From Kordia sp. TARA_039_SRF (GTDB lineage Bacteria; Bacteroidota; Bacteroidia; Flavobacteriales; Flavobacteriaceae), in the NCBI GenBank assembly GCA_006383075.2, contig SMNH02000002.1, positions 445,127 through 509,126 on the forward strand: 64,000 bases of DNA. The letters run 5' to 3'. Each line of letters begins with the position of its first letter. Within the stretch, counting starts at the first letter, position 1. This document shows, piece by piece, positions 1 through 64,000 of this stretch. The position numbers were made by a program, and so were the translations under genes. A model generated the notes under the pieces. That model ran no database searches. It was not told the DNA's origin and saw only the letters and a program-made list of their open reading frames with translations.

Positions 1-482
1 AAGTCAGCTTTGATATTGTCCGTAGGATAAAAAGGCGTGTCAATTTTGACTTCTTTTTTCCCAAAATCGAAAGCTACTAACGTAATAGGCACTTTAGCTT
101 CTTTGGCAATATAATAGAATCCCGTACGAAGTTCAGTAACGAGATTTCGTGTTCCTTCGGGCGCTAGCGTCAGACGAAACTCTTTTTTTTCTTTAAATAT
201 AGAAGCAATCGCTTGTACTTTGTTTTGTCCTGGTGTTCTGTCAATAGGCGCGCCACCTGTCCAACGAAAATACCATCCGAACGGAAACTTAAAAAGCTCT
301 TTTTTAGCGATGTAATTGATTTTTGTTTTGGTGATGCTTCTAATCATTAAGCCAATATAGAAATCGTGCCAACTTGTGTGTGGAACTACCGCAATGATGC
401 ATTTTTTAACTTCTTTAGAAAAAGAACCTTTAATTTTCCAACCAAGAAGCTTAAAGTAAATAAATTTATAGATAGTACGCAT
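1..482 (-). CDS. PlsC-family 1-acyl-glycerol-3-phosphate acyltransferase (3' end cut by window)
   Basis: The visible 160 residues from the ATG at 482 match the PlsC/LPLAT acyltransferase fold. The HxxxxD catalytic motif is His35 to Asp40 (HTSWHD) and the EGTR phosphate-binding motif is residues 109-112, followed by a basic stretch usual in the family. Family members transfer an acyl chain to lysophosphatidic acid or a related acceptor at the cytoplasmic membrane. No signal peptide or long N-terminal membrane segment is seen, so it is probably one of the short bacteroidotal paralogues rather than a housekeeping PlsC; the substrate cannot be read from sequence. The gene runs off the left edge, so its C-terminus and downstream neighbour are unknown. 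Confidence 0.85.
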   Translation of the reverse strand, partial: MRTIYKFIYFKLLGWKIKGSFSKEVKKCIIAVVPHTSWHDFYIGLMIRSITKTKINYIAKKELFKFPFGWYFRWTGGAPIDRTPGQNKVQAIASIFKEKKEFRLTLAPEGTRNLVTELRTGFYYIAKEAKVPITLVAFDFGKKEVKIDTPFYPTDNIKAD

Positions 483-821
483 AGTTTGGGGATTTAGTTT
501 TTAGGCGATTGATTTTGCCGTAAAGGTACGGAAGTTTGCAAGATTGAACTATTTTATTACTGTACTTTTTAAAAGTAGAAAATTTAAACATGTAGTATTT
601 TTACTATTTTTATTAAAGAAAATTTTTAATTTTAAAATATTATCCTATTTTTGTCACTCATACAATTCTTAAATAAATAAATAAATGCTATTTTCCGTTT
701 TTGATGATTGTACTCCCCAAAATTACAATACTTCTACGCGATTTTTTATTCATTTAGGTATTTAGTAGCCTATACAATCTCCCGCTGAATACTAATATTA
801 ATTTTTAACAAATACCTACTT
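483..821. other. AT-rich divergent intergenic region
   Basis: This stretch of 339 bases separates the divergent acyltransferase and barrel-protein genes. It has no convincing reading frame. A TATTTTTG octamer at 646-653 matches the bacteroidotal -7 consensus TAnnTTTG on the plus strand, but it lies about 170 bases before the next start and has no clear -33 TTG, so I do not call a promoter there. Confidence 0.4.
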
Positions 822-2048
822 ATGAACAAACAAACATTGACTATGCTAATTTTATTAATTAGCGCGTATTCTTTTGGGCAAATTTCCTTTGAAAAAGGCT
901 ATTACATCAACGATTCGGGAGCTAAAATTGATTGCTATATTAAGAATATGGATTGGAAAAACAATCCTACTGAATTTCAGTACAAATTATCCAAAAATTC
1001 AGAAAAACAAACCGCTACCATGAATACCGTAAAGTCTTTTGAGATTTTTAACGGTCCCAAGTACGAACGCTTTTTCTTAGCGATTGATACTTCCAAACAA
1101 GACTTGGATGATATGGACACTGCCGAATTACCAAAATATGAAAATAAAGAACTCTTTTTAAAAGTGTTATTAGAAGGAAAAGTATCCTTGTATTCGTATG
1201 TGAATGGTAACATGCGAAAGTATTTTATACAGAAAGATGATGGCAAAGTGAAACAATTAGTCTACAAAAAGTATATGGCAACCAATTCGCGAATAGCAGA
1301 AAATACTACCTATAAAAAGCAGTTGTGGGACATGCTAAAATGTGGAAATCTTACTAAAAAGGCAAAAACCGTTTCGTATACTAAAAACAGTCTTTTAAAA
1401 ATCATAAAAGCGTATAACAATTGTGAAAACAGTAAAATTGTGAATTATGATGAACGAACGAAAATAGATCCCTGGAATATTTCCGTAAAACCAGGAATTA
1501 ATTTTTCTCATGTTGAAATTAAGAATTCTAATCTTGTAGAATTTGATCCTTCGTTTGGAAATCAAACTAATTTCCAACTAGGTGTAGAATTTGAATATAT
1601 TTTTGGTTTCAACAGAAACAAATGGTCTATTGTTGCCGAACCAACCTACGTTTCATCATTTAGTGCCGACCAAGAAGTTGTGTATCTTGAAACGTCTTCA
1701 GGACAGCTTTCAACCAAAGCAGTTATAGAAAACTATTCAAATATAGAGATTCCATTAGGGTTTCGATATTATTCGTTTTTGAGCAATTCTTCTAAATTGT
1801 TTTTTAATGCTTTTTTTATGTTAAACATTAAACTTGATGGCGCATTATATGCAGAACGAAGAGAATTGCTAGATGACGAATTGGAGCCTAAAGGAAATTT
1901 AGCGTTTGGCATTGGCTATAAATATAAAGATACGTATAGCATTGAATTTAGATACCGAGCACCAAGGCAATTATATCAAACAAATTCAATATTTGGAACT
2001 TTCGATTATAACAGTTTTGCCATTATTTTTGGATATACTCTTTTTTAA
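822..2048 (+). CDS. secreted outer-membrane beta-barrel protein, function unknown
   Basis: The 408-residue protein opens with a signal peptide (MNKQTLTMLILLISAYSFGQ, cleavage probably after Gly19 or Gln20). The middle third is polar with short alternating strands. The C-terminal half, from about residue 215, has the strand pattern of an outer-membrane barrel and ends in aromatic Phe (GYTLF), the usual signal for barrel insertion. It resembles the OMP_b-brl type proteins common in Flavobacteriia that are annotated only as hypothetical. It stands alone, followed by a strong bidirectional terminator. The start is clear: an A-rich region precedes the ATG and the signal peptide begins immediately. 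No substrate or partner can be inferred. Confidence 0.7.
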   Translation: MNKQTLTMLILLISAYSFGQISFEKGYYINDSGAKIDCYIKNMDWKNNPTEFQYKLSKNSEKQTATMNTVKSFEIFNGPKYERFFLAIDTSKQDLDDMDTAELPKYENKELFLKVLLEGKVSLYSYVNGNMRKYFIQKDDGKVKQLVYKKYMATNSRIAENTTYKKQLWDMLKCGNLTKKAKTVSYTKNSLLKIIKAYNNCENSKIVNYDERTKIDPWNISVKPGINFSHVEIKNSNLVEFDPSFGNQTNFQLGVEFEYIFGFNRNKWSIVAEPTYVSSFSADQEVVYLETSSGQLSTKAVIENYSNIEIPLGFRYYSFLSNSSKLFFNAFFMLNIKLDGALYAERRELLDDELEPKGNLAFGIGYKYKDTYSIEFRYRAPRQLYQTNSIFGTFDYNSFAIIFGYTLF

Positions 2049-2077
2049 AAAATCACACAACCCCTAATAATCCTGAG

Positions 2078-2123
2078 AAAAATCGAACATCACAGACATA
2101 CTTCTAACTGGTGTTCGATTTTT
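2078..2123. terminator. bidirectional terminator between convergent genes
   Basis: AAAAATCGAACA at 2078-2089 pairs perfectly with TGTTCGATTTTT at 2112-2123 across a 22-base loop. A-run and T-run flank the stem, so it can terminate both the plus-strand barrel gene and the minus-strand polyamine operon. Confidence 0.75.
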
Positions 2124-2141
2124 TATTTTGAAAAGCTACAT

Positions 2142-3665
2142 CTATCGTTTTCTTAATTCAAACAAATCTGTTCTACGATCTTGAAGGTTTTTTACCGCTC
2201 CAAATTGATTGAGCTCGCGCAGTAAGTCGATATCAACATCGGCAATGAGAATCATTTCGGTATTTGGTGTGGCTTCTGCTTTGATTCCATTGGTTGGAAA
2301 GGAGAAATCACACGGCGTAAATACCATCGATTGCGAAAATTGAATGTCCATATTTTGCACTTTTGGCAAGTTTCCAACACTTCCCGCAATAGCGACATAA
2401 CATTCGTTTTCAATAGCTCTGGCTTGCGCACAGTTTCGCACGCGCGAATAGCCGTTTTGTGTATCTGTTAAAAATGGTACAAATAGAATATCCATGCCTT
2501 CGTCTGCTAGTAAACGACTGAGTTCAGGAAATTCAGAATCGTAGCAGATTAATACGCCAATTTTACCACAATCTGTATCAAAAGTTTGTAAAGAGTTTCC
2601 GCCTTGCATTCCCCAAACTTTGGCTTCGTCTGGCGTTACGTGTAGTTTTTCGTAGCGTTCTACACTTCCATCGCGCTTACACAGATAACCGACGTTGTAC
2701 AGAACTCCGTCGCGCACTTCTGGCATGCTTCCTGAAATGATGTTGATGTTATACGAAATGGAAAATGCTGAAAATTTCTCTACGATTTCTTCTGTATGTT
2801 TAGCCAATTCACGAATCGCATCTGGCGTAGACATGTGATTGTTGACTGCCATTAATGGTGCATTGAAAAATTCTGGAAACAGTGCAAAATCTGAGCGATA
2901 TCCTGCCACAGCATCAATAAAAAATTCCACTTGCTGCATCAGCTCTTCCATATCTTTATACGGACGCATTTGCCACTGAATCAGTCCCAAACGCACTACT
3001 TTTTTCTTTGTTGTTGCCTTTTTTGTCGGTTTTTCGTAGTAAATATTGTCCCATTCCATCAACACGGCAAATTCGTTAGACGCAGAATCGCCTTTTAAAT
3101 AGCCTTTTAAGACTTTCGTCGGATGGAAATCGTTAGAAATTTGAAAATTCAACACAGGATCATCAATTTCCTTAAGTTTTACTTTTTGAATGTATTGCTT
3201 CGGACTTAACGAATCGGCATATTGATGATAATTCGGAATTCTTCCACCAAAAGCGATGCCTTTTAAATTGCGCTTTTCACACAATTCTTTTCGGTAATCG
3301 TACAAGCGTCTTCCCAATCGTAAACCGCGAAATTCGGGTTTTATAAAAATGTCAATTCCATATAAAATATCGCCATCATCTGTATGCGCGTCGAATGATT
3401 TTTCAACAATATCATCATACGTGTGCGAGCCTTCTAACGAATCGTAATCGACCAAAATAGATAATGCGCAACCTGCGATTTGTCCGTTGATTTTTATCAC
3501 AACTTGTCCTTCGGAGAATTTTTTAATCAATGCTTCAATTTCAAATTCTTCCCAATACACATCAGACATGTTTTTGTATATCTGAATCATCGCTGCTTTC
3601 AGTTCCTGATAATCATCAACACTTAAATAAGTAAGTTCAATATTTTCAATGTCCTTTGCGTTCAT
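2142..3665 (-). CDS. bifunctional GNAT N-acetyltransferase / carbon-nitrogen hydrolase
   Basis: The 507-residue protein is a fusion. Residues 1-215 form a GNAT acetyltransferase-like domain with the acetyl-CoA loop region around RGLRLGRRLYD (residues 113-123). Residues 224-505 form a nitrilase-superfamily domain with the Glu-Lys-Cys triad visible: Glu265 in FPEFF, Lys340 in YEKLHVTPDE and Cys374 in VLICYDSEFPE. This fusion is known in Bacteroidota and other bacteria, but its substrate is not established. It is the last gene of the minus-strand run that begins with arginine decarboxylase. Because that run makes agmatine and putrescine, an amidase/acetylase acting on polyamine-type amides is an attractive guess, not shown. 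It starts 20 bases after the VOC gene stop. Confidence 0.85.
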   Translation of the reverse strand: MNAKDIENIELTYLSVDDYQELKAAMIQIYKNMSDVYWEEFEIEALIKKFSEGQVVIKINGQIAGCALSILVDYDSLEGSHTYDDIVEKSFDAHTDDGDILYGIDIFIKPEFRGLRLGRRLYDYRKELCEKRNLKGIAFGGRIPNYHQYADSLSPKQYIQKVKLKEIDDPVLNFQISNDFHPTKVLKGYLKGDSASNEFAVLMEWDNIYYEKPTKKATTKKKVVRLGLIQWQMRPYKDMEELMQQVEFFIDAVAGYRSDFALFPEFFNAPLMAVNNHMSTPDAIRELAKHTEEIVEKFSAFSISYNINIISGSMPEVRDGVLYNVGYLCKRDGSVERYEKLHVTPDEAKVWGMQGGNSLQTFDTDCGKIGVLICYDSEFPELSRLLADEGMDILFVPFLTDTQNGYSRVRNCAQARAIENECYVAIAGSVGNLPKVQNMDIQFSQSMVFTPCDFSFPTNGIKAEATPNTEMILIADVDIDLLRELNQFGAVKNLQDRRTDLFELRKR

Positions 3666-3685
3666 TTGTCTGCAATTGTGATATT

Positions 3686-4102
3686 TTATGACGTTACGAA
3701 AATTTCGTTGTCGTTTTTAAAACTTTTAAATTCGATGATAAAGCCATTTGGGTCTGTTACAAAAAAGGAGATGTGTTCGCCTACTTTGTCTTCTAAAAAG
3801 GTAACTTCTGTGGTCACTTCTTCGTTGAGTTGTAATAATTTAGTGTAAAGTGTTCCCCAAGCATCAGTATCTACAATGATTCCGAAGTGAAATGAAGGGA
3901 GAATGTGTCCACTCAAACGATAATTCTTAAAGTCAAAATTGAACGAACCTGCACTCGTAAACGTGAGTTGATTACCGTATAAATTGATATCGAGCCACGT
4001 ATCGGTGCTTCGTCCTGAACTCGCGCCAAGGGCATTCACATAAAAATCTTTTGTTTTTTGGATGTCATCACATGGCAATGCTAGGTGGAATGCTGCTTTC
4101 AT
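3686..4102 (-). CDS. VOC-family (glyoxalase/bleomycin-resistance fold) protein
   Basis: The 138-residue protein has the beta-alpha-beta-beta-beta pattern of a vicinal-oxygen-chelate domain: an N-terminal FHLALPCDDIQKTKDFY segment, a central HFGIIVD strand, and a C-terminal FFVTDPNGFIIEFKSF strand that carries the usual metal-ligand Glu. VOC proteins include glyoxalase I, dioxygenases and resistance proteins, and the substrate is not predictable here. The gene overlaps the end of the upstream Nudix gene by 35 bases, which suggests translational coupling. It belongs to the polyamine operon run. Confidence 0.8.
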   Translation of the reverse strand: MKAAFHLALPCDDIQKTKDFYVNALGASSGRSTDTWLDINLYGNQLTFTSAGSFNFDFKNYRLSGHILPSFHFGIIVDTDAWGTLYTKLLQLNEEVTTEVTFLEDKVGEHISFFVTDPNGFIIEFKSFKNDNEIFVTS

Positions 4103-4520
4103 CGTTGGAAGGTTTTGGTTTTTTACTAAAATTACGCTTAAAATATTTTTTGACTGCTTTTTTGTCTTCTTTGTCTAAATACGGCAACGCATCTTTCCAA
4201 AAACACCAATACACATCTTTAAATTTTTCCTTTTCACGAACATGAAACAGATTCGTTGTCAACTTCATGGCAAAATGATGCTTTATTACAATGTTTTTAT
4301 CTTTTGATTGCACACTTGAAACGACATGTGAGAGTTGGTGACGGTCTACCCACAAACCAATTTCTTCTTTTGTTTCGCGTACCAAGCTTTTTTCTAACGA
4401 TTCCGAGCGCTTTTTTACGCCGCCCGGAAGTGTTAGTTTTTTGATGTCGCCCAATTTTTCAACCACTAAAAGCTGTTCTTTGTTGACAGCAATTAAACGT
4501 GATTTATGAATTATCTTCAT
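4068..4520 (-). CDS. Nudix hydrolase
   Basis: The 150-residue protein contains a Nudix box at about residues 34-56, with the spacing GX5EX7REUXEEXGU visible as GVKKRSE then RETKEEIGL; the first U position holds Thr instead of an aliphatic residue. It would hydrolyse a nucleoside diphosphate linked to another moiety using Mg2+. The C-terminus is basic and rich in Lys. It overlaps the VOC gene downstream and lies 15 bases after the small acidic protein gene, inside the same minus-strand run. The substrate is unknown. Confidence 0.85.
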   Translation of the reverse strand: MKIIHKSRLIAVNKEQLLVVEKLGDIKKLTLPGGVKKRSESLEKSLVRETKEEIGLWVDRHQLSHVVSSVQSKDKNIVIKHHFAMKLTTNLFHVREKEKFKDVYWCFWKDALPYLDKEDKKAVKKYFKRNFSKKPKPSNDESSIPPSIAM

Positions 4521-4535
4521 ATAGATGTTGTGCTA

Positions 4536-4850
4536 TTAGTAATCATCATCTTCTTCCAAAGTTGGGTCTTGCACCGCATCTGGGTCATTATCGTCAAAAT
4601 CAGTGTAATCGTCTTCGTCGTAGTTTTCCATGGTCATTTCAAGTTTTACACTCACTTTTACCAAGTATTTGGTGTCGCCCGAAATTACCTCAACAGCTTC
4701 TACCGATTCGCCTTTCGCGTTTTTAAATTTAATGATGTTTTCTTCTTCATAACCAAAAGGGTATTTTTCTACCAGTAATGCTAAGATTTCAGGTGTTAAC
4801 TTTTTAAAGTCAACAATAACACGCTTTAGGTTTTTGTTATTGGTTTTCAC
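4536..4850 (-). CDS. small acidic conserved protein, function unknown
   Basis: The 104-residue protein has a basic N-terminus (MKTNNKNLKRVIVDFKKLTPE), a central segment with the look of a small alpha/beta domain, and a very acidic tail dominated by Asp and Glu from about residue 77. I recall similar short proteins next to polyamine genes in Flavobacteriia, sometimes carrying the unsupported name DNA primase; nothing in the sequence supports primase activity. It starts 21 bases after the stop of the deoxyhypusine-synthase-like gene. The acidic tail could bind cationic ligands such as polyamines, which is only a guess from composition and context. Confidence 0.75.
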   Translation of the reverse strand: MKTNNKNLKRVIVDFKKLTPEILALLVEKYPFGYEEENIIKFKNAKGESVEAVEVISGDTKYLVKVSVKLEMTMENYDEDDYTDFDDNDPDAVQDPTLEEDDDY

Positions 4851-4871
4851 GTTTTCTTTTTTTTGTTTTAT

Positions 4872-5849
4872 TTATAAGTTTAATAAGTATGCAAATATTA
4901 ATGGAGCTACAATGGTAGCGTCACTTTCTATGATGAATTTTGGCGTGTCGATATCCAATTTTCCCCATGTAATTTTTTCATTCGGAACTGCTCCAGAATA
5001 CGACCCATAACTTGTGGTAGAGTCACTTATTTGACAGAAATAATTCCAAAATGGTGTATCGGTACGTTCTAAATCTTGATACAGCATTGGTACGACACAG
5101 ATTGGGAAATCGCCTGCAATTCCGCCTCCAATTTGAAAGAATCCGATGCCGTTTTCTGAGTTTTCCGTGTACCAATCTGCCAGAAACGTCATGTATTCAA
5201 TTCCTGATTTTATAGTACTCGCTTTTAATTCTCCTTTCATCACATACGACGCAAAGATGTTTCCCATCGTACTGTCTTCCCATCCAGGACAGACAATTGG
5301 CAGATTTTTTTCCGCCGCAGCGTACATCCATGAGTCTTTTAAGTCAATTTCATAATATTCTTCCAACACGCCCGAAAGCAACATTTTATACATGTACTCG
5401 TGCGGCAAATAGCGTTCGCCTTTTTCGTCGGCAGCTTTCCAAATATCGTAAATGTGACTTTGCAATCTGCGGAAGGCTTCTTCTTCAGGAATGCACGTAT
5501 CCGTTACACGATTGAGTCCTTTTTCAAGTAAATCCCATTCGTCTTGCGGTGTTAAATCGCGGTAGTTTGGCACGCGCTTATAATGTGAATGCGCTACCAA
5601 ATTCATGATGTCTTCTTCCAAATTGGCACCAGTACACGAGATGATGTGTACTTTGTCTTGACGAATCATTTCTGCGAAGATTTTCCCCAATTCCGCCGTA
5701 CTCATCGCACCTGCTAAAGAAACTAACATTTTGGAACCTTTTGCCAAATTGTCTTCATAGCCTTTAGCGGCATCTACTACAGACGCTGCATTGAAGTGTA
5801 AGTAATATTTTTCTATGAATTGAGAAACGGCTCCTTTAGTCTTCGTCAT
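4872..5849 (-). CDS. deoxyhypusine-synthase-family protein
   Basis: The 325-residue protein belongs to the deoxyhypusine synthase fold. The NAD-site signature ISCTGANLEEDI (about residues 70-81), the GGG loop in FFQIGGGIAGDFP, and the active-site segment ITWGKLDID are visible; Lys297 aligns with the catalytic lysine of eukaryotic enzymes (in VSWGK). The eukaryotic enzyme moves an aminobutyl group from spermidine to eIF5A, but bacteria lack eIF5A. Bacterial relatives include homospermidine synthase-like enzymes that use putrescine or another amine as acceptor. It overlaps the agmatinase gene by 14 bases and follows arginine decarboxylase, so a small amine is the likely acceptor. The exact product is an open question. 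Confidence 0.85.
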   Translation of the reverse strand: MTKTKGAVSQFIEKYYLHFNAASVVDAAKGYEDNLAKGSKMLVSLAGAMSTAELGKIFAEMIRQDKVHIISCTGANLEEDIMNLVAHSHYKRVPNYRDLTPQDEWDLLEKGLNRVTDTCIPEEEAFRRLQSHIYDIWKAADEKGERYLPHEYMYKMLLSGVLEEYYEIDLKDSWMYAAAEKNLPIVCPGWEDSTMGNIFASYVMKGELKASTIKSGIEYMTFLADWYTENSENGIGFFQIGGGIAGDFPICVVPMLYQDLERTDTPFWNYFCQISDSTTSYGSYSGAVPNEKITWGKLDIDTPKFIIESDATIVAPLIFAYLLNL

Positions 5850-6780
5850 CTTCGTTGTATTTTAATCGGTTAATTTTGTTTTCGTTTTGTGCGTTGTATA
5901 GGTTTTCGTTGTCGTCTTCAACGTTTTGTTCAAAAAATTTATAGCTCAACATTTTGTAGTACAGTTTTGCAGCTAAAAAATCTGAGGATTTATCGTTTGG
6001 ATTTGGACATAGTTCTACAATATCAAATCCGACTACATTTTTTTCATCAAACACACGTTTTAAAAACTCCAAGGTTTCGTACCAAAACAATCCGCCAGGT
6101 TCTGGAGTTCCTGTGGATGGCATGATAGACGAATCGAGTCCGTCCAAATCGAACGTGATGTATACAGTTTCGCCCATTGCTTCAATGGCGGTGTCCATCC
6201 AATAGTCATCGTTTACCATATCGTGTGCAAAAAACACATTGTCTTCGTTCATTACAGTGCGCTCAATAGCGTCCATACTACGAATTCCCACTTGCACTAA
6301 GTTGGTATTTTGATTTGCTTCGTACATGGCACACGCATGGTTGTACTTTGAACCTTCGTATTCTTTGCGTAAATCGGCATGTGCGTCAATTTGTAAGACA
6401 GTAAGGTTGTCAAAACATTCGTTAAAAGCGCGCATAGCACCAATGGATATGGAATGTTCGCCACCAAATAACGTCACAAATTTATTGCGTTTGATGTTGG
6501 TTTTTACAGCTTCATGTACTGCTTTTACCATCGCTTCTGGCGATGCATCTTCGGTAATCGTTTCGGCTAAATAAATTCCTTGTTTGTATACTTCACTATC
6601 GGTTTCAATATCGTATAGTTCCATATTTTCAGCAGCATGTAAAAATGCTTCTGGTCCTTTGTCAGCTCCTTTTCCCCAAGTGCTTGTACCATCGTACGTA
6701 ACAGGAATTAAGGTAATTTTCGATGTTTCGAAGCTTGCATACGCATCAGGAATGCCTGCAAATGTTTTTGTGGTTTTCAT
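5836..6780 (-). CDS. speB: agmatinase-family ureohydrolase
   Basis: The 314-residue protein carries the manganese-binding motifs of the arginase/agmatinase family: GGEHS (106-110), DAHAD (132-136) and DLDGLD (211-216), followed by TPEPGGL. These proteins hydrolyse a guanidino group to urea. With arginine decarboxylase directly upstream (52 bases) the natural reading is agmatine to putrescine plus urea. The C-terminal extension (about residues 285-314) is acidic and Asn-rich and overlaps the start of the deoxyhypusine-synthase-like gene. It should be cytoplasmic. Arginase or guanidinobutyrase activity cannot be excluded from sequence alone. Confidence 0.88.
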   Translation of the reverse strand: MKTTKTFAGIPDAYASFETSKITLIPVTYDGTSTWGKGADKGPEAFLHAAENMELYDIETDSEVYKQGIYLAETITEDASPEAMVKAVHEAVKTNIKRNKFVTLFGGEHSISIGAMRAFNECFDNLTVLQIDAHADLRKEYEGSKYNHACAMYEANQNTNLVQVGIRSMDAIERTVMNEDNVFFAHDMVNDDYWMDTAIEAMGETVYITFDLDGLDSSIMPSTGTPEPGGLFWYETLEFLKRVFDEKNVVGFDIVELCPNPNDKSSDFLAAKLYYKMLSYKFFEQNVEDDNENLYNAQNENKINRLKYNEDDED

Positions 6781-6832
6781 TTTTTAAATGTTAATAATAC
6801 TTTTTTTAATGTGTACTTATATATTGGTTATG

Positions 6833-8293
6833 TTAATTGATTGTTGTTTCTAGATTAACTTCCTCGTTGGTGTCATCTAGTTTGTTGTTGATGCTGTAAT
6901 CGTATCCTAAAAGTGATAATAAGTTTTCCGATGTTTGTTGCTGCGAAAATAATTCCGTCACAATGTTTCCTTCTTCGTCTCTGTCAATTAGAATGTGTTT
7001 CGGTTGTGGAATTAAACAATGTTGTAATCCGCCAAATCCGCCAATGGTTTCTTGATACGCACCTGTATTAAAAAAGCCAATGTATAATGGTTTTTCTTTG
7101 CTGTATTTTGGCAGATAAATCGCGTTCATGTGTTGCTCACTGTTGTAGTAATCGTCACTATCGCATGTTAATCCGCCTAACAATACACGCTCGTATTCTT
7201 TTTGCCATCCTGTAATTGGAAGCATGATAAAACGCTTGTTGATTGCCCACGTATCTGGCATTGTGGTGATGAATGATGAATTGATCATATTCCACTTTTC
7301 ACGATCATTTTGTTGTTTTTGATACAATACTTCGTAAATCGCGCCGCCACTTTCGCCAACAGTAAAACTTCCGAATTCCGTAAAGATGTTTGGAACTGGC
7401 ACGCCCGCTTCTTCGCAAGTTTGTTTGATTTGCAAGATGATTTCATCAATCATATACGCGTAATCGTAGTCAAACGCCAACGAGTTTTTAATTGGGAATC
7501 CGCCACCGATATTCAAACTATTTAATGAAGGACATACTTTTTTAAGGTTGATGTACACTTTCATACATTTCAGCAATTCGTTCCAATAATACGCCGTATC
7601 ACGAATTCCTGTATTGATAAAAAAGTGTAACATTTTCAACGTTACTTTTGGATTGTCTTTGATTTCTCGATTGTAAAAAGGCACAATGTTTTTGTAACCA
7701 ATTCCCAAACGCGAGGTATAAAATTCAAATTTCGGCTCTTCTTCTGAAGCAATTCGGATTCCGATATTGTAATTGCCTTTGATTTCTTGACTCAACAAGC
7801 TGATTTCCTCATAATTGTCTATAATTGGAATGCAGTTGTTGTGTCCGTTATTGATCAAGCGTCCAATATTTTTAACATACTGATCACGCTTAAAACCGTT
7901 GCTGATTACAAACGTATCGTCTGTAATTTTTCCTTGCGCTTTTAGGTTTTCCACGATATCAATATCAAACGCAGAAGAAGTTTCAATGTGAATATCATTT
8001 TTCATCGCTTCGTTCAACACGTGTTTAAAGTGTGAACTTTTGGTACAATAACAATAATTGTAATTGCCTTCGTAGTTGTGCTTTTGCATCGCATTGGCAA
8101 ACCACGTTTTAGCATTGTTGATGTTTTCTGATATTTTTGGTAGGTACGTAAATTTTAAAGGCGCACCATATTCTGCAATGAGTTTTGAAAGGTCAATGCC
8201 GTGAAATTGTAATTTGTTGTTTTCATCAAGGTTGAATTCTTTTTGAGGGAAATCAAATGTTTGCTCAATGAGATCAATGTATTTAGTTTTCAA
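6833..8293 (-). CDS. speA: biosynthetic arginine decarboxylase (PLP, fold III)
   Basis: The 486-residue protein is a fold-III PLP decarboxylase. The PLP lysine is Lys85 in CYCTKSSH, the phosphate-binding GGGFP segment follows in the barrel, and the C-terminal catalytic cysteine sits in GLTCDSDDYYN. It is shorter than the E. coli SpeA of about 658 residues, in keeping with the bacteroidotal form. It would convert arginine to agmatine, the first step of the polyamine run continued by the two downstream genes. A long leader with a good promoter precedes it (8294-8595). The start ATG is preceded by an A/T-rich stretch and no Shine-Dalgarno, as is normal in this phylum. Confidence 0.9.
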   Translation of the reverse strand: MKTKYIDLIEQTFDFPQKEFNLDENNKLQFHGIDLSKLIAEYGAPLKFTYLPKISENINNAKTWFANAMQKHNYEGNYNYCYCTKSSHFKHVLNEAMKNDIHIETSSAFDIDIVENLKAQGKITDDTFVISNGFKRDQYVKNIGRLINNGHNNCIPIIDNYEEISLLSQEIKGNYNIGIRIASEEEPKFEFYTSRLGIGYKNIVPFYNREIKDNPKVTLKMLHFFINTGIRDTAYYWNELLKCMKVYINLKKVCPSLNSLNIGGGFPIKNSLAFDYDYAYMIDEIILQIKQTCEEAGVPVPNIFTEFGSFTVGESGGAIYEVLYQKQQNDREKWNMINSSFITTMPDTWAINKRFIMLPITGWQKEYERVLLGGLTCDSDDYYNSEQHMNAIYLPKYSKEKPLYIGFFNTGAYQETIGGFGGLQHCLIPQPKHILIDRDEEGNIVTELFSQQQTSENLLSLLGYDYSINNKLDDTNEEVNLETTIN

Positions 8294-8581
8294 TGTTCTA
8301 ATGAATTTTTAATTTAAGAAAAAAAGTGTGTGCTATCAATTCATACGTAATAGCTAAAAAATACAAATATTTCCTCAAATACGAAAAGCGAATACCGTAA
8401 ATGGTATGAAAGTGCGTTGTAATAAGCACTTGAAAGTATGTTCTGTTTCAGAAGTCAGCCTAAGAATTCGGCGTCTGATACGTAAGACTGCTTTTGGAGT
8501 AGACTTCTTTATGCTCCTAAGCCCGAATCTGAAAAAAGCATTCATTTTTGTAGGCAATGCGTTCTTTTGTTGAACTCATTT
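8294..8581 (-). promoter_or_regulatory. structured speA leader with consecutive hairpins
   Basis: Between the predicted transcription start near 8581 and the speA ATG lies a leader of about 287 bases that is clearly less AT-rich than its surroundings. Reading along the minus strand it can form: GCATT/AATGC; GGAG/CTCC; TCAGA-x-GCC paired with GGC-x5-TCTGA; AAGTGC/GCACTT (8426-8431 with 8410-8415); and ATACC/GGTAT with a 6-base loop. Five stems in series over about 190 bases look like a regulatory RNA rather than spacer. A short Arg-rich reading frame overlaps the third stem. I do not recognise a known riboswitch class. Control by arginine or polyamines is inferred from position. Confidence 0.5.
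8375..8545 (-). CDS. putative Arg-rich leader peptide upstream of speA
   Basis: A 56-codon frame starts at an ATG preceded by an A-run (ACAAAA), about 36 bases after the predicted transcription start, and ends about 80 bases before speA. The peptide is strongly basic; its central part VLRIRRRILRL has five Arg in eleven residues, encoded by a mix of CGT, AGA, CGC, CGA and AGG codons. These Arg codons lie in the 5' arm of the TCAGA/TCTGA hairpin. That arrangement recalls leader peptides of attenuators and the SpeFL leader of gammaproteobacterial ornithine decarboxylase. An in-frame TTG lies four codons upstream. It may equally be a chance frame within a structured RNA. Confidence 0.35.
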   Translation of the reverse strand: MNAFFRFGLRSIKKSTPKAVLRIRRRILRLTSETEHTFKCLLQRTFIPFTVFAFRI

Positions 8582-8587
8582 ACAGAG

Positions 8588-8595
8588 CAAACATA
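8588..8595 (-). promoter_or_regulatory. TAnnTTTG promoter for speA
   Basis: On the minus strand TATGTTTG matches the bacteroidotal -7 box TAnnTTTG exactly. A TTTTTTG run lies 15 bases upstream as a possible -33 box; the spacing is shorter than the usual 17-23. It places transcription start near 8581, making a leader of about 287 bases. Confidence 0.55.
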
Positions 8596-8808
8596 CACAA
8601 AAAATGAATTCAAAAAACTTTTTTTAATTTTTTTTACACTTTTTTCGAAACAACCTTACAACATTCTGATACACAAAAATATAACACTAAAAAAACTAAC
8701 AGCATTTCTATAAAAAGGAACACGAAAAATATTTTCTAAAAAAAGTATAAAAAATAATTGTCATGTTTATTTTTTAGTTACTTTCGCTATAGCTTTTAGC
8801 TGACATTT

Positions 8809-8967
8809 ATGAATTATATGTATGATTTCGGGTTGTTGGAAATTAGGAAGTCAAATCCAATAACAGCTTTTAGAATAAGTAACCGAAACTTAAAGCTAAC
8901 TTCCGTTAAAAACTTCATTTTAAAACATATAGACACTACTGTAGTCGTCATATACATTCGCGCGTAA
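8809..8967 (+). CDS. possible small ORF, unknown
   Basis: A 52-codon frame begins with ATG at 8809 in the otherwise gene-free 8600-9161 stretch and encodes a moderately basic peptide (MNYMYDFGLLEIRKSNP...). A TACTTTCG box about 30 bases before it resembles a weak -7 element. No family is recognised and there is no signal peptide or leader motif. It could be chance in AT-rich DNA. The remaining bases 8968-9161 show nothing I can interpret. Confidence 0.2.
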   Translation: MNYMYDFGLLEIRKSNPITAFRISNRNLKLTSVKNFILKHIDTTVVVIYIRA

Positions 8968-9161
8968 TTCCTTTTCAACAGATTGGGAAGTATATATTTC
9001 ATCAATACTTATCTATTTTAATTTTAAGAGAAAAAAACGTTCTTAAAAACTGTCAACTACTTGTCCGTTCTTCCAGAGAAGAATGTACTAGAGATTTCCG
9101 AACTCTACTTGACATACGCTATCGGACACTAATAAAAAATAATTTTAAAAAATATAGTATC

Positions 9162-9464
9162 ATGAAAACAATCACAATTATTACCAGCATTCTTCTTTTC
9201 CTTTTTGCGCCTGTTGACGAAACTAAAACTATTGAAGCAACCTACGACGGATATGAAGACGGAACGTATTATTTTACAGATAGCAACGACGACCTTTTTG
9301 AATTTCAACAAGTAGAAAAAGCGGTCTTAAAAGAATTCGATTTAATGAGCAATACCTTTGAAAATAAAAAATTTAAAGTAACTTATAAAACCGTTGAAGA
9401 AGAAGTGGACGACGAAGAGTACACAAGCTACGTTATCACCGCTTTAACATTAATCAAAGAGTAA
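9162..9464 (+). CDS. small secreted acidic protein, unknown
   Basis: The 100-residue protein has a hydrophobic N-terminal segment (TIITSILLFLFAPV, residues 4-17) consistent with a signal peptide, followed by a beta-rich, acidic domain with repeated Tyr/Phe and a Glu-rich loop (EEEVDDEEY). No family recognised. It is a single-gene unit closed by a strong hairpin terminator 8 bases after the stop, and an A-rich region precedes the ATG. Confidence 0.6.
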   Translation: MKTITIITSILLFLFAPVDETKTIEATYDGYEDGTYYFTDSNDDLFEFQQVEKAVLKEFDLMSNTFENKKFKVTYKTVEEEVDDEEYTSYVITALTLIKE

Positions 9465-9471
9465 CACTCAC

Positions 9472-9507
9472 CATCTAGGAAACTCACAATTTCCTAGATG
9501 CTTTTAC
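9472..9507 (+). terminator. hairpin terminator
   Basis: CATCTAGGAAA at 9472-9482 pairs perfectly with TTTCCTAGATG at 9490-9500 over a 7-base loop, followed by CTTTTACTG. It ends the small secreted protein gene. Confidence 0.75.
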
Positions 9508-9565
9508 TGAGTTTTGAAACAAATTTTTCATCTAATTCATCACAAAAAAATCAATAAACAAAAAA

Positions 9566-10993
9566 ATGATTATTCAACCTAATGACTTTGAGCCAACAGA
9601 TCACTGGTATCCAAAAGCTTTAAACGCTACCATACACCCTATGGTACATTTCTTTTTTAATTTAGACAGAGAACGCATTATTACGAGATACTGTCACATG
9701 CATCCTTCCGTAAGTCGTGAAAAATTGAGAGCTATTCTCAACTATAAATGTAAATATTTCCAATGGGGCGGCGCGGATTTGTTAAACGTAACCTCATCAG
9801 GCGCGAAACGACAAATGGTGGTGATTGAAAATAACTCTTGCCCTTCTGGTCAGAAATCCATGCCTTTATTAGACGATAATGACGAACAAGGAAGTTACCG
9901 ATTGATGGTTGAGCGCACTTTTAAACCTTTTATTAAAAAAATTAAAGATGTAAAAGGCGGTTTGGCTGTTATTTATGATAAAAATGAAATTGAAGTGTTC
10001 GGATATGCCAAAGTCATTGCCGATGTGATGAATGAACCTGTACATTGTGTTCCTTTTTACAAAGACGATAAAAACCCAAAAGTGTATTTTGAAGACGGAA
10101 TTATGTACATTAAAGAAGATAACGACAAAGAAGCGTTACCAATGCGCGCCGCTTTTCGTTATTTGACACAAAAACCGTGGAACAGATTGCCATTAAACAC
10201 CAAAACAAAAATATTAAATCCGACGATTGTATGTTTGGCTGGCGGACGAAATAAAATGGTGGCTGCCAAAGCGTACGATATTTTTAATGCAGAATTGAAA
10301 GCACACGGTTTAAAGATAAATACGCCTGAAACCATTTGGGACGTTCGTAAAGAGGAAATTCCGTTGTGGGTCAATAAAATGGGCGGACAAGCGGTTATCA
10401 AAGTTCCGTATAGCAATGCTGGACAAGGCGTATACACAATTATCAATGAAAAGGAATTGGATGATTTTATGGAACTTGAGTTTGATTACGACTTGTTCAT
10501 CATTCAAAGCTTGATTGGTAATTCCAATTGGAGCAGCGTTACTTCTTCGGGGAAATTGTATCATGTAGGAATGATTCCGAACCAGAAAAACGAAACATAC
10601 ATTGCAGATATTCGCTTGATGGTGAGCGCGACTAAAAACGGAATTTTACCATTAGTAGCGTATGCGCGTAGAGCCAAAGCGCCATTAAAAGACCATATTG
10701 ATGGCGGCTCTGACAGCTGGGAAATGTTGGGAACAAACTTATCGTTTAAAGAAACAGATGGTTCTTGGGGAAGCGATGCCAAACGATTATTACTCATGGA
10801 TCGACGCGATTTTAACAAATTAGGACTAGGATTAGACGATTTAATCGAAGCGTATATTCAAACTGTATTATCAACTGTTGCAATTGATAAAATGGCGAAA
10901 ACCTTGATTAATACAAAAGGTGTGTTTAAATATGACCTTTTCAAAAGTTTAAACAACGACCAAGGTTTGTTAGACGAAATTAAAATTCGTTAA
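9566..10993 (+). CDS. ATP-grasp-like ligase, first gene of a three-gene operon
   Basis: The 475-residue protein is not an obvious member of a named family, but its C-terminal half has the marks of an ATP-grasp fold: a Gly-rich loop after a Lys strand in VIKVPYSNAGQGVYTI (about residues 279-294), and a later IADIRLMVSA strand resembling the DxR segment that binds ATP-Mg. The N-terminal half (1-220) has unknown function and a conserved-looking Cys motif (ENNSCPSGQKS). ATP-grasp enzymes join a carboxylate to an amine through an acylphosphate. Its stop overlaps the next start in TAATG, so it is translationally coupled to a second ATP-grasp gene. Product unknown. Confidence 0.65.
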   Translation: MIIQPNDFEPTDHWYPKALNATIHPMVHFFFNLDRERIITRYCHMHPSVSREKLRAILNYKCKYFQWGGADLLNVTSSGAKRQMVVIENNSCPSGQKSMPLLDDNDEQGSYRLMVERTFKPFIKKIKDVKGGLAVIYDKNEIEVFGYAKVIADVMNEPVHCVPFYKDDKNPKVYFEDGIMYIKEDNDKEALPMRAAFRYLTQKPWNRLPLNTKTKILNPTIVCLAGGRNKMVAAKAYDIFNAELKAHGLKINTPETIWDVRKEEIPLWVNKMGGQAVIKVPYSNAGQGVYTIINEKELDDFMELEFDYDLFIIQSLIGNSNWSSVTSSGKLYHVGMIPNQKNETYIADIRLMVSATKNGILPLVAYARRAKAPLKDHIDGGSDSWEMLGTNLSFKETDGSWGSDAKRLLLMDRRDFNKLGLGLDDLIEAYIQTVLSTVAIDKMAKTLINTKGVFKYDLFKSLNNDQGLLDEIKIR

Positions 10994-12000
10994 TGAAAAC
11001 ATACAACATACTCATCATTACCGATCATACGAATCACAGCGTACAAAACTCTGTGTACGTGATGGCAAGCGAATTTCCCAATCATGAATTGGTGGCTTCG
11101 GTTGACATTGCTTCTTTGGGAATTCCGCAAAATGAATCGTTTTTAGAAGATAGAAACACTTCAACGTTGTGGGTAAATCCTGTGGATACTTCGTTTCAGT
11201 TTACGGAAGATGGTACATTTTTTTACAACAATCTCACCGAAAAAAGTATTGAAGCATACGATTTTGTTTGGTTGCGATTGCCGCCGCCGTTAAGTTCTGC
11301 ACAATTGACATTTTTAAAAGAAGTTTGCCAACAGCAAGTGGTTATTAATAATCCTTCGGGAATTGAAATAGCAGGTACTAAAAAATACTTGCTCAATTTT
11401 CCGCAGTTGTGCGCGCCAATGCAGTTATGCACTACGGTAGATGATATCATTGATTTCACAGAAAAGCACGAGGAAATTGTACTCAAACCTATCAATTCCT
11501 ACGGCGGAAAAGGCATTGTAAAGCTAGACCGTGAAAATGTATGGGAAGGTAATAAATTGCTTTCTAAGCTTGACTTTTTTAACGAATTACACAAAAATCC
11601 GTTTGAGTATTTAGCCGTAAAGTTTTTAAAAAATGTGCATGAAGGCGATAAAAGAATTGTAGTGATTAACGGAGAAATTCTTGGTGCTACATTACGCATG
11701 CCTGCTTCTGATTCGTGGTTGTGTAATATTTCTAGTGGCGGAACTCCCGCAGATACCATCATCACACCAGAAGAATTGGAAATGGTACACACTGTAAATC
11801 CGTTTCTGAAAAAATTGGGCATTGCCATGTACGGACTTGACACGCTCACGAACGATGCAGGCAAAAGAATCCTCTCTGAAATTAACGTCACCAGTGTTGG
11901 CGGCGTATATCAATTTCACCAGAAAGAAGGTCGTCCGCCCGTACAAAAAGCAGTGAATGAATTACTAAATTTTTTTATAGAAAAAGCGAATGAAAATTGA
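10993..12000 (+). CDS. glutathione-synthetase-like ATP-grasp ligase
   Basis: The 335-residue protein resembles GshB/RimK ATP-grasp ligases. The N-terminal third carries a WLRLPPP segment like the substrate-domain edge of GshB; VLKPINSYGGKGIVKL (about 154-169) is the ATP-binding strand-loop; GDKRIVVINGEILG and the following SSGGTP correspond to the ATP/metal segment; SEINVTSVGG is the catalytic C-terminal element. GshB joins gamma-glutamylcysteine and glycine, but Bacteroidota generally lack the classical glutathione pathway, so another amino-acid or peptide product is likely. It overlaps the upstream gene by 1 base and the downstream deacylase gene by 11 bases. Confidence 0.82.
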   Translation: MKTYNILIITDHTNHSVQNSVYVMASEFPNHELVASVDIASLGIPQNESFLEDRNTSTLWVNPVDTSFQFTEDGTFFYNNLTEKSIEAYDFVWLRLPPPLSSAQLTFLKEVCQQQVVINNPSGIEIAGTKKYLLNFPQLCAPMQLCTTVDDIIDFTEKHEEIVLKPINSYGGKGIVKLDRENVWEGNKLLSKLDFFNELHKNPFEYLAVKFLKNVHEGDKRIVVINGEILGATLRMPASDSWLCNISSGGTPADTIITPEELEMVHTVNPFLKKLGIAMYGLDTLTNDAGKRILSEINVTSVGGVYQFHQKEGRPPVQKAVNELLNFFIEKANEN

Positions 12001-12967
12001 TCAAAAACAAACACCAATTCATGTTGAGGAAATTGACATACAAAATATTCAAAAGGAATCGATTTCAAGATATTGGCTCAAAATAGCGGAAGACGGACTT
12101 GGAAAGCCCATTAGTATTCCTGTGATTGTTGCCAAAGGAAGAAACGAAGGTAAAGTGGTAGGAATTACTGCTGCAGTTCACGGAAACGAATTGAATGGAA
12201 TTTCTGTAATTCAAAAACTATTTGGCGAATTGGACGTTACCGAACTTCAAGGAACGATTGTCGGAATTCCTGTGGTGAATGTGCCTTCGTATATTAGAAA
12301 CAGACGGCGATTTATAGACGATGTCGATTTAAACCACATCATGCCTGGAAAGGAAAACGGCAATGTGAGTCAGGCATACACGTGGAGTTTTGTGCACAAA
12401 ATTCTCAATCAGTTTGATTATTTGGTCGATTTGCACACGGCAAGCAACGGACGTATCAATTCGTATTATGTACGGGCAGATATGAAAGATGCGACAGTTC
12501 AAAAAATGGCATTGCTGCAAAATGCGCAGATTATTGTGCACAATCCGCCAAGTGATGGCACTTTGCGTGGAACTGCGAACGAATTGGGAATTCCTGCCAT
12601 TACGATGGAAGTTGGGAATCCGAACTTATTCCAAAAAGGCTTGATTCGCGATGGATTGACAGGAATTTACAACTTACTCAGCGTTTTTAATATTCTCGAT
12701 TGCGAAGTGGAAGAAGCGGAAGAAAGTGCTGTTTTGTGTAAAAAATCGTATTGGATTTACACGGCAAAAGGTGGCTTACTCACGGTTCATTCCCGCTTGA
12801 CGGATATTGTAGAAAAAGGAGAAAAAGTAGCAACTTTACGCAATATTTTTGGTGATATTACCGAAGAATACTTTGCGCCAGAAAAAGGTGTGATTATTGG
12901 AAAAAATGTAAATCCAGTCTCGCAAACTGGAGGACGTATTTTGCATTTGGGAATTTTGGAAAACTAG
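11990..12967 (+). CDS. succinylglutamate desuccinylase/aspartoacylase-family zinc hydrolase
   Basis: The 325-residue protein belongs to the AstE/AspA branch of zinc carboxypeptidases. HGNELNG (about residues 64-70) carries the first His and Glu zinc ligands, DLHTAS (about 147-152) the third, and a Glu-containing TMEVGNP segment supplies the likely catalytic base. A C-terminal barrel-sandwich domain (from about 235) is typical. The family removes acyl groups from N-acyl amino acids. It overlaps the ATP-grasp gene by 11 bases, so the two ligases and this amidohydrolase probably act on the same metabolite, one making and the other trimming an amide bond. Confidence 0.85.
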   Translation: MKIDQKQTPIHVEEIDIQNIQKESISRYWLKIAEDGLGKPISIPVIVAKGRNEGKVVGITAAVHGNELNGISVIQKLFGELDVTELQGTIVGIPVVNVPSYIRNRRRFIDDVDLNHIMPGKENGNVSQAYTWSFVHKILNQFDYLVDLHTASNGRINSYYVRADMKDATVQKMALLQNAQIIVHNPPSDGTLRGTANELGIPAITMEVGNPNLFQKGLIRDGLTGIYNLLSVFNILDCEVEEAEESAVLCKKSYWIYTAKGGLLTVHSRLTDIVEKGEKVATLRNIFGDITEEYFAPEKGVIIGKNVNPVSQTGGRILHLGILEN

Positions 12968-12978
12968 GTTTTTGATGT

Positions 12979-13050
12979 ACGATTGTAGATTAACGATTTT
13001 TGATTTTTTTTACTGTTGTGGGAAGCTGAATCAAGTTTGGCTTGACGATG
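12979..13050 (+). repeat. intergenic repeat copy 1 with TCAAG-loop hairpin
   Basis: This copy begins ACGATTGTAGATTAACGATT, continues through a T-run and ends with the hairpin AAGCTGAA-TCAAG-TTTGGCTT at 13023-13043. As RNA all eight pairs form, two of them as G-U wobbles. The second copy lies at 14816-14889 on the other side of the next gene in the same orientation. The two copies are alignable along about 72 bases. Confidence 0.7.
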
Positions 13051-13062
13051 TTTTAATGGTGA

Positions 13063-13105
13063 ATTCCTACCTTACTTCGACAAGCTCAGTACAAATCGTA
13101 GGAAT
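13063..13105. repeat. REP-like hairpin with CTTCGACAAGCTCAG core
   Basis: ATTCCTAC at 13063-13070 pairs perfectly with GTAGGAAT at 13098-13105. The loop contains CTTCGACAAGCTCAG (13075-13089), the same core that recurs, with one change or inverted, near 16310 and at 26864-26878. Confidence 0.6.
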
Positions 13106-13233
13106 GAAAAACAAAAAAAATCAACTGCTCAACTATTAGAAAGAACATGTTTACTCATTCAAAAGGTGGGTTTACATTTTCTTTGTTTCTCATAATTCTT
13201 GCATTACGTAGTTTTGAGAACAATTCAAAACCA

Positions 13234-14802
13234 ATGACACTGTCTAAAATCAAATTCCTAAGCAGTTTTTTACTCTTTTATTGTTGTCTACAGAGTGCGG
13301 CACAACATACCATACAAAGTTCTAATATTGACTTAATAACGATTGAGAAAAATGGTAGACCAGCACTTTATAAAAAATTGGATTCACTGCATTATCAAGA
13401 AGTAGTTTTTGAATTGTACGATGATATAGATGATATTTCACTTAAAGGTAAAATTCATAAAGATGAATTCGCTGTCAATGAAACGTTGTACGACACTTTA
13501 ACACTTTCGCAAATACGAAAAAATCATACGTTTATCATTCATGAAAGCGAGATTGCTCCAGTTACGTATCCTTACAATCTACATACTAATTGGGAAAAAA
13601 CGTATACTTCTTATGAAACTCAATACAAAAATATATTTCAAGTCGTTAATAAATATATTGCTGTTTCACATCATTTCTATAGGAGAAAATCAAAAAATAC
13701 AACTCAAAAATACACAAGGAAAACTTTGGGTAGCAGATTTAAGTTTATAGTCTGTGTTGAATTTGGTAACGACAAAAAACTGATACTTTTATTTAATTCG
13801 TATGATGTAAGCGACTTGTTTCTTATTGCGAATAACAAGACAATTCCATTAGAATTCTTCAGCAACAGCGCTACTTTCAAAGAAACAACAAATACAAGTT
13901 ATGACTTTTTGAAGTATGAACAATATAGAGATTTTACTTTTCGTTATTTTTACAGAATTCATCAAACTAAAGACGAATTGTACGAAGTTCGTACACTCTT
14001 AGGAGACAAATTGCTTCCAGGTAGCTATGATATGATTGAGCATAGCGATTTTTTTATAATTGCAAAAAAGAATCATAAATACACTGTTTTTGATACTTCT
14101 GGACACGAAATTCCACTCGGAAACATATACGATTACTATCTTCACTACGATATTTTGGAGCTTTTAACGGAAGATGGTGCGTTTTTTTATCACTTTAACG
14201 AAAATCGTCCCGACAGTATTCCGAATTCCACATTAACAATTTGCGGTCACGCGACTTATAAAAAGTATGAGATTGATTCAAAAACTAAAAGACATATATA
14301 CGTAACTTCAACTTCCAACCGAGACTGGAACAAAGTTCAAAAAGTAATTTTTCGCAATCTTCCCAAAGAAGAAGAAATCTATTTTACGGGAGATAAAAAC
14401 GCAATCTATATTTATGGTTTTGAATCTTTAGATAGTGAAAAAAAACAACATCTATTAAAAATAAAAAAAGACAATCGTTACGGAATACGTTCATATAATT
14501 ATTATTTTCCAGATACATCTGCCGCAACAGATACAATTTTCTCACAAAAACAATTGATGTACAAAAACCCTTTTTTAGCAGATACCAAACTGGAACTTCC
14601 TGCGCGTTTTGACAGCATTACCAAAGAGGAAAATGGGTTGATTCGTTTTTATAAAAAAGGCAAGATTGGGATTTTCCCTTCACACAAATCCGTTCAATAC
14701 AAAAGCTTAGAAAAAGTAACAGATTGTTTTTACCGAATTCGAAGAAGAAACAAAAAAGGCTGGCTGAATATTAAAACCATGGAAGAATATTTTTTTGATT
14801 AA
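13234..14802 (+). CDS. secreted WG-repeat-like protein, unknown
   Basis: I place the start at the ATG at 13234 because it gives a clean signal peptide (MTLSKIKFLSSFLLFYCCLQ, cleavage near SAAQ). An in-frame ATG 87 bases upstream would add 29 residues before that signal and start in repeat-derived sequence. The mature protein (about 500 residues) contains segments resembling WG repeats: SYDMIEHSDFFIIAKK, HKYTVFDTSGHEIPLG near the middle, and RRRNKKGWLNIKTMEEYFFD at the C-terminus. Such repeats are seen in surface-exposed proteins of Bacteroidota; the function is unknown. The gene sits alone between two copies of a ~75 bp repeat. Confidence 0.6.
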   Translation: MTLSKIKFLSSFLLFYCCLQSAAQHTIQSSNIDLITIEKNGRPALYKKLDSLHYQEVVFELYDDIDDISLKGKIHKDEFAVNETLYDTLTLSQIRKNHTFIIHESEIAPVTYPYNLHTNWEKTYTSYETQYKNIFQVVNKYIAVSHHFYRRKSKNTTQKYTRKTLGSRFKFIVCVEFGNDKKLILLFNSYDVSDLFLIANNKTIPLEFFSNSATFKETTNTSYDFLKYEQYRDFTFRYFYRIHQTKDELYEVRTLLGDKLLPGSYDMIEHSDFFIIAKKNHKYTVFDTSGHEIPLGNIYDYYLHYDILELLTEDGAFFYHFNENRPDSIPNSTLTICGHATYKKYEIDSKTKRHIYVTSTSNRDWNKVQKVIFRNLPKEEEIYFTGDKNAIYIYGFESLDSEKKQHLLKIKKDNRYGIRSYNYYFPDTSAATDTIFSQKQLMYKNPFLADTKLELPARFDSITKEENGLIRFYKKGKIGIFPSHKSVQYKSLEKVTDCFYRIRRRNKKGWLNIKTMEEYFFD

Positions 14803-14815
14803 CGAGTTACGATTG

Positions 14816-14889
14816 ACGATTGTAAATTGACGATTTTAGATTTTTTTCTCAATGTTATGGGAAGCTGAATCAAGTTCAGCTTGACGATA
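14816..14889 (+). repeat. intergenic repeat copy 2 with TCAAG-loop hairpin
   Basis: This copy begins ACGATTGTAAATTGACGATT and ends in the perfect hairpin AAGCTGAA-TCAAG-TTCAGCTT at 14862-14882, followed by GACGAT. It is the direct-repeat partner of 12979-13050, and both copies start about 12 bases after a stop codon. Confidence 0.7.
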
Positions 14890-15107
14890 TATATTTACAA
14901 AGCATCAAAACCTCAACTACTAAAATATCAAAAGGCGAAGTCGACACCAATGCTACAAACGACCTAAAAGCAACGTTTCTTAAGTTGGAAAAGGCAGATG
15001 TCTACGATATGTACAGTATAGCTAGAAACATCAAAGTTCCAAAACCACAGAAATATATACGCATATCACAAAAACGGGTATTGAAAACATTAAAATCCTT
15101 TGGATGA
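14886..15107 (+). pseudogene. possible C-terminal remnant of a broken gene
   Basis: A frame without internal stops runs from the end of the repeat to a TGA at 15105-15107. It reads like real protein (for example LKATFLKLEKADVYDMYSIA, then PKPQKYIRIS) but has no plausible start, since its 5' end reads into the repeat hairpin. I take it as the truncated tail of an unknown gene whose front was lost or replaced when the repeat arrived. The following 126 bases up to the ATP-grasp gene show only an AT-rich stretch and a GCTATACATACGTTGTG motif. Confidence 0.3.
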
Positions 15108-15233
15108 TTTTGACTTTGAATGAGAATAGTGTACTTTTAAAAATAACTGAATTTTAATGGCTATAAAGGTTTGGTTATAGTAGAAATAACGGGAATTCAT
15201 GCTATACATACGTTGTGTTTAATTAAAACATAA

Positions 15234-16067
15234 ATGAGGAAAATACATTGGATATTGCAAAAAAACTTAATCAAGGAATCTGATTTACATGAAATTAAGA
15301 ATGCATTAAATGAAAGTAATACTTCGTTTGAAGAAGTAAAAGTTATTCCATTTTCTGATGAATTACCATTAATAAATGACAATAAAAATTTTAAAATTTT
15401 TTATGGCTCTACAACTTTGATATTAAATGCATATAAGAACACAAATTACAAAGAAGGAATATTTTACGATAAAGAAACATTTAGTTTAAAGAATTACTTT
15501 GACAAATGGAAAACCAATATGCTAAATTTCGATAGTGAAATTCTAACATTTAATGAAATTTTAAATAAAGATTTTAAGAAAGGAAATTGGTTTATAAGAC
15601 CTATTCATGATGACAAATCATTTTCAGGAAGAGTTATGAATAATGAAGAAATCGAACATCTTGAAAATAGTCTTGCTGATTCGAATAATCCCTATTTGAA
15701 TCCAGAAACGTTAGTTGCTATTTCAACACCTAAGTCTATTGCTAAAGAATGGAGACATTTCATAGTTGATAAAAAAGTTGTTTCGAGCAGTCGATATGCT
15801 GAATATGGGAAAGTATCTAAGTCAAGCGATGATGTGCCTTCAGATTTACTGGATTTTGTACAGGAACGATGCCAAGAATATGTACCAAATGATATTTTTG
15901 TTATGGATACATCAATTCATAATGATACATATAAAATTGTAGAATGTAACTGTTTTAATGATACAGGGTTTTACAAACACAATGTATCTAAAATAATTAA
16001 AGAAGTGAACAATCATATTGAAAATAAAAATAAGCACAACAACGGCAACCGCCGCACAACCCAATAA
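15234..16067 (+). CDS. ATP-grasp protein of the R2K/DUF4343 type
   Basis: The 277-residue protein resembles the ATP-grasp R2K clade (DUF4343). A KGNWFIRPIHDDKSFSGRV segment (about 116-134) contains the Arg-Pro strand and the residues that replace the usual Lys of the ATP site; EWRHFIVDKKVVSSSRY (about 179-195) is the DxR-like strand; and VMDTSIHNDTYKIVECNCFN carries the C-terminal metal-binding Glu and Asn. R2K proteins are found in phages and bacteria and are predicted to modify peptides or proteins; no substrate is known. The last twelve codons (KHNNGNRRTTQ region) read into a GC-richer CACAACAACGG repeat, suggesting the native C-terminus may be displaced. It stands alone in an accessory stretch. 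Confidence 0.75.
   Translation: MRKIHWILQKNLIKESDLHEIKNALNESNTSFEEVKVIPFSDELPLINDNKNFKIFYGSTTLILNAYKNTNYKEGIFYDKETFSLKNYFDKWKTNMLNFDSEILTFNEILNKDFKKGNWFIRPIHDDKSFSGRVMNNEEIEHLENSLADSNNPYLNPETLVAISTPKSIAKEWRHFIVDKKVVSSSRYAEYGKVSKSSDDVPSDLLDFVQERCQEYVPNDIFVMDTSIHNDTYKIVECNCFNDTGFYKHNVSKIIKEVNNHIENKNKHNNGNRRTTQ
16034..16060. repeat. GC-rich short repeat at the 3' end of the R2K gene
   Basis: The segment reads GCACAACAACGGCAACCGCC followed by GCACAAC; GCACAAC occurs at both ends of it. Its complement contains CGTTGTTGTG, partly matching CGTTGTG at 15211-15217 just before the gene. The two motifs bracket the R2K ATP-grasp gene in inverted orientation. The following 16068-16302 shows nothing else recognisable. 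Confidence 0.35.
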
Positions 16068-16302
16068 TTCTACAAAAAACAAGGCATTCTTAGTACTTTT
16101 GAGAGTGTCTTTCTTTTGAGTTTTCCTATTGACATTTAAAATTAGTACCGCTTACAATCCAGCTATAGTGACCAAATAGTGACTTTATTTTGAAAATGAC
16201 CAAAGCGAGTGACCTTGCTCCACTTTTTGCAGTTTTTGTGATAAATTTAAAGTCAAGTATTGCTGAAATTTGATGATAGAAATTGAGCAAAGCGAACAAA
16301 AA

Positions 16303-16327
16303 TGTAGCTGAGCCTGTCGAAGCTACA
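16303..16327. terminator. REP-core hairpin overlapping the ADH stop codon
   Basis: TGTAGCT at 16303-16309 pairs with AGCTACA at 16321-16327 over GAGCCTGTCGA. The stop codon of the minus-strand alcohol dehydrogenase lies in the stem. On the minus strand the stem is followed by CATTTTTG, so it can act as a terminator. The loop matches the CTGAGCYTGTCGAAG repeat core. Confidence 0.5.
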
Positions 16328-17405
16328 TCTTCTTATACATATTCTTTAACTTTTCACGTGTGATGATTTCCTGCCAGTTTTTTCCTAGTGCGTTTTCCCA
16401 AAGTGGTACCAACATCAACGCGATATCAATCATTTTGTCGAGTTCTTTGTCGGTCAAATCGGCGCAGATTCCTGTTGGAATGTCTATATCGTGTTTGCGT
16501 ACCATTTTTTTGAATTCCGAAACACCTTGCGGATAAAATTCTTCCAAATGATTGAACACAATACAATTTCCAATTCCGTGTTTCGTTCCTAACAAATAGG
16601 AAAGTCCATAACTCATGGCGTGTGCTACACCAACTTGCGAATACGCAATGCTCATTCCGCCGTGCCAAGAAGCCATCATGAGTTTGTCTTCAGAATCTTC
16701 ATCGCGTACGTTTTTTTCTAGGAATACGTTGCGACACAATTCCAAGGCTTTTTCACCATAACTTTGGCTAAACGCGTTTAAATACGTTCCCGTGAGCGAT
16801 TCTATACAGTGAATGTAACAGTCCATTCCTGTGTAAAACCACTGATTTTGCGGTACGCCACGCGTCAATTCAGGGTCTAATACTACTTGATCAAAAGGTG
16901 TGTAATCGGAATTGATTCCAAGTTTCTTTTCGGGTCCAGTCAGAACGGTTGTTCGAGAAACTTCCGCGCCAGTCCCAGAAATGGTTGGAATTCCCACATG
17001 ATACACGGCTTCCGTACTTACCAAATCCCAACCTTGATAATCGGCGGCACTTCCTTCATTTGTCAACATAATCGCCACTGCTTTTGCCATGTCTAACAAA
17101 GTTCCACCGCCAATTCCGATAATTCCTGATGGATTTTCCGTAAAACGCGATTTTAGTTCTGTGACCAATGCATCTACTTGTTCGGTTTTTGGTTCTTCAT
17201 CCGCAGATACAAAAATAATTTGATCCAAAAATCGCAGCGGAATTCTGTCAATCAACCACGGATTGTTTTCAAAAACATCATCTACCAAAAAGATAAACGG
17301 TGCTTTTGTATTCACGCGTTTTGGTGCTAAAATTTCCTGTATCTGGTTAAAACTTCCTCTTCCGAAGATTACTCTGGGAACCATTGGAAAGTTTTTATAG
17401 TGCAT
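16323..17405 (-). CDS. iron-containing alcohol dehydrogenase, possibly KDO 8-oxidase-like
   Basis: The 360-residue protein is a group-III (Fe/Zn) alcohol dehydrogenase. The NAD-binding loop IIGIGGGTLLDMAKAVA is near residue 95-110. Metal ligands are Asp and His in GMDCYIHCIES (about 194-205) and two His in GVAHAMSYGLSYLLGTKHGIG. The gene is followed upstream on the same strand by a HAD phosphatase and kdsB. In Shewanella an iron dehydrogenase, KdnB, oxidises KDO at C8 before amination by KdnA; the link to kdsB here makes a related role possible, but no KdnA-type aminotransferase is visible in the window. A general aldehyde/alcohol role is the alternative. Confidence 0.8.
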   Translation of the reverse strand: MHYKNFPMVPRVIFGRGSFNQIQEILAPKRVNTKAPFIFLVDDVFENNPWLIDRIPLRFLDQIIFVSADEEPKTEQVDALVTELKSRFTENPSGIIGIGGGTLLDMAKAVAIMLTNEGSAADYQGWDLVSTEAVYHVGIPTISGTGAEVSRTTVLTGPEKKLGINSDYTPFDQVVLDPELTRGVPQNQWFYTGMDCYIHCIESLTGTYLNAFSQSYGEKALELCRNVFLEKNVRDEDSEDKLMMASWHGGMSIAYSQVGVAHAMSYGLSYLLGTKHGIGNCIVFNHLEEFYPQGVSEFKKMVRKHDIDIPTGICADLTDKELDKMIDIALMLVPLWENALGKNWQEIITREKLKNMYKKM

Positions 17406-17466
17406 AGCTCGTGTGTTTTATGTTGTATGTTATACTACGTTCGTTGTTGTTCGTTTTGAAGCGCTT

Positions 17467-18168
17467 TTATATGTATTGTAACACTTCTGCGATATTTTTT
17501 ACGACATCATATTCATCCGATTCTTCTTGTGGCGACACTTCTTCGTGTTGCCAAGTGGTATGAAATGGCACATGAATTGCCTTTCCTCCTATGTTGATAA
17601 TTGGCAACACGTCTGAACGTAACGAGTTTCCAATCATTAAAAATTCGTTGACATCAATTTCAAGATGCTCCAACAAATCGGAATAGTTTTTTTCTTTTTT
17701 ATCGCTCATCACTTCTACATGATGAAAATATTTGGTTAAGCCCGATTTTTCTAGTTTTCGTTCTTGGTCGAGTAAATCGCCTTTCGTCAAGACTAGTAAA
17801 CGGTATTTTTTGCTTAATCGTTCTAATACTTCTTCAATGCCATCAAGCAATTCGACAGGCATTTCTATCATTTCTTTTCCTATTTGGAGAATTTCAGCAA
17901 TGATTTTGTTCGATATTTTTCCGTTAGAAAGTTCAATCGCGCTTTCCACCATTGATAAGACAAATCCCTTGATTCCATAACCGTAAATCGGTAGATTTTT
18001 CATCTCCATTTTAAACAATTCTTGGTCAATGGTATTTTCAGTTTCATATGCTGAGAGCAATTGCGCAAACTTGTGTTCGGCATCTCTGAAATAGGTTTCG
18101 TTTACCCAAAGCGTATCATCGGCGTCAAATGCAATGACTTTTACAGTATCGTATGTTATCATTTCCAC
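17467..18168 (-). CDS. HAD-family phosphatase
   Basis: The 233-residue protein is a HAD hydrolase. Motif I is [12 protein letters not shown] (about residues 13-24, nucleophile Asp in DxD), motif II VLTKGD, motif III the Lys in [10 protein letters not shown], and motif [15 protein letters not shown]. The helical cap between motifs I and II resembles the YjjG/haloacid-dehalogenase type. It overlaps the end of kdsB by 10 bases and is translated with it. A KDO-8-phosphate phosphatase normally has no cap (KdsC type), so this one more likely acts on another phosphate ester; the substrate is unknown. Confidence 0.82.
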
Positions 18169-18887
18169 ACTTTTTTGGCGCGTTCTAAATCTTCTGGCGT
18201 GTCAATTTCTACACCTTCTACGGTGGTTTCTACCATTTTTATTTTCTTTCCGTATTCTAAATAGCGAATGCATTCTATTTTTTCGGTAGCTTCTAGCATT
18301 TGCATTGGCAATTGAGCAAAATCGAGCAAGGCTTGTTTACGAAACGCATAAATTCCTTTGTGTTTGTAATAGTTTGCTCCAACGTTTTTATCTCTTGGAA
18401 ATGGAATTGGTGAGCGAGAAAAGTACAGCGCAAAATTTCGTTGATCTACGATGACTTTTACCGTATTCGGATTGCTAATTTCATCCCAATCTGTAATTTT
18501 TACCATTAACGAAGCCAAATCAATTTCTTTGTTTGGATCTTCATAAAAAACGTTGATGACTTTTTCCAGACTGGCTTTTTCCGTGAACGGTTCGTCGCCT
18601 TGTACATTAATTACAATATCTGCTTCCACATTTTGCACAGCTTCTGCAATTCGGTCGCTGCCAGATTCGTGCGGCTGCTTGCTCATGATGACGTTTCCGC
18701 CATTATTGCTAATTTCTTTTTGAATAATTTCACTATCCGTCACCACATACACTTCTTCAAAAAGACCTGTTGCTACCGTAGCTTCATACGTACGCGTAAT
18801 TACCGTTTTACCGTGTAAGTCTTGCATCAACTTTCCTGGAAATCGGGAAGCTGCATATCGTGCGGGAATCATTGCTATTATTTTCAA
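18159..18887 (-). CDS. kdsB: 3-deoxy-manno-octulosonate cytidylyltransferase
   Basis: The 242-residue protein is a clear KdsB: it starts [20 protein letters not shown] with the nucleotide-binding loop, continues with the VNVQGDEPF signature (about residues 91-99) and the [14 protein letters not shown] segment. It activates KDO with CTP to CMP-KDO for lipopolysaccharide core synthesis in the cytoplasm. Length is normal for the family. It is the first gene of a three-gene minus-strand group with the HAD phosphatase and the iron dehydrogenase. Confidence 0.95.
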
Positions 18888-18974
18888 AAGGAAGAAATTT
18901 TATGATTTCAAAAATACAATTATTTTAATCGTTGCTTGTTTTGAAAACAGATTATTTAACGAATTCATTATATT

Positions 18975-19874
18975 TTACTCACTTTCAGCAACAGGCACTT
19001 CTGCGGAAGTTCCTATTTTGGCAAGTAATTTTTCACCTATTTCTTTGGGAACACGAATAAAACTAATCAACGATTTTTCATCGTGGGTTACGTTTCCTTT
19101 CTTGTCAATCCGTTCTTTCATATTGCTTACACTCAAATAATACTCGTTTCCGTGAGTGCGTTTTTTGTTGTGATATAGTGAAAAAATAGCATGCGAACTA
19201 TTCTGCTCATTTGTGAGTGGACCGATTTCTAAAAACGCTTCGTAGTTTTGTGTTTCGAGTTGTTTTTTGAGTGCTTTTTTATCTTCAATAGGTTCAAAAG
19301 GTCCAATCTTTGTTATATCTGCCCAATTATTATCATCTTCTAAAAACGGTTCTGCTGCTTTGGAAAAGGCAAAAAAGATAGGAGCTCCGATAAAGGCAAT
19401 CAATTCCAAAATCCAAACAATTGTTAAGAAAGTTCCTGAAACGTTGGCTCTACTACTTCGACCAATACTCCACGTTCCTTGTTCGTTTATTTTCCAAACG
19501 ATGTCCCAAACAGCGCCTGGCGCTTCTAGCAATTCTGTGTATGTAATCTCGTTAAAAGCAGAATCATTCAAATGGTAATGTAGCCAAATAATCCAGCTAA
19601 AGTACAACGCGGAGATTCCTATGATAAGTCCGAAAAGCAACGCCACCATTTTGTTTCGAACTTTTCCCAAACCGACTACAAAGTTTGCGATATATCCCAA
19701 TCCGAACGCAATTCCAACTACACAAAGAATGTTTAAATACACAATTGGAATGTACAAAACAGCGTAGGTGTAGATAAACGTTAGCAGTGGTGCCGCAATA
19801 AATATGGCTAAGAAAAGGTATAAAAAACTAATGGAATTAACTCTTCCCGAAGGTGTGTAGTATTTGTTATGCAT
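18975..19874 (-). CDS. membrane protein with four predicted helices, unknown
   Basis: I choose the ATG at 19874 (MHNKYYTPSGRVNSISFLYL). A longer frame starts 99 bases upstream, but those extra codons lie in a low-complexity GGTGTTGGGTTTT repeat and encode an unlikely tail. The 299-residue product has three hydrophobic segments within residues 15-95, a fourth around 155-175 after an extracytoplasmic-looking loop, and a soluble C-terminal domain from about 185 that ends with repeated Lys/Glu. No family recognised. It stands between kdsB and the RecD-like helicase, both on the same strand, with a gap of 87 bases to kdsB. Confidence 0.65.
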   Translation of the reverse strand: MHNKYYTPSGRVNSISFLYLFLAIFIAAPLLTFIYTYAVLYIPIVYLNILCVVGIAFGLGYIANFVVGLGKVRNKMVALLFGLIIGISALYFSWIIWLHYHLNDSAFNEITYTELLEAPGAVWDIVWKINEQGTWSIGRSSRANVSGTFLTIVWILELIAFIGAPIFFAFSKAAEPFLEDDNNWADITKIGPFEPIEDKKALKKQLETQNYEAFLEIGPLTNEQNSSHAIFSLYHNKKRTHGNEYYLSVSNMKERIDKKGNVTHDEKSLISFIRVPKEIGEKLLAKIGTSAEVPVAESE

Positions 19875-19879
19875 GTTAC

Positions 19880-19914
19880 AGGTGTTGGGTTTTAGGTGTT
19901 GGGTTTTGGGTTTT
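19880..19914 (-). repeat. short tandem GT-rich repeat
   Basis: AGGTGTTGGGTTTT occurs twice in tandem (19880-19893 and 19894-19907) and is followed by a partial GGGTTTT. It lies directly upstream of the membrane protein start and explains an artificial N-terminal extension of that frame. Confidence 0.7.
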
Positions 19915-20055
19915 ATTAATTTCGTTGATTTATTTGTTTGCTCGTTTGTTAATTTTTGTTTTTGCAAACTCATTCTTGGAAACTTCTCAATACTAAAGTT
20001 AAAAAACGACTGCTAAAAATAGAAAAAATTATGGAATGTGATTTTGTGTGCCGAA

Positions 20056-21480
20056 TTAGGAACTGAAAAAATCGTCCATAAAACCTATTAGATAGAGCTT
20101 TTCTTGAGCACGCGTCATTGCCGTATACAACCAGCGCATGTATTCTTTTCCAACACCATTTGGCAAATACGGTTGTTCTATAAAAACCGTTTTCCACTGT
20201 CCACCTTGCGATTTGTGACAGGTAATAGCGTAACTAAATTTGACTTGTAATGCGTTGAAATATTTGTTGGCTTTTACTTTTAAAAATTTCTTGTATTTGG
20301 AAGTTTCACTCGCGTAATCGTTCATCACTTCTTGATACAAGCGATTGCCGTCTTCATAGGACAATGCTGGTGTTTCGGCATGAATGGTGTCTAATAACAA
20401 CACTGTTTCAAAAGGTTTCATGTTGGGATAATCGACCATGCGGATGTTGACTTCTGCAAAGCGAAAGCCATACAATTCTTTGATGGCAAAAATTTCCAAC
20501 ACTTCAATGATGTCGCCGTTTGCAATGAATCCTGCTTCGGAAGTTGGTTTCAACCAAAAATAATTGTTTTTTACCACCATCAGATAATCGCCCGAAGCCA
20601 ATTCGTTTTCGTTGAATAGAATGCGACTGCGAATTTGCTGATTGTAAATATTCGCTCTTTTGTTGGAACGCACGATGATTGCCATGTCTTCTTTTCCGTT
20701 ATCAGAATACGATTCGCTAATCGCTTCTTGAATTTCGTAACCATCTATCAACCGAACAATGTCTGAGAAATTATCGAGTTGAAATTTATATTCGGCATAA
20801 AATTCGTCGTGTAATTGTTCGCGCAAGTTGGTCGCGTTGACTAAAATTCCAGAATCCGAATCTTGTCGTACCACTTCGTCCAATTCGATGACGGTGACGT
20901 TTTTGTCATAATTCAGTTCTAACGTACGCTCGTCTAACGCGGGACTTATATCTAGTTTTACGGGCGGTAACTGTGCGGTATCTCCAATTAAAATCAATTT
21001 ACATTTATGTCCAGAATACACATACATCATTAAATCATCTAGCAATGAGCCATTTTCAAACAATTTGGAATCGCTTGGTGCATCGGGAATCATGGAGGCT
21101 TCGTCCACAATAAAAATCGTATCACGATGCTTATTTGGCTGCAATACAAAGCTTACGCCGCCACCTCTATCTTTTTTAGGAAAGTAAATTTTTCGGTGAA
21201 TGGTAAATGCTTCTCGCTTGGAATAATTGCTGATTACTTTTGCCGCACGACCTGTAGGCGCTAACAATACCGACTTTTTTTTGGTATGCCACAAATGCGT
21301 TACCAACGTACCAATCGTAGTCGTTTTTCCAGTTCCCGCATATCCTTTTAACAAAAACAGCGCATCTGCGTCGTTTCCGAAAATAAATTCACAAAGTTTA
21401 TGCAATACCACATCTTGTTTGAAAGTAACTTCGTGTGGAAATTTATCTTTCAATAACTTATAAAATGTAGTTGCATTCAT
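20056..21480 (-). CDS. RecD-like DNA helicase (superfamily 1B)
   Basis: The 474-residue protein contains Walker A GYAGTGKTT (46-54), Walker B in FIVDEASMI, a motif III stretch ILIGDTAQLPPV, and the C-terminal UvrD-like segment VKFSYAITCHKSQGGQW with motif VI in YTAMTRAQEKLYLIGF. This is the exodeoxyribonuclease V alpha subunit/RecD2 pattern, but without the N-terminal extension of RecD2, so it is the short form common in Bacteroidota. It should unwind duplex DNA 5' to 3'. No recB/recC genes are near it. The start ATG at 21480 fits an adjacent TTTTGTGG... leader without Shine-Dalgarno. Confidence 0.88.
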   Translation of the reverse strand: MNATTFYKLLKDKFPHEVTFKQDVVLHKLCEFIFGNDADALFLLKGYAGTGKTTTIGTLVTHLWHTKKKSVLLAPTGRAAKVISNYSKREAFTIHRKIYFPKKDRGGGVSFVLQPNKHRDTIFIVDEASMIPDAPSDSKLFENGSLLDDLMMYVYSGHKCKLILIGDTAQLPPVKLDISPALDERTLELNYDKNVTVIELDEVVRQDSDSGILVNATNLREQLHDEFYAEYKFQLDNFSDIVRLIDGYEIQEAISESYSDNGKEDMAIIVRSNKRANIYNQQIRSRILFNENELASGDYLMVVKNNYFWLKPTSEAGFIANGDIIEVLEIFAIKELYGFRFAEVNIRMVDYPNMKPFETVLLLDTIHAETPALSYEDGNRLYQEVMNDYASETSKYKKFLKVKANKYFNALQVKFSYAITCHKSQGGQWKTVFIEQPYLPNGVGKEYMRWLYTAMTRAQEKLYLIGFMDDFFSS

Positions 21481-21621
21481 GAATAATAGAATTAAGGTCT
21501 TTTTTGTGGAATCTTCTAGGCGAAAATAGAAAAGTAATTCGAATGATTCTGCATCATTTACTTTTTTATAAATATAACATGCTTTTTTTGGGCAAATACT
21601 TTTAGCATTAAAAAAAAATTG

Positions 21622-21629
21622 TAGATTTG
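21622..21629 (+). promoter_or_regulatory. TAnnTTTG promoter
   Basis: TAGATTTG matches the -7 consensus exactly; a CTTTTA stretch lies about 17 bases upstream at the -33 region. It drives the membrane protein/DUF3822/rsmD group, with a leader of about 35 bases. Confidence 0.6.
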
Positions 21630-21670
21630 CGTATATTGATGTTCTTAAAACAAAACTATTCTTAATAGAG

Positions 21671-22540
21671 ATGAAACACGCAAAACAAAAACTTAATTTA
21701 GTCTTATCATTCGTAATTGCTTTCTTACTCGTTCCAGCATTAGCTGTAGCTCAGAAAAAAGAAGTTGTAGAACCAGGTTCATTTGAAGCCTTGAAAACAC
21801 CAATTATTTTAGTAGTTGCTTTGGTAGTTGCTATTGGACTTTTATTCTTGATTGAGAAATTAGTTCCAAGAAAAGTAAGACCTATTTTCTCTGTGATATT
21901 TTTGGCTGCTTCAGTATTTTTTGGATACAAAACGTACACATCAATCATGGCTCCTGTAGAGTTTAAGCAAAAAAAGGTAAAGCGCTATACGGAAGTTATT
22001 AACAAATTGAAAGATATTAGAGATGCGCAAAACGCACATAAAACGGTAACAGGAAAGTATGCACCAACTTTTGATAGCTTGGAAACGTTTATCGAAAATG
22101 CAAAGTTTGCTATTATTGAGCGTAGAGATTCAAGTTATACGGAGTTTGACAAAGTATATAAGATTGACAAGCTGAAAGAAGTTGTTATCATTGACACTTT
22201 AGGTTTTGAGCCTGTAAAAGATTCTTTATTTGGAACGTCTGACCGTTATAAGACTATGAAATATGTACCGTACGCTCCAACAAAGAATACAACATTCAAA
22301 ATGGAAATTGGCTCTAAAGAAGTTAACGACAACTATCTTGCCCCAGTTTTTAAAGTTTCTATACCTAAAGAAGTAGTTTTACACGATTTAGATAAGGATT
22401 TATTAGAGCAAGAGAAGAAAATCGTTTCTGTTGATGAAATTGATGGACCAGTAATTTTTGTAGGATCACTTGATAAAGTAAGTGATACTGGAAACTGGCC
22501 AACTAGTTATGAAATTGGTAGTGGAAAGAAAAAGAAATAA
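21671..22540 (+). CDS. membrane-anchored protein of Bacteroidota, unknown
   Basis: The 289-residue protein has an N-terminal signal-like helix (residues 10-27, ending VAQKK), two further hydrophobic segments at about 43-62 and 70-88, then a soluble domain with RDAQNAHKTVTGKYAPTFDSL, a pattern that looks like the segment after the helix in type II/IV pseudopilin-like proteins. The C-terminus is Lys-rich (GSGKKKK). Function unknown. It is the first gene of a plus-strand group and its 3' end overlaps the DUF3822 gene. Confidence 0.65.
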   Translation: MKHAKQKLNLVLSFVIAFLLVPALAVAQKKEVVEPGSFEALKTPIILVVALVVAIGLLFLIEKLVPRKVRPIFSVIFLAASVFFGYKTYTSIMAPVEFKQKKVKRYTEVINKLKDIRDAQNAHKTVTGKYAPTFDSLETFIENAKFAIIERRDSSYTEFDKVYKIDKLKEVVIIDTLGFEPVKDSLFGTSDRYKTMKYVPYAPTKNTTFKMEIGSKEVNDNYLAPVFKVSIPKEVVLHDLDKDLLEQEKKIVSVDEIDGPVIFVGSLDKVSDTGNWPTSYEIGSGKKKK

Positions 22541-23351
22541 CATAACACAAACAAATTTTAATAAATTGTCCATTCAGGTATCTCTGAATGGACTTTCTTT
22601 TTGTGTCTTACACACAATTACGAACGAAATTACCGCATTACGTCACTTTTCTTTTGAAGACGTAACAAATCCTATTCAGCTAGAAAAAGAGATTATTCGA
22701 ATTTTTGAAGAAGAAGCTTCCCTACTTCACCAAGATTTTGAATCTGTTACGGTAAGTCATATCAATTCGTTGTCTACGTTTGTGCCGAAACCTTTGTTTT
22801 CTGATAAACATTTGGCAGATTATTTAAAATACAACAATAAAATTCTGCCAACGGACTATATAACTTTTGATGTTATCACCAATAACGACATGGTGAATGT
22901 GTACATTCCGTATGTGAACATCAACAATCTGTTTTTTGAGAAATATGGTGCGTTTCATTACAAACATTTTGCAACAATTTTGTTAGAAAACATCTTTCAA
23001 ATGACAACCGCCAGTGAAGAAGCAACAGTGTATGTACATGTGCAAAAAACGCATTTTGAAATTGTAGCCATTCAACAAAAGAAACTGTTATTCTACAATT
23101 CGTTTGAATATGCTTCTTCCGAAGATTTTATTTACTATCTATTGTTCACCTTAGAGCAAATAGAATTAAACACCAATACGCTACAATTGTACTTTTTAGG
23201 TGATATTGACAAAAGCGATGTGTTGTACACGGTAACATACACCTATGTGCGCCATGTGGAATTTCTGGATAAAAAATATCCGTTTGACTTCCACGAAAGT
23301 GTAGAAAAGCCAAAAAGTCACCACGATTTTACCCTACTAACCAATTTTTAG
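22509..23351 (+). CDS. DUF3822-family protein
   Basis: The protein of about 280 residues shows the DUF3822 pattern: an early SIQVSLNGLSFCVLHT strand, LADYLKYNNKILPTDYIT, VYIPYVNINNLFFEKYG, and a C-terminal IYYLLFTLEQIELN segment. This fold is a divergent actin-like ATPase-type family of unknown role, usually next to rsmD in Flavobacteriia. I place the start at the ATG at 22509 (MKLVVERKRNN), which overlaps the previous gene by 32 bases; a GTG at 22521 is an alternative. Its stop abuts the rsmD start without a gap, so the two are co-translated. Confidence 0.75.
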   Translation: MKLVVERKRNNITQTNFNKLSIQVSLNGLSFCVLHTITNEITALRHFSFEDVTNPIQLEKEIIRIFEEEASLLHQDFESVTVSHINSLSTFVPKPLFSDKHLADYLKYNNKILPTDYITFDVITNNDMVNVYIPYVNINNLFFEKYGAFHYKHFATILLENIFQMTTASEEATVYVHVQKTHFEIVAIQQKKLLFYNSFEYASSEDFIYYLLFTLEQIELNTNTLQLYFLGDIDKSDVLYTVTYTYVRHVEFLDKKYPFDFHESVEKPKSHHDFTLLTNF

Positions 23352-23912
23352 ATGCGCATTATTTCTGGAAAACATAAAGGACGACGACTACAAGCACCTA
23401 AAAAATTACCCGTGCGCCCAACTACCGATTTGGCAAAAGAATCACTGTTCAATATTTTGAACAATCATTATTACTTTCACGAAATTAGTGTGTTGGATTT
23501 GTTTTCTGGCACCGGGAATATTAGCTATGAATTTGCTTCGCGCGGAACGGAAACTATTACTGCTGTAGATGGCGATTACGGTTGTGTGAGTTTTATAAAG
23601 AAAACCGCAGCGCAATTGGAATTAGATATTACCGCGATTAAAAGTGATGTTTTTAAGTTTTTGGATAAAACCTACATCAAAGCAGATATCATTTTTGCAG
23701 ATCCACCTTACGCGTTTACCGACGCACAATTTGAACAAATAGTCAACACCGTTTTTGAACGCAATTTGTTATTGGAAGATGGTTTCTTGATTGTAGAGCA
23801 CGCTAAAGAAACCAACTTAGAACATGTCGCTAATTTTAGCTTTTCGAAAGGTTACGGCGGTTCTGTATTTAGCTTTTTTGAATACCCAGAAGTTTCCGAC
23901 GAAGAAGAATAA
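23352..23912 (+). CDS. rsmD: 16S rRNA (guanine-966-N2)-methyltransferase
   Basis: The 186-residue protein starts MRIISGKHKGRRLQAP and has the RsmD pattern: VRPTTDLAKESLFNIL, the SAM-binding VLDLFSGTGNISYE (about 49-62) and the catalytic DPPY at about residue 116-119. It methylates G966 of 16S rRNA. Length is normal. It directly abuts DUF3822, and the convergent gene ribH follows 24 bases later across a perfect 18-base palindrome. Confidence 0.93.
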   Translation: MRIISGKHKGRRLQAPKKLPVRPTTDLAKESLFNILNNHYYFHEISVLDLFSGTGNISYEFASRGTETITAVDGDYGCVSFIKKTAAQLELDITAIKSDVFKFLDKTYIKADIIFADPPYAFTDAQFEQIVNTVFERNLLLEDGFLIVEHAKETNLEHVANFSFSKGYGGSVFSFFEYPEVSDEEE

Positions 23913-23920
23913 ACCAAACC

Positions 23921-23938
23921 AATTCTGAATTCAGAATT
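23921..23938. repeat. perfect 18-base palindrome between convergent genes
   Basis: AATTCTGAATTCAGAATT is fully palindromic and sits between the rsmD and ribH stops, overlapping the ribH stop codon. It may be a small bidirectional terminator or a minimal TTCTGAA/TTCAGAA repeat remnant. Confidence 0.5.
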
Positions 23939-24422
23939 AAAATGTGCGTAAAGCTGCCATTTTAATCGCTGCAACGGCTGCTTCTATTCCTTTATTTCCG
24001 TGTTTTCCACCAGAACGGTCAATGGCTTGTTGAAGCGTATTATCTGTCAGCACACAAAAAATTACAGGAATATCCGATTGCACATTTAAGTCTTTAATTC
24101 CGTGAGCCGTAGCGCTACATACAAAATCAAAATGCTTGGTTTCACCTTGAATCACACTTCCAATCGCAATAATAGCATCTACTTCTTGCGTTTTCTGCAT
24201 ATGCTTTGCTCCGTAGACCAATTCATAACTTCCAGGAACATTCCAGCGAATAATATTATCGTCTGCAACACCATTCTCTTTCAAAGCAGCAACGGCGCCT
24301 TCAAAAAGTCCTTCAGTGATGTTTTCATTCCACTCAGAAACAACAATCCCAAATCGAAAATCTTTCGCATTTGGGATTGTTGCTTTATCGTAGGTAGATA
24401 AATTTTTATTTACGGTTGCCAT
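23937..24422 (-). CDS. ribH: 6,7-dimethyl-8-ribityllumazine synthase
   Basis: The 161-residue protein is lumazine synthase: VVSEWNENITEGLFEGA (substrate binding), VPGSYELVYGA, VIQGETKHFDFVCSATAHGIKDL and the FCVLTDNTLQQAIDRSGG segment are all visible. The catalytic His lies in the GETKHFD loop. It makes the riboflavin precursor from ArP and dihydroxybutanone phosphate. It is two bases downstream of a TPR protein gene, with which it is co-transcribed on the minus strand. Confidence 0.95.
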   Translation of the reverse strand: MATVNKNLSTYDKATIPNAKDFRFGIVVSEWNENITEGLFEGAVAALKENGVADDNIIRWNVPGSYELVYGAKHMQKTQEVDAIIAIGSVIQGETKHFDFVCSATAHGIKDLNVQSDIPVIFCVLTDNTLQQAIDRSGGKHGNKGIEAAVAAIKMAALRTF

Positions 24423-24424
24423 AA

Positions 24425-25246
24425 TTACTTGCTCAACGCTTCTGCTTTTCCAATATATACATCTAGCAATTTACCATCAGCAGTCGTTTTGAAAGAAGCA
24501 TATTCATCTTCAATTCTTCTAAAGTATTCCAATGCTTTTGCTGCCTGTGGTGTTTCCATGTTCAATGCTGTAATTCCAGCTTTTAACAAGTAAATTGGTG
24601 TCGTTGCTTCGTTAGTACTGTGTTTGAATGCTTTTTCGTAGTAGCCTAATGCATCGTCTAACTGACCTAACTGTACAAATGCATCACCGATAGCTCCTTT
24701 TGCTTTCGCACCGATAATAACATCATCAGAAGAAAACTCTTGTAAATGCTTGATAGCTTCTTCGTATTTGTTCATACTCAAATACGCGATTCCAGCACTG
24801 TAATTCGCCAAGTTTGCAGCATTCGTTCCTTCGTATTCAGAGATAATTTTCAAATATCCATACTTACCTTCTCCTCCGTTCAACGCAAGATTAAATAACG
24901 AATCTCTAGTAGCAATTCCATCTACCAAATTTTGTGATAAATCTACATTTAACGCTTCGTTAAAATATGAATTTGCTTGGTACACTTCATTTGCAGCTTC
25001 TACCTCTTTCGGTGCGGCAAATATTTTTGTGTAGATTAAGTATCCTAAAAGAGCTACAGCAATGGCTCCAATTCCAATAAAAATAAACTTTTGATTTTTG
25101 GCTACCCATTCTTCAGTTTTAGAAGCTTTTTCGTCTAACGTATTAAACACTTCTGCTGTTGTACTGTCTATTTCTTCAGCAGAAACTTCCTTTTCTTTCT
25201 CTACTTTGGTCTTTACTTTATATCCTCTTTTCTTGTAAGTTGCCAT
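24425..25246 (-). CDS. membrane-anchored TPR protein
   Basis: The start is set at the ATG at 25246 (MATYKKRGYKVKTKVEK), giving 273 residues; an upstream frame would add 28 residues across the promoter. After a basic N-terminus there is one membrane helix (FIFIGIGAIAVALLGYLIYT, about 56-75), then TPR-like helical repeats (YSAGIAYLSMNKYEEAIKHL; GDAFVQLGQLDDALGYYEKA). This layout matches the YfgM-like tetratricopeptide proteins of Bacteroidota that assist periplasmic folding or cell-envelope assembly. It precedes ribH and is divergent from recF. Confidence 0.8.
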   Translation of the reverse strand: MATYKKRGYKVKTKVEKEKEVSAEEIDSTTAEVFNTLDEKASKTEEWVAKNQKFIFIGIGAIAVALLGYLIYTKIFAAPKEVEAANEVYQANSYFNEALNVDLSQNLVDGIATRDSLFNLALNGGEGKYGYLKIISEYEGTNAANLANYSAGIAYLSMNKYEEAIKHLQEFSSDDVIIGAKAKGAIGDAFVQLGQLDDALGYYEKAFKHSTNEATTPIYLLKAGITALNMETPQAAKALEYFRRIEDEYASFKTTADGKLLDVYIGKAEALSK

Positions 25247-25266
25247 ATATTGTATATTAATGTGCG

Positions 25267-25274
25267 CAAAAATA
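25267..25274 (-). promoter_or_regulatory. TAnnTTTG promoter for the TPR gene
   Basis: On the minus strand TATTTTTG matches the -7 consensus and is followed by CGCACATT; the ATG of the TPR gene is 20 bases downstream. Confidence 0.55.
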
Positions 25275-25357
25275 AAATTTTTAAGTAGAATTAAAAGCTT
25301 ATTTATTTGATATTTTTCAATATTTTGCAATTTTATTGTAATGACGCTTCTATTTTC

Positions 25358-26437
25358 ATGTTTCTAAAGAAATTATCGCTTATTAATTACAAGAATTTTG
25401 AAACGAATTCTTTCGATTTTAACCAAAAAATAAACTGTCTTGTCGGGAATAATGGTGTGGGAAAAACCAATGTTTTGGACGCTATTTATCATTTATCTTT
25501 TGGAAAAAGTTACTTTAATCCTATTGCTTCGCAAAATATAAAACACGGAGAAGATTTTTTTGTGATTGATGGCACTTATGAAAAAAATGAAAGAGAGGAA
25601 AATATTATTTGTTCGCTGAAAAAAGGACAAAAAAAGATGGTGAAACGCAACGGAAAACCGTATGATAAACTCTCAGAACATATTGGCTTTATTCCACTAG
25701 TGATTATTTCTCCTGCCGATCGTGATTTGATTATTGAAGGAAGCGACACACGCCGAAAGTTTATGGACAGCGTTATTTCGCAATCCAATAAAGCATATTT
25801 ACAAAACCTCATCAATTACAATAAAGTACTATCGCAACGAAATTCCTTATTGAAATATTTTGCACTCAATAATACTTTTGATGGCGATACGTTAAGCATT
25901 TACAACAATCAATTGCACGAATTAGGTTCACAAATTTACGCAGAACGCCGAAAGTTTTTAGAAGCATTTCTGCCTATCTTTTTAACGCGATATAACGCGA
26001 TTTCCAACGAAAAAGAAATTGTAAATATCAGCTATAAAAGTCAATTGCACAAAAAAGATTTTCGAACTTTATTAGACGAAAGTTTAGCCAAAGACAAAGT
26101 CTTGCAATACACCAGCGTGGGCACGCACAAAGATGATTTGTTGTTTACGATTGAAACCTATCCAATTAAAAAATTTGGGAGTCAAGGACAACAAAAATCA
26201 TTTTTGATAGCATTGAAACTCGCGCAATTCGATTTTATTAAAAATTTGGCAAATGTGACGCCTATTTTATTATTAGATGATATCTTTGACAAACTAGACG
26301 AACAGCGTGTATCGCAAATCATGTCGCTAGTCAATCATGAAGATTTTGGACAAATTTTCATCAGCGACACACATGCAGAACGCACGGAAAACATCATAAA
26401 AGAGATTCATCAAACCTACGAGATTTTTAAACTATAA
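25358..26437 (+). CDS. recF: DNA replication/repair protein RecF
   Basis: The start is the ATG at 25358 ([15 protein letters not shown]), which is the standard RecF N-terminus; a frame extending 51 bases upstream is not expected. The 359-residue protein has Walker [15 protein letters not shown] (about 30-43), the ABC signature-like [15 protein letters not shown] and Walker [15 protein letters not shown]. RecF loads RecOR at gaps and is membrane-independent. It is followed after 6 bases by the DUF721 gene, a conserved pairing. Confidence 0.95.
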
Positions 26438-26443
26438 TTCGTT

Positions 26444-26740
26444 TTGAAAAAAAGACATACCGAACATAGAGCTATTAGTGAAGTATTGAAAGATTTTATT
26501 TCCGAAAATCGTTTGGAAGATGGTTTGGACAAAATTGACGCACGCGATGCGTGGCTCAACGTCATGGGAAACGGTATCAATAACTACACTACCAACATCG
26601 TTTTAAAAAATGACACACTGTATGTTTCCCTATCTTCCGCAGCATACCGAGAAGAATTGAGTTACGGAAAAGATAAAATCATCAAAATGCTCAACGAAAA
26701 TCTAGGTAAAGAATTGATAAAGAATCTAATTCTAAGATAA
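26444..26740 (+). CDS. DUF721 (DciA-like) protein
   Basis: The 98-residue protein has the DUF721 pattern (AISEVLKDFISENRLEDGL, then ARDAWLNVMG, and TLYVSLSSAAYREELSYGKD). Relatives such as DciA load the replicative helicase in bacteria without DnaC. The start must be TTG at 26444, because no in-frame ATG lies between the recF stop and residue 38; the peptide then begins MKKRHTEHRAI. It is co-transcribed with recF. Confidence 0.85.
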   Translation: MKKRHTEHRAISEVLKDFISENRLEDGLDKIDARDAWLNVMGNGINNYTTNIVLKNDTLYVSLSSAAYREELSYGKDKIIKMLNENLGKELIKNLILR

Positions 26741-26757
26741 TTTTTAACTAAAAAAGA

Positions 26758-26782
26758 TAGCGCGAGTCTGAGACTCGCGCTA
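26758..26782 (-). terminator. strong hairpin terminator for ndk
   Basis: TAGCGCGAGTC and GACTCGCGCTA form an 11-base-pair stem with a TGA loop. On the minus strand it is followed by TCTTTTTTAG, so it ends the ndk transcript; it may also stop recF-DUF721 transcription from the other side. Confidence 0.75.
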
Positions 26783-26857
26783 GCAAAATATGTTTTAAAA
26801 TAAGTCTAAAAGCAAAGCGCTCTAAAAGGCAAAGCCGTGTCTAAAAATCTAAAAGCG

Positions 26858-26882
26858 TTCACACTGAGCTTGTCGAAGTGAA
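26858..26882. repeat. REP-like hairpin with CTGAGCTTGTCGAAG core
   Basis: TTCAC and GTGAA close a loop that contains CTGAGCTTGTCGAAG (26864-26878), the reverse complement of the core at 13075-13089. It lies between the ndk stop and its terminator. Confidence 0.55.
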
Positions 26883-26893
26883 GCGTATCTAAC

Positions 26894-27313
26894 TTAAAAA
26901 GTTTCTCTCCCAGAAAAATGGAAAGCACCTTCAATCGCAGCATTCTCGTCGCTGTCAGAACCGTGTACTGCATTTTCTCCGATAGAAGTTGCGTATAAAT
27001 TTCTGATAGTTCCTTCTGCTGCTTCTGCAGGATTTGTTGCTCCAATCAACGTTCTGAAGTCGCTTACTGCGTTTTCTTTCTCTAAAATTGCTGCAACAAT
27101 TGGTCCTCTTGTCATGAATTCAACCAACTCTCCAAAGAATGGTCTTTCTTTGTGAATTGCGTAAAACTCCTCTGCATCACGCTTGCTCAACTGTGTTAAC
27201 TTCATTGCAACGATGTTAAACCCTGAAGCAGTAATTTTTTCTAAAATAGCTCCGATGTGTCCATTTTCTACAGCATCAGGCTTAATCATGGTAAAAGTTC
27301 TTTTTCCAGCCAT
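26894..27313 (-). CDS. ndk: nucleoside-diphosphate kinase
   Basis: The 139-residue protein starts [20 protein letters not shown] and contains the active-site His117 in NAVHGSDS. It equilibrates NTP pools by phosphate transfer through the phospho-histidine. Length is typical of the bacterial enzyme. It is a single gene with its own promoter (27376-27405) and a strong terminator. Confidence 0.97.
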
Positions 27314-27375
27314 TATGGTATGTATAATATGTTATAAATTCTCGTTATGAAAAATCATCTTTCTGATTTTCGGTG

Positions 27376-27405
27376 CAAAAGTACACAAATACAATTTATA
27401 TGCAA
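27376..27405 (-). promoter_or_regulatory. ndk promoter: TTG-N19-TACTTTTG
   Basis: On the minus strand TTG (27403-27405) is followed after 19 bases by TACTTTTG (27376-27383). Both box and spacing fit the primary sigma factor promoter of Flavobacteriia. Confidence 0.7.
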
Positions 27406-27500
27406 GGCTATTTTAGTATATTAGCCAGCTATGAAATGAGAAGAGGTACAATCTTCATCGTTTTTAGACAATTTATGACCGAATTACAGAATTGAAACGC

Positions 27501-28526
27501 ATGAACGAAGTTGACATACAAGGCGTACAAACGCTCTTAAAAACACCCAAAAATTGTGTCATTATTCCACATAAAAATCCCGATGGCGATGCTATTGGTT
27601 CCACGCTTGCGCTTTGGCATTACTTAAAAGGCAAGCATCACAACGCTGTTATTGTAGCGCCAAATGATTATCCTGAATTTTTAAAATGGATGCCTGGCGA
27701 AGCAGAAATTGTAAAGTTTGACACACAAAAAGAAGAAGCAGAAAAACTATTGAACGACGCAAATGTTATTTTTACGTTAGATTTTAATGATTTGAGTCGA
27801 ATTGGCGACATGGAAACTACTGTTGCCAATTTAGATGTCACTTTCGTGATGATTGATCACCACCAACAACCGTCAGACTATGCCAAATACATGTATTCTG
27901 ATACGAGCATGAGTTCTACTTGTGAAATGGTGTATAATTTTATTTCCTTTTTGGGCGATGCTGAAAGTATCTCTCCAGAAATGGCAACCTGCATGTACAC
28001 GGGAATTATGACAGACACAGGCTCGTTTCGCTTTAAAGCAACAACAAGTACAACGCATAGAATTATTGCAGATTTGATGGACAAAGGAGCTGAAAATGCT
28101 GCCATTCACAATGCTATTTACGATACCAATAGTTTGAGTCGTTTGCAATTATTGGGCTGTGCCTTGAAAAATTTGGTTGTGTTAGAAGCGTACAATACAG
28201 TATACATTACCATTAGCAAAGAAGAATTACAACAATACGACTTTAAAAAAGGTGATACAGAAGGTTTTGTAAATTATGGATTATCGTTAAAAGGCATTAA
28301 ATTTGCTGTAATTTTTATAGAAAACATCCAAGAACCGTACGTAAAAATTTCGTTGCGCTCTAAAGGAGATTTTTCTGTGAACGAATTTGCACGTGCGCAC
28401 TTTAATGGTGGCGGACATACCAATGCAGCTGGTGGACGAAGTGATGCTTCATTAGAAGCTACCATTGAAAAATTCACCCATATATTGGCAGCATACAAAG
28501 AACAATTAAACGAAAACTATGCTTAA
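27501..28526 (+). CDS. DHH-family phosphoesterase, NrnA-like
   Basis: The protein of 341 residues starts at the ATG at 27501 (MNEVDIQGVQ); a TTG nine bases upstream is less likely. DHH motifs are visible: IIPHKNPDGDAIGS (about 20-33), FTLDFNDL, MIDHHQQPSDY (the DHH element) and the C-terminal DHHA1 segment FNGGGHTNAAGG. NrnA degrades nanoRNA and dephosphorylates pAp. It overlaps gldI by 8 bases; the nrnA-gldI pair is conserved in flavobacteria. Confidence 0.9.
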   Translation: MNEVDIQGVQTLLKTPKNCVIIPHKNPDGDAIGSTLALWHYLKGKHHNAVIVAPNDYPEFLKWMPGEAEIVKFDTQKEEAEKLLNDANVIFTLDFNDLSRIGDMETTVANLDVTFVMIDHHQQPSDYAKYMYSDTSMSSTCEMVYNFISFLGDAESISPEMATCMYTGIMTDTGSFRFKATTSTTHRIIADLMDKGAENAAIHNAIYDTNSLSRLQLLGCALKNLVVLEAYNTVYITISKEELQQYDFKKGDTEGFVNYGLSLKGIKFAVIFIENIQEPYVKISLRSKGDFSVNEFARAHFNGGGHTNAAGGRSDASLEATIEKFTHILAAYKEQLNENYA

Positions 28527-29085
28527 AAAAATTGCGCTTCTCAGCATTCTCAGTTTGCTTGTTGTTTCTTGTGGAGAACCACAAGCTAGAAAACCTATAA
28601 GCAGAAGTACTGGCTCTTTTTTAAAAGAATCGGTAGAACGAAACAAAGTGTTAATCGCAAAAGAAGAAGCAAACATTCAAAAATACATTCAACAAGATAC
28701 CACAAATGCTTACATCGCATCAAAAAATGGGTTTTGGTATTTTTACAATACAAAAATTGATCAAGAATTGTATCTTCCACAAAAAGGAGACACCTTAACG
28801 TATGCGTTTGACATTTCAAAAATGACCACAGGCGAATCTATTTACAAAAAAGAAGAAATTGGTATTCAACAATATGTGGTAGACAAGCAACAAATTTTCC
28901 CAGGATTGCGTTATGGATTGCAATTACTAAAAAAAGGAGAAACTGCCACTTTTCTATTTCCATCGCATGTAGCGTACGGATACCATGGTGACAACAAACG
29001 AATTGGAACCAACGTTCCTATCAAATCTACCATAACTTTACTCGATATTAAAAAAGACAACAAAAACCTAGAAACAGAAAATTAA
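28519..29085 (+). CDS. gldI: gliding motility-associated peptidyl-prolyl isomerase lipoprotein
   Basis: The 188-residue protein has a lipoprotein signal (LLSILSLLVVSCGE, lipid-modified Cys at about 18) and a C-terminal FKBP-type domain (KGDTLTYAFDIS; FPGLRYGLQLLKKGETATFLFPSHVAYGY). In Flavobacterium johnsoniae GldI is required for gliding and type IX secretion. It overlaps the nrnA-like gene and is followed after 1 base by another isomerase. The FKBP core retains the Gly-rich catalytic flap region. The protein should sit in the periplasm at the membrane. Confidence 0.88.
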   Translation: MLKKIALLSILSLLVVSCGEPQARKPISRSTGSFLKESVERNKVLIAKEEANIQKYIQQDTTNAYIASKNGFWYFYNTKIDQELYLPQKGDTLTYAFDISKMTTGESIYKKEEIGIQQYVVDKQQIFPGLRYGLQLLKKGETATFLFPSHVAYGYHGDNKRIGTNVPIKSTITLLDIKKDNKNLETEN

Positions 29086-29086
29086 C

Positions 29087-30322
29087 ATGAGATTATTTAC
29101 CACAACAATTACCTTATGTCTTGCCATCCTTACATTAGGATTTACAGCTTGCAAAAATGATAAAAAGTCAGATCCTACAAATTCGAAGGAAGTTGCTTCA
29201 AACAGCAATGAGAAAGATGAAAAAAACGGAATTTTTGCCGAAATTAAAACAACCAAAGGTACCATGCTTGCGCGCTTGTTTTATAAAAAAGTACCTGTAA
29301 CGGTTGCTAATTTTATCGCTTTGGCGGAAGGAACTCACCCAAAACTTCCTGAAGATCAAAAAGGAAAGCCGTATTACAACGGTGTATCTTTTCACAGAGT
29401 CATGAATAACTTTATGATTCAAGGAGGCGATCCAACAGCGACAGGAAGCGGAAATCCTGGATATCGCTTTGCGAGCGAATTTGACAAAGATTTAAAACAC
29501 GACAAGCCAGGCGTTTTATCCATGGCAAATTCTGGTGGAGTGGCTACCAACGGAAGTCAATTCTTTATTACAGAAGTTCCCTATCCAAGCTTGGATCCGA
29601 TTGGTCCATATGGAAATATCAAGCCATGTGAAGCACCACGTGTAAGCTGTCATTCAGTTTTTGGACAATTGGTAAAAGGACTTGAAGTACAAGACAGTAT
29701 TTCTAATGTGGAAGTAGGTCCAGGAAACAAACCTGTTGAAGATGTTATTATGACGGAAGTAAATATCATTCGCGTTGGAAAAGATGCAAAAGCTTTTGAT
29801 GCCGTGAAAGTATTTACAGAGCAAGAACCAAATTTATTAAATAAGTACAACGCCTTTAAAGAGCAACTCCGAAAAGAATCTGCTGAAAATTTCGTTGAAA
29901 AATACAAAGATTTAGGAGAATTGTACAAATCGCCAACAGGCATGATAATGGTGACTACACAAGAAAATCCTTCTGGCGTAAAACCAACCTCATCAAACTA
30001 TGTAAAAGTGAATTGTACAGGAATGTTTACCACAGGAAAAGTATTTTACACTACACGAAAAGAGGTAGCACAAGAAGCTGGTATTTACAATCAAGCCGCA
30101 GAAGCGCAAGGTGCGTATGTTCCTTTTTCTTCAGTTTACAATGAAAGTGCTACGTTAGTTCCTGCATTTAGAGAAGCATTTTTACGCATGAAAATTGGTG
30201 AAAAAGCAAAAGTATTTGTGCCTTCTCACTTAGGATATGGAAATAGAAATTACGGTCCAATTCCAGCAAACTCTGATTTAGTCTTCAACATCGAGCTTGT
30301 AGAAATTGATACTACTAAATAA
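29087..30322 (+). CDS. periplasmic isomerase: cyclophilin plus FKBP domains
   Basis: The 411-residue lipoprotein (signal ending GFTACKND) combines two prolyl isomerase folds. Residues 45-225 are cyclophilin-like, with GVSFHRVMNNFMIQGGDP and MANSGGVATNGSQFFIT. The C-terminal part (about 270-411) is FKBP-like with AFREAFLRMKIGEKAKVFVP and HLGYGNRNYG. An intervening linker includes a Cys-containing insert around GNIKPCEAPRVSC. Such fusions are seen in Bacteroidota and are thought to assist folding of exported proteins. It follows gldI by one base. Confidence 0.87.
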   Translation: MRLFTTTITLCLAILTLGFTACKNDKKSDPTNSKEVASNSNEKDEKNGIFAEIKTTKGTMLARLFYKKVPVTVANFIALAEGTHPKLPEDQKGKPYYNGVSFHRVMNNFMIQGGDPTATGSGNPGYRFASEFDKDLKHDKPGVLSMANSGGVATNGSQFFITEVPYPSLDPIGPYGNIKPCEAPRVSCHSVFGQLVKGLEVQDSISNVEVGPGNKPVEDVIMTEVNIIRVGKDAKAFDAVKVFTEQEPNLLNKYNAFKEQLRKESAENFVEKYKDLGELYKSPTGMIMVTTQENPSGVKPTSSNYVKVNCTGMFTTGKVFYTTRKEVAQEAGIYNQAAEAQGAYVPFSSVYNESATLVPAFREAFLRMKIGEKAKVFVPSHLGYGNRNYGPIPANSDLVFNIELVEIDTTK

Positions 30323-30344
30323 TAAAATTTAACCTGCAAAATAC

Positions 30345-30372
30345 AAAAGCTCTTCAGAAATGGAGAGCTTTT
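30345..30372 (+). terminator. hairpin terminator after the isomerase genes
   Basis: AAAAGCTCT at 30345-30353 pairs with AGAGCTTTT at 30364-30372, followed by ATTGTTATT. It closes the nrnA-gldI-isomerase transcript. Confidence 0.7.
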
Positions 30373-30380
30373 ATTGTTAT

Positions 30381-30419
30381 TGAACTAGTGGAAACACACT
30401 AAGTGAACTAGTGTTTTCC
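30381..30419. repeat. duplicated TGAACTAGTG with inverted GAAACAC/GTGTTTTC
   Basis: TGAACTAGTG is present at 30381-30390 and again at 30404-30413. The stretch also forms the inverted pair GGAAACAC (30390-30397) and GTGTTTTCC (30411-30419). Its position between the terminator and the promoter of the first leader-peptide gene suits an operator, but the evidence is only sequence symmetry. Confidence 0.35.
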
Positions 30420-30433
30420 TTTCTTATTTTTCG

Positions 30434-30499
30434 GGAAAAACACTTTGTAAGATACCTCTTTCATCCCTTTCTTACGAATCGTAATTGATTGATATTTGC
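30434..30499 (+). promoter_or_regulatory. promoter and upstream motif of leader-peptide gene 1
   Basis: GGAAAAACAC at 30434-30443 is followed after 47 bases by GATATTTGC (30491-30499). The latter fits the -7 box in seven of eight positions, and TTTC lies at the -33 position with a 19-base spacer. The gene ATG is 24 bases downstream. The second peptide gene has the same two elements 48 bases apart. Confidence 0.5.
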
Positions 30500-30523
30500 T
30501 TCATAATTTAAAATATACAAATC

Positions 30524-30769
30524 ATGAAAAAACAAAAAATTTCTTTACAGTTACGAAAGCAAAAAATCTCTTCGCTAGCAAGTAATAATATTTCTGGAGG
30601 AGATATGAGAACATTTACAGTACATCCTGAACGATGCATGCTTACAATTACTGAAATGACAAGATGTCTTCAAAACACTTGCAACGATTGTACTATTACT
30701 ATTCAAACTATCAAAGTAACAGATATTTGCGACTATTTTAGTAAGAATAGAGCTTGTCAACCTTTCTAA
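30524..30769 (+). CDS. leader-GG peptide precursor 1 (lanthipeptide-like)
   Basis: The 81-residue peptide has a bacteroidotal class I lanthipeptide-type leader: two Lys, then SLQLRKQKISSL, ending in ISGG at about residues 23-26. The core of about 55 residues contains six Cys (in pairs CLQNTCNDC, ICDY, ACQPF and ERC) and many Thr. This family is normally matured by LanB/LanC-type dehydratase and cyclase, and cut after GG by a peptidase-transporter. None is in the window, so modification is an inference. Its upstream region shares elements with the next gene. Confidence 0.65.
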   Translation: MKKQKISLQLRKQKISSLASNNISGGDMRTFTVHPERCMLTITEMTRCLQNTCNDCTITIQTIKVTDICDYFSKNRACQPF

Positions 30770-30831
30770 TACCATTATGTAAATTTAAATAATGTAGAAA
30801 GCCTCTTTTTTCAAAAGGGGAACTTTCACAA

Positions 30832-30898
30832 GGAAAAACACGGTACACTTTCCATTGCTTTTCCTGTTTTAAGAAATTTATCCTTACAAGATATTTGC
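30832..30898 (+). promoter_or_regulatory. promoter and upstream motif of leader-peptide gene 2
   Basis: GGAAAAACAC at 30832-30841 is followed after 48 bases by GATATTTGC (30890-30898), with TTTT at the -33 position 19 bases upstream. The arrangement matches that of gene 1 within one base although the intervening sequence differs. Confidence 0.5.
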
Positions 30899-30923
30899 AC
30901 TGAAACAAAAAATAATATTTCAC

Positions 30924-31148
30924 ATGAAAAAACAAACTAAAAGTTTAGGATTAAAAAAGCAGACAATTTCTGCATTAGAAGCAAGATTTGTAAATGGTGG
31001 CGCACCAACAACGCACACTATGATGACCATGCAACGTGGATGCATTAGTCAACAACCTTGCGATCCGCTTCCGTCTGACCCAAGACCACAAACTGCAATT
31101 TCTAAATGTGAACCATGTACTACTGGTAGTTGGAATGGCGGATGTTAA
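30924..31148 (+). CDS. leader-GG peptide precursor 2 (lanthipeptide-like)
   Basis: The 74-residue peptide starts MKKQTKSLGLKKQTISALEA and has a GG pair in FVNGGAP at about residues 25-26. The core is rich in Pro, Thr and Gln with five Cys (GCIS, PCDP, KCEPC, final GGC). The leader pattern matches gene 1 and those at 45140, 52742 and 53035. It is a monocistronic unit closed by a strong terminator. Confidence 0.65.
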   Translation: MKKQTKSLGLKKQTISALEARFVNGGAPTTHTMMTMQRGCISQQPCDPLPSDPRPQTAISKCEPCTTGSWNGGC

Positions 31149-31176
31149 TAGTGTATTTACTAAGACAACTTAACAA

Positions 31177-31204
31177 CAAAAGCTCCTTTTTACAGGAGCT
31201 TTTG
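31177..31204 (+). terminator. hairpin terminator after precursor 2
   Basis: CAAAAGCTCCT at 31177-31187 pairs with AGGAGCTTTTG at 31194-31204, followed by TATTTC. The stem sits 28 bases after the precursor stop and before the convergent pepD gene. Confidence 0.75.
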
Positions 31205-31235
31205 TATTTCTAAAACTATTTGCAAATAGTTTTAT

Positions 31236-32699
31236 TTACTTCTTCGGAATATTCTTTAAAATTTCCAATACGTAGTTCCAATATTTTTGTGCAGAAGAAA
31301 TACTTGCACGTTCGTCTGGTGAATGCGCTCCACGAATATTTGGACCAAAACTAATCATTTCCATGTCTGGATAATTGGTTCCTAAAATTCCACATTCCAA
31401 TCCTGCGTGACAAGCTGCTACGTGTGGTTCTTCACCATTGTTTAATTCTTTGTATAAATTGACCATTACTGGTAAAATAGAAGCATTCATATTCGGTGCC
31501 CAACCTGGATACGAACCTGAAAATTCTACTTCGCAACCTGAAAGTTCAAAAGCTGCACGCAATTTTGTAGCTAAATCCATTTTACCACTTTCTATGGAAG
31601 AACGCGTTAAACATAAAATTTTCACTTCTCCATCTTTAATAATTACACGTGCAATATTGTTAGATGTTTCTACCAAATCTTCAATATCTGGACTCATACG
31701 AAACACACCATTATGCGCTGCATACAACGAACGTGTAATACCTTCTTGTACGCCCAATTCCATCACACCACTTGGTGTTTCTGTAGTCGTACACGAAATT
31801 TCTAACTCTTTTTCAATGCTTTCATACTCCTTTTTAATAGTATCAATTTGGGTTTGCATTTCAAACATAAACGCTTCTTGGTGTACGCTGTCTATCACAA
31901 CCGTTGCCACACTTTCTCTTGGAATGGCATTTCGCAAACTTCCGCCATCAATTTCCACAATACGTAATCCGAAATTTTCAAAACCATCAAACAACAAGCG
32001 ATTCATCAATACATTGGCATTTCCAAAACCTTTGTGAATGTCCATTCCGCTATGTCCACCTTGCAATCCGCTAATTTTAATCGAATATGCTGCAACATTT
32101 TCAGGTGTATCTTCTACCACATACGAGCGCGTTGCTGTGACATCAATTCCACCTGCACAACCGATTCCGATTTCGTCGTCTTCTTCCGTATCGAGATTTA
32201 ACAAAATTTCGCCTTCCAACAATCCACCTTTTAAGCCCATAGCGCCTGTCATACCAGTTTCTTCGTCAATCGTAAACAAAGCTTCAATCGCAGGATGCGC
32301 AATATCATTGCTCTCTAGCACTGCCATAATCGTAGCAACACCAAGTCCGTTATCGGCGCCTAAAGTCGTTCCTTTTGCCTTTACCCAATCACCTTCTACA
32401 AACATTTCAATACCTTGCGTATCAAAATCAAACACTGTATCTGCATTCTTTTGATGTACCATGTCTAAATGCGACTGCATCACAATCGCTTTTCTGTCTT
32501 CCATTCCCGCCGTTGCAGGTTTTTTAATGATGACATTTCCAACTTCATCTACAAAAGTTTCCAAACCTAACTCTTCGCCAAACTGCTTCATAAAAGCAAT
32601 AACACGTTCTTCCTTTTTGGAAGGTCGTGGTACGGCGTTCAAATCTGCAAATTTATTCCAAAGTGCTTTCGGCTCTAGTGTTCTTATTTCTTGACTCAT
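31236..32699 (-). CDS. pepD: aminoacyl-histidine dipeptidase (Xaa-His dipeptidase)
   Basis: The 487-residue protein is an M20 peptidase of the PepD type. The metal-binding VMQSHLDMVHQK (about 68-79), DNGLGVAT loop (about 114-121), IDEETGMTGA with the catalytic Glu, and HAGLECGI segment are visible. PepD releases histidine from dipeptides using zinc. Length fits the family. It is transcribed alone from a good TAnnTTTG promoter and is convergent to the small-peptide genes. Confidence 0.92.
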   Translation of the reverse strand: MSQEIRTLEPKALWNKFADLNAVPRPSKKEERVIAFMKQFGEELGLETFVDEVGNVIIKKPATAGMEDRKAIVMQSHLDMVHQKNADTVFDFDTQGIEMFVEGDWVKAKGTTLGADNGLGVATIMAVLESNDIAHPAIEALFTIDEETGMTGAMGLKGGLLEGEILLNLDTEEDDEIGIGCAGGIDVTATRSYVVEDTPENVAAYSIKISGLQGGHSGMDIHKGFGNANVLMNRLLFDGFENFGLRIVEIDGGSLRNAIPRESVATVVIDSVHQEAFMFEMQTQIDTIKKEYESIEKELEISCTTTETPSGVMELGVQEGITRSLYAAHNGVFRMSPDIEDLVETSNNIARVIIKDGEVKILCLTRSSIESGKMDLATKLRAAFELSGCEVEFSGSYPGWAPNMNASILPVMVNLYKELNNGEEPHVAACHAGLECGILGTNYPDMEMISFGPNIRGAHSPDERASISSAQKYWNYVLEILKNIPKK

Positions 32700-32730
32700 T
32701 CTATATTTTTTAAGATTGAATAATTGTCTA

Positions 32731-32754
32731 CAAAGTTAATTTTTTGCGACCACT
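32731..32754 (-). promoter_or_regulatory. pepD promoter with TAACTTTG box
   Basis: On the minus strand TAACTTTG (32731-32738) matches the -7 consensus, with a TTG about 21 bases upstream. The ATG is 31 bases downstream. Confidence 0.6.
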
Positions 32755-32893
32755 TATAACAACCATTTGCCAAATACATTTTAAAATTAGCGACATTATG
32801 ACAAAAATATCACGCGAGACGTAGCAATAATGATTTAGTTTTTTTACATTAGCTTCAAATCATTTTCCCGAATGGAGTTCAAATGTATTGCTT

Positions 32894-33967
32894 ATGACTA
32901 AGAGAACTAAGATTTTAATTGTCCTTTCTTTTCCCTTACAATTTATTCTCATTAAAATACTTGGCTACTTTCCTGAGTTTGTAGAAACGTATTACAGCAA
33001 CGGATTGTATCCGTATATTTCAAAGCTTTTTCGAATTATTTTTGGATGGATTCCATTTTCAATGGGCGATATTTTTTATACGATTGCCATCATCTTAATC
33101 ATTCGCTATATTTATAAAAATGCGCGAAAAATTCGCACAGAATACAAACGAATTTTGATGGATGTTTACATCACAATTACCATTGTGTATTTTGCGTTTC
33201 ACTTGTTTTGGGGAATGAATTACTATCGTTTGCCACTATACAAATCGCTTGAATTAGACCGAAAATACAGTACAGAAGAACTCGTCAATTTTACCGAAAG
33301 AGTTATCGCGAAAGCTAATGCAATACAATTTCAAATTACACAAAATGATACGGTAAAAGTTGAATTGCCATATACCGTTGACGAAATTTATGAAAAAACC
33401 AAAAACGGTTATGACAATCTTAGCGCGGTACAACCTAAATTTACGTTTGATCATCAAAGTTTAAAAACGTCCATTTACAGCGGATTCCTTACTACTATGG
33501 GTTTTAGCGGTTATATAAATCCCTTTACGAACGAAGCGCAGGTAAATGGTAAAATTCCACTGTACAAATTTCCTGTAACGGCAAGTCATGAAAAATCACA
33601 TCAAATTGGATATGCCGCTGAAAATGAAGCAAACTTTATTGGGTGTTTAACCGCTTTTTACAACGATGATATTTACTTTAAATACGGCGCGTATAATTTT
33701 ATGACGTGGCATTGTTTAAAAGAAGTTTTCAACCGAAACAAAGACGAGTACGAGCGATTAAAAGCAACCGTAAATACTGGAATTGATAAGAATTACAAAG
33801 AAGTACAAGCGTTTTGGGAAGCACACAAAAATCCACTAAAACCAATGTTTAAATTTACGTTTGACCAATTTTTAAAAGCCAACAATCAGGCAAAAGGAAT
33901 TTTGAGTTACAGTTATGTGGTTTCGCTATTGGTTAACTACGACAAAAAACACAATATTGTCCCGTAA
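32894..33967 (+). CDS. DUF3810 membrane protein with HEKSH motif
   Basis: The start is the ATG at 32894 (MTKRTKILIV), six bases after a TTG that a longer frame could use. The protein of 357 residues has membrane helices at about 8-25, 55-75 and 95-115, then a zincin-like HEKSH motif in VTASHEKSHQIGYAAENEAN (about residue 233). DUF3810 proteins are predicted zinc metallopeptidases anchored in the membrane. The substrate is unknown. It begins divergently from pepD. Confidence 0.8.
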   Translation: MTKRTKILIVLSFPLQFILIKILGYFPEFVETYYSNGLYPYISKLFRIIFGWIPFSMGDIFYTIAIILIIRYIYKNARKIRTEYKRILMDVYITITIVYFAFHLFWGMNYYRLPLYKSLELDRKYSTEELVNFTERVIAKANAIQFQITQNDTVKVELPYTVDEIYEKTKNGYDNLSAVQPKFTFDHQSLKTSIYSGFLTTMGFSGYINPFTNEAQVNGKIPLYKFPVTASHEKSHQIGYAAENEANFIGCLTAFYNDDIYFKYGAYNFMTWHCLKEVFNRNKDEYERLKATVNTGIDKNYKEVQAFWEAHKNPLKPMFKFTFDQFLKANNQAKGILSYSYVVSLLVNYDKKHNIVP

Positions 33968-34001
33968 CGTACGAAAAACGTGATTTTGACGTTGTGCATA
34001 T

Positions 34002-34784
34002 ATGTATAAATCGATTCTTTTACTGTTTATTTTGAGTTGTTTCGCTTGCGCAGATGCGACACAGCAAGTCAAAACCGTAGTGACTCCAACAGTACAAGCC
34101 GAAAATACAACAATAATTCTTCCACCTTCCAATACGATTGATTCTGTCAAGTTAGGCATCAACTTTACGCCAAAAGGAAACTATAATACCATCAAACAAA
34201 CCATTGCGGCAGATCGTTCCTATTTTGCGACACAATTGCAACAAAACAAACAAAAAGCAATCGATTCTGCAGCAGCGTATTTGCACGACAAATTACTCAA
34301 CGAAATCGTGCCACATTGGTATGGAACTGTATGGGATTTTAACGGACATACCAACAAGCCAAACGACGGCGAAATTGCTTGCGGTTATTTTGTTTCCACA
34401 ACGCTAAAACATTTGGGATTTCGACTCAATCGCTACAAAATGGCACAACAAGCAGGTTTGAACGAGGCACTAACGCTTCAAGCCAAAAACGATTTAAAAA
34501 TCTATCGGAACATTTCACAAGAACAACTCAAAAAGAAACTAAACGATGTATACACCGACGGGATTTACTTCGTAGGTTTGAGCAATCACGTAGGATATGT
34601 GCTTATCAAACATAGCGAACTGTACTTTTTACATGCTAGCTATTGCGATGACAAAGTCGTGATTGAAAAAGCGACAACTTCTCCATGTTTTCAGAGTGAT
34701 ATTTATGTCTTTGCAGAAATCTTCACAAACGAAAACCTCATCCAAAAGTGGATTCAACAAGTGGTCATTCCTGTTCAGCAATAA
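34002..34784 (+). CDS. lipoprotein with papain/NlpC-like residues, unknown
   Basis: The 260-residue protein has a lipobox-like N-terminus (LLLFILSCFACAD). In the second half, GEIACGYFVSTTLKHLG contains a Cys at the start of a helix and LSNHVGYVLIKHSELYF has a His on a following strand, the order and spacing of the Cys/His dyad in NlpC/P60- and CHAP-like peptidases. A later Cys-containing segment (HASYCDDKV) may matter too. No assigned family; the enzymatic reading is my inference. It follows the DUF3810 gene after 34 bases and could be co-transcribed. Confidence 0.55.
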   Translation: MYKSILLLFILSCFACADATQQVKTVVTPTVQAENTTIILPPSNTIDSVKLGINFTPKGNYNTIKQTIAADRSYFATQLQQNKQKAIDSAAAYLHDKLLNEIVPHWYGTVWDFNGHTNKPNDGEIACGYFVSTTLKHLGFRLNRYKMAQQAGLNEALTLQAKNDLKIYRNISQEQLKKKLNDVYTDGIYFVGLSNHVGYVLIKHSELYFLHASYCDDKVVIEKATTSPCFQSDIYVFAEIFTNENLIQKWIQQVVIPVQQ

Positions 34785-34922
34785 GAAAAATCTAACCAAA
34801 ACACGCAAAATCGTTAAACTAGAGTCGTAAAACGTTAAAAAAACCTTAATACGATTCAAAAAGCACATTCTAGCCTTATCTTTAGGTTTCTAACTAATTA
34901 ACCTAAAATTCAAAGTAAAGCA

Positions 34923-37901
34923 ATGAAAAATTCGTATTTGCTGCTGTTACTCTTTTTCTGTAGTTTCTCTGTCATTGCACAGGATTATTTTCCTAAAAAT
35001 GATGGTGTAAAAACAGAAAGTCACATCATAACAGCGTTTACCAATGCCAAAATTTACGTTACGCCCACACAAGTAATTGAAAACGGGACGTTACTCATTC
35101 AAGATGGAAAAGTATTGCAATCAGGAAGCAATATTTCCATTCCAAAAAGTGCTACCGTTGTAGATTTGGCAGGAAAAAGTGTGTATCCATCCTTTATTGA
35201 TCCGTTTTCAAATTTCGGAATTCAAACCCCAAAACGAGGTGGCGGAAGCTGGCGCGCTGCTCCTCAATACGATGCAGAACGCAAAGGATATTACTGGAAT
35301 GACCATATTCGCCCAGACGTAAATCCGTTAGAAGAATTTACATTTGACAATAAAAAAGCAACCGCTTTACTCAAAGCTGGTTTTGGAACGGTAAACACAC
35401 ACATGCACGACGGAATTGTTCGTGGAAACGGACTGTTAGTAACACTGAATACAAAAGCTGACAACAGCATCCGAATTTTGGACAATCGTTCAGCTCAATA
35501 TTTATCCTACAGAAAAAGCAACACTTCAAAACAAGCGTATCCAACTTCCTTGATGGGAAGCATGGCGTTACTTCGCCAAATGTATCACGATGCAGATTGG
35601 TACGCTAAAGGAAACGCAAAACGTACAGATTTAGCGTTGGAAGCTTTATTAAAAAATAAAAACTTAGTGCAAATATTCCATTCTGGAAACAAACACAACA
35701 GCATCAAAACAGACGCTATTGGTGACGAATTTGGCATTCAATATGTGTTGGTTGGTGATGGAACAGAATATGAAAACATCAACGCAATGAAAGCGACTAA
35801 TGCGTCGTTTATCATTCCGCTTGACTTTCCAAAAGCGTACGACGTTTCCAATCCGTATGCGGCAAGTGTCGTAGAATTGGAAGCCATGAAGCATTGGAAT
35901 CAAGCACCGTCTAACCCAAAAATGTTAGCAGATAAAGGCATTCAGTTCAGTTTTACAATGCACGATAGCAAATCGGGAAGCGAATTCATGTCCAACCTAC
36001 ACAAAGCAATTTCTTATGGTTTGGATAAGACGAAAGCGTTGGAAGCTTTAACGACAGTTCCCGCAAAAATATTACGCCAAGAAGACAAAGTAGGAACGCT
36101 TCAAAATGGTCGTCAAGCAAACTTTATCATCACTTCGGGTGATATTTTTGATAAAAAAACAGTGATTTACGAAAACTGGGTACAAGGAAATCAACATGTA
36201 TTCAAAGACAAATCGCAAAAAGATTTACGTGGAAAGTATACTTTCAATGTTGCAGGAACGCAATACGATGTAGACATTGCAGGAACGCCTGAAAAGTTGA
36301 AAGCAACCGTAATGAAAGATTCTACAAAATTAAGTTCTAAAATTTCATTCGCTAACGACTGGTTACAGTTACACTTTACAACTCCTGATACGACAAAAAC
36401 TGAATTTGTTCGTTTGACGGCATCTGTACAAAATGTGACGTATTTCTCTGGAAGAGCATTGTTGGCAAATGGTTCAGAAACCACATTTAACGCAACACAA
36501 AAAGAAGCGAAAAAAGCAGACGGCGGTAAGAAATCTGGAAAAGATGCTAAAAAGGAAGCTCAAGAAATGTTGCCTATCTCCTATCCTAATGGTGCGTACG
36601 GAATGACTTCTTTACCGCAACAAGAAGATGTATTGTTCAAAAATGCCACCGTTTGGACCAATGAAAAAGAAGGAATTCTTAAAAATACAGACGTTTTAGT
36701 AAAAGATGGAAAAATTGCGCGTATCGGTCAAAATCTAAATGCACGTGGTGCAAAAGTGATTGATGCTACAGGAAAACATTTAACAGCGGGAATCATTGAC
36801 GAACATTCACATATTGCTGCATTTGCCATTAACGAAGCAGGACACAATTCTACCGCAGAAGTCAACATGGCAGATGTCGTAAATCCTGAAGATGTAGATA
36901 TTTACAGAAACTTAGCTGGTGGTGTAACAACGATTCAATTATTACACGGTTCGGCAAATCCGATTGGCGGTCGTTCTGCGATTTTAAGTCTACGTTGGGG
37001 ACGCTCGGCTGATGAAATGTTGTTTAAAAATGCTCCTGGATTTATCAAATTTGCTCTAGGTGAAAATGTAAAACAAAGCAATTGGGGCGATACAGAAACG
37101 ACACGTTTCCCACAAACGCGTATGGGAGTTGAGCAAGTATTTACCGACTATTTCCAACGTGCTAAAGAATACGAAGCACAGAAAAAAAGCGGAAACTATC
37201 GCTACGATATTGAAATGGAAACCATTTTGGAAATTTTAAATAAAGAACGTTTTATTTCTTGTCACTCGTATGTGCAAAGTGAAATCAACATGTTGATGAA
37301 AGTGGCTGAAAAATTCGGCTTCAATGTGAATACATTCACACATATTTTAGAAGGTTACAAAGTAGCTGACAAAATGAAAGAACATGGTGTTGGCGGTTCT
37401 ACCTTTTCTGATTGGTGGGCTTACAAATATGAAGTAAATGACGCGATTCCTTACAACGCGGCAATTATGCACTCACAAGGTGTTGTGGTTGCTATCAATT
37501 CTGATGACGGTGAAATGTCTCGCCGATTGAATCAAGAAGCAGCAAAAACAGTGAAATACGGTGGCGTTTCGGAAGAAGAAGCTTGGAAATTTGTGACGCT
37601 CAATCCTGCAAAATTATTACATATTGATGATACAGTAGGAAGTATCAAAACTGGAAAACAAGCTGACTTGGTATTGTGGACAGACCATCCAATGTCAATT
37701 TATACCAAAGCACAAACGACGATGATTGAAGGAACTGTGTATTTTGATTTAGAACGCGATGCGCAATTACGTAGAAACATTCAAAATCAGCGTTCTGAAT
37801 TGATGAACATGATGTTATTAGAAAAAAATAAAGGCATGAAGACACAAGCGCCTAAGAAAAAAGATAAAGTACATCACCACTGTGATACTGTTGAATTTTA
37901 A
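34923..37901 (+). CDS. secreted double-domain amidohydrolase-family protein
   Basis: The 992-residue protein has a signal peptide (MKNSYLLLLLFFCSFSVIAQ) and two amidohydrolase/imidazolonepropionase-like domains. In the N-terminal copy (about 30-430) the usual HxH metal motif after the first strand is replaced (FIDPFSNFG), so it is probably inactive. In the C-terminal copy (about 560-960) GIIDEHSHIAAF retains HxH, and other His/Asp residues (FNVNTFTHILEG; INSDDGEM) fit the metal site. A Lys/Ala-rich linker separates the domains. The likely target is a peptide or small amide in the periplasm. It is followed after 14 bases by a related gene. Confidence 0.85.
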   Translation: MKNSYLLLLLFFCSFSVIAQDYFPKNDGVKTESHIITAFTNAKIYVTPTQVIENGTLLIQDGKVLQSGSNISIPKSATVVDLAGKSVYPSFIDPFSNFGIQTPKRGGGSWRAAPQYDAERKGYYWNDHIRPDVNPLEEFTFDNKKATALLKAGFGTVNTHMHDGIVRGNGLLVTLNTKADNSIRILDNRSAQYLSYRKSNTSKQAYPTSLMGSMALLRQMYHDADWYAKGNAKRTDLALEALLKNKNLVQIFHSGNKHNSIKTDAIGDEFGIQYVLVGDGTEYENINAMKATNASFIIPLDFPKAYDVSNPYAASVVELEAMKHWNQAPSNPKMLADKGIQFSFTMHDSKSGSEFMSNLHKAISYGLDKTKALEALTTVPAKILRQEDKVGTLQNGRQANFIITSGDIFDKKTVIYENWVQGNQHVFKDKSQKDLRGKYTFNVAGTQYDVDIAGTPEKLKATVMKDSTKLSSKISFANDWLQLHFTTPDTTKTEFVRLTASVQNVTYFSGRALLANGSETTFNATQKEAKKADGGKKSGKDAKKEAQEMLPISYPNGAYGMTSLPQQEDVLFKNATVWTNEKEGILKNTDVLVKDGKIARIGQNLNARGAKVIDATGKHLTAGIIDEHSHIAAFAINEAGHNSTAEVNMADVVNPEDVDIYRNLAGGVTTIQLLHGSANPIGGRSAILSLRWGRSADEMLFKNAPGFIKFALGENVKQSNWGDTETTRFPQTRMGVEQVFTDYFQRAKEYEAQKKSGNYRYDIEMETILEILNKERFISCHSYVQSEINMLMKVAEKFGFNVNTFTHILEGYKVADKMKEHGVGGSTFSDWWAYKYEVNDAIPYNAAIMHSQGVVVAINSDDGEMSRRLNQEAAKTVKYGGVSEEEAWKFVTLNPAKLLHIDDTVGSIKTGKQADLVLWTDHPMSIYTKAQTTMIEGTVYFDLERDAQLRRNIQNQRSELMNMMLLEKNKGMKTQAPKKKDKVHHHCDTVEF

Positions 37902-37915
37902 AAACCATAACTGAG

Positions 37916-39211
37916 ATGAAAAAATATATGAATCTATACGTTTTATGCGTAACTGTTTTATTTGGAGCCTTCAGTTATGCACAACAAACGCCTGCGCCGA
38001 AACAGTCGCAAGCAATTTCCATTATAGGCGCTACAGCACATATTGGAAATGGACAAGTCATTGAAAATGCTATTATTGTTTTTGAAAATGGAAAAATCAC
38101 CAACGTTGGCGATTCGCAAATCGCAACAAAAGGAAAGGTGATTGACGCCAAAGGAAAACATGTCTACCCTGGATTTATTTCGCCAAATTCTACCTTAGGT
38201 TTGGTTGAAATTGACGCTGTAAGAGCAACGCGTGACCAAGATGAAACGGGACGTTTCAATCCACACATTCGCAGTTTGATTGCATACAATGCAGAATCAA
38301 AAGTTGTAGAAAGTTGTAGACCAAACGGAATTTTAATAGCGCAAATTACACCAAGAGGTGGACGCGTTTCTGGAACTTCATCTATCGTACAACTTGATGC
38401 TTGGAATTGGGAAGATGCTGCTGTAAAAGTGGATGACGGAATTCACTTAAATTGGCCAAGTAGTTTCACTTCTGGTCGTTGGTGGCTGGGAGAACCAAGA
38501 GGCTTGCGTCCTAATAAAAATTACACCGAACAAGTACAACAAATTCAAGATGTTTTTAACGAAACAAAAAGCTATTTAAATGGTTCAAGAAGTCCTAAAA
38601 ACTTACCATTTGAAGCAATGAATGGACTTATGAACGGCACACAAAAATTATTTGTGCATGTAGATACCGAAAAAGGAATTTTGGATGCTGTCAATTTTGG
38701 AAAGAAGAACAACGTGAAAATTGTAATTGTTGGTGGTTATCATGCGCACAAAGTCGCAACTACCTTACGCCAAAACGACATTCCTGTATTATTACACAGA
38801 ACACATTCTGTTCCTGAAATGGACGATGAAGATTATGATATGTCATACAAAAAGGCAAAAATTTTAACAGATGCCGGCGTACTAGTAGGATTGGAAAACA
38901 GCGGACAAATGGAGCGCATGAACACGCGAAATCTGCCATTTTTAGCAGGAACTGCCGCAGCGCATGGATTAGACAAAGAAAAAGCATTGCAATTAATCAC
39001 GTCCAACACTGCAAAAATCTTAGGAATTGATGCGCAATTAGGAACTTTGGAAGTTGGTAAAGATGCTACCCTTTTCATTAGTGAAGGTGATGCGCTCGAC
39101 ATGCGTGGAAATATTTTAACACATGCATTCATCAACGGACGCGAATTGAGTTTGGAAACACATCAAACTGAATTGTGGAAACGTTACATGAAAAAATATG
39201 AAGGAAAATAG
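37916..39211 (+). CDS. secreted single-domain amidohydrolase-like protein lacking HxH
   Basis: The 431-residue protein has a signal peptide (MKKYMNLYVLCVTVLFGAFS) and the amidohydrolase barrel, with ATAHIGNGQVIENAIIVFE at the start and a GKDATLFISEGDALDM tail. The position of HxH holds PGFISPNSTLGL, as in the N-terminal domain of the upstream protein, so it is also unlikely to bind the usual metal pair. It probably forms a complex with, or evolved from, the active domain of its neighbour. It is in the same transcript as the upstream gene. Confidence 0.8.
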   Translation: MKKYMNLYVLCVTVLFGAFSYAQQTPAPKQSQAISIIGATAHIGNGQVIENAIIVFENGKITNVGDSQIATKGKVIDAKGKHVYPGFISPNSTLGLVEIDAVRATRDQDETGRFNPHIRSLIAYNAESKVVESCRPNGILIAQITPRGGRVSGTSSIVQLDAWNWEDAAVKVDDGIHLNWPSSFTSGRWWLGEPRGLRPNKNYTEQVQQIQDVFNETKSYLNGSRSPKNLPFEAMNGLMNGTQKLFVHVDTEKGILDAVNFGKKNNVKIVIVGGYHAHKVATTLRQNDIPVLLHRTHSVPEMDDEDYDMSYKKAKILTDAGVLVGLENSGQMERMNTRNLPFLAGTAAAHGLDKEKALQLITSNTAKILGIDAQLGTLEVGKDATLFISEGDALDMRGNILTHAFINGRELSLETHQTELWKRYMKKYEGK

Positions 39212-39255
39212 TAACTTTATGTACTGACAAGCTACGTATATAAAAATAGAATGGT

Positions 39256-39669
39256 ATGAAAACACTGCGAAAATTTATATTGGGAATGTTGCTTTTAGGC
39301 TTTTTACAAGTCTCAGCACAGGAAACTGAAAGTACCCAAAGCACTACTAATACTAGTGAAATAGAGAACTTTCAATTACCAACGTTTTCTGAATTATCAC
39401 AAACAATTGCCAATGAGTACTCATTAGTACGTGACAGATTGCCAAATTTATCAACTATTGGCGAACACGTAGAAAAAAGTATTCGCAGAGGCATGTTGGA
39501 CGAACATAGCATTTCTGCAACATTTCGCAATTTGACGACCGAATATTCTATTTTACCAACCATTACGCAAAAACGTTTTCAATTGCGTGACAATTTAAAC
39601 AACATCATGTTTAATGGTTTTGACGCGAATGTGTTGCATTTTATGGGCGCATGGAAAGGCGGGCAATAA
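39256..39669 (+). CDS. small secreted protein, unknown
   Basis: The 137-residue protein has a signal peptide (MKTLRKFILGMLLLGFLQ, cleavage near VSAQ) and a mostly helical mature part with no Cys. No family recognised. It lies 44 bases after the amidohydrolase pair and could be their co-transcribed accessory protein. Its 3' end leads into a nested palindromic repeat. Confidence 0.55.
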   Translation: MKTLRKFILGMLLLGFLQVSAQETESTQSTTNTSEIENFQLPTFSELSQTIANEYSLVRDRLPNLSTIGEHVEKSIRRGMLDEHSISATFRNLTTEYSILPTITQKRFQLRDNLNNIMFNGFDANVLHFMGAWKGGQ

Positions 39670-39692
39670 TCATTAATACGAGCTATAATAAC

Positions 39693-39826
39693 AGAAGCTG
39701 TTTGTAAAGTCTTCATCAAAACGTCATTCTGAACTTGATTCAGAATCTCACGTTATATTTAATAACTGTGATGGGAAACCGAATCAAGTTCGGTTTGACG
39801 AATTTCTGATTTTACAAACAGCTTCT
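39693..39826. repeat. nested palindromic element A (outer stem plus two TCAAG hairpins)
   Basis: The outer arms AGAAGCTGTTTGTAAA (39693-39708) and TTTACAAACAGCTTCT (39811-39826) pair perfectly over 16 bases and are followed by a long T-rich run, as in a terminator. The loop of 102 bases contains two inner hairpins: ATTCTGAA-CTTGA-TTCAGAAT (39726-39746) and AAACCGAA-TCAAG-TTCGGTTT (39776-39796), each with 8 perfect pairs. It lies between convergent genes. A close relative is at 59738-59890. Confidence 0.75.
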
Positions 39827-39847
39827 TTTTTTCTTTTTCAAAATATT

Positions 39848-40654
39848 TTATCCTTTCGGAACGATTTCAGCATCTTTTGGACGTTCATACATGTTATCGT
39901 CCATCTTTTTATCCATCACAGCAACATTAGAAAAAGTTACGGAATTCCTAGCTCCGATTACTTTTCCATTTTCGTTGGTTTTGTACCAAGTCAGCACTCT
40001 AGGAAGTAACAAACCATTCACTTTTTGCCAATCTTCGTAACGAATATACTTTATCTTATTGCTCGATTTTCCGTTGAAGTACGTTACTGTATACCCTAAC
40101 CATTCCATTTGATAGGTTTCTGGATTGTAGTAAATAAAATAATTATCTTCTGGAGAATCACCTACATTTTCACCATACGAGATTTTAAAACCAGGAAACA
40201 ATACATTTTCAAACGCTAAACTTTCGGTTTTTGAATAGGTAATTCCGTCATCACCTAGTACAAAAGGCATCGCATAAAAATAGAAATACAAATTATGATA
40301 AAAACGTGCATTGTTTCGAAATGCGGTAGAATCTTTTTGCGACAACCAAACATCTTTTCCATCAAAACCAATCGTAAAGTTTTTTCCTTGCAAACGCGTT
40401 TTACGCGAATGTAAATCAGTAATGTGCTTTTCAGTATTATCTGGTTTTACCATTTCATACACCAAAGTTTGTGCGGCATTCCACTTGTCAATTCCACCAT
40501 GTGCGTCAAATACTTTTTGTAATTTATCTGGATAGTTTTTTGTGACAGTTTCAGTAGATTTTGGTGTCTTTTCAGAAGATTTCTCCTTTTTTTCAGTAGT
40601 GTTACAAGCGACTACAAAGCATAAAGCTACGAGCGCTATTGTAATTTTTTTCAT
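39848..40654 (-). CDS. lipoprotein resembling DUF6503 proteins
   Basis: The 268-residue protein is a lipoprotein (signal ending LCFVVACNTT, Cys at about 17) with a low-complexity Lys/Glu/Ser linker, then a beta-rich domain (TLVYEMVKPDNTEKHIT; FTIGFDGKDVWLSQ; YNPETYQMEWLGYTVTYF). The fold resembles a half-barrel lipid-binding type as in LolA-like proteins, and I associate it with the DUF6503 family at moderate certainty. It is monocistronic and convergent with the upstream plus-strand genes. Confidence 0.6.
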   Translation of the reverse strand: MKKITIALVALCFVVACNTTEKKEKSSEKTPKSTETVTKNYPDKLQKVFDAHGGIDKWNAAQTLVYEMVKPDNTEKHITDLHSRKTRLQGKNFTIGFDGKDVWLSQKDSTAFRNNARFYHNLYFYFYAMPFVLGDDGITYSKTESLAFENVLFPGFKISYGENVGDSPEDNYFIYYNPETYQMEWLGYTVTYFNGKSSNKIKYIRYEDWQKVNGLLLPRVLTWYKTNENGKVIGARNSVTFSNVAVMDKKMDDNMYERPKDAEIVPKG

Positions 40655-40754
40655 GTGTTAGTTTGTTAAGTTTTCTATTCTGTCGAAAATATGCTGTTCT
40701 CATTACAAAATAGGATTGTGTGATTCTCAAATTATAAATCAGAAATACATCCGC

Positions 40755-41489
40755 TTATTGTATTTTTTCAATAGCAAAAGGTAACAATCGTTCCACAAAC
40801 AACGAATAGGCTACTGTAGAAGGATGCAAATTATCTTCTGCCACTAACACCGTGTTGACCAAACCTTCACGCGTAATATCTGTAATATTTACAAATGTAA
40901 TTCCATTAGCAGCACAATATTGACTAGCAAAACTATTGTACGCATCTATTTCTTGTGAAGTCACATCTGGATTTCCAAATGCTTGTCCAAAAGGCGTATA
41001 TGCATAATCTGGAATAGAAAGAACAATAACATTCTCGGCATCACCTTTGGCAAAAGAAATTGCTTTTGTAACGAGTGCTGGAAATTCAGTTTCGTATAAT
41101 GAAAAAGGTCGTCCTTGAAACTGATTGTTAACACCAATTAACAACGTAACCAAGTCGTAGTTATTCGTTGGATTTTCACTTTCAATCGCATTTAAAAGAC
41201 TCGTAGTTGTCCAACCTGTTTGCGCAATAACTTCTACGCTAAAACTATCAACTACAGGAAATGTAGCAACCAAACTATCTTTTAGTTGCACTGGAAATCG
41301 ACACGTCTCACACACACTTTGACCAATGGTGTAACTATCACCTAAAGACAAAATTTGATACAATTGCGGAACAACAGGTTCTTCATCTGATACCAAAGGC
41401 TCTTGAATTGGCATTTCAGGTAATCCATCATCTAACGTACAGCTGAACATACTAATTGATAGTAGCACTACTAGAAATCTAATTTTCAT
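40755..41489 (-). CDS. SGNH/GDSL-family hydrolase lipoprotein
   Basis: The 244-residue protein has a lipoprotein signal (LLSISMFSCTL, Cys at 17) and an SGNH hydrolase domain. Block I is SLGDSYTIG with the nucleophile Ser52, block III is the Gly/Asn pair in LIGVNNQFQG, and block V is DNLHPST with Asp and His near residue 224. These enzymes act on acyl or acetyl esters; a cell-envelope substrate is plausible because the protein is lipid-anchored. It is a single gene. Confidence 0.85.
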   Translation of the reverse strand: MKIRFLVVLLSISMFSCTLDDGLPEMPIQEPLVSDEEPVVPQLYQILSLGDSYTIGQSVCETCRFPVQLKDSLVATFPVVDSFSVEVIAQTGWTTTSLLNAIESENPTNNYDLVTLLIGVNNQFQGRPFSLYETEFPALVTKAISFAKGDAENVIVLSIPDYAYTPFGQAFGNPDVTSQEIDAYNSFASQYCAANGITFVNITDITREGLVNTVLVAEDNLHPSTVAYSLFVERLLPFAIEKIQ

Positions 41490-41595
41490 TTTTAACTTTT
41501 TTATAAAAATACGACATTACAACATCAAAAGAAATATCTTAAAAAAAGAACTGGCATCTATAATATTTCAATTGTTATACAACGAATCTCTTTCC

Positions 41596-41603
41596 TATCT
41601 TTG
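41596..41603 (+). promoter_or_regulatory. TATCTTTG promoter next to the start codon
   Basis: TATCTTTG matches the -7 consensus, with a TTG 21 bases upstream. The ATG at 41608 begins only four bases after the box, so the transcript should be leaderless or nearly so. Confidence 0.6.
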
Positions 41604-41607
41604 CAAC

Positions 41608-42414
41608 ATGTACAAACAAATTACGAGCACGCAAAATTCGACGATAAAATATATTTTGCAACTTCAAGAAAAGTCGCGAAGTCGTAGAAAAGAAGGAAAA
41701 TTTATACTCGAAGGCTTTCGTGAATTAACGCTGGCTCTTGAAGGGCAGTATACAATTGACACCTTATTTTTCTTTCCAGAGATTTGTTCTCACGAAAGTG
41801 TACAAAACCTACTCAAAAAAGTAACAAACACGCCCGATTGTATAGAAATCTCAAAAGAAGTCTATCAAAAAATCGCGTATCGAACCAGCACAGAAGGCAT
41901 TTTAGCCATCGTACATACCAAAGTACATACGCTCGAAAATATAACATTTCACAATGAAAATCCGTTGATTTTAGTAGCGGAAGCGCCCGAAAAACCGGGA
42001 AATATTGGCGCATTGCTTAGAACTGCAGATGCTGCTAATGTAGATGCGGTTTTCATCGCAAATCCGAAAACCGATTTATACAATCCGAATATCGTGCGTT
42101 CTAGCGTGGGTTGTGTGTTTACGACACAAATTGCCACAGGAAGCACTTCTGAAATCATTTCGTTTTTGCAAAAGAAAAACATTGCTATTTATTGCGCTGC
42201 ATTGACTGCTTCGGAACACTATCACATTCAAAACTTCCAAAAAGCAACTGCCATTGTTGTTGGAACAGAAGCTACTGGTTTGAGCGACGAATGGTTACAA
42301 AATTCTACCCAAAACATCATCATTCCGATGCAAGGAAAAATAGATTCCATGAATGTATCTGTTGCTGCCGCCATCGTTATTTTTGAAGCCAAACGACAGC
42401 GAAATTTTAACTAA
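41608..42414 (+). CDS. TrmH/SpoU-family RNA methyltransferase
   Basis: The start is the ATG at 41608 (MYKQITSTQNS), as the longer frame would cross the promoter. The 268-residue protein has the SPOUT knot signatures: PEKPGNIGALLRTADAANVD (motif 1), PNIVRSSVGCVFTTQI (motif 2) and IIPMQGKIDSMNVSVAAAI (motif 3). It would 2'-O-methylate a ribose in tRNA or rRNA; the RNA site is not predictable. An N-terminal substrate-binding domain of the RlmB type precedes it. Confidence 0.88.
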   Translation: MYKQITSTQNSTIKYILQLQEKSRSRRKEGKFILEGFRELTLALEGQYTIDTLFFFPEICSHESVQNLLKKVTNTPDCIEISKEVYQKIAYRTSTEGILAIVHTKVHTLENITFHNENPLILVAEAPEKPGNIGALLRTADAANVDAVFIANPKTDLYNPNIVRSSVGCVFTTQIATGSTSEIISFLQKKNIAIYCAALTASEHYHIQNFQKATAIVVGTEATGLSDEWLQNSTQNIIIPMQGKIDSMNVSVAAAIVIFEAKRQRNFN

Positions 42415-42416
42415 TA

Positions 42417-42602
42417 CTAGTAATCAGGACAACTGTATAATAACAAACAGCGTCCACCATTGTTAGTTGGTACACAAACCCAACATTCTGGCGAACCACA
42501 ATCCGATTGTTGCGAACACGGACCAAATCCACCGCCAAGAATCCCTTGCTGCGCCTTTTTGTCTAAAATTTGAACATCTTTTAAATGTAGAATAGTTTTC
42601 AT
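42417..42602 (-). CDS. leader-GG Cys-rich peptide precursor 3
   Basis: The start at 42602 gives a 61-residue peptide (MKTILHLKDVQILDKKAQQG) with a GGG in ILGGG. The core after it is rich in Cys (CSQQSDC, PECWVC, RC, SC) with Gly and Pro, quite unlike the Thr-rich cores of the other precursors. A longer frame (29 more residues upstream) is unlikely, since it begins in the divergent spacer with spoT. The leader differs (LKDVQILDKKAQQG) but has the same position of GG. It could be a double-Gly bacteriocin-type peptide. Confidence 0.55.
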   Translation of the reverse strand: MKTILHLKDVQILDKKAQQGILGGGFGPCSQQSDCGSPECWVCVPTNNGGRCLLLYSCPDY

Positions 42603-42771
42603 GATTATATATTTTGGTGAATGTATAATATACGTAAAGTCATGAAAATCAGCAGTGTTTTCACACCTACCATTACTACGGGAAACCAATAGCTTTTATC
42701 TGAAAAAATTTATCTTTTAAATTCCTACATCGGACTTGTTTGTTACATTTCTTTGTAGTAATTTTAATTAT

Positions 42772-44985
42772 ATGACAGAAATTGAGATTGAAAAAGAAAA
42801 TGCAGCCATTGCTAAACAGTACAAAGAACTGTTGCGCATTAGTTATCAAGAACTTACCGATGAAGACAAAAAAATCATTCGGAAAGCTTTTGATATTGCC
42901 GTAGATGCGCATAAAGATCAGCGCAGAAAAAGTGGAGAAGCTTATATTTTTCATCCAATTGCTGTGGCAAAAATTGTAGCTTCTGAAATTGGAATGGACG
43001 CCACTTCTATCGCTTCTGCCCTACTGCACGATGTGGTTGAAGATACAGAATACACGCTCGAAGACATTGAACAAGAATTTGGTGTGGCGGTTGCCCGAAT
43101 TGTAGACGGACTCACCAAAATTTCACATCTTAAAAAAGATAAAGACGTGTCGTTACAGGCGGAAAATTTCCGTAAAATGCTGTTGACGATTAACGATGAT
43201 GTGCGTGTAATCATCATCAAAATTGCTGACCGTTTGCACAATATGCAAACTATGGAGTCCATGCCTGCGCACAAGCAAGTGAAAATTGCTTCGGAAACCT
43301 TGTACATTTATGCGCCATTGGCACATCGTATTGGATTGTACAATATCAAAACCGAACTAGAAGATTTAGGCCTAAAGTACACAGAACCTGATGTTTTTAA
43401 CGACATTCAAAATAAAATTGAAGAAAGCAAGGAAGAACAACAAGAATACATTGACAACTTCTCTTCCATCATAAAAAATTCGCTCGATAAGGAGGATTTT
43501 AGCTATGAAATCAAAGGTCGTTTTAAATCTATTTTTTCTATTCGTAGAAAAATGGTCAAGCAAGGTGTCACCTTTGATGAAGTGTATGACAAATTTGCCA
43601 TCCGAATTATTTATGATACGGAAAATTTAGAAAATGAAAAGTTCATTGCGTGGAAAATTTATTCGATAGTTACGGATCACTTTAGACCGAATCCTGTACG
43701 TTTGCGCGATTGGATTTCTTCTCCGAAATCTACAGGATATGAAGCGTTGCACATCACCGTTATGGGACCAAAAGGTCGTTGGGTAGAAGTGCAAATTCGC
43801 TCGCAACGTATGCATGAAATTGCGGAAAAAGGTTATGCGGCACATTTTAAATACAAACAAGGCGACCAAAAAGAGCAAGGACTTGAACCTTGGTTGAACA
43901 AATTGCAGGAAGCACTGGAAAATCAAACGGCAAATGCGGTAGATTTTGTAGAAGAATTCAAGTTGAATTTATATGCAAAAGAAATCTTCGTATTTACGCC
44001 TACGGGCGATTTAAAATCGTTGCCAAAAGGCGCGACACCGCTGGATTTTGCCTTTAGTATTCACACTGAAGTTGGTTGTCATACGCGTGGCGCGAAAGTG
44101 AATGGAAAATTAGTACCGCTAAGTCACGAATTAAAAAGTGGTGACCAAGTGGAAATTATTACTTCTGAAAAATCCAAACCCAATGCCAATTGGCTTGATT
44201 ATGCTACCACTTCCAGAGCGCGTTCTAAAATAAAATCTTCTTTACGAGAGGAAAAGAAAGAAATTGCCGAAGAAGGAAAAGAAATTCTACGTCGAAAATT
44301 AAAGCAATTAAAAATTCCGCTCGACGAGAATTCTATTAACGAATTGGTAAATCATTTTAAGCTAAAAACAAGTTTAGATTTGTTTTACCGTGTCGGAATT
44401 GGAACGATTGACAACCAAAAATTAAAGGAATTTGCCGCACAACGCAGCAATAGTATTTTTAAATTCTTCAAAAATAAAATTCGAAGAGGACCAACGGCTC
44501 CGCCAGAAGAAATCAACGAACCTGAGGTGTCGAACCAATTTGACATGTTGGTCTTTGGGAAAGAGGAAGAAAAGCTCAATTACAAGCTGGCAAATTGTTG
44601 TAATCCGATTCCTGGTGATCCTGTTTTTGGGTTTATCACGGTGAACGAAGGCATCAAAGTGCATAAGAAAGATTGTCCAAACGCGGTAAGTTTACAGGCA
44701 AATTACGCATATCGAATCATGACTGCGAAATGGATTGATTCAACGCAAGAAGAATTTACCGTATTGTTACAATTGACAGGAATTGACAATATGGGCTTAG
44801 TTAATGAAGTGACCAAAGTCATTTCCAACAATATGCATGTCAACATTAGAAACATTAGCTTTGAAACCAACGACGGAATCTTCACAGGAAGAATCATGGT
44901 AATTGTGAAAAATAACACCATTTTAAAACGTCTAATCACCAAACTGGAAAAGATAAATGGTATTGAAAAAGTGACGCGCGCGTAA
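42772..44985 (+). CDS. RelA/SpoT-family (p)ppGpp synthetase/hydrolase
   Basis: The start is the ATG at 42772 (MTEIEIEKENAA), after a TTATAT spacer. The protein of 737 residues has the HD hydrolase domain (FHPIAVAKI, ALLHDVVEDTEY), the RelA_SpoT synthetase region (KFAIRIIYD, then STGYEALHITVMG), a TGS domain (EIFVFTPTGDLKSLPKGA), and a C-terminal ACT domain (MHVNIRNISFETNDG). Both hydrolase and synthetase motifs look intact, so it should be a bifunctional stringent-response enzyme. It is divergent from peptide precursor 3. Confidence 0.93.
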   Translation: MTEIEIEKENAAIAKQYKELLRISYQELTDEDKKIIRKAFDIAVDAHKDQRRKSGEAYIFHPIAVAKIVASEIGMDATSIASALLHDVVEDTEYTLEDIEQEFGVAVARIVDGLTKISHLKKDKDVSLQAENFRKMLLTINDDVRVIIIKIADRLHNMQTMESMPAHKQVKIASETLYIYAPLAHRIGLYNIKTELEDLGLKYTEPDVFNDIQNKIEESKEEQQEYIDNFSSIIKNSLDKEDFSYEIKGRFKSIFSIRRKMVKQGVTFDEVYDKFAIRIIYDTENLENEKFIAWKIYSIVTDHFRPNPVRLRDWISSPKSTGYEALHITVMGPKGRWVEVQIRSQRMHEIAEKGYAAHFKYKQGDQKEQGLEPWLNKLQEALENQTANAVDFVEEFKLNLYAKEIFVFTPTGDLKSLPKGATPLDFAFSIHTEVGCHTRGAKVNGKLVPLSHELKSGDQVEIITSEKSKPNANWLDYATTSRARSKIKSSLREEKKEIAEEGKEILRRKLKQLKIPLDENSINELVNHFKLKTSLDLFYRVGIGTIDNQKLKEFAAQRSNSIFKFFKNKIRRGPTAPPEEINEPEVSNQFDMLVFGKEEEKLNYKLANCCNPIPGDPVFGFITVNEGIKVHKKDCPNAVSLQANYAYRIMTAKWIDSTQEEFTVLLQLTGIDNMGLVNEVTKVISNNMHVNIRNISFETNDGIFTGRIMVIVKNNTILKRLITKLEKINGIEKVTRA

Positions 44986-45024
44986 TTTTTTAATGCATCT
45001 ACTTTATTAAAAATAATACCCAAG

Positions 45025-45098
45025 TGTCAAATCGAGCGCAATCGAAAATCTAGTAAAACTTTAATTTCAGTAGAATCTCGACTGCGCTCGATTTGACA
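45025..45098. repeat. long inverted repeat between convergent genes
   Basis: Two 21-base arms at 45025-45045 and 45078-45098 pair over 20 of 21 positions (left arm begins TGTCAAATCGAGCGCA). The loop of 32 bases is AT-rich. It follows spoT and precedes the stop of the minus-strand peptide gene, so it probably terminates both; sequences of the ATCGAGCGCAGTCGA type recur in flavobacterial genomes. Confidence 0.65.
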
Positions 45099-45139
45099 TT
45101 TATAATTCAATATTTCTTACTAAACGTACTGTTTTTATC

Positions 45140-45373
45140 TTAACATTTATCTGTATTGCAATCCTCTGGAACTCGAGTTGTTGTAGGACATTGCATGCTA
45201 CAATTACACGTAGCAATGATAGTACAGGCATCGTGTCTGGTTTGAAGCGTTTCAATAATTGTTTTAATTGGAACGATTGTAATATCCGTTCCGCCGTGAA
45301 GTATGCTTGCGTCTAAATTTGAAATGACGCTTTTGTGTAATTGGAGCTTTTGGTTGAAATCTTTTTTCTTCAT
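45140..45373 (-). CDS. leader-GG peptide precursor 4 (lanthipeptide-like)
   Basis: The 77-residue peptide has a Lys-rich start (MKKKDFNQKLQLHKSVISNL) and the GG cut in ILHGGTD at residues 27-28. The core is rich in Thr and Cys (CTIIATCNCSMQC; a final CNTDKC) and resembles the cores of precursors 1 and 2. No modification genes are adjacent. It is convergent to spoT and divergent from a degenerate relative at 45632. Confidence 0.65.
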   Translation of the reverse strand: MKKKDFNQKLQLHKSVISNLDASILHGGTDITIVPIKTIIETLQTRHDACTIIATCNCSMQCPTTTRVPEDCNTDKC

Positions 45374-45430
45374 ATCTGATTATTTTAAAGGTTTTACTGT
45401 TACTTCTTTGAATGATACGAACGAAAAAAA

Positions 45431-45440
45431 GTGCATTCTC
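45431..45440 (-). promoter_or_regulatory. GAGAATGCAC motif upstream of precursor 4
   Basis: The minus-strand copy of GAGAATGCAC lies about 57 bases before the ATG at 45373. A plus-strand copy at 45576-45585 lies 46 bases before the ATG of a degenerate precursor at 45632, so the pair is divergent and roughly symmetrical. Confidence 0.4.
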
Positions 45441-45575
45441 AATATTTTCTGAGGAAACTATCGGAATCGACAGCTTTTAAAAGTGAGCTCCATTTTTCAT
45501 TCTATACAAAACCATAAACGTTTCCGCTTTGCATTATAAAAACGCAAATACGTGAATGTTTTATATAAAGTTTAG

Positions 45576-45604
45576 GAGAATGCACATTTCTGATAATCAG
45601 AAAT
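45576..45604 (+). promoter_or_regulatory. GAGAATGCAC motif and Fur-box-like dyad
   Basis: The plus-strand GAGAATGCAC (45576-45585) is followed by ATTTCTGATAATCAGAAAT (45586-45604), a 9-base inverted repeat around one central A. Its centre TGATAATCA is the centre of the classical Fur box, and the fur-like gene begins 162 bases downstream. Matching outside the centre is only partial, so regulation by Fur is a hypothesis. Confidence 0.4.
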
Positions 45605-45631
45605 ATACTTACTAAAAGTACATTTTTTACA

Positions 45632-45673
45632 ATGAAAAAGCAAACAAAATCAAAGAAGGAAACCAAAAATTGA
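45632..45673 (+). pseudogene. degenerate leader-peptide remnant
   Basis: A 13-codon frame reads MKKQTKSKKETKN and then stops. Its first seven residues equal those of precursor 2. In another frame the next bases read NQKLIMLQLHNEI, resembling NQKLQLHKSVIS of precursor 4. It lies 46 bases after GAGAATGCAC, as a precursor would. I read it as a broken precursor whose frame has been lost, with low certainty. Confidence 0.3.
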
Positions 45674-45737
45674 TTATGCTTCAATTGCACAACGAAATTA
45701 CCAAGCAGAATATACCCGAAAATTTCAAAAATAAGTG

Positions 45738-45745
45738 TAAATTTG
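45738..45745 (+). promoter_or_regulatory. TAAATTTG promoter for the fur-like gene
   Basis: TAAATTTG matches the -7 consensus exactly and is 20 bases before the ATG at 45766. It presumably transcribes the fur-like gene and purA together. Confidence 0.55.
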
Positions 45746-45765
45746 CTTTTTAATCTTCAGCCAAG

Positions 45766-46218
45766 ATGCAACAAAACATGGAGGAAAATAATCAAGAAAT
45801 TGTCAAAAACGTTTTTACGAAGTTTTTAGAAGACAACGGTCATCGAAAAACGCCTGAACGCTTTGCAATTTTACAAGAAATATATGATAGTGAAGAACAT
45901 TTCGATATAGAATCGCTCTACATCAAAATGAAAAATAAAAACTATCGTGTGAGTAGAGCTACGCTTTACAATACGATAGAACTTTTATTGGATAGCAATT
46001 TGGTGCGCAAACATCAATTTGGTCAAAATCAGGCACATTACGAAAAGTCGTATTTTGACAAACAACACGATCATGTAATTTTGACAGATTCTGGTGAAGT
46101 GATGGAATTCTGCGATCCTAGAATTCAAATCATCAAAAAAACTATTGAAGAAATTTTTGATATCGACATTCACAATCACTCACTCTATTTCTACGCAACA
46201 AAGAAGGGTAAAAAATAA
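45766..46218 (+). CDS. Fur-family transcriptional regulator
   Basis: The 150-residue protein has the Fur winged-helix domain ([38 protein letters not shown]), then the metal-sensing dimer domain with [15 protein letters not shown] and a Cys in EFCDPRI. CxxC pairs of the structural zinc site are absent, as in many bacteroidotal members. A downstream start at MEENNQ is possible. It may sense iron, zinc or peroxide; sequence alone does not decide. The gene is 29 bases before purA and shares its transcript. Confidence 0.9.
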
Positions 46219-46247
46219 ATACAACAACACACTAATCATTCAATATA

Positions 46248-47519
46248 ATGGCAGTAGATTTACTACTCGGACTTCAATGGGGAGACGAAGGCAAAGGAAA
46301 AATTGTTGACGTACTTACCGCAAACTACGATATTATTGCACGTTTTCAAGGTGGTCCAAATGCAGGACATACTTTAGAATTTGATGGCATTAAACATGTT
46401 TTACGCACCATTCCTTCTGGAATTTTTCATGAAACCGCAACAAACGTTATCGGAAATGGCGTTGTGATTGATCCTGTGGTTTTTAAGAAAGAATTGGACG
46501 GTTTGGCACAGTTCAATATTGATATTCAGAAAAAACTCATCATTTCCAGAAAAGCACACCTTATTTTACCTACACATCGCTTGCTAGATGCCGCTTCGGA
46601 AGCATCGAAAGGAAAAGCGAAAATTGGTTCTACGTTGAAGGGAATTGGCCCAACATACATGGACAAAACTGGTAGAAACGGAATTCGTGTGGGCGATTTG
46701 GAATTGGACAATTGGAAAGAAAAATATCGCGCGTTGACTAACAAACACGAAGCGATGATTAACTTCTACAACGTAGATGTTCAATACGATTTACAAGAAT
46801 TAGAAACAGAATTTTTTGAAGCGGTAGACGTTTTAAAAACACTGCAATTTATCGATAGCGAAGAATATTTACACCAAGCACAAAAAAGCGGAAAAACGAT
46901 TTTAGCAGAAGGCGCACAAGGTTCGTTATTGGATATTGACTTTGGAACCTATCCATTCGTAACGTCCTCAAACACAACGGCAGCAGGCGCTTGCACAGGT
47001 TTAGGCGTTGCTCCAAATAAGGTAAAAGATGTATTTGGAATTTTTAAAGCATACACTACACGTGTAGGTTCTGGACCTTTTCCAACGGAATTGTTTGACG
47101 AAGTTGGTTCAGAAATGGCACGTATCGGACATGAATTTGGAGCCGTAACTGGACGACCAAGACGTTGTGGCTGGTTAGACTTGGTAGCATTGAAATATGC
47201 CTGTCAAGTCAATGGTGTCACGCAATTGATGATGATGAAAGGCGACGTACTTTCAGGGTTTAAAACCTTAAAAGTGTGTACAGCATACAAATATAAAGGC
47301 GAAACTATTTCGCATTTGCCATACAATATTGAAGCGGAAAATGTGGAGCCAATGTATACGGAATTTAAAGGTTGGAAGGAAGATTTGACCAAAATGACAG
47401 ATTCGTCACAGTTTCCAAAAGAACTCAACGACTATATTGATTTCTTGGAAAAAGAGCTCGAAATTCCTATCAAAATTGTTTCGGTTGGACCTGATAGAAC
47501 ACAAACAATTCATAGATAA
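46248..47519 (+). CDS. purA: adenylosuccinate synthetase
   Basis: The 423-residue protein has the PurA hallmarks: GLQWGDEGKGKIVD (P-loop and Asp near residue 13), GPNAGHTLEF, GSTLKGIGPTYMDKTGRNGI, AEGAQGSLLDIDFGTYP and GRPRRCGWLDLVAL. It joins aspartate to IMP with GTP hydrolysis in purine synthesis. Length is normal. It follows the fur-like gene and is closed by a strong terminator. Confidence 0.97.
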   Translation: MAVDLLLGLQWGDEGKGKIVDVLTANYDIIARFQGGPNAGHTLEFDGIKHVLRTIPSGIFHETATNVIGNGVVIDPVVFKKELDGLAQFNIDIQKKLIISRKAHLILPTHRLLDAASEASKGKAKIGSTLKGIGPTYMDKTGRNGIRVGDLELDNWKEKYRALTNKHEAMINFYNVDVQYDLQELETEFFEAVDVLKTLQFIDSEEYLHQAQKSGKTILAEGAQGSLLDIDFGTYPFVTSSNTTAAGACTGLGVAPNKVKDVFGIFKAYTTRVGSGPFPTELFDEVGSEMARIGHEFGAVTGRPRRCGWLDLVALKYACQVNGVTQLMMMKGDVLSGFKTLKVCTAYKYKGETISHLPYNIEAENVEPMYTEFKGWKEDLTKMTDSSQFPKELNDYIDFLEKELEIPIKIVSVGPDRTQTIHR

Positions 47520-47525
47520 TAAAAG

Positions 47526-47553
47526 AAAGCTTCCAAAAACGGAAGCTTTTTTT
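47526..47553 (+). terminator. strong terminator after purA
   Basis: AAAGCTTCC at 47526-47534 pairs with GGAAGCTTT at 47541-47549 and is followed by TTTT; the loop is AAAAAC. Confidence 0.8.
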
Positions 47554-47620
47554 AGTTTCAGCAAACTGCCATTTTAACAATTTTTATGGCTTTAGGAATG
47601 GTTTTTGTTCAGTTTTTCGG

Positions 47621-47628
47621 TAACTTTG
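47621..47628 (+). promoter_or_regulatory. TAACTTTG promoter for the mutL group
   Basis: TAACTTTG matches the -7 consensus exactly and is 24 bases before the ATG at 47653. No clear -33 TTG at the usual distance. Confidence 0.5.
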
Positions 47629-47652
47629 ATATAAACTACAAAAGCGAATTTT

Positions 47653-47910
47653 ATGTTAGGCGGATTCTTCAGAAAAAGAAAAAATAGGACTTTTAATTAC
47701 ACACCTCAGTTTTACAAACCTGAAGAAGATCGCTCATTGCCCGACAGAAGTTTCGCTAAGTATAGAAGAGCCTGGGAAGACGCAGGCGAAGCAAGCAGAA
47801 CTCGCAAAAATTATGAAGTTTCTACGCGTTTAGTCATCATTTTTTTAGTCCTTGTTTTTATTGCTTTGTACATTCTAGACTTTGACCTATCAATATTTTA
47901 TAGCAAGTAA
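47653..47910 (+). CDS. small membrane protein preceding mutL
   Basis: The 85-residue protein has a basic and aromatic N-terminal part (FYKPEEDRSLPDRSFAKYRR) and one C-terminal membrane helix (LVIIFLVLVFIALYILDFDL). It is conserved before mutL in Flavobacteriia and is sometimes labelled riboflavin synthase subunit beta, for which I see no support. It lies 3 bases before mutL and should be co-translated with it. Confidence 0.7.
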   Translation: MLGGFFRKRKNRTFNYTPQFYKPEEDRSLPDRSFAKYRRAWEDAGEASRTRKNYEVSTRLVIIFLVLVFIALYILDFDLSIFYSK

Positions 47911-47913
47911 TTT

Positions 47914-49776
47914 ATGGCAGATATCATAAAGCTTTTACCCGATCATGTGGCAAACCAAATTGCAGCAGGAGAAGTCGTTCAGCGACCAGCATCGGTAGTA
48001 AAAGAACTACTTGAAAATGCAATTGACGCAACAGCTACCGAGATTAAACTGATTGTGAAAGAAGCTGGAAAAACGCTGATTCACGTTATTGATAACGGTT
48101 TTGGAATGAGCGAAACCGATGCGCGACTTTCCTTTGAGCGACATGCAACTTCTAAAATTCAAGCGGCGGAAGATTTGTTCAATTTACATACCAAAGGCTT
48201 TCGTGGCGAAGCATTGGCATCTATCGCTGCGATTGCGCATGTGGAATTGCAAACGAAAAAAGAAGATTCGGAATTAGGAACGCGTATTAAAATTGAAGGC
48301 AGTAAAATCATTTCGCAAGAAGTAGTGACTACGCCGACAGGAACTTCGATTGCCGTTAAAAATCTATTTTACAATATTCCTGCACGACGCAATTTTTTAA
48401 AGTCAGACGCTGTAGAATTACGTCATATTATTGACGAATTTCAACGTGTAGCTTTGGCACATTCTAACATCAAGTTTGTGTTGTATCATAATGGAAATGA
48501 ATTATTTAATCTTCCAAAAAGTAATTACCGTCAGCGGATTGTGAATATTTTGGGTGGAAAAACAAATGAAAAACTCGTCCCAATTCAAGAAGATACAGAT
48601 ATTGTTAAAATCAGTGGATTTGTCGGGAAACCTGAATTCGCGAAGAAGAGCAGAAACGAGCAATTTTTCTTTGTCAACAACCGATTTATCAAAAGTCCGT
48701 ATTTGCATCACGCTATTACGGCAGCTTTTGAAGGTTTGTTGAAAGACAAGATGCAGCCGAGTTATTTTATCTACTTGGAAGTCAATCCTGAAACGATTGA
48801 TATTAACATTCATCCCACAAAAACAGAAATAAAATTTGACGACGAACATTCGCTCTACGCTATGTTGCGCGCTACAGTAAAACACAGTTTGGGACAATTT
48901 AATATCGCGCCTGTGTTAGACTTTGAACGCGATGCGAATTTAGACACACCGTACGATTATAAAAACAAGCAAGCCTCGACTCCAAATATTCAGGTGGATA
49001 GAAGTTTCAATCCGTTTGCAAATGAGGTAAAAACGCAGAAAAGTTCCAATACTGCTCCGCGTTATCAAAACTATAAGAAGGAATCTACGGAAGGTTGGGA
49101 AAGTTTGTATGTTGGTTTGGAATCGAAGTCAAATGCAGGAAACTTTTCCACAGAAAATATCGAATTTGAGTCAGAAGCTGTTACGAGTTCGCTGTTTACC
49201 AACGAAGAACCTCGCGAAACACTGACTTATCAATTGCACCGAAAATATATTGTAAGTTCTATCAAATCAGGTATTGTGATTATTGACCAGCATCGTGCAC
49301 ACCAACGTGTGTTGTACGAGCAATTGTTACGAAATATTACAGTCAATGACGCAGTGAGTCAGCAATTGCTATTTCCTGTAACGTTTTCATTTTCTACGAG
49401 TGAAATTGCGTTGCTCAAAGAAGTCAAAGAAAGTTTGGAAAACATTGGCTTTATGTTTAGTGATATTACCGAAGACACCATTGAACTTTCAGGAATTCCA
49501 TCAAATATTTCTGAAAGCGAATTGCAAATCATCATTGAGCAAATGCTGAACGATTTTCAAGGAGAAATTCCCGATACAGGATTCAGTCAAACTGATGTTT
49601 TGGTAAAATCATTAGCGAAAAGCATGGCAATTCGCACAGGAAAAAAACTAGAAACTGAAGAACAAGAAGCGTTGGTTAACAATTTATTTGCCTGTAAAGA
49701 ACCAAGTGTTTCGCCTTTTCAAAAAACCATATTCATCACGTTAAGCGTTGATGATTTAGATAAAAAATTTATATAA
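47914..49776 (+). CDS. mutL: DNA mismatch repair protein MutL
   Basis: The 620-residue protein has the GHKL ATPase motifs: LENAIDA, DNGFGMS (about 62-68) and TKGFRGEALASIAA (about 92-105). The C-terminal dimer domain contains DQHRAHQRVLYE, where the endonuclease consensus DQHA-xx-E-x4-E is altered at the Ala and first Glu positions, and CKEPSVSP in place of the zinc-binding C-terminal motif. Nicking activity is therefore uncertain. It works with MutS, which is not in the window. Confidence 0.94.
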   Translation: MADIIKLLPDHVANQIAAGEVVQRPASVVKELLENAIDATATEIKLIVKEAGKTLIHVIDNGFGMSETDARLSFERHATSKIQAAEDLFNLHTKGFRGEALASIAAIAHVELQTKKEDSELGTRIKIEGSKIISQEVVTTPTGTSIAVKNLFYNIPARRNFLKSDAVELRHIIDEFQRVALAHSNIKFVLYHNGNELFNLPKSNYRQRIVNILGGKTNEKLVPIQEDTDIVKISGFVGKPEFAKKSRNEQFFFVNNRFIKSPYLHHAITAAFEGLLKDKMQPSYFIYLEVNPETIDINIHPTKTEIKFDDEHSLYAMLRATVKHSLGQFNIAPVLDFERDANLDTPYDYKNKQASTPNIQVDRSFNPFANEVKTQKSSNTAPRYQNYKKESTEGWESLYVGLESKSNAGNFSTENIEFESEAVTSSLFTNEEPRETLTYQLHRKYIVSSIKSGIVIIDQHRAHQRVLYEQLLRNITVNDAVSQQLLFPVTFSFSTSEIALLKEVKESLENIGFMFSDITEDTIELSGIPSNISESELQIIIEQMLNDFQGEIPDTGFSQTDVLVKSLAKSMAIRTGKKLETEEQEALVNNLFACKEPSVSPFQKTIFITLSVDDLDKKFI

Positions 49777-49779
49777 GCT

Positions 49780-50613
49780 ATGATGCGGATTACAGATACC
49801 GTAAAACATTTAATCATTATCAATGTCATTCTTTGGTTCACTACCTACGTGCTTGGGCAAAGAGGTATTGATTTGAATGCTATTTTAGCGTTGCATTTTC
49901 CGCTCAATGATTCGTTTGGGTTTTGGCAACCGATTTCGAGCATGTTTATGCATTCCATGGCGAGTCCAACACACCTTTTATTCAACATGTTAGGATTATG
50001 GATGTTCGGTTCGGCATTGGAAGCACGCTGGGGAAAAATGAAGTTTCTTAGCTTTTTTATGATTACAGGCGTTGGTGCTGGATTGGTACACACGCTTGTC
50101 AATTATATCGAATTTTATTCTCTCGCGAATCAAGTTGCAGAATTAAATTTGACGAGTGAGCAATTGCGCCAAATCATCAATGTAGATATGTTGAATGGAA
50201 ATCGGTACCTAGGAGAAATACTCGGTCAAAGACTTCCTGCTATTTTAGATACTTCTCAAATTGTTGCCATTGAAAACAGTGGTTCTGCATTTAGAACACT
50301 TTTTGACATGAACATTCTTAACCACACACAAACCGTAGGAGCTTCAGGAGCATTATATGGTATTTTAGTGGCTTTTGGTATGTTATATCCTAATATCGAA
50401 TTGATGTTACTCTTTTTGCCAATTCCAATCAAAGCAAAGTATTTTATTCCAGGATTATTAGTATTGGATTTTATAGGCGGAATTACAGGTGGAATGAGCT
50501 TATTTGGTGCTGGAAATATTGCGCATTTTGCGCATTTAGGCGGCGCGTTGTTTGGCTTCTTGTTGATGCTTTATTTCAGGAAAACACAGTTTAACAAAAA
50601 TCGTTGGGACTAA
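49780..50613 (+). CDS. rhomboid intramembrane serine protease 1
   Basis: The 277-residue protein has six membrane helices and the rhomboid residues: NMLGLWMFG region, the catalytic Ser in GASGALYGILVAFG (about 185-198) and the His in HFAHLGGALFGF (about 247-258). It would cleave membrane-spanning helices of substrate proteins. It is followed directly, with a TAATG overlap, by a second rhomboid. Confidence 0.88.
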   Translation: MMRITDTVKHLIIINVILWFTTYVLGQRGIDLNAILALHFPLNDSFGFWQPISSMFMHSMASPTHLLFNMLGLWMFGSALEARWGKMKFLSFFMITGVGAGLVHTLVNYIEFYSLANQVAELNLTSEQLRQIINVDMLNGNRYLGEILGQRLPAILDTSQIVAIENSGSAFRTLFDMNILNHTQTVGASGALYGILVAFGMLYPNIELMLLFLPIPIKAKYFIPGLLVLDFIGGITGGMSLFGAGNIAHFAHLGGALFGFLLMLYFRKTQFNKNRWD

Positions 50614-51509
50614 TGGATACGAAGACACGTTTATTGATGATGTATCGCGGTTTTAATGCCTCAGAAAAATTGATTGCGCTCAATATTACCATTTTTACGA
50701 TTATGGTGATTTTTAACGCCATTTTTCGTTCTATTTACGGCGCTCCACCAACTTTCTTTTATGAGTATTTCGCTATTCCAAAAGATTTAGGAGAATTGAT
50801 TGTAAAACCATGGACAATTGTTACGTATGCGTTTATTCACGCTGATTTTTTCCATGTGATTTTTAACTGTATCGGTTTGTATTTTACGGGAAAAATCTTT
50901 TATAATTTCTTTACCGAAAAACAATTCATCACGGTATATGCATACGGAATTTTTGCAGGTGCGATTTTATTTTTGATTGCTTATAATGTATTGCCTGCTT
51001 TCGCAGAACAGCGTGCTGTTTTGATGGGGGCTTCTGCGGCAGTGTTGGCAATTATGGCAGCTGGAGCCACGTACGCACCTAATTTAATTGTCAATCTATT
51101 TGGTGTATTGCCCGTAAAATACTGGATCTTGGCAATTTTATTGATGATTTCCTATATCGCTGCTATTGGACAAGGAAGTAACGAAGGTGGTCATTTTGCG
51201 CATATTGGCGGTGCGTTGATTGGATATTTGTTCGTGAAACAATTACAAAAAGGAAATGATATTGGTATCGGATTTGAACGTTTCTGGGATAAATTGGTTG
51301 CCTTTTTTACACCAAAAAAGAAATCTCCACTAAAAACCGTATACAAAAACAAAGAAACCAAACGTTCTACTACAAAGAAAACGACACAAACAACCTCTGA
51401 GAAACAACGAAAAATCGATTCGATTTTAGATAAGATTAGCAAATCTGGTTACGAAAGTCTGACCAAAGCCGAAAAAGACTTTTTGTTTAAAGCGGGTAAG
51501 GACAATTGA
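50613..51509 (+). CDS. rhomboid intramembrane serine protease 2
   Basis: The ATG at 50613 overlaps the stop of rhomboid 1 by one base (TAATG), so translation is coupled; the protein has 298 residues. Catalytic Ser lies in MGASAAVLAIMAAG and His in HFAHIGGALIGYL. A C-terminal tail from about residue 225 is highly basic (Lys/Thr/Ser-rich), unlike its neighbour, so it may be a regulatory or anchoring extension. The pair probably arose by duplication. Confidence 0.88.
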   Translation: MDTKTRLLMMYRGFNASEKLIALNITIFTIMVIFNAIFRSIYGAPPTFFYEYFAIPKDLGELIVKPWTIVTYAFIHADFFHVIFNCIGLYFTGKIFYNFFTEKQFITVYAYGIFAGAILFLIAYNVLPAFAEQRAVLMGASAAVLAIMAAGATYAPNLIVNLFGVLPVKYWILAILLMISYIAAIGQGSNEGGHFAHIGGALIGYLFVKQLQKGNDIGIGFERFWDKLVAFFTPKKKSPLKTVYKNKETKRSTTKKTTQTTSEKQRKIDSILDKISKSGYESLTKAEKDFLFKAGKDN

Positions 51510-51512
51510 ATT

Positions 51513-52550
51513 ATGAGCGAGCAGAAGAAGAAAAGATTGCGTCTTGTAAGTAGAGTCATCTTCTTCATTAATAGCGTGTTTGCGGCATTGCTATTACTTT
51601 CGTACGTATTGCCTTATGCTGTTCCAAAAAGCTTTCCAATTCTTTCCGTTTTGAGTTTGTTAGTACCTGTTTTTATCATGATTAACTTTATTTTTATGCT
51701 GTTTTGGATTTTGAATGTCCGAAAGCAGTTTCTGCTGTCGTTTGTCGTGCTGATTTTAGGCTACTCGCACGTGACTTCGATGTATAAATTCTCGGGAACG
51801 TCAACAGAACCTACAAAAAACGCCATATCACTGATGAGTTATAACGTGCGTTTGTTTAATATTTACGATTGGATTCAAGAAGAACATATTGACCAAAAGA
51901 TTGTGGATTTAATCAAAGAAAATTCGCCTGACATTATCGCGCTGCAAGAGTTTCATCCGAATCAGCAAGAAGCTTTTGATTTTTATCCGTATCAACATGT
52001 TGTCTTACGTGGAAAAAAGAAAAAAGCGGGACAAGCCATTTTCTCAAAGTTTCCGATTCTCCATAAAGGTTCTATTGAATTTCCAAATACGCCCAACAAT
52101 GCAATTTATATCGATATTGTACGAAATACTGATACAATTCGTGTGTACAATTTACATTTACAGTCGCTCCACATCAATCCCAAAAAAGAAGCATTTTCAC
52201 AGAAAAATTCAGAGCGCTTGTTGAAACGTATGGCAACGGCGTTTAAAATGCAGCAAACACAAGCAGAATTGTTTGAAATTAATCGTAAAAACTGCACGTA
52301 CAAGAAGATTATTTTGGGTGATTTTAACAATACGCAATTTTCAAACGTGTATAAAACCATCAAAGGAAACATGAAAGATGCCTTTGTGGAAGCTGGAAAA
52401 GGATTTGGCTCTACGCTCGATTTTCCCTATTTCCCAATGCGCATCGATTTTATTTTGACAGATGCTTCTTTTAGTGTGAATTCATTTAAAACATTTTCAC
52501 AACATTATTCCGATCATTTTGCCATTAAAAGTGTCATTTCGTTAGATTGA
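51513..52550 (+). CDS. membrane-anchored EEP-family phosphohydrolase
   Basis: The 345-residue protein has two N-terminal membrane helices (about 14-35 and 43-65) and an endonuclease/exonuclease/phosphatase domain from about 105: MSYNVRLFNIYDW, IIALQEFHPNQQ, VYNLHLQSLHIN, IILGDFNNTQFS and the final SDHFAIKSV. The motif residues Asn, Glu, Asp and His of this fold are present. Substrate is unknown; membrane placement argues for a lipid or cell-surface phosphodiester. Last gene of the mutL group, 3 bases after rhomboid 2. Confidence 0.85.
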   Translation: MSEQKKKRLRLVSRVIFFINSVFAALLLLSYVLPYAVPKSFPILSVLSLLVPVFIMINFIFMLFWILNVRKQFLLSFVVLILGYSHVTSMYKFSGTSTEPTKNAISLMSYNVRLFNIYDWIQEEHIDQKIVDLIKENSPDIIALQEFHPNQQEAFDFYPYQHVVLRGKKKKAGQAIFSKFPILHKGSIEFPNTPNNAIYIDIVRNTDTIRVYNLHLQSLHINPKKEAFSQKNSERLLKRMATAFKMQQTQAELFEINRKNCTYKKIILGDFNNTQFSNVYKTIKGNMKDAFVEAGKGFGSTLDFPYFPMRIDFILTDASFSVNSFKTFSQHYSDHFAIKSVISLD

Positions 52551-52625
52551 TTGCTTGGTGATTTTCCGTTCGCTTTTTCACAACTTTCCTTAAAAAACCT
52601 TCCAATTTTACCATCCGTTTACCGC

Positions 52626-52670
52626 TGGTTTATAAAACATAGGTGCTACCAGCCGCTATTTTATAAACCA
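52626..52670. repeat. 12-base-pair inverted repeat before precursor 5
   Basis: TGGTTTATAAAA at 52626-52637 pairs perfectly with TTTTATAAACCA at 52659-52670 across a 21-base loop (starting CATAGGTGCTACC). It lies 192 bases after the EEP gene stop region and about 70 bases before a leader-peptide start. It may be a terminator or an operator. Confidence 0.6.
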
Positions 52671-52741
52671 AAGGTTGCGCTTCTTGCTTCTAGCTGTCGG
52701 CTGTTCTACTTTCGATTCATATTAATTTTAAAACTGTTATT

Positions 52742-52969
52742 ATGAAGAAAAGAAATTTTAACTCGTTACCACTTAAAAAGGAGAAAATTTCCACCTTGAC
52801 AAACTCTCAAATCAAAGGAGGATTGGACAGCAAAAAATGTGTGTACTCATACAAAAACGAATGCAAAACATTAAATGGTCATTCCGATGCTTTTGTGGAT
52901 TGTACTGTAACCAATTTGGCATGTGTTACCCAACCTAGATTTTGTGGTTTATTCGGACAAGAAGAATAA
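52742..52969 (+). CDS. leader-GG peptide precursor 5 (lanthipeptide-like)
   Basis: The 75-residue peptide has the leader MKKRNFNSLPLKKEKISTLT and GG in QIKGGLD at residues 26-27. The core has five Cys (KKCVYSYKNECKTLN, DCTV, ACVTQPRFCG) with Thr and Asn. It lies 66 bases upstream of a near-identical leader in precursor 6. A TACTTTCG box about 30 bases before it is a weak -7 candidate. Confidence 0.68.
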   Translation: MKKRNFNSLPLKKEKISTLTNSQIKGGLDSKKCVYSYKNECKTLNGHSDAFVDCTVTNLACVTQPRFCGLFGQEE

Positions 52970-53034
52970 TCACGCTTTCTGTAAAATTATTTTACAAAAA
53001 TTATTTAAATATTAATTCAATAAAAGTTATTCCC

Positions 53035-53250
53035 ATGAAAAAAAGAAATGTAAACTCGTTACAGCTTAAAAAAGAACGTATTTCAACGTTTACAAACGCA
53101 CAAATTACTGGTGGCGTTAAAACAACTAATTGTGTTACGTATACGTATGAGAGTATTTGTAAAACGACACGCTGCGAAACAGAAGTATATTATTGTGAAG
53201 CTACAGATTTGCCTTGCCATACACAACCTGGATATTGTGTATTTGAGTAG
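53035..53250 (+). CDS. leader-GG peptide precursor 6 (lanthipeptide-like)
   Basis: The ATG at 53035 gives a 71-residue peptide with the leader MKKRNVNSLQLKKERISTFT and GG in QITGGVK. The core CVTYTYESICKTTRC, then YYCEATDLPCHTQPGYC, mirrors the core of precursor 5 in length and Cys layout, so the two are paralogues. A frame that starts 93 bases upstream runs through the end of precursor 5 and is rejected. Confidence 0.68.
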   Translation: MKKRNVNSLQLKKERISTFTNAQITGGVKTTNCVTYTYESICKTTRCETEVYYCEATDLPCHTQPGYCVFE

Positions 53251-53259
53251 TGAATTTGG

Positions 53260-53580
53260 TTAACCTTCTAAAGACATCAGAAAACAGTCTGCCGAGTCTG
53301 CCAAGATATGTAGCAACAACGCAATTCCGAAAACGCGTGTTTTTTTTAACAAAAGCATCATTACATATACTCCAATCGCATAGTAACTGTGCAACGGATG
53401 AAAGTTGATGCTACAACGATTCGGGTCAAAAATGGGTGTTGCTAGTAAATGATCGAGGTCAATGAGCATTGCCAAGAGAAAGATAAGGTAGACTGTTTTC
53501 CACTTTGTGCGATAAAAATACAGTGCGATAAACAGTGGAAAGATAAAATGCAATCCGTAATGAATACAAAATCGCAGCAT
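53260..53580 (-). CDS. DUF6122 membrane protein
   Basis: The 106-residue protein has three or four membrane helices and conserved-looking HYGLHF, DLDHLLA and LLHILADSAD segments that place His and Asp residues near membrane boundaries. I associate it with DUF6122, found after wbqC in Flavobacteriia. Function unknown. Its start abuts the stop of wbqC (shared base 53580). Confidence 0.75.
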   Translation of the reverse strand: MLRFCIHYGLHFIFPLFIALYFYRTKWKTVYLIFLLAMLIDLDHLLATPIFDPNRCSINFHPLHSYYAIGVYVMMLLLKKTRVFGIALLLHILADSADCFLMSLEG

Positions 53581-54200
53581 TACAAAACGGTTTGTTGTTC
53601 TAAATAGTAAAGCGCATTTGTACCTTCATTAAAGAGTAAATCCAAGATACTCAGATTGGAAATAAAGCCATATTTACTATCAAAAACTTGTGTATACGCT
53701 TCAAATCCGTGATTGGGTTCTTTTTTGACATCAACCAATTTTCGAAAGTCTTTTATGTCTTTTACTACAGATTGATATGCTGTGGTGTGCGATGTGGAAA
53801 CTTCCAATTGCAAACACTCATTGATAGCGTTTATGGTGTCCAAATTTAAGTCCATCAAGCGCGTATATTTCTTTTCGAATAATGGTTGTAATTCGTCTTC
53901 GTAATATTCAAAAAACGGAGAAGTTCTATAGGCACTTTCGAGCGATTTCCAATGTAAGCGTTGCCAAGCGGTTTCGTTGGCAATTTCAATATCGCGATAC
54001 TTTTGATGTTGATTTTTTTTGGAATGCTTTACAGGAACATTCAACATCAATTTTCCATTTGCGCCATAAATATACGTTCGATTGCGATAGGTTTGCTTTT
54101 GGAAGTTATCTTCCATCTCAAAAACCAAATCGCCCGCTTTTGCAAATAACACGTAGTGTGCAATGCTTGGGAAGTATGTTGGATGTAGTAGGATGTTCAA
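53580..54200 (-). CDS. WbqC-family protein
   Basis: The 206-residue protein shows the WbqC pattern: HPTYFPSIAHYVLFAKAGDL at the start, QTYRNRTYIYGANGKLMLNVP, and WQRLHWKSLESAYRTSPFFE. WbqC proteins occur in surface-polysaccharide loci and often beside signal peptidase I in Flavobacteriia; biochemical role unknown. Here it is separated from lepB by a four-helix-bundle gene and repeats. Confidence 0.82.
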   Translation of the reverse strand: MNILLHPTYFPSIAHYVLFAKAGDLVFEMEDNFQKQTYRNRTYIYGANGKLMLNVPVKHSKKNQHQKYRDIEIANETAWQRLHWKSLESAYRTSPFFEYYEDELQPLFEKKYTRLMDLNLDTINAINECLQLEVSTSHTTAYQSVVKDIKDFRKLVDVKKEPNHGFEAYTQVFDSKYGFISNLSILDLLFNEGTNALYYLEQQTVL

Positions 54201-54244
54201 TTTTTTGTTGTTTATCTCTTTATTCTTTGTTCTGTTACTTTTTT

Positions 54245-54269
54245 GTTGAGTCGTTAAGTTGTGGAGTTG
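54245..54269 (+). repeat. left inverted repeat of the four-helix-bundle unit
   Basis: The 25 bases GTTGAGTCGTTAAGTTGTGG plus AGTTG are the reverse complement, at 21 of 25 positions, of 54744-54768. The copy lies 4 bases from the stop of the intervening gene. Confidence 0.6.
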
Positions 54270-54272
54270 TTT

Positions 54273-54644
54273 TTACTTTTTTCTTGTAAGTTGATATTTT
54301 TTTAGTGCGTTTAGTTTATTTGTGATACTTTCTAGTTGTTTTCTTAATGGCAGATATTGCTTTTCGGTAATGAAATCGAGTTCTACAGAAATTATGAGTT
54401 GATTGATAACCTCAACTGCTGAACTATAGGCAATTGTTATAAATCGCGCTTTGTCCTTATTTGTTTCTCTGGCAATACCTTCCGCTATATTAGAACAGAT
54501 TGAAACGGTAGCTCTTCTTAACTGTGATATCAATCCGAATTTCTCATTATCAGGAAATTGTTGTGTGATTTTATAAATTTGTTTAGCCAGCTCTTTTGAT
54601 TCAATCCAAACGTCTAATCTTTCAAAACTATATAAATAACTCAT
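54273..54644 (-). CDS. four-helix bundle (23S intervening-sequence type) protein
   Basis: The 123-residue protein matches the four-helix-bundle family that includes the ORFs of 23S rRNA intervening sequences: LDVWIESKELAKQIYKITQ, NEKFGLISQLRRATVSICSN, IAEGIARE and KDKARFITIAYSSAVEVINQ. In some genomes a relative (Avd) is an accessory of diversity-generating retroelements; no reverse transcriptase is seen here. It sits between lepB and wbqC, normally adjacent genes, and is bordered by inverted repeats. Confidence 0.85.
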   Translation of the reverse strand: MSYLYSFERLDVWIESKELAKQIYKITQQFPDNEKFGLISQLRRATVSICSNIAEGIARETNKDKARFITIAYSSAVEVINQLIISVELDFITEKQYLPLRKQLESITNKLNALKKYQLTRKK

Positions 54645-54743
54645 AGCATAAACATATAGACAATAAATTAAATCTACAAAAACTTTTTACAAGCGTCATA
54701 ATTTCAAAATAAGCGTCAAAGAAACTCAACAAAAACAACTTAA

Positions 54744-54793
54744 CAACTCCACAACTCAACGACCTGACGACTCCACAACTCCACAACTCCACA
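54744..54793 (-). repeat. right repeat with tandem ACTCCACA units
   Basis: 54744-54768 is the partner of the left repeat. It is followed by three to four ACTCCACA units up to 54793 and then an A-run. The stretch from 54645 to 54854 has no gene. Confidence 0.6.
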
Positions 54794-54854
54794 AAAAAAA
54801 CAAATCAACAACTAGTAAAACATCAGCTACTCATCAATTTCAATGGTTCTCAGT

Positions 54855-56432
54855 TTATTTTGAGCTTTCTCGTTTACGCTTACGATAATAACTAAAACCA
54901 AACCAACCTGCTAACGCAACTAGGAAATATGGGAAATAAGAAATCGGTTCGCCTTCGCCACTTACGGTTGTAAATAAACGATTCCAACGAATTTTATTAA
55001 GTCCGCTAGCGTTGCTATCCAAACTCATCCAAATGAAAGTTGGCTTTCCTAACACATGGTCAAACGGTACAAATCCCCAACTTCTAGAGTCTTGCGAATT
55101 CCCACGATTGTCTCCCATCATCCAATAATAATCTTGTTTGAAAGTGTACGAGGTTGCGACTTCTCCATTAATGAGAATTTGATTGTTTTCTACCGTCAAA
55201 TTATTTCCTTCGTATTCTGAAATAGCTCTTTTGTACAATGGAATATTATCCATGCTCAGCTCCACTTTAATTCCTCTAGCAGGAATCGTAATTGGTCCAA
55301 ACTCATAGTTATTCCAGTTATATTTTTTTGAATGTGGAAATACGCTCTTATCCCTATATCCCTCAGGCAATGAAACCTTTTCAATATATGCTACACTATT
55401 ACTATTTTTTAGACGTTGATATGCTTTATCGGTAACTGATGCAAAAACTAATGTATCTGTACTGATTTTAGGGTCATTCCAATAAGAAACTCCGTCAGTA
55501 ATTCCATAAGTATTTAAAACTTCTTCTGAAAGTATACGATTGTCTTTAGGAATAAATTTATAACTAAACTGCAACTTCGCTCTGTCTGGCAATTCGTTTT
55601 TCTTTCCGTCAATATACACATAACCGTCTCGCACTTCCAATTGGTCTCCTGGCAATCCTACACAGCGTTTTACATAGTTGGAACGCTTGTCTAAAGGTTT
55701 GTATTTAATTTTACTTTTAGGATCTGTGATTACCGTCAATGTATCTGTTGGCCAGTTGAAAACGACAATATCATTGCGCTCAATGGTTTCAAAACCTGGC
55801 AATCGAAAGTAGGGTAATTGTGGCTCTCTTATGTAAGATTGAATTCCCGTTCCTGGAATAGCATCATGTACCATTGGTAAAGCAATTGGCGTCATTGGTG
55901 TTCTGGCTCCGTAATGTACTTTGCTCACAAACAAGAAATCGCCCACTAATAAGGTTTTTTCCAACGATGATGTCGGAATCACAAAAGGCTGCATTACATA
56001 TGTATGTACCAAAGTTGCTGCTACGACGGCAAATAAAATAGACGCTACCCACTCGCCTGCTGTAGAACGTGGTTTTAAACTTCTGTCGTGCACATATTGC
56101 ACGTCTAACGCATAATTCACATAGAAAATATACAAGCCTAAGGTAAGCACTACTAAAATAGTTTCTGCACGGTCTGTGCGTCCGAAACTGCGAATGGTTT
56201 CTACCCAAAGTACTGGAAATACTATCAAGTTTACGATAGGAATGAACAATAAAATCACCCAATACCATTCTTTTGGTCGGTTGATGATGCGCATTAAAAT
56301 AAACGCATTATAAATAGGCACGGCAGCTTCCCAAGCTTTTCTGCCTGCTTTGATGTATAATTTCCAAGTTCCTAAAAAGTGAATGAGTTGAACGACTAAG
56401 AAAAATAGTAAAAATGCTTGCGTAAACGTCAT
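54855..56432 (-). CDS. lepB: signal peptidase I
   Basis: The 525-residue protein has several N-terminal membrane helices (about 5-20, 58-80, 93-108) with a DUF5684-like character, and a final one near 130-148. The catalytic Ser156 lies in IPTSSLEKTLLVGDF and Lys255 in SNYVKRCVGLPGDQLEV; the C-terminal box is MMGDNRGNSQDSRSWGFV. A large insert separates the Lys region and the last box. It removes signal peptides at the periplasmic face. The protein is much longer than the E. coli form (about 320), as is usual in Bacteroidota. Confidence 0.93.
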   Translation of the reverse strand: MTFTQAFLLFFLVVQLIHFLGTWKLYIKAGRKAWEAAVPIYNAFILMRIINRPKEWYWVILLFIPIVNLIVFPVLWVETIRSFGRTDRAETILVVLTLGLYIFYVNYALDVQYVHDRSLKPRSTAGEWVASILFAVVAATLVHTYVMQPFVIPTSSLEKTLLVGDFLFVSKVHYGARTPMTPIALPMVHDAIPGTGIQSYIREPQLPYFRLPGFETIERNDIVVFNWPTDTLTVITDPKSKIKYKPLDKRSNYVKRCVGLPGDQLEVRDGYVYIDGKKNELPDRAKLQFSYKFIPKDNRILSEEVLNTYGITDGVSYWNDPKISTDTLVFASVTDKAYQRLKNSNSVAYIEKVSLPEGYRDKSVFPHSKKYNWNNYEFGPITIPARGIKVELSMDNIPLYKRAISEYEGNNLTVENNQILINGEVATSYTFKQDYYWMMGDNRGNSQDSRSWGFVPFDHVLGKPTFIWMSLDSNASGLNKIRWNRLFTTVSGEGEPISYFPYFLVALAGWFGFSYYRKRKRESSK

Positions 56433-56523
56433 TTGTTGTTTGTTTTGTCATGCTGCACAGCAGCAAGTTTTGTTGGTTTTGTGTACAAATATATGTTCCT
56501 CAGTGAAATATAGTTGTAATTTA

Positions 56524-57225
56524 TTATATGTTTAACACGTCTTTCATGCTATACACGCCTTTTTTCCCTTGAAGCCATTCTGCAGCTACGACTGCGCCGA
56601 GTGCAAATCCTTGTCGATTGTGCGCTTCGTGTTTTATGGAAATGCTGTCAATGGTTGATGTGTAATTAATTTTATGTGTTCCTGGTACTTCTGGAATGCG
56701 TTTGGCTACAATTGGAATCTCGTCTTCGTTTTCAACTGTGTCTAATTTCCAATTAGTATAGTTGGTATGCTGTATAACTCCTTCTGCCAATGTTATCGCT
56801 GTTCCGCTGGGCGCATCTAGTTTTTTCGTGTGATGAATTTCTTCAATATTCACCTTATAATCTTCCAATTGCGACATCATTTTTGCCAAATACGAATTCA
56901 TCTCAAAGAAAATATTCACGCCTAAACTAAAGTTGGATGCGTAAATGAACGCGCCGTTTTTTTCTTTGCACAATTGCACAACTTCCTCGTATTTTTCAAG
57001 CCAACCTGTAGTTCCTGAAATGACAGGAATTTGCTGTTGAATGCAATGTGTAATATTTTCAAAAGCGGCGGTTGGAATGCTGAAATCAATCGCGACGTCA
57101 ACGTTTGTGAAATCGTACTCCGTTATATTTCCTTTTATTTTATGAACGATGGTATGTTCCCGCGAAAGCGCCATTTTCTCAATCTCCTTTCCCATTCTAC
57201 CATATCCTAGCAAGGCAATATTCAT
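56524..57225 (-). CDS. dapB: 4-hydroxy-tetrahydrodipicolinate reductase
   Basis: The 233-residue protein has the DapB NAD(P) loop MNIALLGYGRMGKEIEK, the TTGW strand in SGTTGWLEKY, and the substrate motif EIHHTKKLDAPSGTA. It reduces HTPA in lysine/diaminopimelate synthesis. It is slightly short, as in the bacteroidotal form. It lies 91 bases before lepB and 29 bases after DUF5683 on the same strand. Confidence 0.95.
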   Translation of the reverse strand: MNIALLGYGRMGKEIEKMALSREHTIVHKIKGNITEYDFTNVDVAIDFSIPTAAFENITHCIQQQIPVISGTTGWLEKYEEVVQLCKEKNGAFIYASNFSLGVNIFFEMNSYLAKMMSQLEDYKVNIEEIHHTKKLDAPSGTAITLAEGVIQHTNYTNWKLDTVENEDEIPIVAKRIPEVPGTHKINYTSTIDSISIKHEAHNRQGFALGAVVAAEWLQGKKGVYSMKDVLNI

Positions 57226-57254
57226 AAGTTTTCGTTTTGAAAAGTGAGTAGCAA

Positions 57255-57887
57255 TTAAAATCTAAAGTTGAGCGTGAGTCCTAAGTTTCGGTTAAAATCC
57301 ACATCGTTTTGATCAATATGCGGGCGCACTGATAAATCGTCACTTACGTTGAATTGCAACAAATGCGCGTCCACATTGGCGTCTACAATATTTAGCACAT
57401 ACGCAACTACCGTTAACAGGAGTGATAAATCGCGATTTCGTTGGTAGAATTCTTGCGCATCAATCAACGCATTGTTATCTGTTACCACATTTTGAAATTC
57501 ATCATCCGTAAAACCAGCCAAACGACGTTTGTACGCGCGTCGATAGCGATTGTAATTGCGATTGTTGTCTATATAAAAGTAAATTCCTGTTCCCAACGCG
57601 GCATATACGATTGGAATTTTCCAATATTTTTTGTTGTACGCTTGTCCCAACCCTGGCAAAATAGCAGAATAAAACGCTGCTCTTGAAGGTGATAACGGAT
57701 CAATTTTCTTTTTTTTATCAACTACTTGATTACTTTTTATTTTTAACGCAGATTCGTCTTTTTTCGTTTCTTCCGTTGTGTTTTCTTCCTTCGTTGTTTC
57801 TTTAGTTTCTTCGTTTTTTTCTTGTGCCCAAGAGAATTGACATGCAAAAACGATGCAACACAACGCGATGATGATTTTATTTCCCAC
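57255..57887 (-). CDS. DUF5683 protein
   Basis: The 210-residue protein has a signal peptide (MGNKIIIALCCIVFACQFSW), a Glu/Lys/Thr-rich linker, and a domain with SPSRAAFYSAILPGLGQAYNKKYWKIPIVYAALGTG, the DUF5683 pattern with two hydrophobic stretches. Function unknown; its fixed place next to parB in Flavobacteriia suggests an envelope or segregation role. It overlaps the parB end by 11 bases. Confidence 0.82.
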   Translation of the reverse strand: MGNKIIIALCCIVFACQFSWAQEKNEETKETTKEENTTEETKKDESALKIKSNQVVDKKKKIDPLSPSRAAFYSAILPGLGQAYNKKYWKIPIVYAALGTGIYFYIDNNRNYNRYRRAYKRRLAGFTDDEFQNVVTDNNALIDAQEFYQRNRDLSLLLTVVAYVLNIVDANVDAHLLQFNVSDDLSVRPHIDQNDVDFNRNLGLTLNFRF

Positions 57888-58785
57888 CTTTGAGTAATTT
57901 TTTGATTCGTGTGAAATCTGCCTCAGAGTTGAACGGAATGGTTATTTTTCCTTTTCCGTTTTTCCCTACTTTAACGTCTACGTTTTGCCCGAAATATTCT
58001 GAGAAATCACGAATTCCTTTGCGAACAAATTTAGGTGTTTCGTCTTTTTCTTCGGTAGACGAAGCTTCTGTCGTTTTATCTTCTTTGTATTTTTTCACCA
58101 ACGCTTCCGTATCGCGTACCGATAAAGATTTGGAAACGATGGTTTTGTAAATGTCTAATTGGTCTTTCGTTTTTTCAATATTCACCAAGGCGCGTCCGTG
58201 TCCCATACTTAAAAATCCGTCGCGCATGCCTGTTTGGATGATAGGGTCAAGTTTTAACAGACGTAAGTAGTTCGCAATTGTGGAACGCTTCTTCCCTACG
58301 CGCTGACTCATTTGTTCTTGTGTAAGGCTGATTTCGTCAATTAAACGCTGATACGACAATGCAATTTCTATAGGATCTAAATCGGCACGTTGAATGTTTT
58401 CTACCAATGCCATTTCCAACGATTCTTGGTCGTTGGCGATACGTACATAGGCAGGAATCGTTTCGAGTCCGATGAGTTTTGACGCTCTGTAACGACGTTC
58501 TCCAGAAACTAATTGATACTTTTCAAATCCGAGTTTGCGAACTGTAATTGGCTGAATAACACCTAATTCTTTGATAGAAGATGCTAATTCGCGCAATGAT
58601 TCTTCGTTGAAATTGGTTCGTGGCTGAAACGGATTGACTTCAATCGTTTCAATAGACAATTCGACAATATTACCAACGACTTGATCAGCATTTTTGTCCG
58701 AAACTGAAGAAATATCATTTTCAGGGTCTTTCAATAATGCGGATAATCCTCTTCCTAATGCTTGTTTTTTTGTTGCCTTCGCCAT
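57877..58785 (-). CDS. parB: chromosome partitioning protein ParB
   Basis: The 302-residue protein has the ParB pattern: RGLSALL at the start, IEVNPFQPRTNFNEESLRELA, the CTP-binding SGERRYRASKLIG (about 95-107) and the helix-turn-helix LTQEQMSQRVGKKRSTIANYLRL. It loads on parS and spreads as a clamp. No parS-like site (TGTTNCACGTGAAACA type) was found by eye in the window. It starts 5 bases after the parA stop. Confidence 0.95.
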   Translation of the reverse strand: MAKATKKQALGRGLSALLKDPENDISSVSDKNADQVVGNIVELSIETIEVNPFQPRTNFNEESLRELASSIKELGVIQPITVRKLGFEKYQLVSGERRYRASKLIGLETIPAYVRIANDQESLEMALVENIQRADLDPIEIALSYQRLIDEISLTQEQMSQRVGKKRSTIANYLRLLKLDPIIQTGMRDGFLSMGHGRALVNIEKTKDQLDIYKTIVSKSLSVRDTEALVKKYKEDKTTEASSTEEKDETPKFVRKGIRDFSEYFGQNVDVKVGKNGKGKITIPFNSEADFTRIKKLLKGGK

Positions 58786-58790
58786 AAATC

Positions 58791-59561
58791 TTATTTACCA
58801 CTGTTTTTCTTAATCACTTCGTGTGCTAAGCTTAAATAGTTTGTGGCACCTTTACTGCTCGCATCGTAATTGATGATACTTTCGCCATAACTTGGTGCTT
58901 CGCTCAAACGTACATTTCGCTGAATGATGGTTGAAAATACCATATCGTTGAAATGTTTTTGCACTTCTTCTACTACTTGATTCGACAAACGCAAGCGAGA
59001 ATCATACATCGTGAGCAACAATCCTTCAATATCTAACGCAGGATTGTGTATTTTTTGAACACTTTTTATCGTGTTTAATAGTTTCCCTAAACCTTCCAAC
59101 GCAAAGTATTCACACTGAATTGGAATCATAACTGCGTCTGCCGCTGTCAATGCATTTAGCGTTAACAATCCGAGCGACGGCGCACAATCAATAAGAATAT
59201 AATCGTATTCATCTTTTATGGACGCAATTGCTTTGCGTAGCATGTATTCGCGTTGCTCTTTGTCAACCAATTCAATTTCAATCGCTACCAAGTCAATATG
59301 TGCAGGAATGATGTCCAAGTTTGGTGAACTTGTTTCCATCACTACGTCTTTTGCATTTACGGTATGCTCAAGCAGTTGGTAGGTTCCTTTTTCAATGTTT
59401 TCTACGTCAATACCCAATCCAGAAGTTGCATTTGCTTGCGGATCGGCATCAATCAATAACACTTTCTTTTCAAGTACTCCAAGTGATGCTGCTAAATTCA
59501 CGGAAGTCGTTGTTTTTCCAACGCCTCCTTTTTGGTTTGCGATAGCAATTATTTTGCCCAT
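58791..59561 (-). CDS. parA: chromosome partitioning ATPase ParA
   Basis: The 256-residue protein has the deviant Walker A KGGVGKTTTSVNLA (about 11-24), the Walker A' LIDADPQANATSGLG (about 36-50) and the Walker B IDCAPSLGLLTLNA. It lacks a DNA-binding N-terminal domain, so it is the chromosomal Soj type. It partners with ParB encoded downstream. It is the first gene of the minus-strand group; its upstream region contains the palindromic element B. Confidence 0.96.
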   Translation of the reverse strand: MGKIIAIANQKGGVGKTTTSVNLAASLGVLEKKVLLIDADPQANATSGLGIDVENIEKGTYQLLEHTVNAKDVVMETSSPNLDIIPAHIDLVAIEIELVDKEQREYMLRKAIASIKDEYDYILIDCAPSLGLLTLNALTAADAVMIPIQCEYFALEGLGKLLNTIKSVQKIHNPALDIEGLLLTMYDSRLRLSNQVVEEVQKHFNDMVFSTIIQRNVRLSEAPSYGESIINYDASSKGATNYLSLAHEVIKKNSGK

Positions 59562-59737
59562 GTTTAGTTTGAGGATTTTGAGCGATAAAAATACAATTAT
59601 TATTGAGTTAATGAAACGAAAATTATTAACAAAGATGATAATGTTTCGTTAAAGACTGATTAAAAGCGTAAGAAGTGTGAATCCGTAGATTTTAAAAGTA
59701 ATAAAAACGTGAGATTGATAGAAGATTTTGGATTTAA

Positions 59738-59890
59738 AAAAACTGTTTGAGAAGTTGACATACGTCAAACCAAACCTTGTGCTCAACTTGATTGGGTATT
59801 GATTTGGTTTCCCATAACAGTGAGAGATTGCTATGATAAGATTCTGAATCAAGTTCAGAATGACGTTTCAGAGTTTCTCAAACAGTTTTT
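59738..59890. repeat. nested palindromic element B, homologue of the 39693 element
   Basis: The outer arms AAAAACTGTTTGAGAA (59738-59753) and TTCTCAAACAGTTTTT (59875-59890) pair perfectly over 16 bases and are 12 of 16 identical to those of element A. The 121-base loop has AAACCAAA (59767-59774) pairing with TTTGGTTT (59803-59810) and ATTCTGAA-TCAAG-TTCAGAAT at 59841-59861. The inner units are in the opposite order and orientation relative to element A. It lies downstream of the M16 peptidase. Confidence 0.75.
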
Positions 59891-59904
59891 CTTATCTTAT
59901 GATA

Positions 59905-62727
59905 TTATTTTTCAGGATTGTGAATTCCTAAAATATAACCGCCCGTTGCATACTTTTTGGCTACGTTTTGCACATCTTCCGTTGTAATTTCATTGACTGA
60001 TGCTTCGTATTTTAAAATTCTGTTTGGATTTCGCTTGGTGTAATCTGTATTATTTAGGTAGCTCAACCAGAATCTATTTTTCTTTATTTGCTCTTTGTTT
60101 TCAAGCAACGCGGCTTCTTTTACTTTGTTTATATCTTTTTCTGTCGGACCGTTTTCTACAATTGCTTGTAATTCTGCCAACGCAGCATCTTTTAACTTGT
60201 CTACATTTTCAGGACCACATGGAAATGAAATTCGCAAATTGTACCAGCCATACGGATGCGAGCGTAAACTTCCTGAAGCACTTGCACCATACACGCCGCC
60301 TTCTTCTTCACGCAATTTCTCAATAAGTTTGATGCTTAATATATCTCCCAAAAACTGCATGGCTCTCGCGTCTTTGGCATTGTATTCCGCTTCTCCTTGG
60401 AAAATGATTTGTACAGAACTTTTCGGATCAGTTCCTTTTTCGATGATTTTTGTGTGTTTTCCCGTCAACGGTCTAAACGACGAATACTTAGGCTCTTCAT
60501 TAGAGTTTTTCCCAGGCAAACTTGCCAGATATTTTTCAGCATAGTCTTGCAGTTTTTTCTCATCAATATTTCCAACAAAATAGAAATTAAAATCGCCTGC
60601 ATCGGCAAAACGCTCTTGGTATTTTTCGTATGCCAAATCATAATCGCTTGCGTCCATCATTTCAGGTGTTGGAAATCCTTGATATCGCGGATTTTTCCCG
60701 TTCATAAATTTGCCCATTTGTAACTGAAAGTAAAACTGCGGACTTTTCATAATGTTGGCTAAAAACCCTTTTTGCTTCGTTATAAACGAATTATATGCTT
60801 TTTCGTCCTTGTTGAGTTTTGTAAAATACAAGTGCGTCATTTGAAACAAGGTTTCTAAATCTTTTGGTGTCGTACTTCCGTTAAAACCTTCTCTGTACGA
60901 ACCAATATATGGAGAGACGCGCGCTATTTTGCCCGACATCATTTTTCGCAAATCTACTTTAGAGAAACCATTGACACCAGCTTCGCCCAATCCACCGTTT
61001 GCAAAACCAATTGTTTTGTACTCTTCATCGGTATATAAAGAACTTCCTCCTAAACTGTAGGCTGAGAATAGAATTTCATCATTTTTGAAATCGGTCTTTT
61101 TATATACCACTTTGGCACCATTACTCAGTGTCATAGTTGTTACGCCAATGGAAGGATTGGTACTTTTGTTAATGACTCTTCCTGGCTCTGGCAAATCAGA
61201 AATCAGACTGTTTCCAACGGCTTTGTCTTCATACGGTTTAATATCTTTTGTTTTTACCTTCTTCAACACCTCCATAACTTGCGCTTCCTTAATTTTTGGC
61301 GCATCGTCTTTTTCTGGTCCTGTCAACACTATTACTGTATTGGTATCGCGTAAATAGTCATTAATTACGTTGTTAACCTCTGCAAGCGTAATGGTTGGCA
61401 ATTGCTCGGTAAAGAATGCGTATGTCCATTCCATTCCTGGGATAGGTGATTCTTGCAAAAAGCCATTTACATATCTACTTGCAATTCGTGAAGATTCCAT
61501 TTTGTTGCGATCTTTATATGCTTTTTCAAGTCCCGCTATGACAGTTTTTTTGGCTCTTTCAAGTTCTCCTTGACCAAAACCGTATTTTCGAGCGCGTTCA
61601 TTTTCTTCCAACAATGCTTCCAACGCTTTCAATTGTCCATCAGCCGCAGTCATTGCTGTAGATTGATAGGCTTCTTTGGTACGTGCCCAAGTGCCGCCGT
61701 GATAACTTGAACCAAATACAAATGGTGGATTTTCAGATTCTGTCAGTTCACTCAAACGATTGTTAATCATTTGTGAGAATAAGTTTTGAATAAGTTGCTT
61801 TCTGTAATCATCTGTTGTTTTGATTTTTTCTGGAGTGCCCAAATCTTTAAACAATACTTGCACACGCGCAAACGATGCTTCTTTGTCAGTTTCAATCGCA
61901 ATCAAGGTTTCGTCATGATTTTTCACATTGTGCGTTACTCTTGGTTTTGGATTTACAGCAGCAGGAATTTTTCCAAAATGTGATTTTATTTTTTCCTCTA
62001 AAACTGCTACGTCTACATCTCCTACAGCGACAACCGCCATCAAATCGGGACGATACCAATCTTTGTAAAATCGGCGCAAGCTTTCATATTCGAAAGTTTC
62101 TAAGTTTTCTTTCGTTCCTATTGGCAAGCGTTTTGCGTATTTGGAACCGTATAAAATTTTAGGCAAGTATTTTTGCAACATACGCTCGTCAGCGCCTTTT
62201 CCTAAGCGATATTCTTCTAAAACAACACCGCGTTCGTTGTCAATTTCTTCATCCGTCAACAAGGCATTGTGCGCCCAATCTTCTATGATTTGAAATCCTT
62301 TTTCTAACTTTTCAGGATCATCACTCGGAATTGGCAAAATATAGACCGTTTCGTCAAAACTCGTATACGCGTTTAAGTGCGCGCCAAATTTGACTCCGAT
62401 ACTTTGCAAATAATCCACAAGTTCGTTCTTTTTGAAGTTTTTGGTACCGTTAAAGTTCATGTGTTCCATGAAATGCGCAAGTCCAAGTTGGTCTTCATCT
62501 TCAAGAATAGAACCTGCATTGACCACCAAACGCAATTCGACTTTATTTTCAGGTTTTCCATTGTTTTGTATGTAATAGGTCAATCCGTTGGACAGGGTTC
62601 CTATTTTCACATTCGGATCCGTTGGAATGACATTGGAAACGCTCTGTTTGGATTGTGCAGCGGCATTATGTAAGCCAAAAACACTTAAAAAAAAGATGCT
62701 TCCCAACAGGTAAAGATATTTTTTCAT
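59905..62727 (-). CDS. M16-family metallopeptidase, double-domain
   Basis: The 940-residue protein has a signal peptide (MKKYLYLLGSIFFLSVFGLH) and the M16 layout: an N-terminal catalytic half with HFMEHMNF (His85, Glu88, His89; the inverted HxxEH motif), and a C-terminal half (from about 520) that lacks the zinc residues and completes the chamber. It degrades peptides in the periplasm. The total length is usual for PqqL/insulinase-like periplasmic members. It is monocistronic, followed by element B and parA. Confidence 0.9.
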   Translation of the reverse strand: MKKYLYLLGSIFFLSVFGLHNAAAQSKQSVSNVIPTDPNVKIGTLSNGLTYYIQNNGKPENKVELRLVVNAGSILEDEDQLGLAHFMEHMNFNGTKNFKKNELVDYLQSIGVKFGAHLNAYTSFDETVYILPIPSDDPEKLEKGFQIIEDWAHNALLTDEEIDNERGVVLEEYRLGKGADERMLQKYLPKILYGSKYAKRLPIGTKENLETFEYESLRRFYKDWYRPDLMAVVAVGDVDVAVLEEKIKSHFGKIPAAVNPKPRVTHNVKNHDETLIAIETDKEASFARVQVLFKDLGTPEKIKTTDDYRKQLIQNLFSQMINNRLSELTESENPPFVFGSSYHGGTWARTKEAYQSTAMTAADGQLKALEALLEENERARKYGFGQGELERAKKTVIAGLEKAYKDRNKMESSRIASRYVNGFLQESPIPGMEWTYAFFTEQLPTITLAEVNNVINDYLRDTNTVIVLTGPEKDDAPKIKEAQVMEVLKKVKTKDIKPYEDKAVGNSLISDLPEPGRVINKSTNPSIGVTTMTLSNGAKVVYKKTDFKNDEILFSAYSLGGSSLYTDEEYKTIGFANGGLGEAGVNGFSKVDLRKMMSGKIARVSPYIGSYREGFNGSTTPKDLETLFQMTHLYFTKLNKDEKAYNSFITKQKGFLANIMKSPQFYFQLQMGKFMNGKNPRYQGFPTPEMMDASDYDLAYEKYQERFADAGDFNFYFVGNIDEKKLQDYAEKYLASLPGKNSNEEPKYSSFRPLTGKHTKIIEKGTDPKSSVQIIFQGEAEYNAKDARAMQFLGDILSIKLIEKLREEEGGVYGASASGSLRSHPYGWYNLRISFPCGPENVDKLKDAALAELQAIVENGPTEKDINKVKEAALLENKEQIKKNRFWLSYLNNTDYTKRNPNRILKYEASVNEITTEDVQNVAKKYATGGYILGIHNPEK

Positions 62728-62976
62728 GATTACGGTTTTGATTGTTTATTGAGGTTAAATATATAAGATATTGCCAATGCTTCCCACTAAACATCTATAA
62801 TTTTAACATTAGTTTGTGAGGTTTTACGTAGTTTTATTAACAAAATCCTATTGTTTTTAATTTGAATATGTTGGAAGTTAAAAATTCACAATTTTTGATG
62901 TTTGCTGATAAAAAAGATTATTTTTGAGCGATTTTTTAACAGTTACACCATTTACATACGTACATTATTTTAGGTG

Positions 62977-62984
62977 TAATTTTG
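62977..62984 (+). promoter_or_regulatory. TAATTTTG promoter for the OstA-like gene
   Basis: TAATTTTG matches the -7 consensus and is 10 bases before the ATG at 62995, which would leave only a very short leader. No clear -33 TTG at 19 bases. Confidence 0.5.
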
Positions 62985-62994
62985 GATTGCTTTT

Positions 62995-64000
62995 ATGAAG
63001 AAATTATTCGTTTTACTTTTTTTAGCACAAATCGCGTTTTCGCAAAATCAGCCAAATCCGGCAGAAAAAACCATCATTAAGATTGTATATGGTGGAAATT
63101 TGAACGTTAACGAAGAAAAGTTCCCAGGTGCTAAAATATTTTCCAAAACTGAAAAAGGACAAGTTCGCTTTGAGCATGAAGGAATGGATTTATGGTGCGA
63201 CAGAGCCGTGTTGTTTCAAGAACGAAATTGGGTAAAAGCGTATGGAAATGTGTTCATTCAACAAGGTGATTCGTTAGAAATGTCGAGCGAATACATTGAG
63301 TATGACGGCGACACGAAATTGGCGGTTTCCAAACGAAAAGTACGTTTGCAAAATCCTGATATGACGCTAACGACGGATACTTTGTATTTTGACAGAAACG
63401 TGCAAGAAGCCTATTTTAACACCAAAGGCATTGTAAAAGACAGCGCTTCTACCCTAACGAGCATCGAAGGACGGTATTTTATGAACAAGAACAAATACCA
63501 ATTCCAAAAAAATGTGCAAATTGACAATCCGGAATATACAGTAAACTCTGCGCAACTTGATTATTACACCGATTCCAAACATGCCTATATGTACGGTCCG
63601 TCCACCATCAAAGGAAAAGAATACACTATATTTTGCAAGCGCGGATTTTACAATACGGTTACAGAAAAAGGCTATTTTGTCAAAGATTCTCGCATTGATT
63701 ACGACAACCGAATCATTAATGGCGATAGTTTGTATTTTGAGAAAAACACCAATTTTGCTTCGGCGACAAACAATATAAAAATTACCGACACCATTAATAA
63801 AATGGTCTTAAAAGGTCATTATGGTGAAGTATTTAAGGCTAAAGATTCGGCATTTATTACCAAACGCGCGGTTGCGATTAGTTTGGTGGAAGAGGATTCT
63901 ATGTACATTCACGGAGATCGGTTGGTTGTTACTGGCCCAGAAACCAATCGTGTAATTCGTGCCTACCGAAATGTGAAGTTTTTTAAAACAGACATGAGCG
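62995..64000 (+). CDS. OstA/LptA-like LPS transport protein (3' end cut by window)
   Basis: From the ATG at 62995 the visible 335 residues begin with a signal peptide (MKKLFVLLFLAQIAFSQ) and continue as a repetitive beta-jellyroll: GDSLEMSSEYIEYDGDTKLA, LTTDTLYFDRNVQEAYFNT, VNSAQLDYYTDSKHAYMYGP and GDSLYFEKNTNFASAT. The repeat of D-x-L-x-Y-x3-T/S motifs is the OstA_N/LptA pattern that binds lipid A-type molecules on the way to the outer membrane. In Flavobacteriia this long OstA-like protein carries additional domains beyond the window edge. Confidence 0.85.
   Translation, partial: MKKLFVLLFLAQIAFSQNQPNPAEKTIIKIVYGGNLNVNEEKFPGAKIFSKTEKGQVRFEHEGMDLWCDRAVLFQERNWVKAYGNVFIQQGDSLEMSSEYIEYDGDTKLAVSKRKVRLQNPDMTLTTDTLYFDRNVQEAYFNTKGIVKDSASTLTSIEGRYFMNKNKYQFQKNVQIDNPEYTVNSAQLDYYTDSKHAYMYGPSTIKGKEYTIFCKRGFYNTVTEKGYFVKDSRIDYDNRIINGDSLYFEKNTNFASATNNIKITDTINKMVLKGHYGEVFKAKDSAFITKRAVAISLVEEDSMYIHGDRLVVTGPETNRVIRAYRNVKFFKTDMS

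Follow-up and report, generated by a model that had tools for sequence, protein, structure and literature searches.

The speA locus and its leader

We analysed a window of 64,000 nt from Kordia sp. TARA_039_SRF; Kordia is a member of the Flavobacteriaceae, the family to which the counts below refer. On the minus strand of this window, a gene for a speA-type arginine decarboxylase adjoins an agmatinase gene (speB), which is followed by genes for a deoxyhypusine/homospermidine synthase-like protein and a small acidic protein (Table 1). We infer that these four genes form one operon and that the speA product acts on arginine; the top NCBIfam matches of this product are speA and biosynthetic arginine decarboxylase, both below cut-off. 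Among named records, the closest speA sequences are those of Kordia algicida (91%) and K. aestuariivivens (87%). The speA start of the window (8293, minus strand) is a TTG, whereas nearly all relatives listed have ATG.

Upstream of speA lie a leader open reading frame (ORF) and a conserved RNA, element A, that overlaps it. A divergent second copy of the RNA, element B, shares the same intergenic region, an arrangement also present in G004, G005 and G006 of the window's genus, and is followed by genes for an acidic protein and for a cluster of enzyme-like proteins.

A previous sequence-only reading of this DNA had claimed an exact TAnnTTTG box ahead of the leader, which is present as TATGTTTG. 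TAnnTTTG is the sigma-A consensus of flavobacteria (PMC9723704); 63 of 146 relatives have an exact copy at most 90 nt from the leader start, a number that mononucleotide shuffles would put at about 13. The leader length of about 287 nt proposed in that reading holds if transcription begins just past this box; a second exact TAnnTTTG is found farther upstream of the leader, at 8674-8681 on the minus strand, and the speA transcription start is therefore uncertain.

Table 1. Features of the speA locus in the window, with positions, strand and basis of assignment
Feature	Position	Strand	Basis or remark
TAnnTTTG (-7) promoter box, TATGTTTG	8588..8595	-	sequence; box enrichment upstream of relatives
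RNA element A, 114 nt	8447..8560	-	model match 94.2 bits (window sequence within model training set)
Element A, P1	8553-8557/8456-8460	-	imperfect in window
Element A, P2	8523-8527/8467-8471	-	
Element A, P3	8514-8522/8490-8498	-	imperfect in window
Element A, P4	8485-8488/8473-8476	-	one base out of consensus register
Element A, pseudoknot	8503-8508/8450-8455	-	
Leader ORF, 56 codons, ATG to TGA, MNAFFRFGLRSIKKSTPKAVLRIRRRILRLTSETEHTFKCLLQRTFIPFTVFAFRI	8375..8545	-	conserved start, stop, length and C-terminus; pN/pS
Spacer from leader stop to speA start, 81 nt; possible expression platform	8294..8374	-	
speA-type arginine decarboxylase	6833..8293	-	TTG start; Pfam PF02784 above cut-off; substrate presumed
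Agmatinase (speB)	5836..6780	-	NCBIfam TIGR01230 above cut-off
Deoxyhypusine/homospermidine synthase-like protein	4872..5849	-	Pfam PF01916 above cut-off; NCBIfam matches below cut-off
Small acidic protein, next gene on the same strand	4536..4850	-	no Pfam/NCBIfam match
RNA element B, divergent second copy	8794..8907	+	model match 108.5 bits (also within training set)
Element B, P1	8797-8801/8894-8898	+	
Element B, P2	8827-8831/8883-8887	+	
Element B, P3	8832-8840/8856-8864	+	
Element B, P4	8866-8880	+	
Element B, pseudoknot	8846-8851/8899-8904	+	
Leader ORF B, 52 codons, ATG to TAA	8809..8967	+	lacks the speA-type C-terminus
Acidic protein, 100 aa, predicted secreted, downstream of element B	9162..9464	+	secretion judged by eye; no Pfam/NCBIfam match
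Cluster downstream of element B: weakly RimK-like protein, glutathione synthase-like ATP-grasp protein, AstE/AspA-like hydrolase	9566-12967	+	

A conserved RNA fold with a pseudoknot

The leader RNA has a conserved fold of four helices, P1 to P4, and a pseudoknot that joins the P3 loop to the 3' side, all supported by covariation. It is this fold, rather than the "five hairpins in series" of the sequence-only reading, that relatives share. RNAalifold predicted the pseudoknot helix only, and the nested helices were drawn manually on the sequences before their pairs were counted. Across 66 aligned sequences, the helices and the pseudoknot are paired in 89.4% of cells and 17 of 31 pairs show changes on both sides; none of 500 shuffles scored as high on any of five measures, and pairing falls to 50-55% when the partners are slid by one base. 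Broken down by helix, pairing reaches 90.9% in P1, 99.7% in P2, 89.1% in P3, 99.5% in the pseudoknot and 70.2% in P4. The last is the weakest and least certain helix; one reason is that Kordia-like rows are paired one base off the register of the others, and in either register its four outer pairs form in just 68-80% of cells.

More distant members brought in by model R1, in an alignment fitted to the nested structure, show both-sided changes in 24 of 25 nested pairs. The pseudoknot was absent from R1, which describes the nested helices, and is paired in 95.0% of cells, with both-sided changes in five of its six pairs. The training sequences of R1 had been selected by peptide similarity. Since the sequences are related, the covariation counts, like the other counts reported here, overstate the number of independent events.

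Invariant positions occur both within and between the helices, and the element shows one general feature of riboswitches, a conserved, complex and covarying fold upstream of related genes. It matches no Rfam 15 family: the whole window gave no match at gathering thresholds, and a lax search of window positions 8200-9200 and of the loci of seven relatives returned two tRNAs, which lie outside the element, all its other hits scoring below the gathering thresholds.

Distribution of the element

Strict filters were applied for the family, order and phylum samples. At E<=0.01, model R1 detected the RNA in 190 of 397 sampled Flavobacteriaceae genomes. With speA called at E<=1e-100, these 397 comprise 186 genomes with RNA and speA, 83 with speA and no detected RNA, 4 with RNA only and 124 with neither; three of the four RNA-only genomes have the RNA before a homologue of the small acidic protein (4536-4850), and in the fourth it lies at a contig end. 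Ten of the 11 genomes of the window's genus have a match, G007 being the one without. All six matches in a phylum-wide sample of 395 genomes fall in the Flavobacteriaceae, as do 18 of the 20 found with model R2 in an order-wide sample of 395 genomes. The two weak matches outside the family (L197, L198) were judged to be chance hits, and the 3.1 kb fetched around them held no speA; L198 carries a 65-codon TTG frame despite this judgement.

The leader open reading frame

The sequence-only reading had also pointed to a 56-codon frame containing VLRIRRRILRL, and we confirmed it on the minus strand, from ATG to TGA. Judged by comparison with relatives, this frame is a genuine leader ORF. Its first 33 or so codons, start codon included, overlap the 114-nt RNA.

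Among 80 speA loci from named genomes (the best 80 of 589), 62 have a homologous frame upstream of speA; these 62 were collected via peptide similarity and are biased towards the frame. All 62 have an NTG at the aligned start codon (46 TTG, 13 ATG, 3 GTG). Five of the 18 loci without a homologous frame by peptide have the RNA and a leader ORF, and a sixth, from Polaribacter (L088), has one weak RNA match (E 0.0049) and a 54-codon frame; two have less than 50 nt of upstream DNA, and the remaining ten gave no RNA match. In Aequorivita L078, a 29-codon frame ending in LPIRI (2320-2409, plus strand) lies 91 nt before speA with no RNA match, so a leader peptide may exist without the RNA.

When loci were taken by the RNA model, a leader ORF was present in 84 of 85 (L170 being the exception). 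Of the 87 loci L101-L187, 78 were entered in one of the comparisons; of the other nine, seven are repeats, and L186 and L187 were used only together with L188-L196. L130, which lies at a contig end, was left out of the leader-ORF count and of the downstream-gene census. Leader starts were sought as ATG, TTG, GTG or CTG in a stretch of 10 to 18 nt and the longest frame was kept, so the presence of some start is partly by construction. Free of this effect are the aligned NTG codons described above, the common offset of 15 at which 65 of the 84 frames start, and the absence of CTG from the starts of the 142 distinct leader ORFs, the window's two included (TTG 90, ATG 47, GTG 5, CTG 0). In eleven further loci outside these counts (L186-L196), a leader ORF of 55-64 codons precedes speA in all eleven and ends in TGA in nine.

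The 142 leader ORFs stop at TGA in 118 cases, TAA in 18 and TAG in 6, against a background of 275 TAA, 37 TAG and 24 TGA in 336 ORFs of at least 200 codons from the same 80 loci. All have 50-63 codons except one (L034), whose frame of 83 codons overlaps the speA start by 4 nt; the leader stop mostly lies 50-150 nt before speA. Counting back from the stop, Pro occupies position -9 in 104 of the 142, Phe position -11 in 106 and Thr position -7 in 89, and the final residue is Ile or Val in 130. The conserved peptide end, found mainly in speA copies, reads F-x-P-x-T-x3-(I/F)-x-(I/V) or x-P-(I/L/V)-x-(I/V) and as a rule precedes UGA.

Substitution patterns, computed with L034 left out, differ along the frame. 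The last 21 codons have a pN/pS of 0.31 (870 pairs), against 1.58 and 1.57 in the shifted frames, and thus evolve as protein. The ratio is 0.66 for codons 7-33 (0.90 and 0.82 in shifted frames), and codons 2-6, at 2.16 (0.70 and 0.48), carry no protein signal. In 71 frames of 55 codons, differences per codon position are nearly equal across codons 7-33 (0.205, 0.197 and 0.237), and in the tail they are 0.464, 0.421 and 0.611. For leader-ORF tails of the SQH class, RNAalifold found no consensus in 44 sequences, and in an indel-phase test on tails the alignments put frame-shifting gaps in both classes.

Frame and stems are both conserved among relatives, in keeping with what the sequence-only reading expected of a functional leader, and the outcome in which neither is conserved is excluded; its expectation of an Arg-rich frame failed, most relatives having few Arg codons. 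Purifying selection on the tail would also fit a small protein that works in trans, with the RNA fold being incidental. We give this explanation hardly any weight, since the conserved end goes with speA, the tail classes differ by lineage, the first half is constrained as RNA, and the window frame matched neither Pfam (E<=0.01) nor NCBIfam.

A peptide end linked to speA

A census of 80 RNA hits, made up of best-scoring hits and chosen weak or second copies rather than a random draw, placed speA on the same strand and no more than 1,600 nt away in 72, about 124-238 nt past the RNA. The two contexts differ in the leader ORF: TGA is the stop in 117 of 134 frames before speA vs one of eight before other genes, and a Pro falls within -10 to -4 in 122 of 134 vs three of eight, a residue found in 13% of seven-residue stretches farther upstream. 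Outside the speA context, then, the RNA is retained and the peptide ending and the TGA are mostly missing.

The same difference is seen within a single genus, g20, in which all 12 genomes carry the RNA, with 16 hits. Four copies precede speA and have leader ORFs of 55-56 codons, TGA in all four and the usual peptide end, whereas in the 12 copies before the small acidic gene the leader ORFs run to 58-86 codons, every one starting with ATG, one ending in TGA and none with the usual end. Exceptions are known elsewhere: a copy before the small acidic gene in L202 has 52 codons, a TGA and an FRI end, and a copy in L183 that precedes a RimK gene, here a RimK-Zn-protease fusion, also has TGA and FRI.

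These data bear on the alternative already raised in the sequence-only reading, that the RNA acts alone and the frame is chance. For most copies before other genes this fits; for speA it does not, given the pN/pS, the stop and the conserved end. A purely riboswitch-like RNA whose sequence gives rise to the open frame as a by-product would account for the many non-speA copies that keep the RNA without the peptide end, and for core codons with little coding signal and codons 2-6 with none. As a general explanation it is improbable and, for speA, already disfavoured, because the tail beyond the RNA combines low pN/pS with near-fixed length, TGA and the conserved end.

The proteins encoded near these copies recur. 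The small acidic protein of the putative speA operon has a tblastn match in 55 of the 80 speA loci, and in other genomes it is encoded by a stand-alone gene with its own RNA copy; its structural model (pLDDT 72.5) gave no Foldseek match at E<=0.001. Relatives of the 100-aa protein downstream of element B follow RNA copies in L142, L143, L144, L170, L171 and L173 (E 4e-57 to 3e-14), and in g20 they lie 230-1,010 nt upstream of the RNA in eight of the 12 copies before the small acidic gene.

A proposed model for control of polyamine synthesis

Comparison across relatives shows the RNA fold, the coding constraint on the leader ORF and the speA-linked peptide end with its UGA. From these, we consider it most likely, on balance, that the leader ORF is under the control of a riboswitch-like RNA and that the end of this ORF slows termination at speA. 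The cis-regulatory element would consist of two overlapping parts, the pseudoknotted RNA and the leader ORF with its conserved end. The RNA would bind a small molecule of the arginine, agmatine or polyamine pathway, and its ligand is probably a metabolite of arginine or polyamine metabolism. Binding would lower translation of the leader ORF because the folded RNA and a ribosome moving through the same stretch would exclude each other. If a ribosome reaches the end, its nascent chain would slow it at the UGA, much as happens in TnaC or SpeFL; the slowed ribosome would keep the downstream message open or intact and thereby allow expression of speA, speB and the homospermidine synthase-like gene. 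In most copies before other genes, only the RNA and the start codon would act; in several of these, the leader stop is close to the start of the next gene. We rank polyamine-pathway compounds first among candidate ligands in view of the genes at this locus, namely speA, speB and the one for the homospermidine synthase-like protein. In two species of Flavobacterium, a related genus and not that of the window, sym-homospermidine has been reported as the main polyamine (PMC8570120).

It is tempting to go further, and we do so tentatively, by proposing that about 100 nt serve both as a metabolite aptamer and as the first half of an arrest-peptide gene. In such a two-input sensor, the aptamer ligand would gate leader translation, and events at the stop would depend on the nascent chain, perhaps together with another ligand bound in the ribosome tunnel. 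Its RNA part would have spread by itself to further genes, which would make up a polyamine regulon not otherwise known. Another possibility, which we regard as rather unlikely, is that the structured RNA and the leader peptide are real but no metabolite is involved, the RNA being a roadblock, a ribosome sensor or a protein-binding site (e.g. for a co-regulated small acidic protein) and the signal being carried by the nascent peptide or the translation rate alone. Structured 5' regions and leader-peptide attenuation have been reported in a Flavobacterium (PMC9723704), and the small acidic protein, which RNA copies precede, could be an autoregulator. However, the invariant positions and the pseudoknotted five-helix fold resemble an aptamer more than a simple roadblock, and the main gene set is metabolic.

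The element would represent a new class of structured RNA, linked to polyamine synthesis across a large bacterial family and unusual in that RNA structure and leader-peptide code overlap. The two uncharacterized families of small acidic proteins are candidates for membership of a polyamine regulon. Since one genus has copies that keep the conserved peptide end and copies that lack it, natural controls are available.

Relation to known systems

The systems closest in their working, by analogy, are SpeFL/orf34, TnaC, the odc1 motif and the uORF-linked B12 riboswitches. Like the speA leader, SpeFL/orf34 is a short ORF in the leader of a gene for a polyamine-pathway decarboxylase, speF of Salmonella and E. 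coli (PMC6386406, PMC8429421). In Salmonella, orf34 ends in UGA; translation of the leader ORF affects downstream expression, and SpeFL undergoes termination arrest (PMC6386406, PMC8429421), to which the arrest proposed here would be analogous. In contrast to the speA leader, this ORF has 34 codons and serves an ornithine decarboxylase in gammaproteobacteria (PMC6386406, PMC8429421), and the window frame has no Pfam match at E<=0.01, hence none to the SpeFL family (DUF2618; PF10940 as named in the paper). TnaC stalls with UGA in the A site, where RF2 is held inactive (PMC8429421), and UGA is strongly preferred in speA leaders too; unlike them, TnaC has 24 residues ending in Pro and senses tryptophan in the ribosome, and the account in PMC8429421, as far as it covers TnaC, describes no overlapping RNA domain. 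Conserved C-terminal residues at a conserved stop, a feature of SpeFL/TnaC-type termination arrest, are found in the speA copies.

The odc1 motif of alphaproteobacteria likewise pairs a pseudoknotted RNA with a conserved uORF, with UUG starts, before an ornithine decarboxylase gene (PMC8632094). It occurs in a different bacterial class and before a different gene, and consists of a single long hairpin, a pseudoknot that involves the 5' end, and an 11-codon uORF adjoining the main start (PMC8632094); the element described here has a different fold and an ORF of 50-63 codons and is not an odc1 motif. In uORF-linked B12 riboswitches, the uORF lies inside or beside the aptamer and its translation alters downstream expression, by termination-reinitiation at ppe2. 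These belong to the B12 class, and their description leaves open whether the metE uORF peptide has a role, whereas the peptide end of speA leaders is conserved and the RNA matches no Rfam class. A spermidine riboswitch, a SAM-I variant, also precedes polyamine genes but has the SAM-I fold (PMC10853860); no SAM family matched in the Rfam searches, and we reject this assignment. The main text of that report does not contain the terms "Bacteroid", "Flavobacter", "speA" or "homospermidine".

The main texts of two surveys of bacterial structured RNAs (PMC11109978, PMC8632094) contain none of the terms "speA", "arginine decarboxylase", "Flavobacteri" and "Bacteroid". Titles and abstract starts among the literature matches listed, a scope that leaves aside supplements and most subscription papers, hold no description of the RNA or its leader. 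The knotted RNA that overlaps the first half of a leader peptide gene in many flavobacteria looks like a new device for the control of polyamine synthesis.

Arginine codons and the region before speA

The sequence-only reading had proposed that stalling or pausing at Arg codons, which it placed in the 5' arm of a TCAGA/TCTGA hairpin, or a ligand-bound ribosome could switch the following stems. In a classical attenuator, ribosomes would pause at these codons when charged tRNA-Arg is low. The nine Arg codons of the window frame invite this reading, and in Salmonella the orf34 leader of speF works through paired Arg codons (PMC6386406). Over the 142 leader ORFs, however, the median is four Arg codons (range 1-10), and the proposed hairpin is not conserved, being paired in 40.3% of cells and showing no covariation. 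For a TTCAGA/TCTGAA pairing next to it the figure is 56.6%, above all 500 shuffles (mean 53.7), with an ordinary covariation score (84 of 500 as high). The presence of two of the Arg codons can be explained by the RNA fold, as CGA is part of helix P2 and AGG, in many relatives, part of the P3 loop. Such an attenuator would raise an arginine-consuming enzyme at low arginine, which would also run contrary to expectation, though Salmonella speF does respond to low arginine in that way (PMC6386406). Neither the conserved run of codons nor the conserved alternative hairpins with a terminator that define amino-acid codon attenuators were found, and the window has no terminator-like hairpin by pattern scan and none above shuffles. 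Attenuation at Arg codons is therefore, in our view, very improbable.

How the leader might act on speA was approached in 59 sequences, 58 of the 62 named loci plus the window, loci with leader-to-speA gaps outside 20-130 nt being left out. Predictions in which a ribosome occupies the leader stop give a more open speA start (by >0.05) in 40 of 59 loci; compared with shuffled 5' arms, openness of the free speA start is lower in 30 and higher in nine. Sequestration of the speA start looked convincing by eye in some species and varies by lineage; in the window it is weak, openness rising from 0.53 to 0.59 with the ribosome, against 0.53 in shuffles. Terminator-like hairpins at p<=0.1 were found in 17 of the 59 sequences vs about 6 expected, and in L023, L049, L021 and L026 such hairpins begin 6-30 nt past the leader stop.
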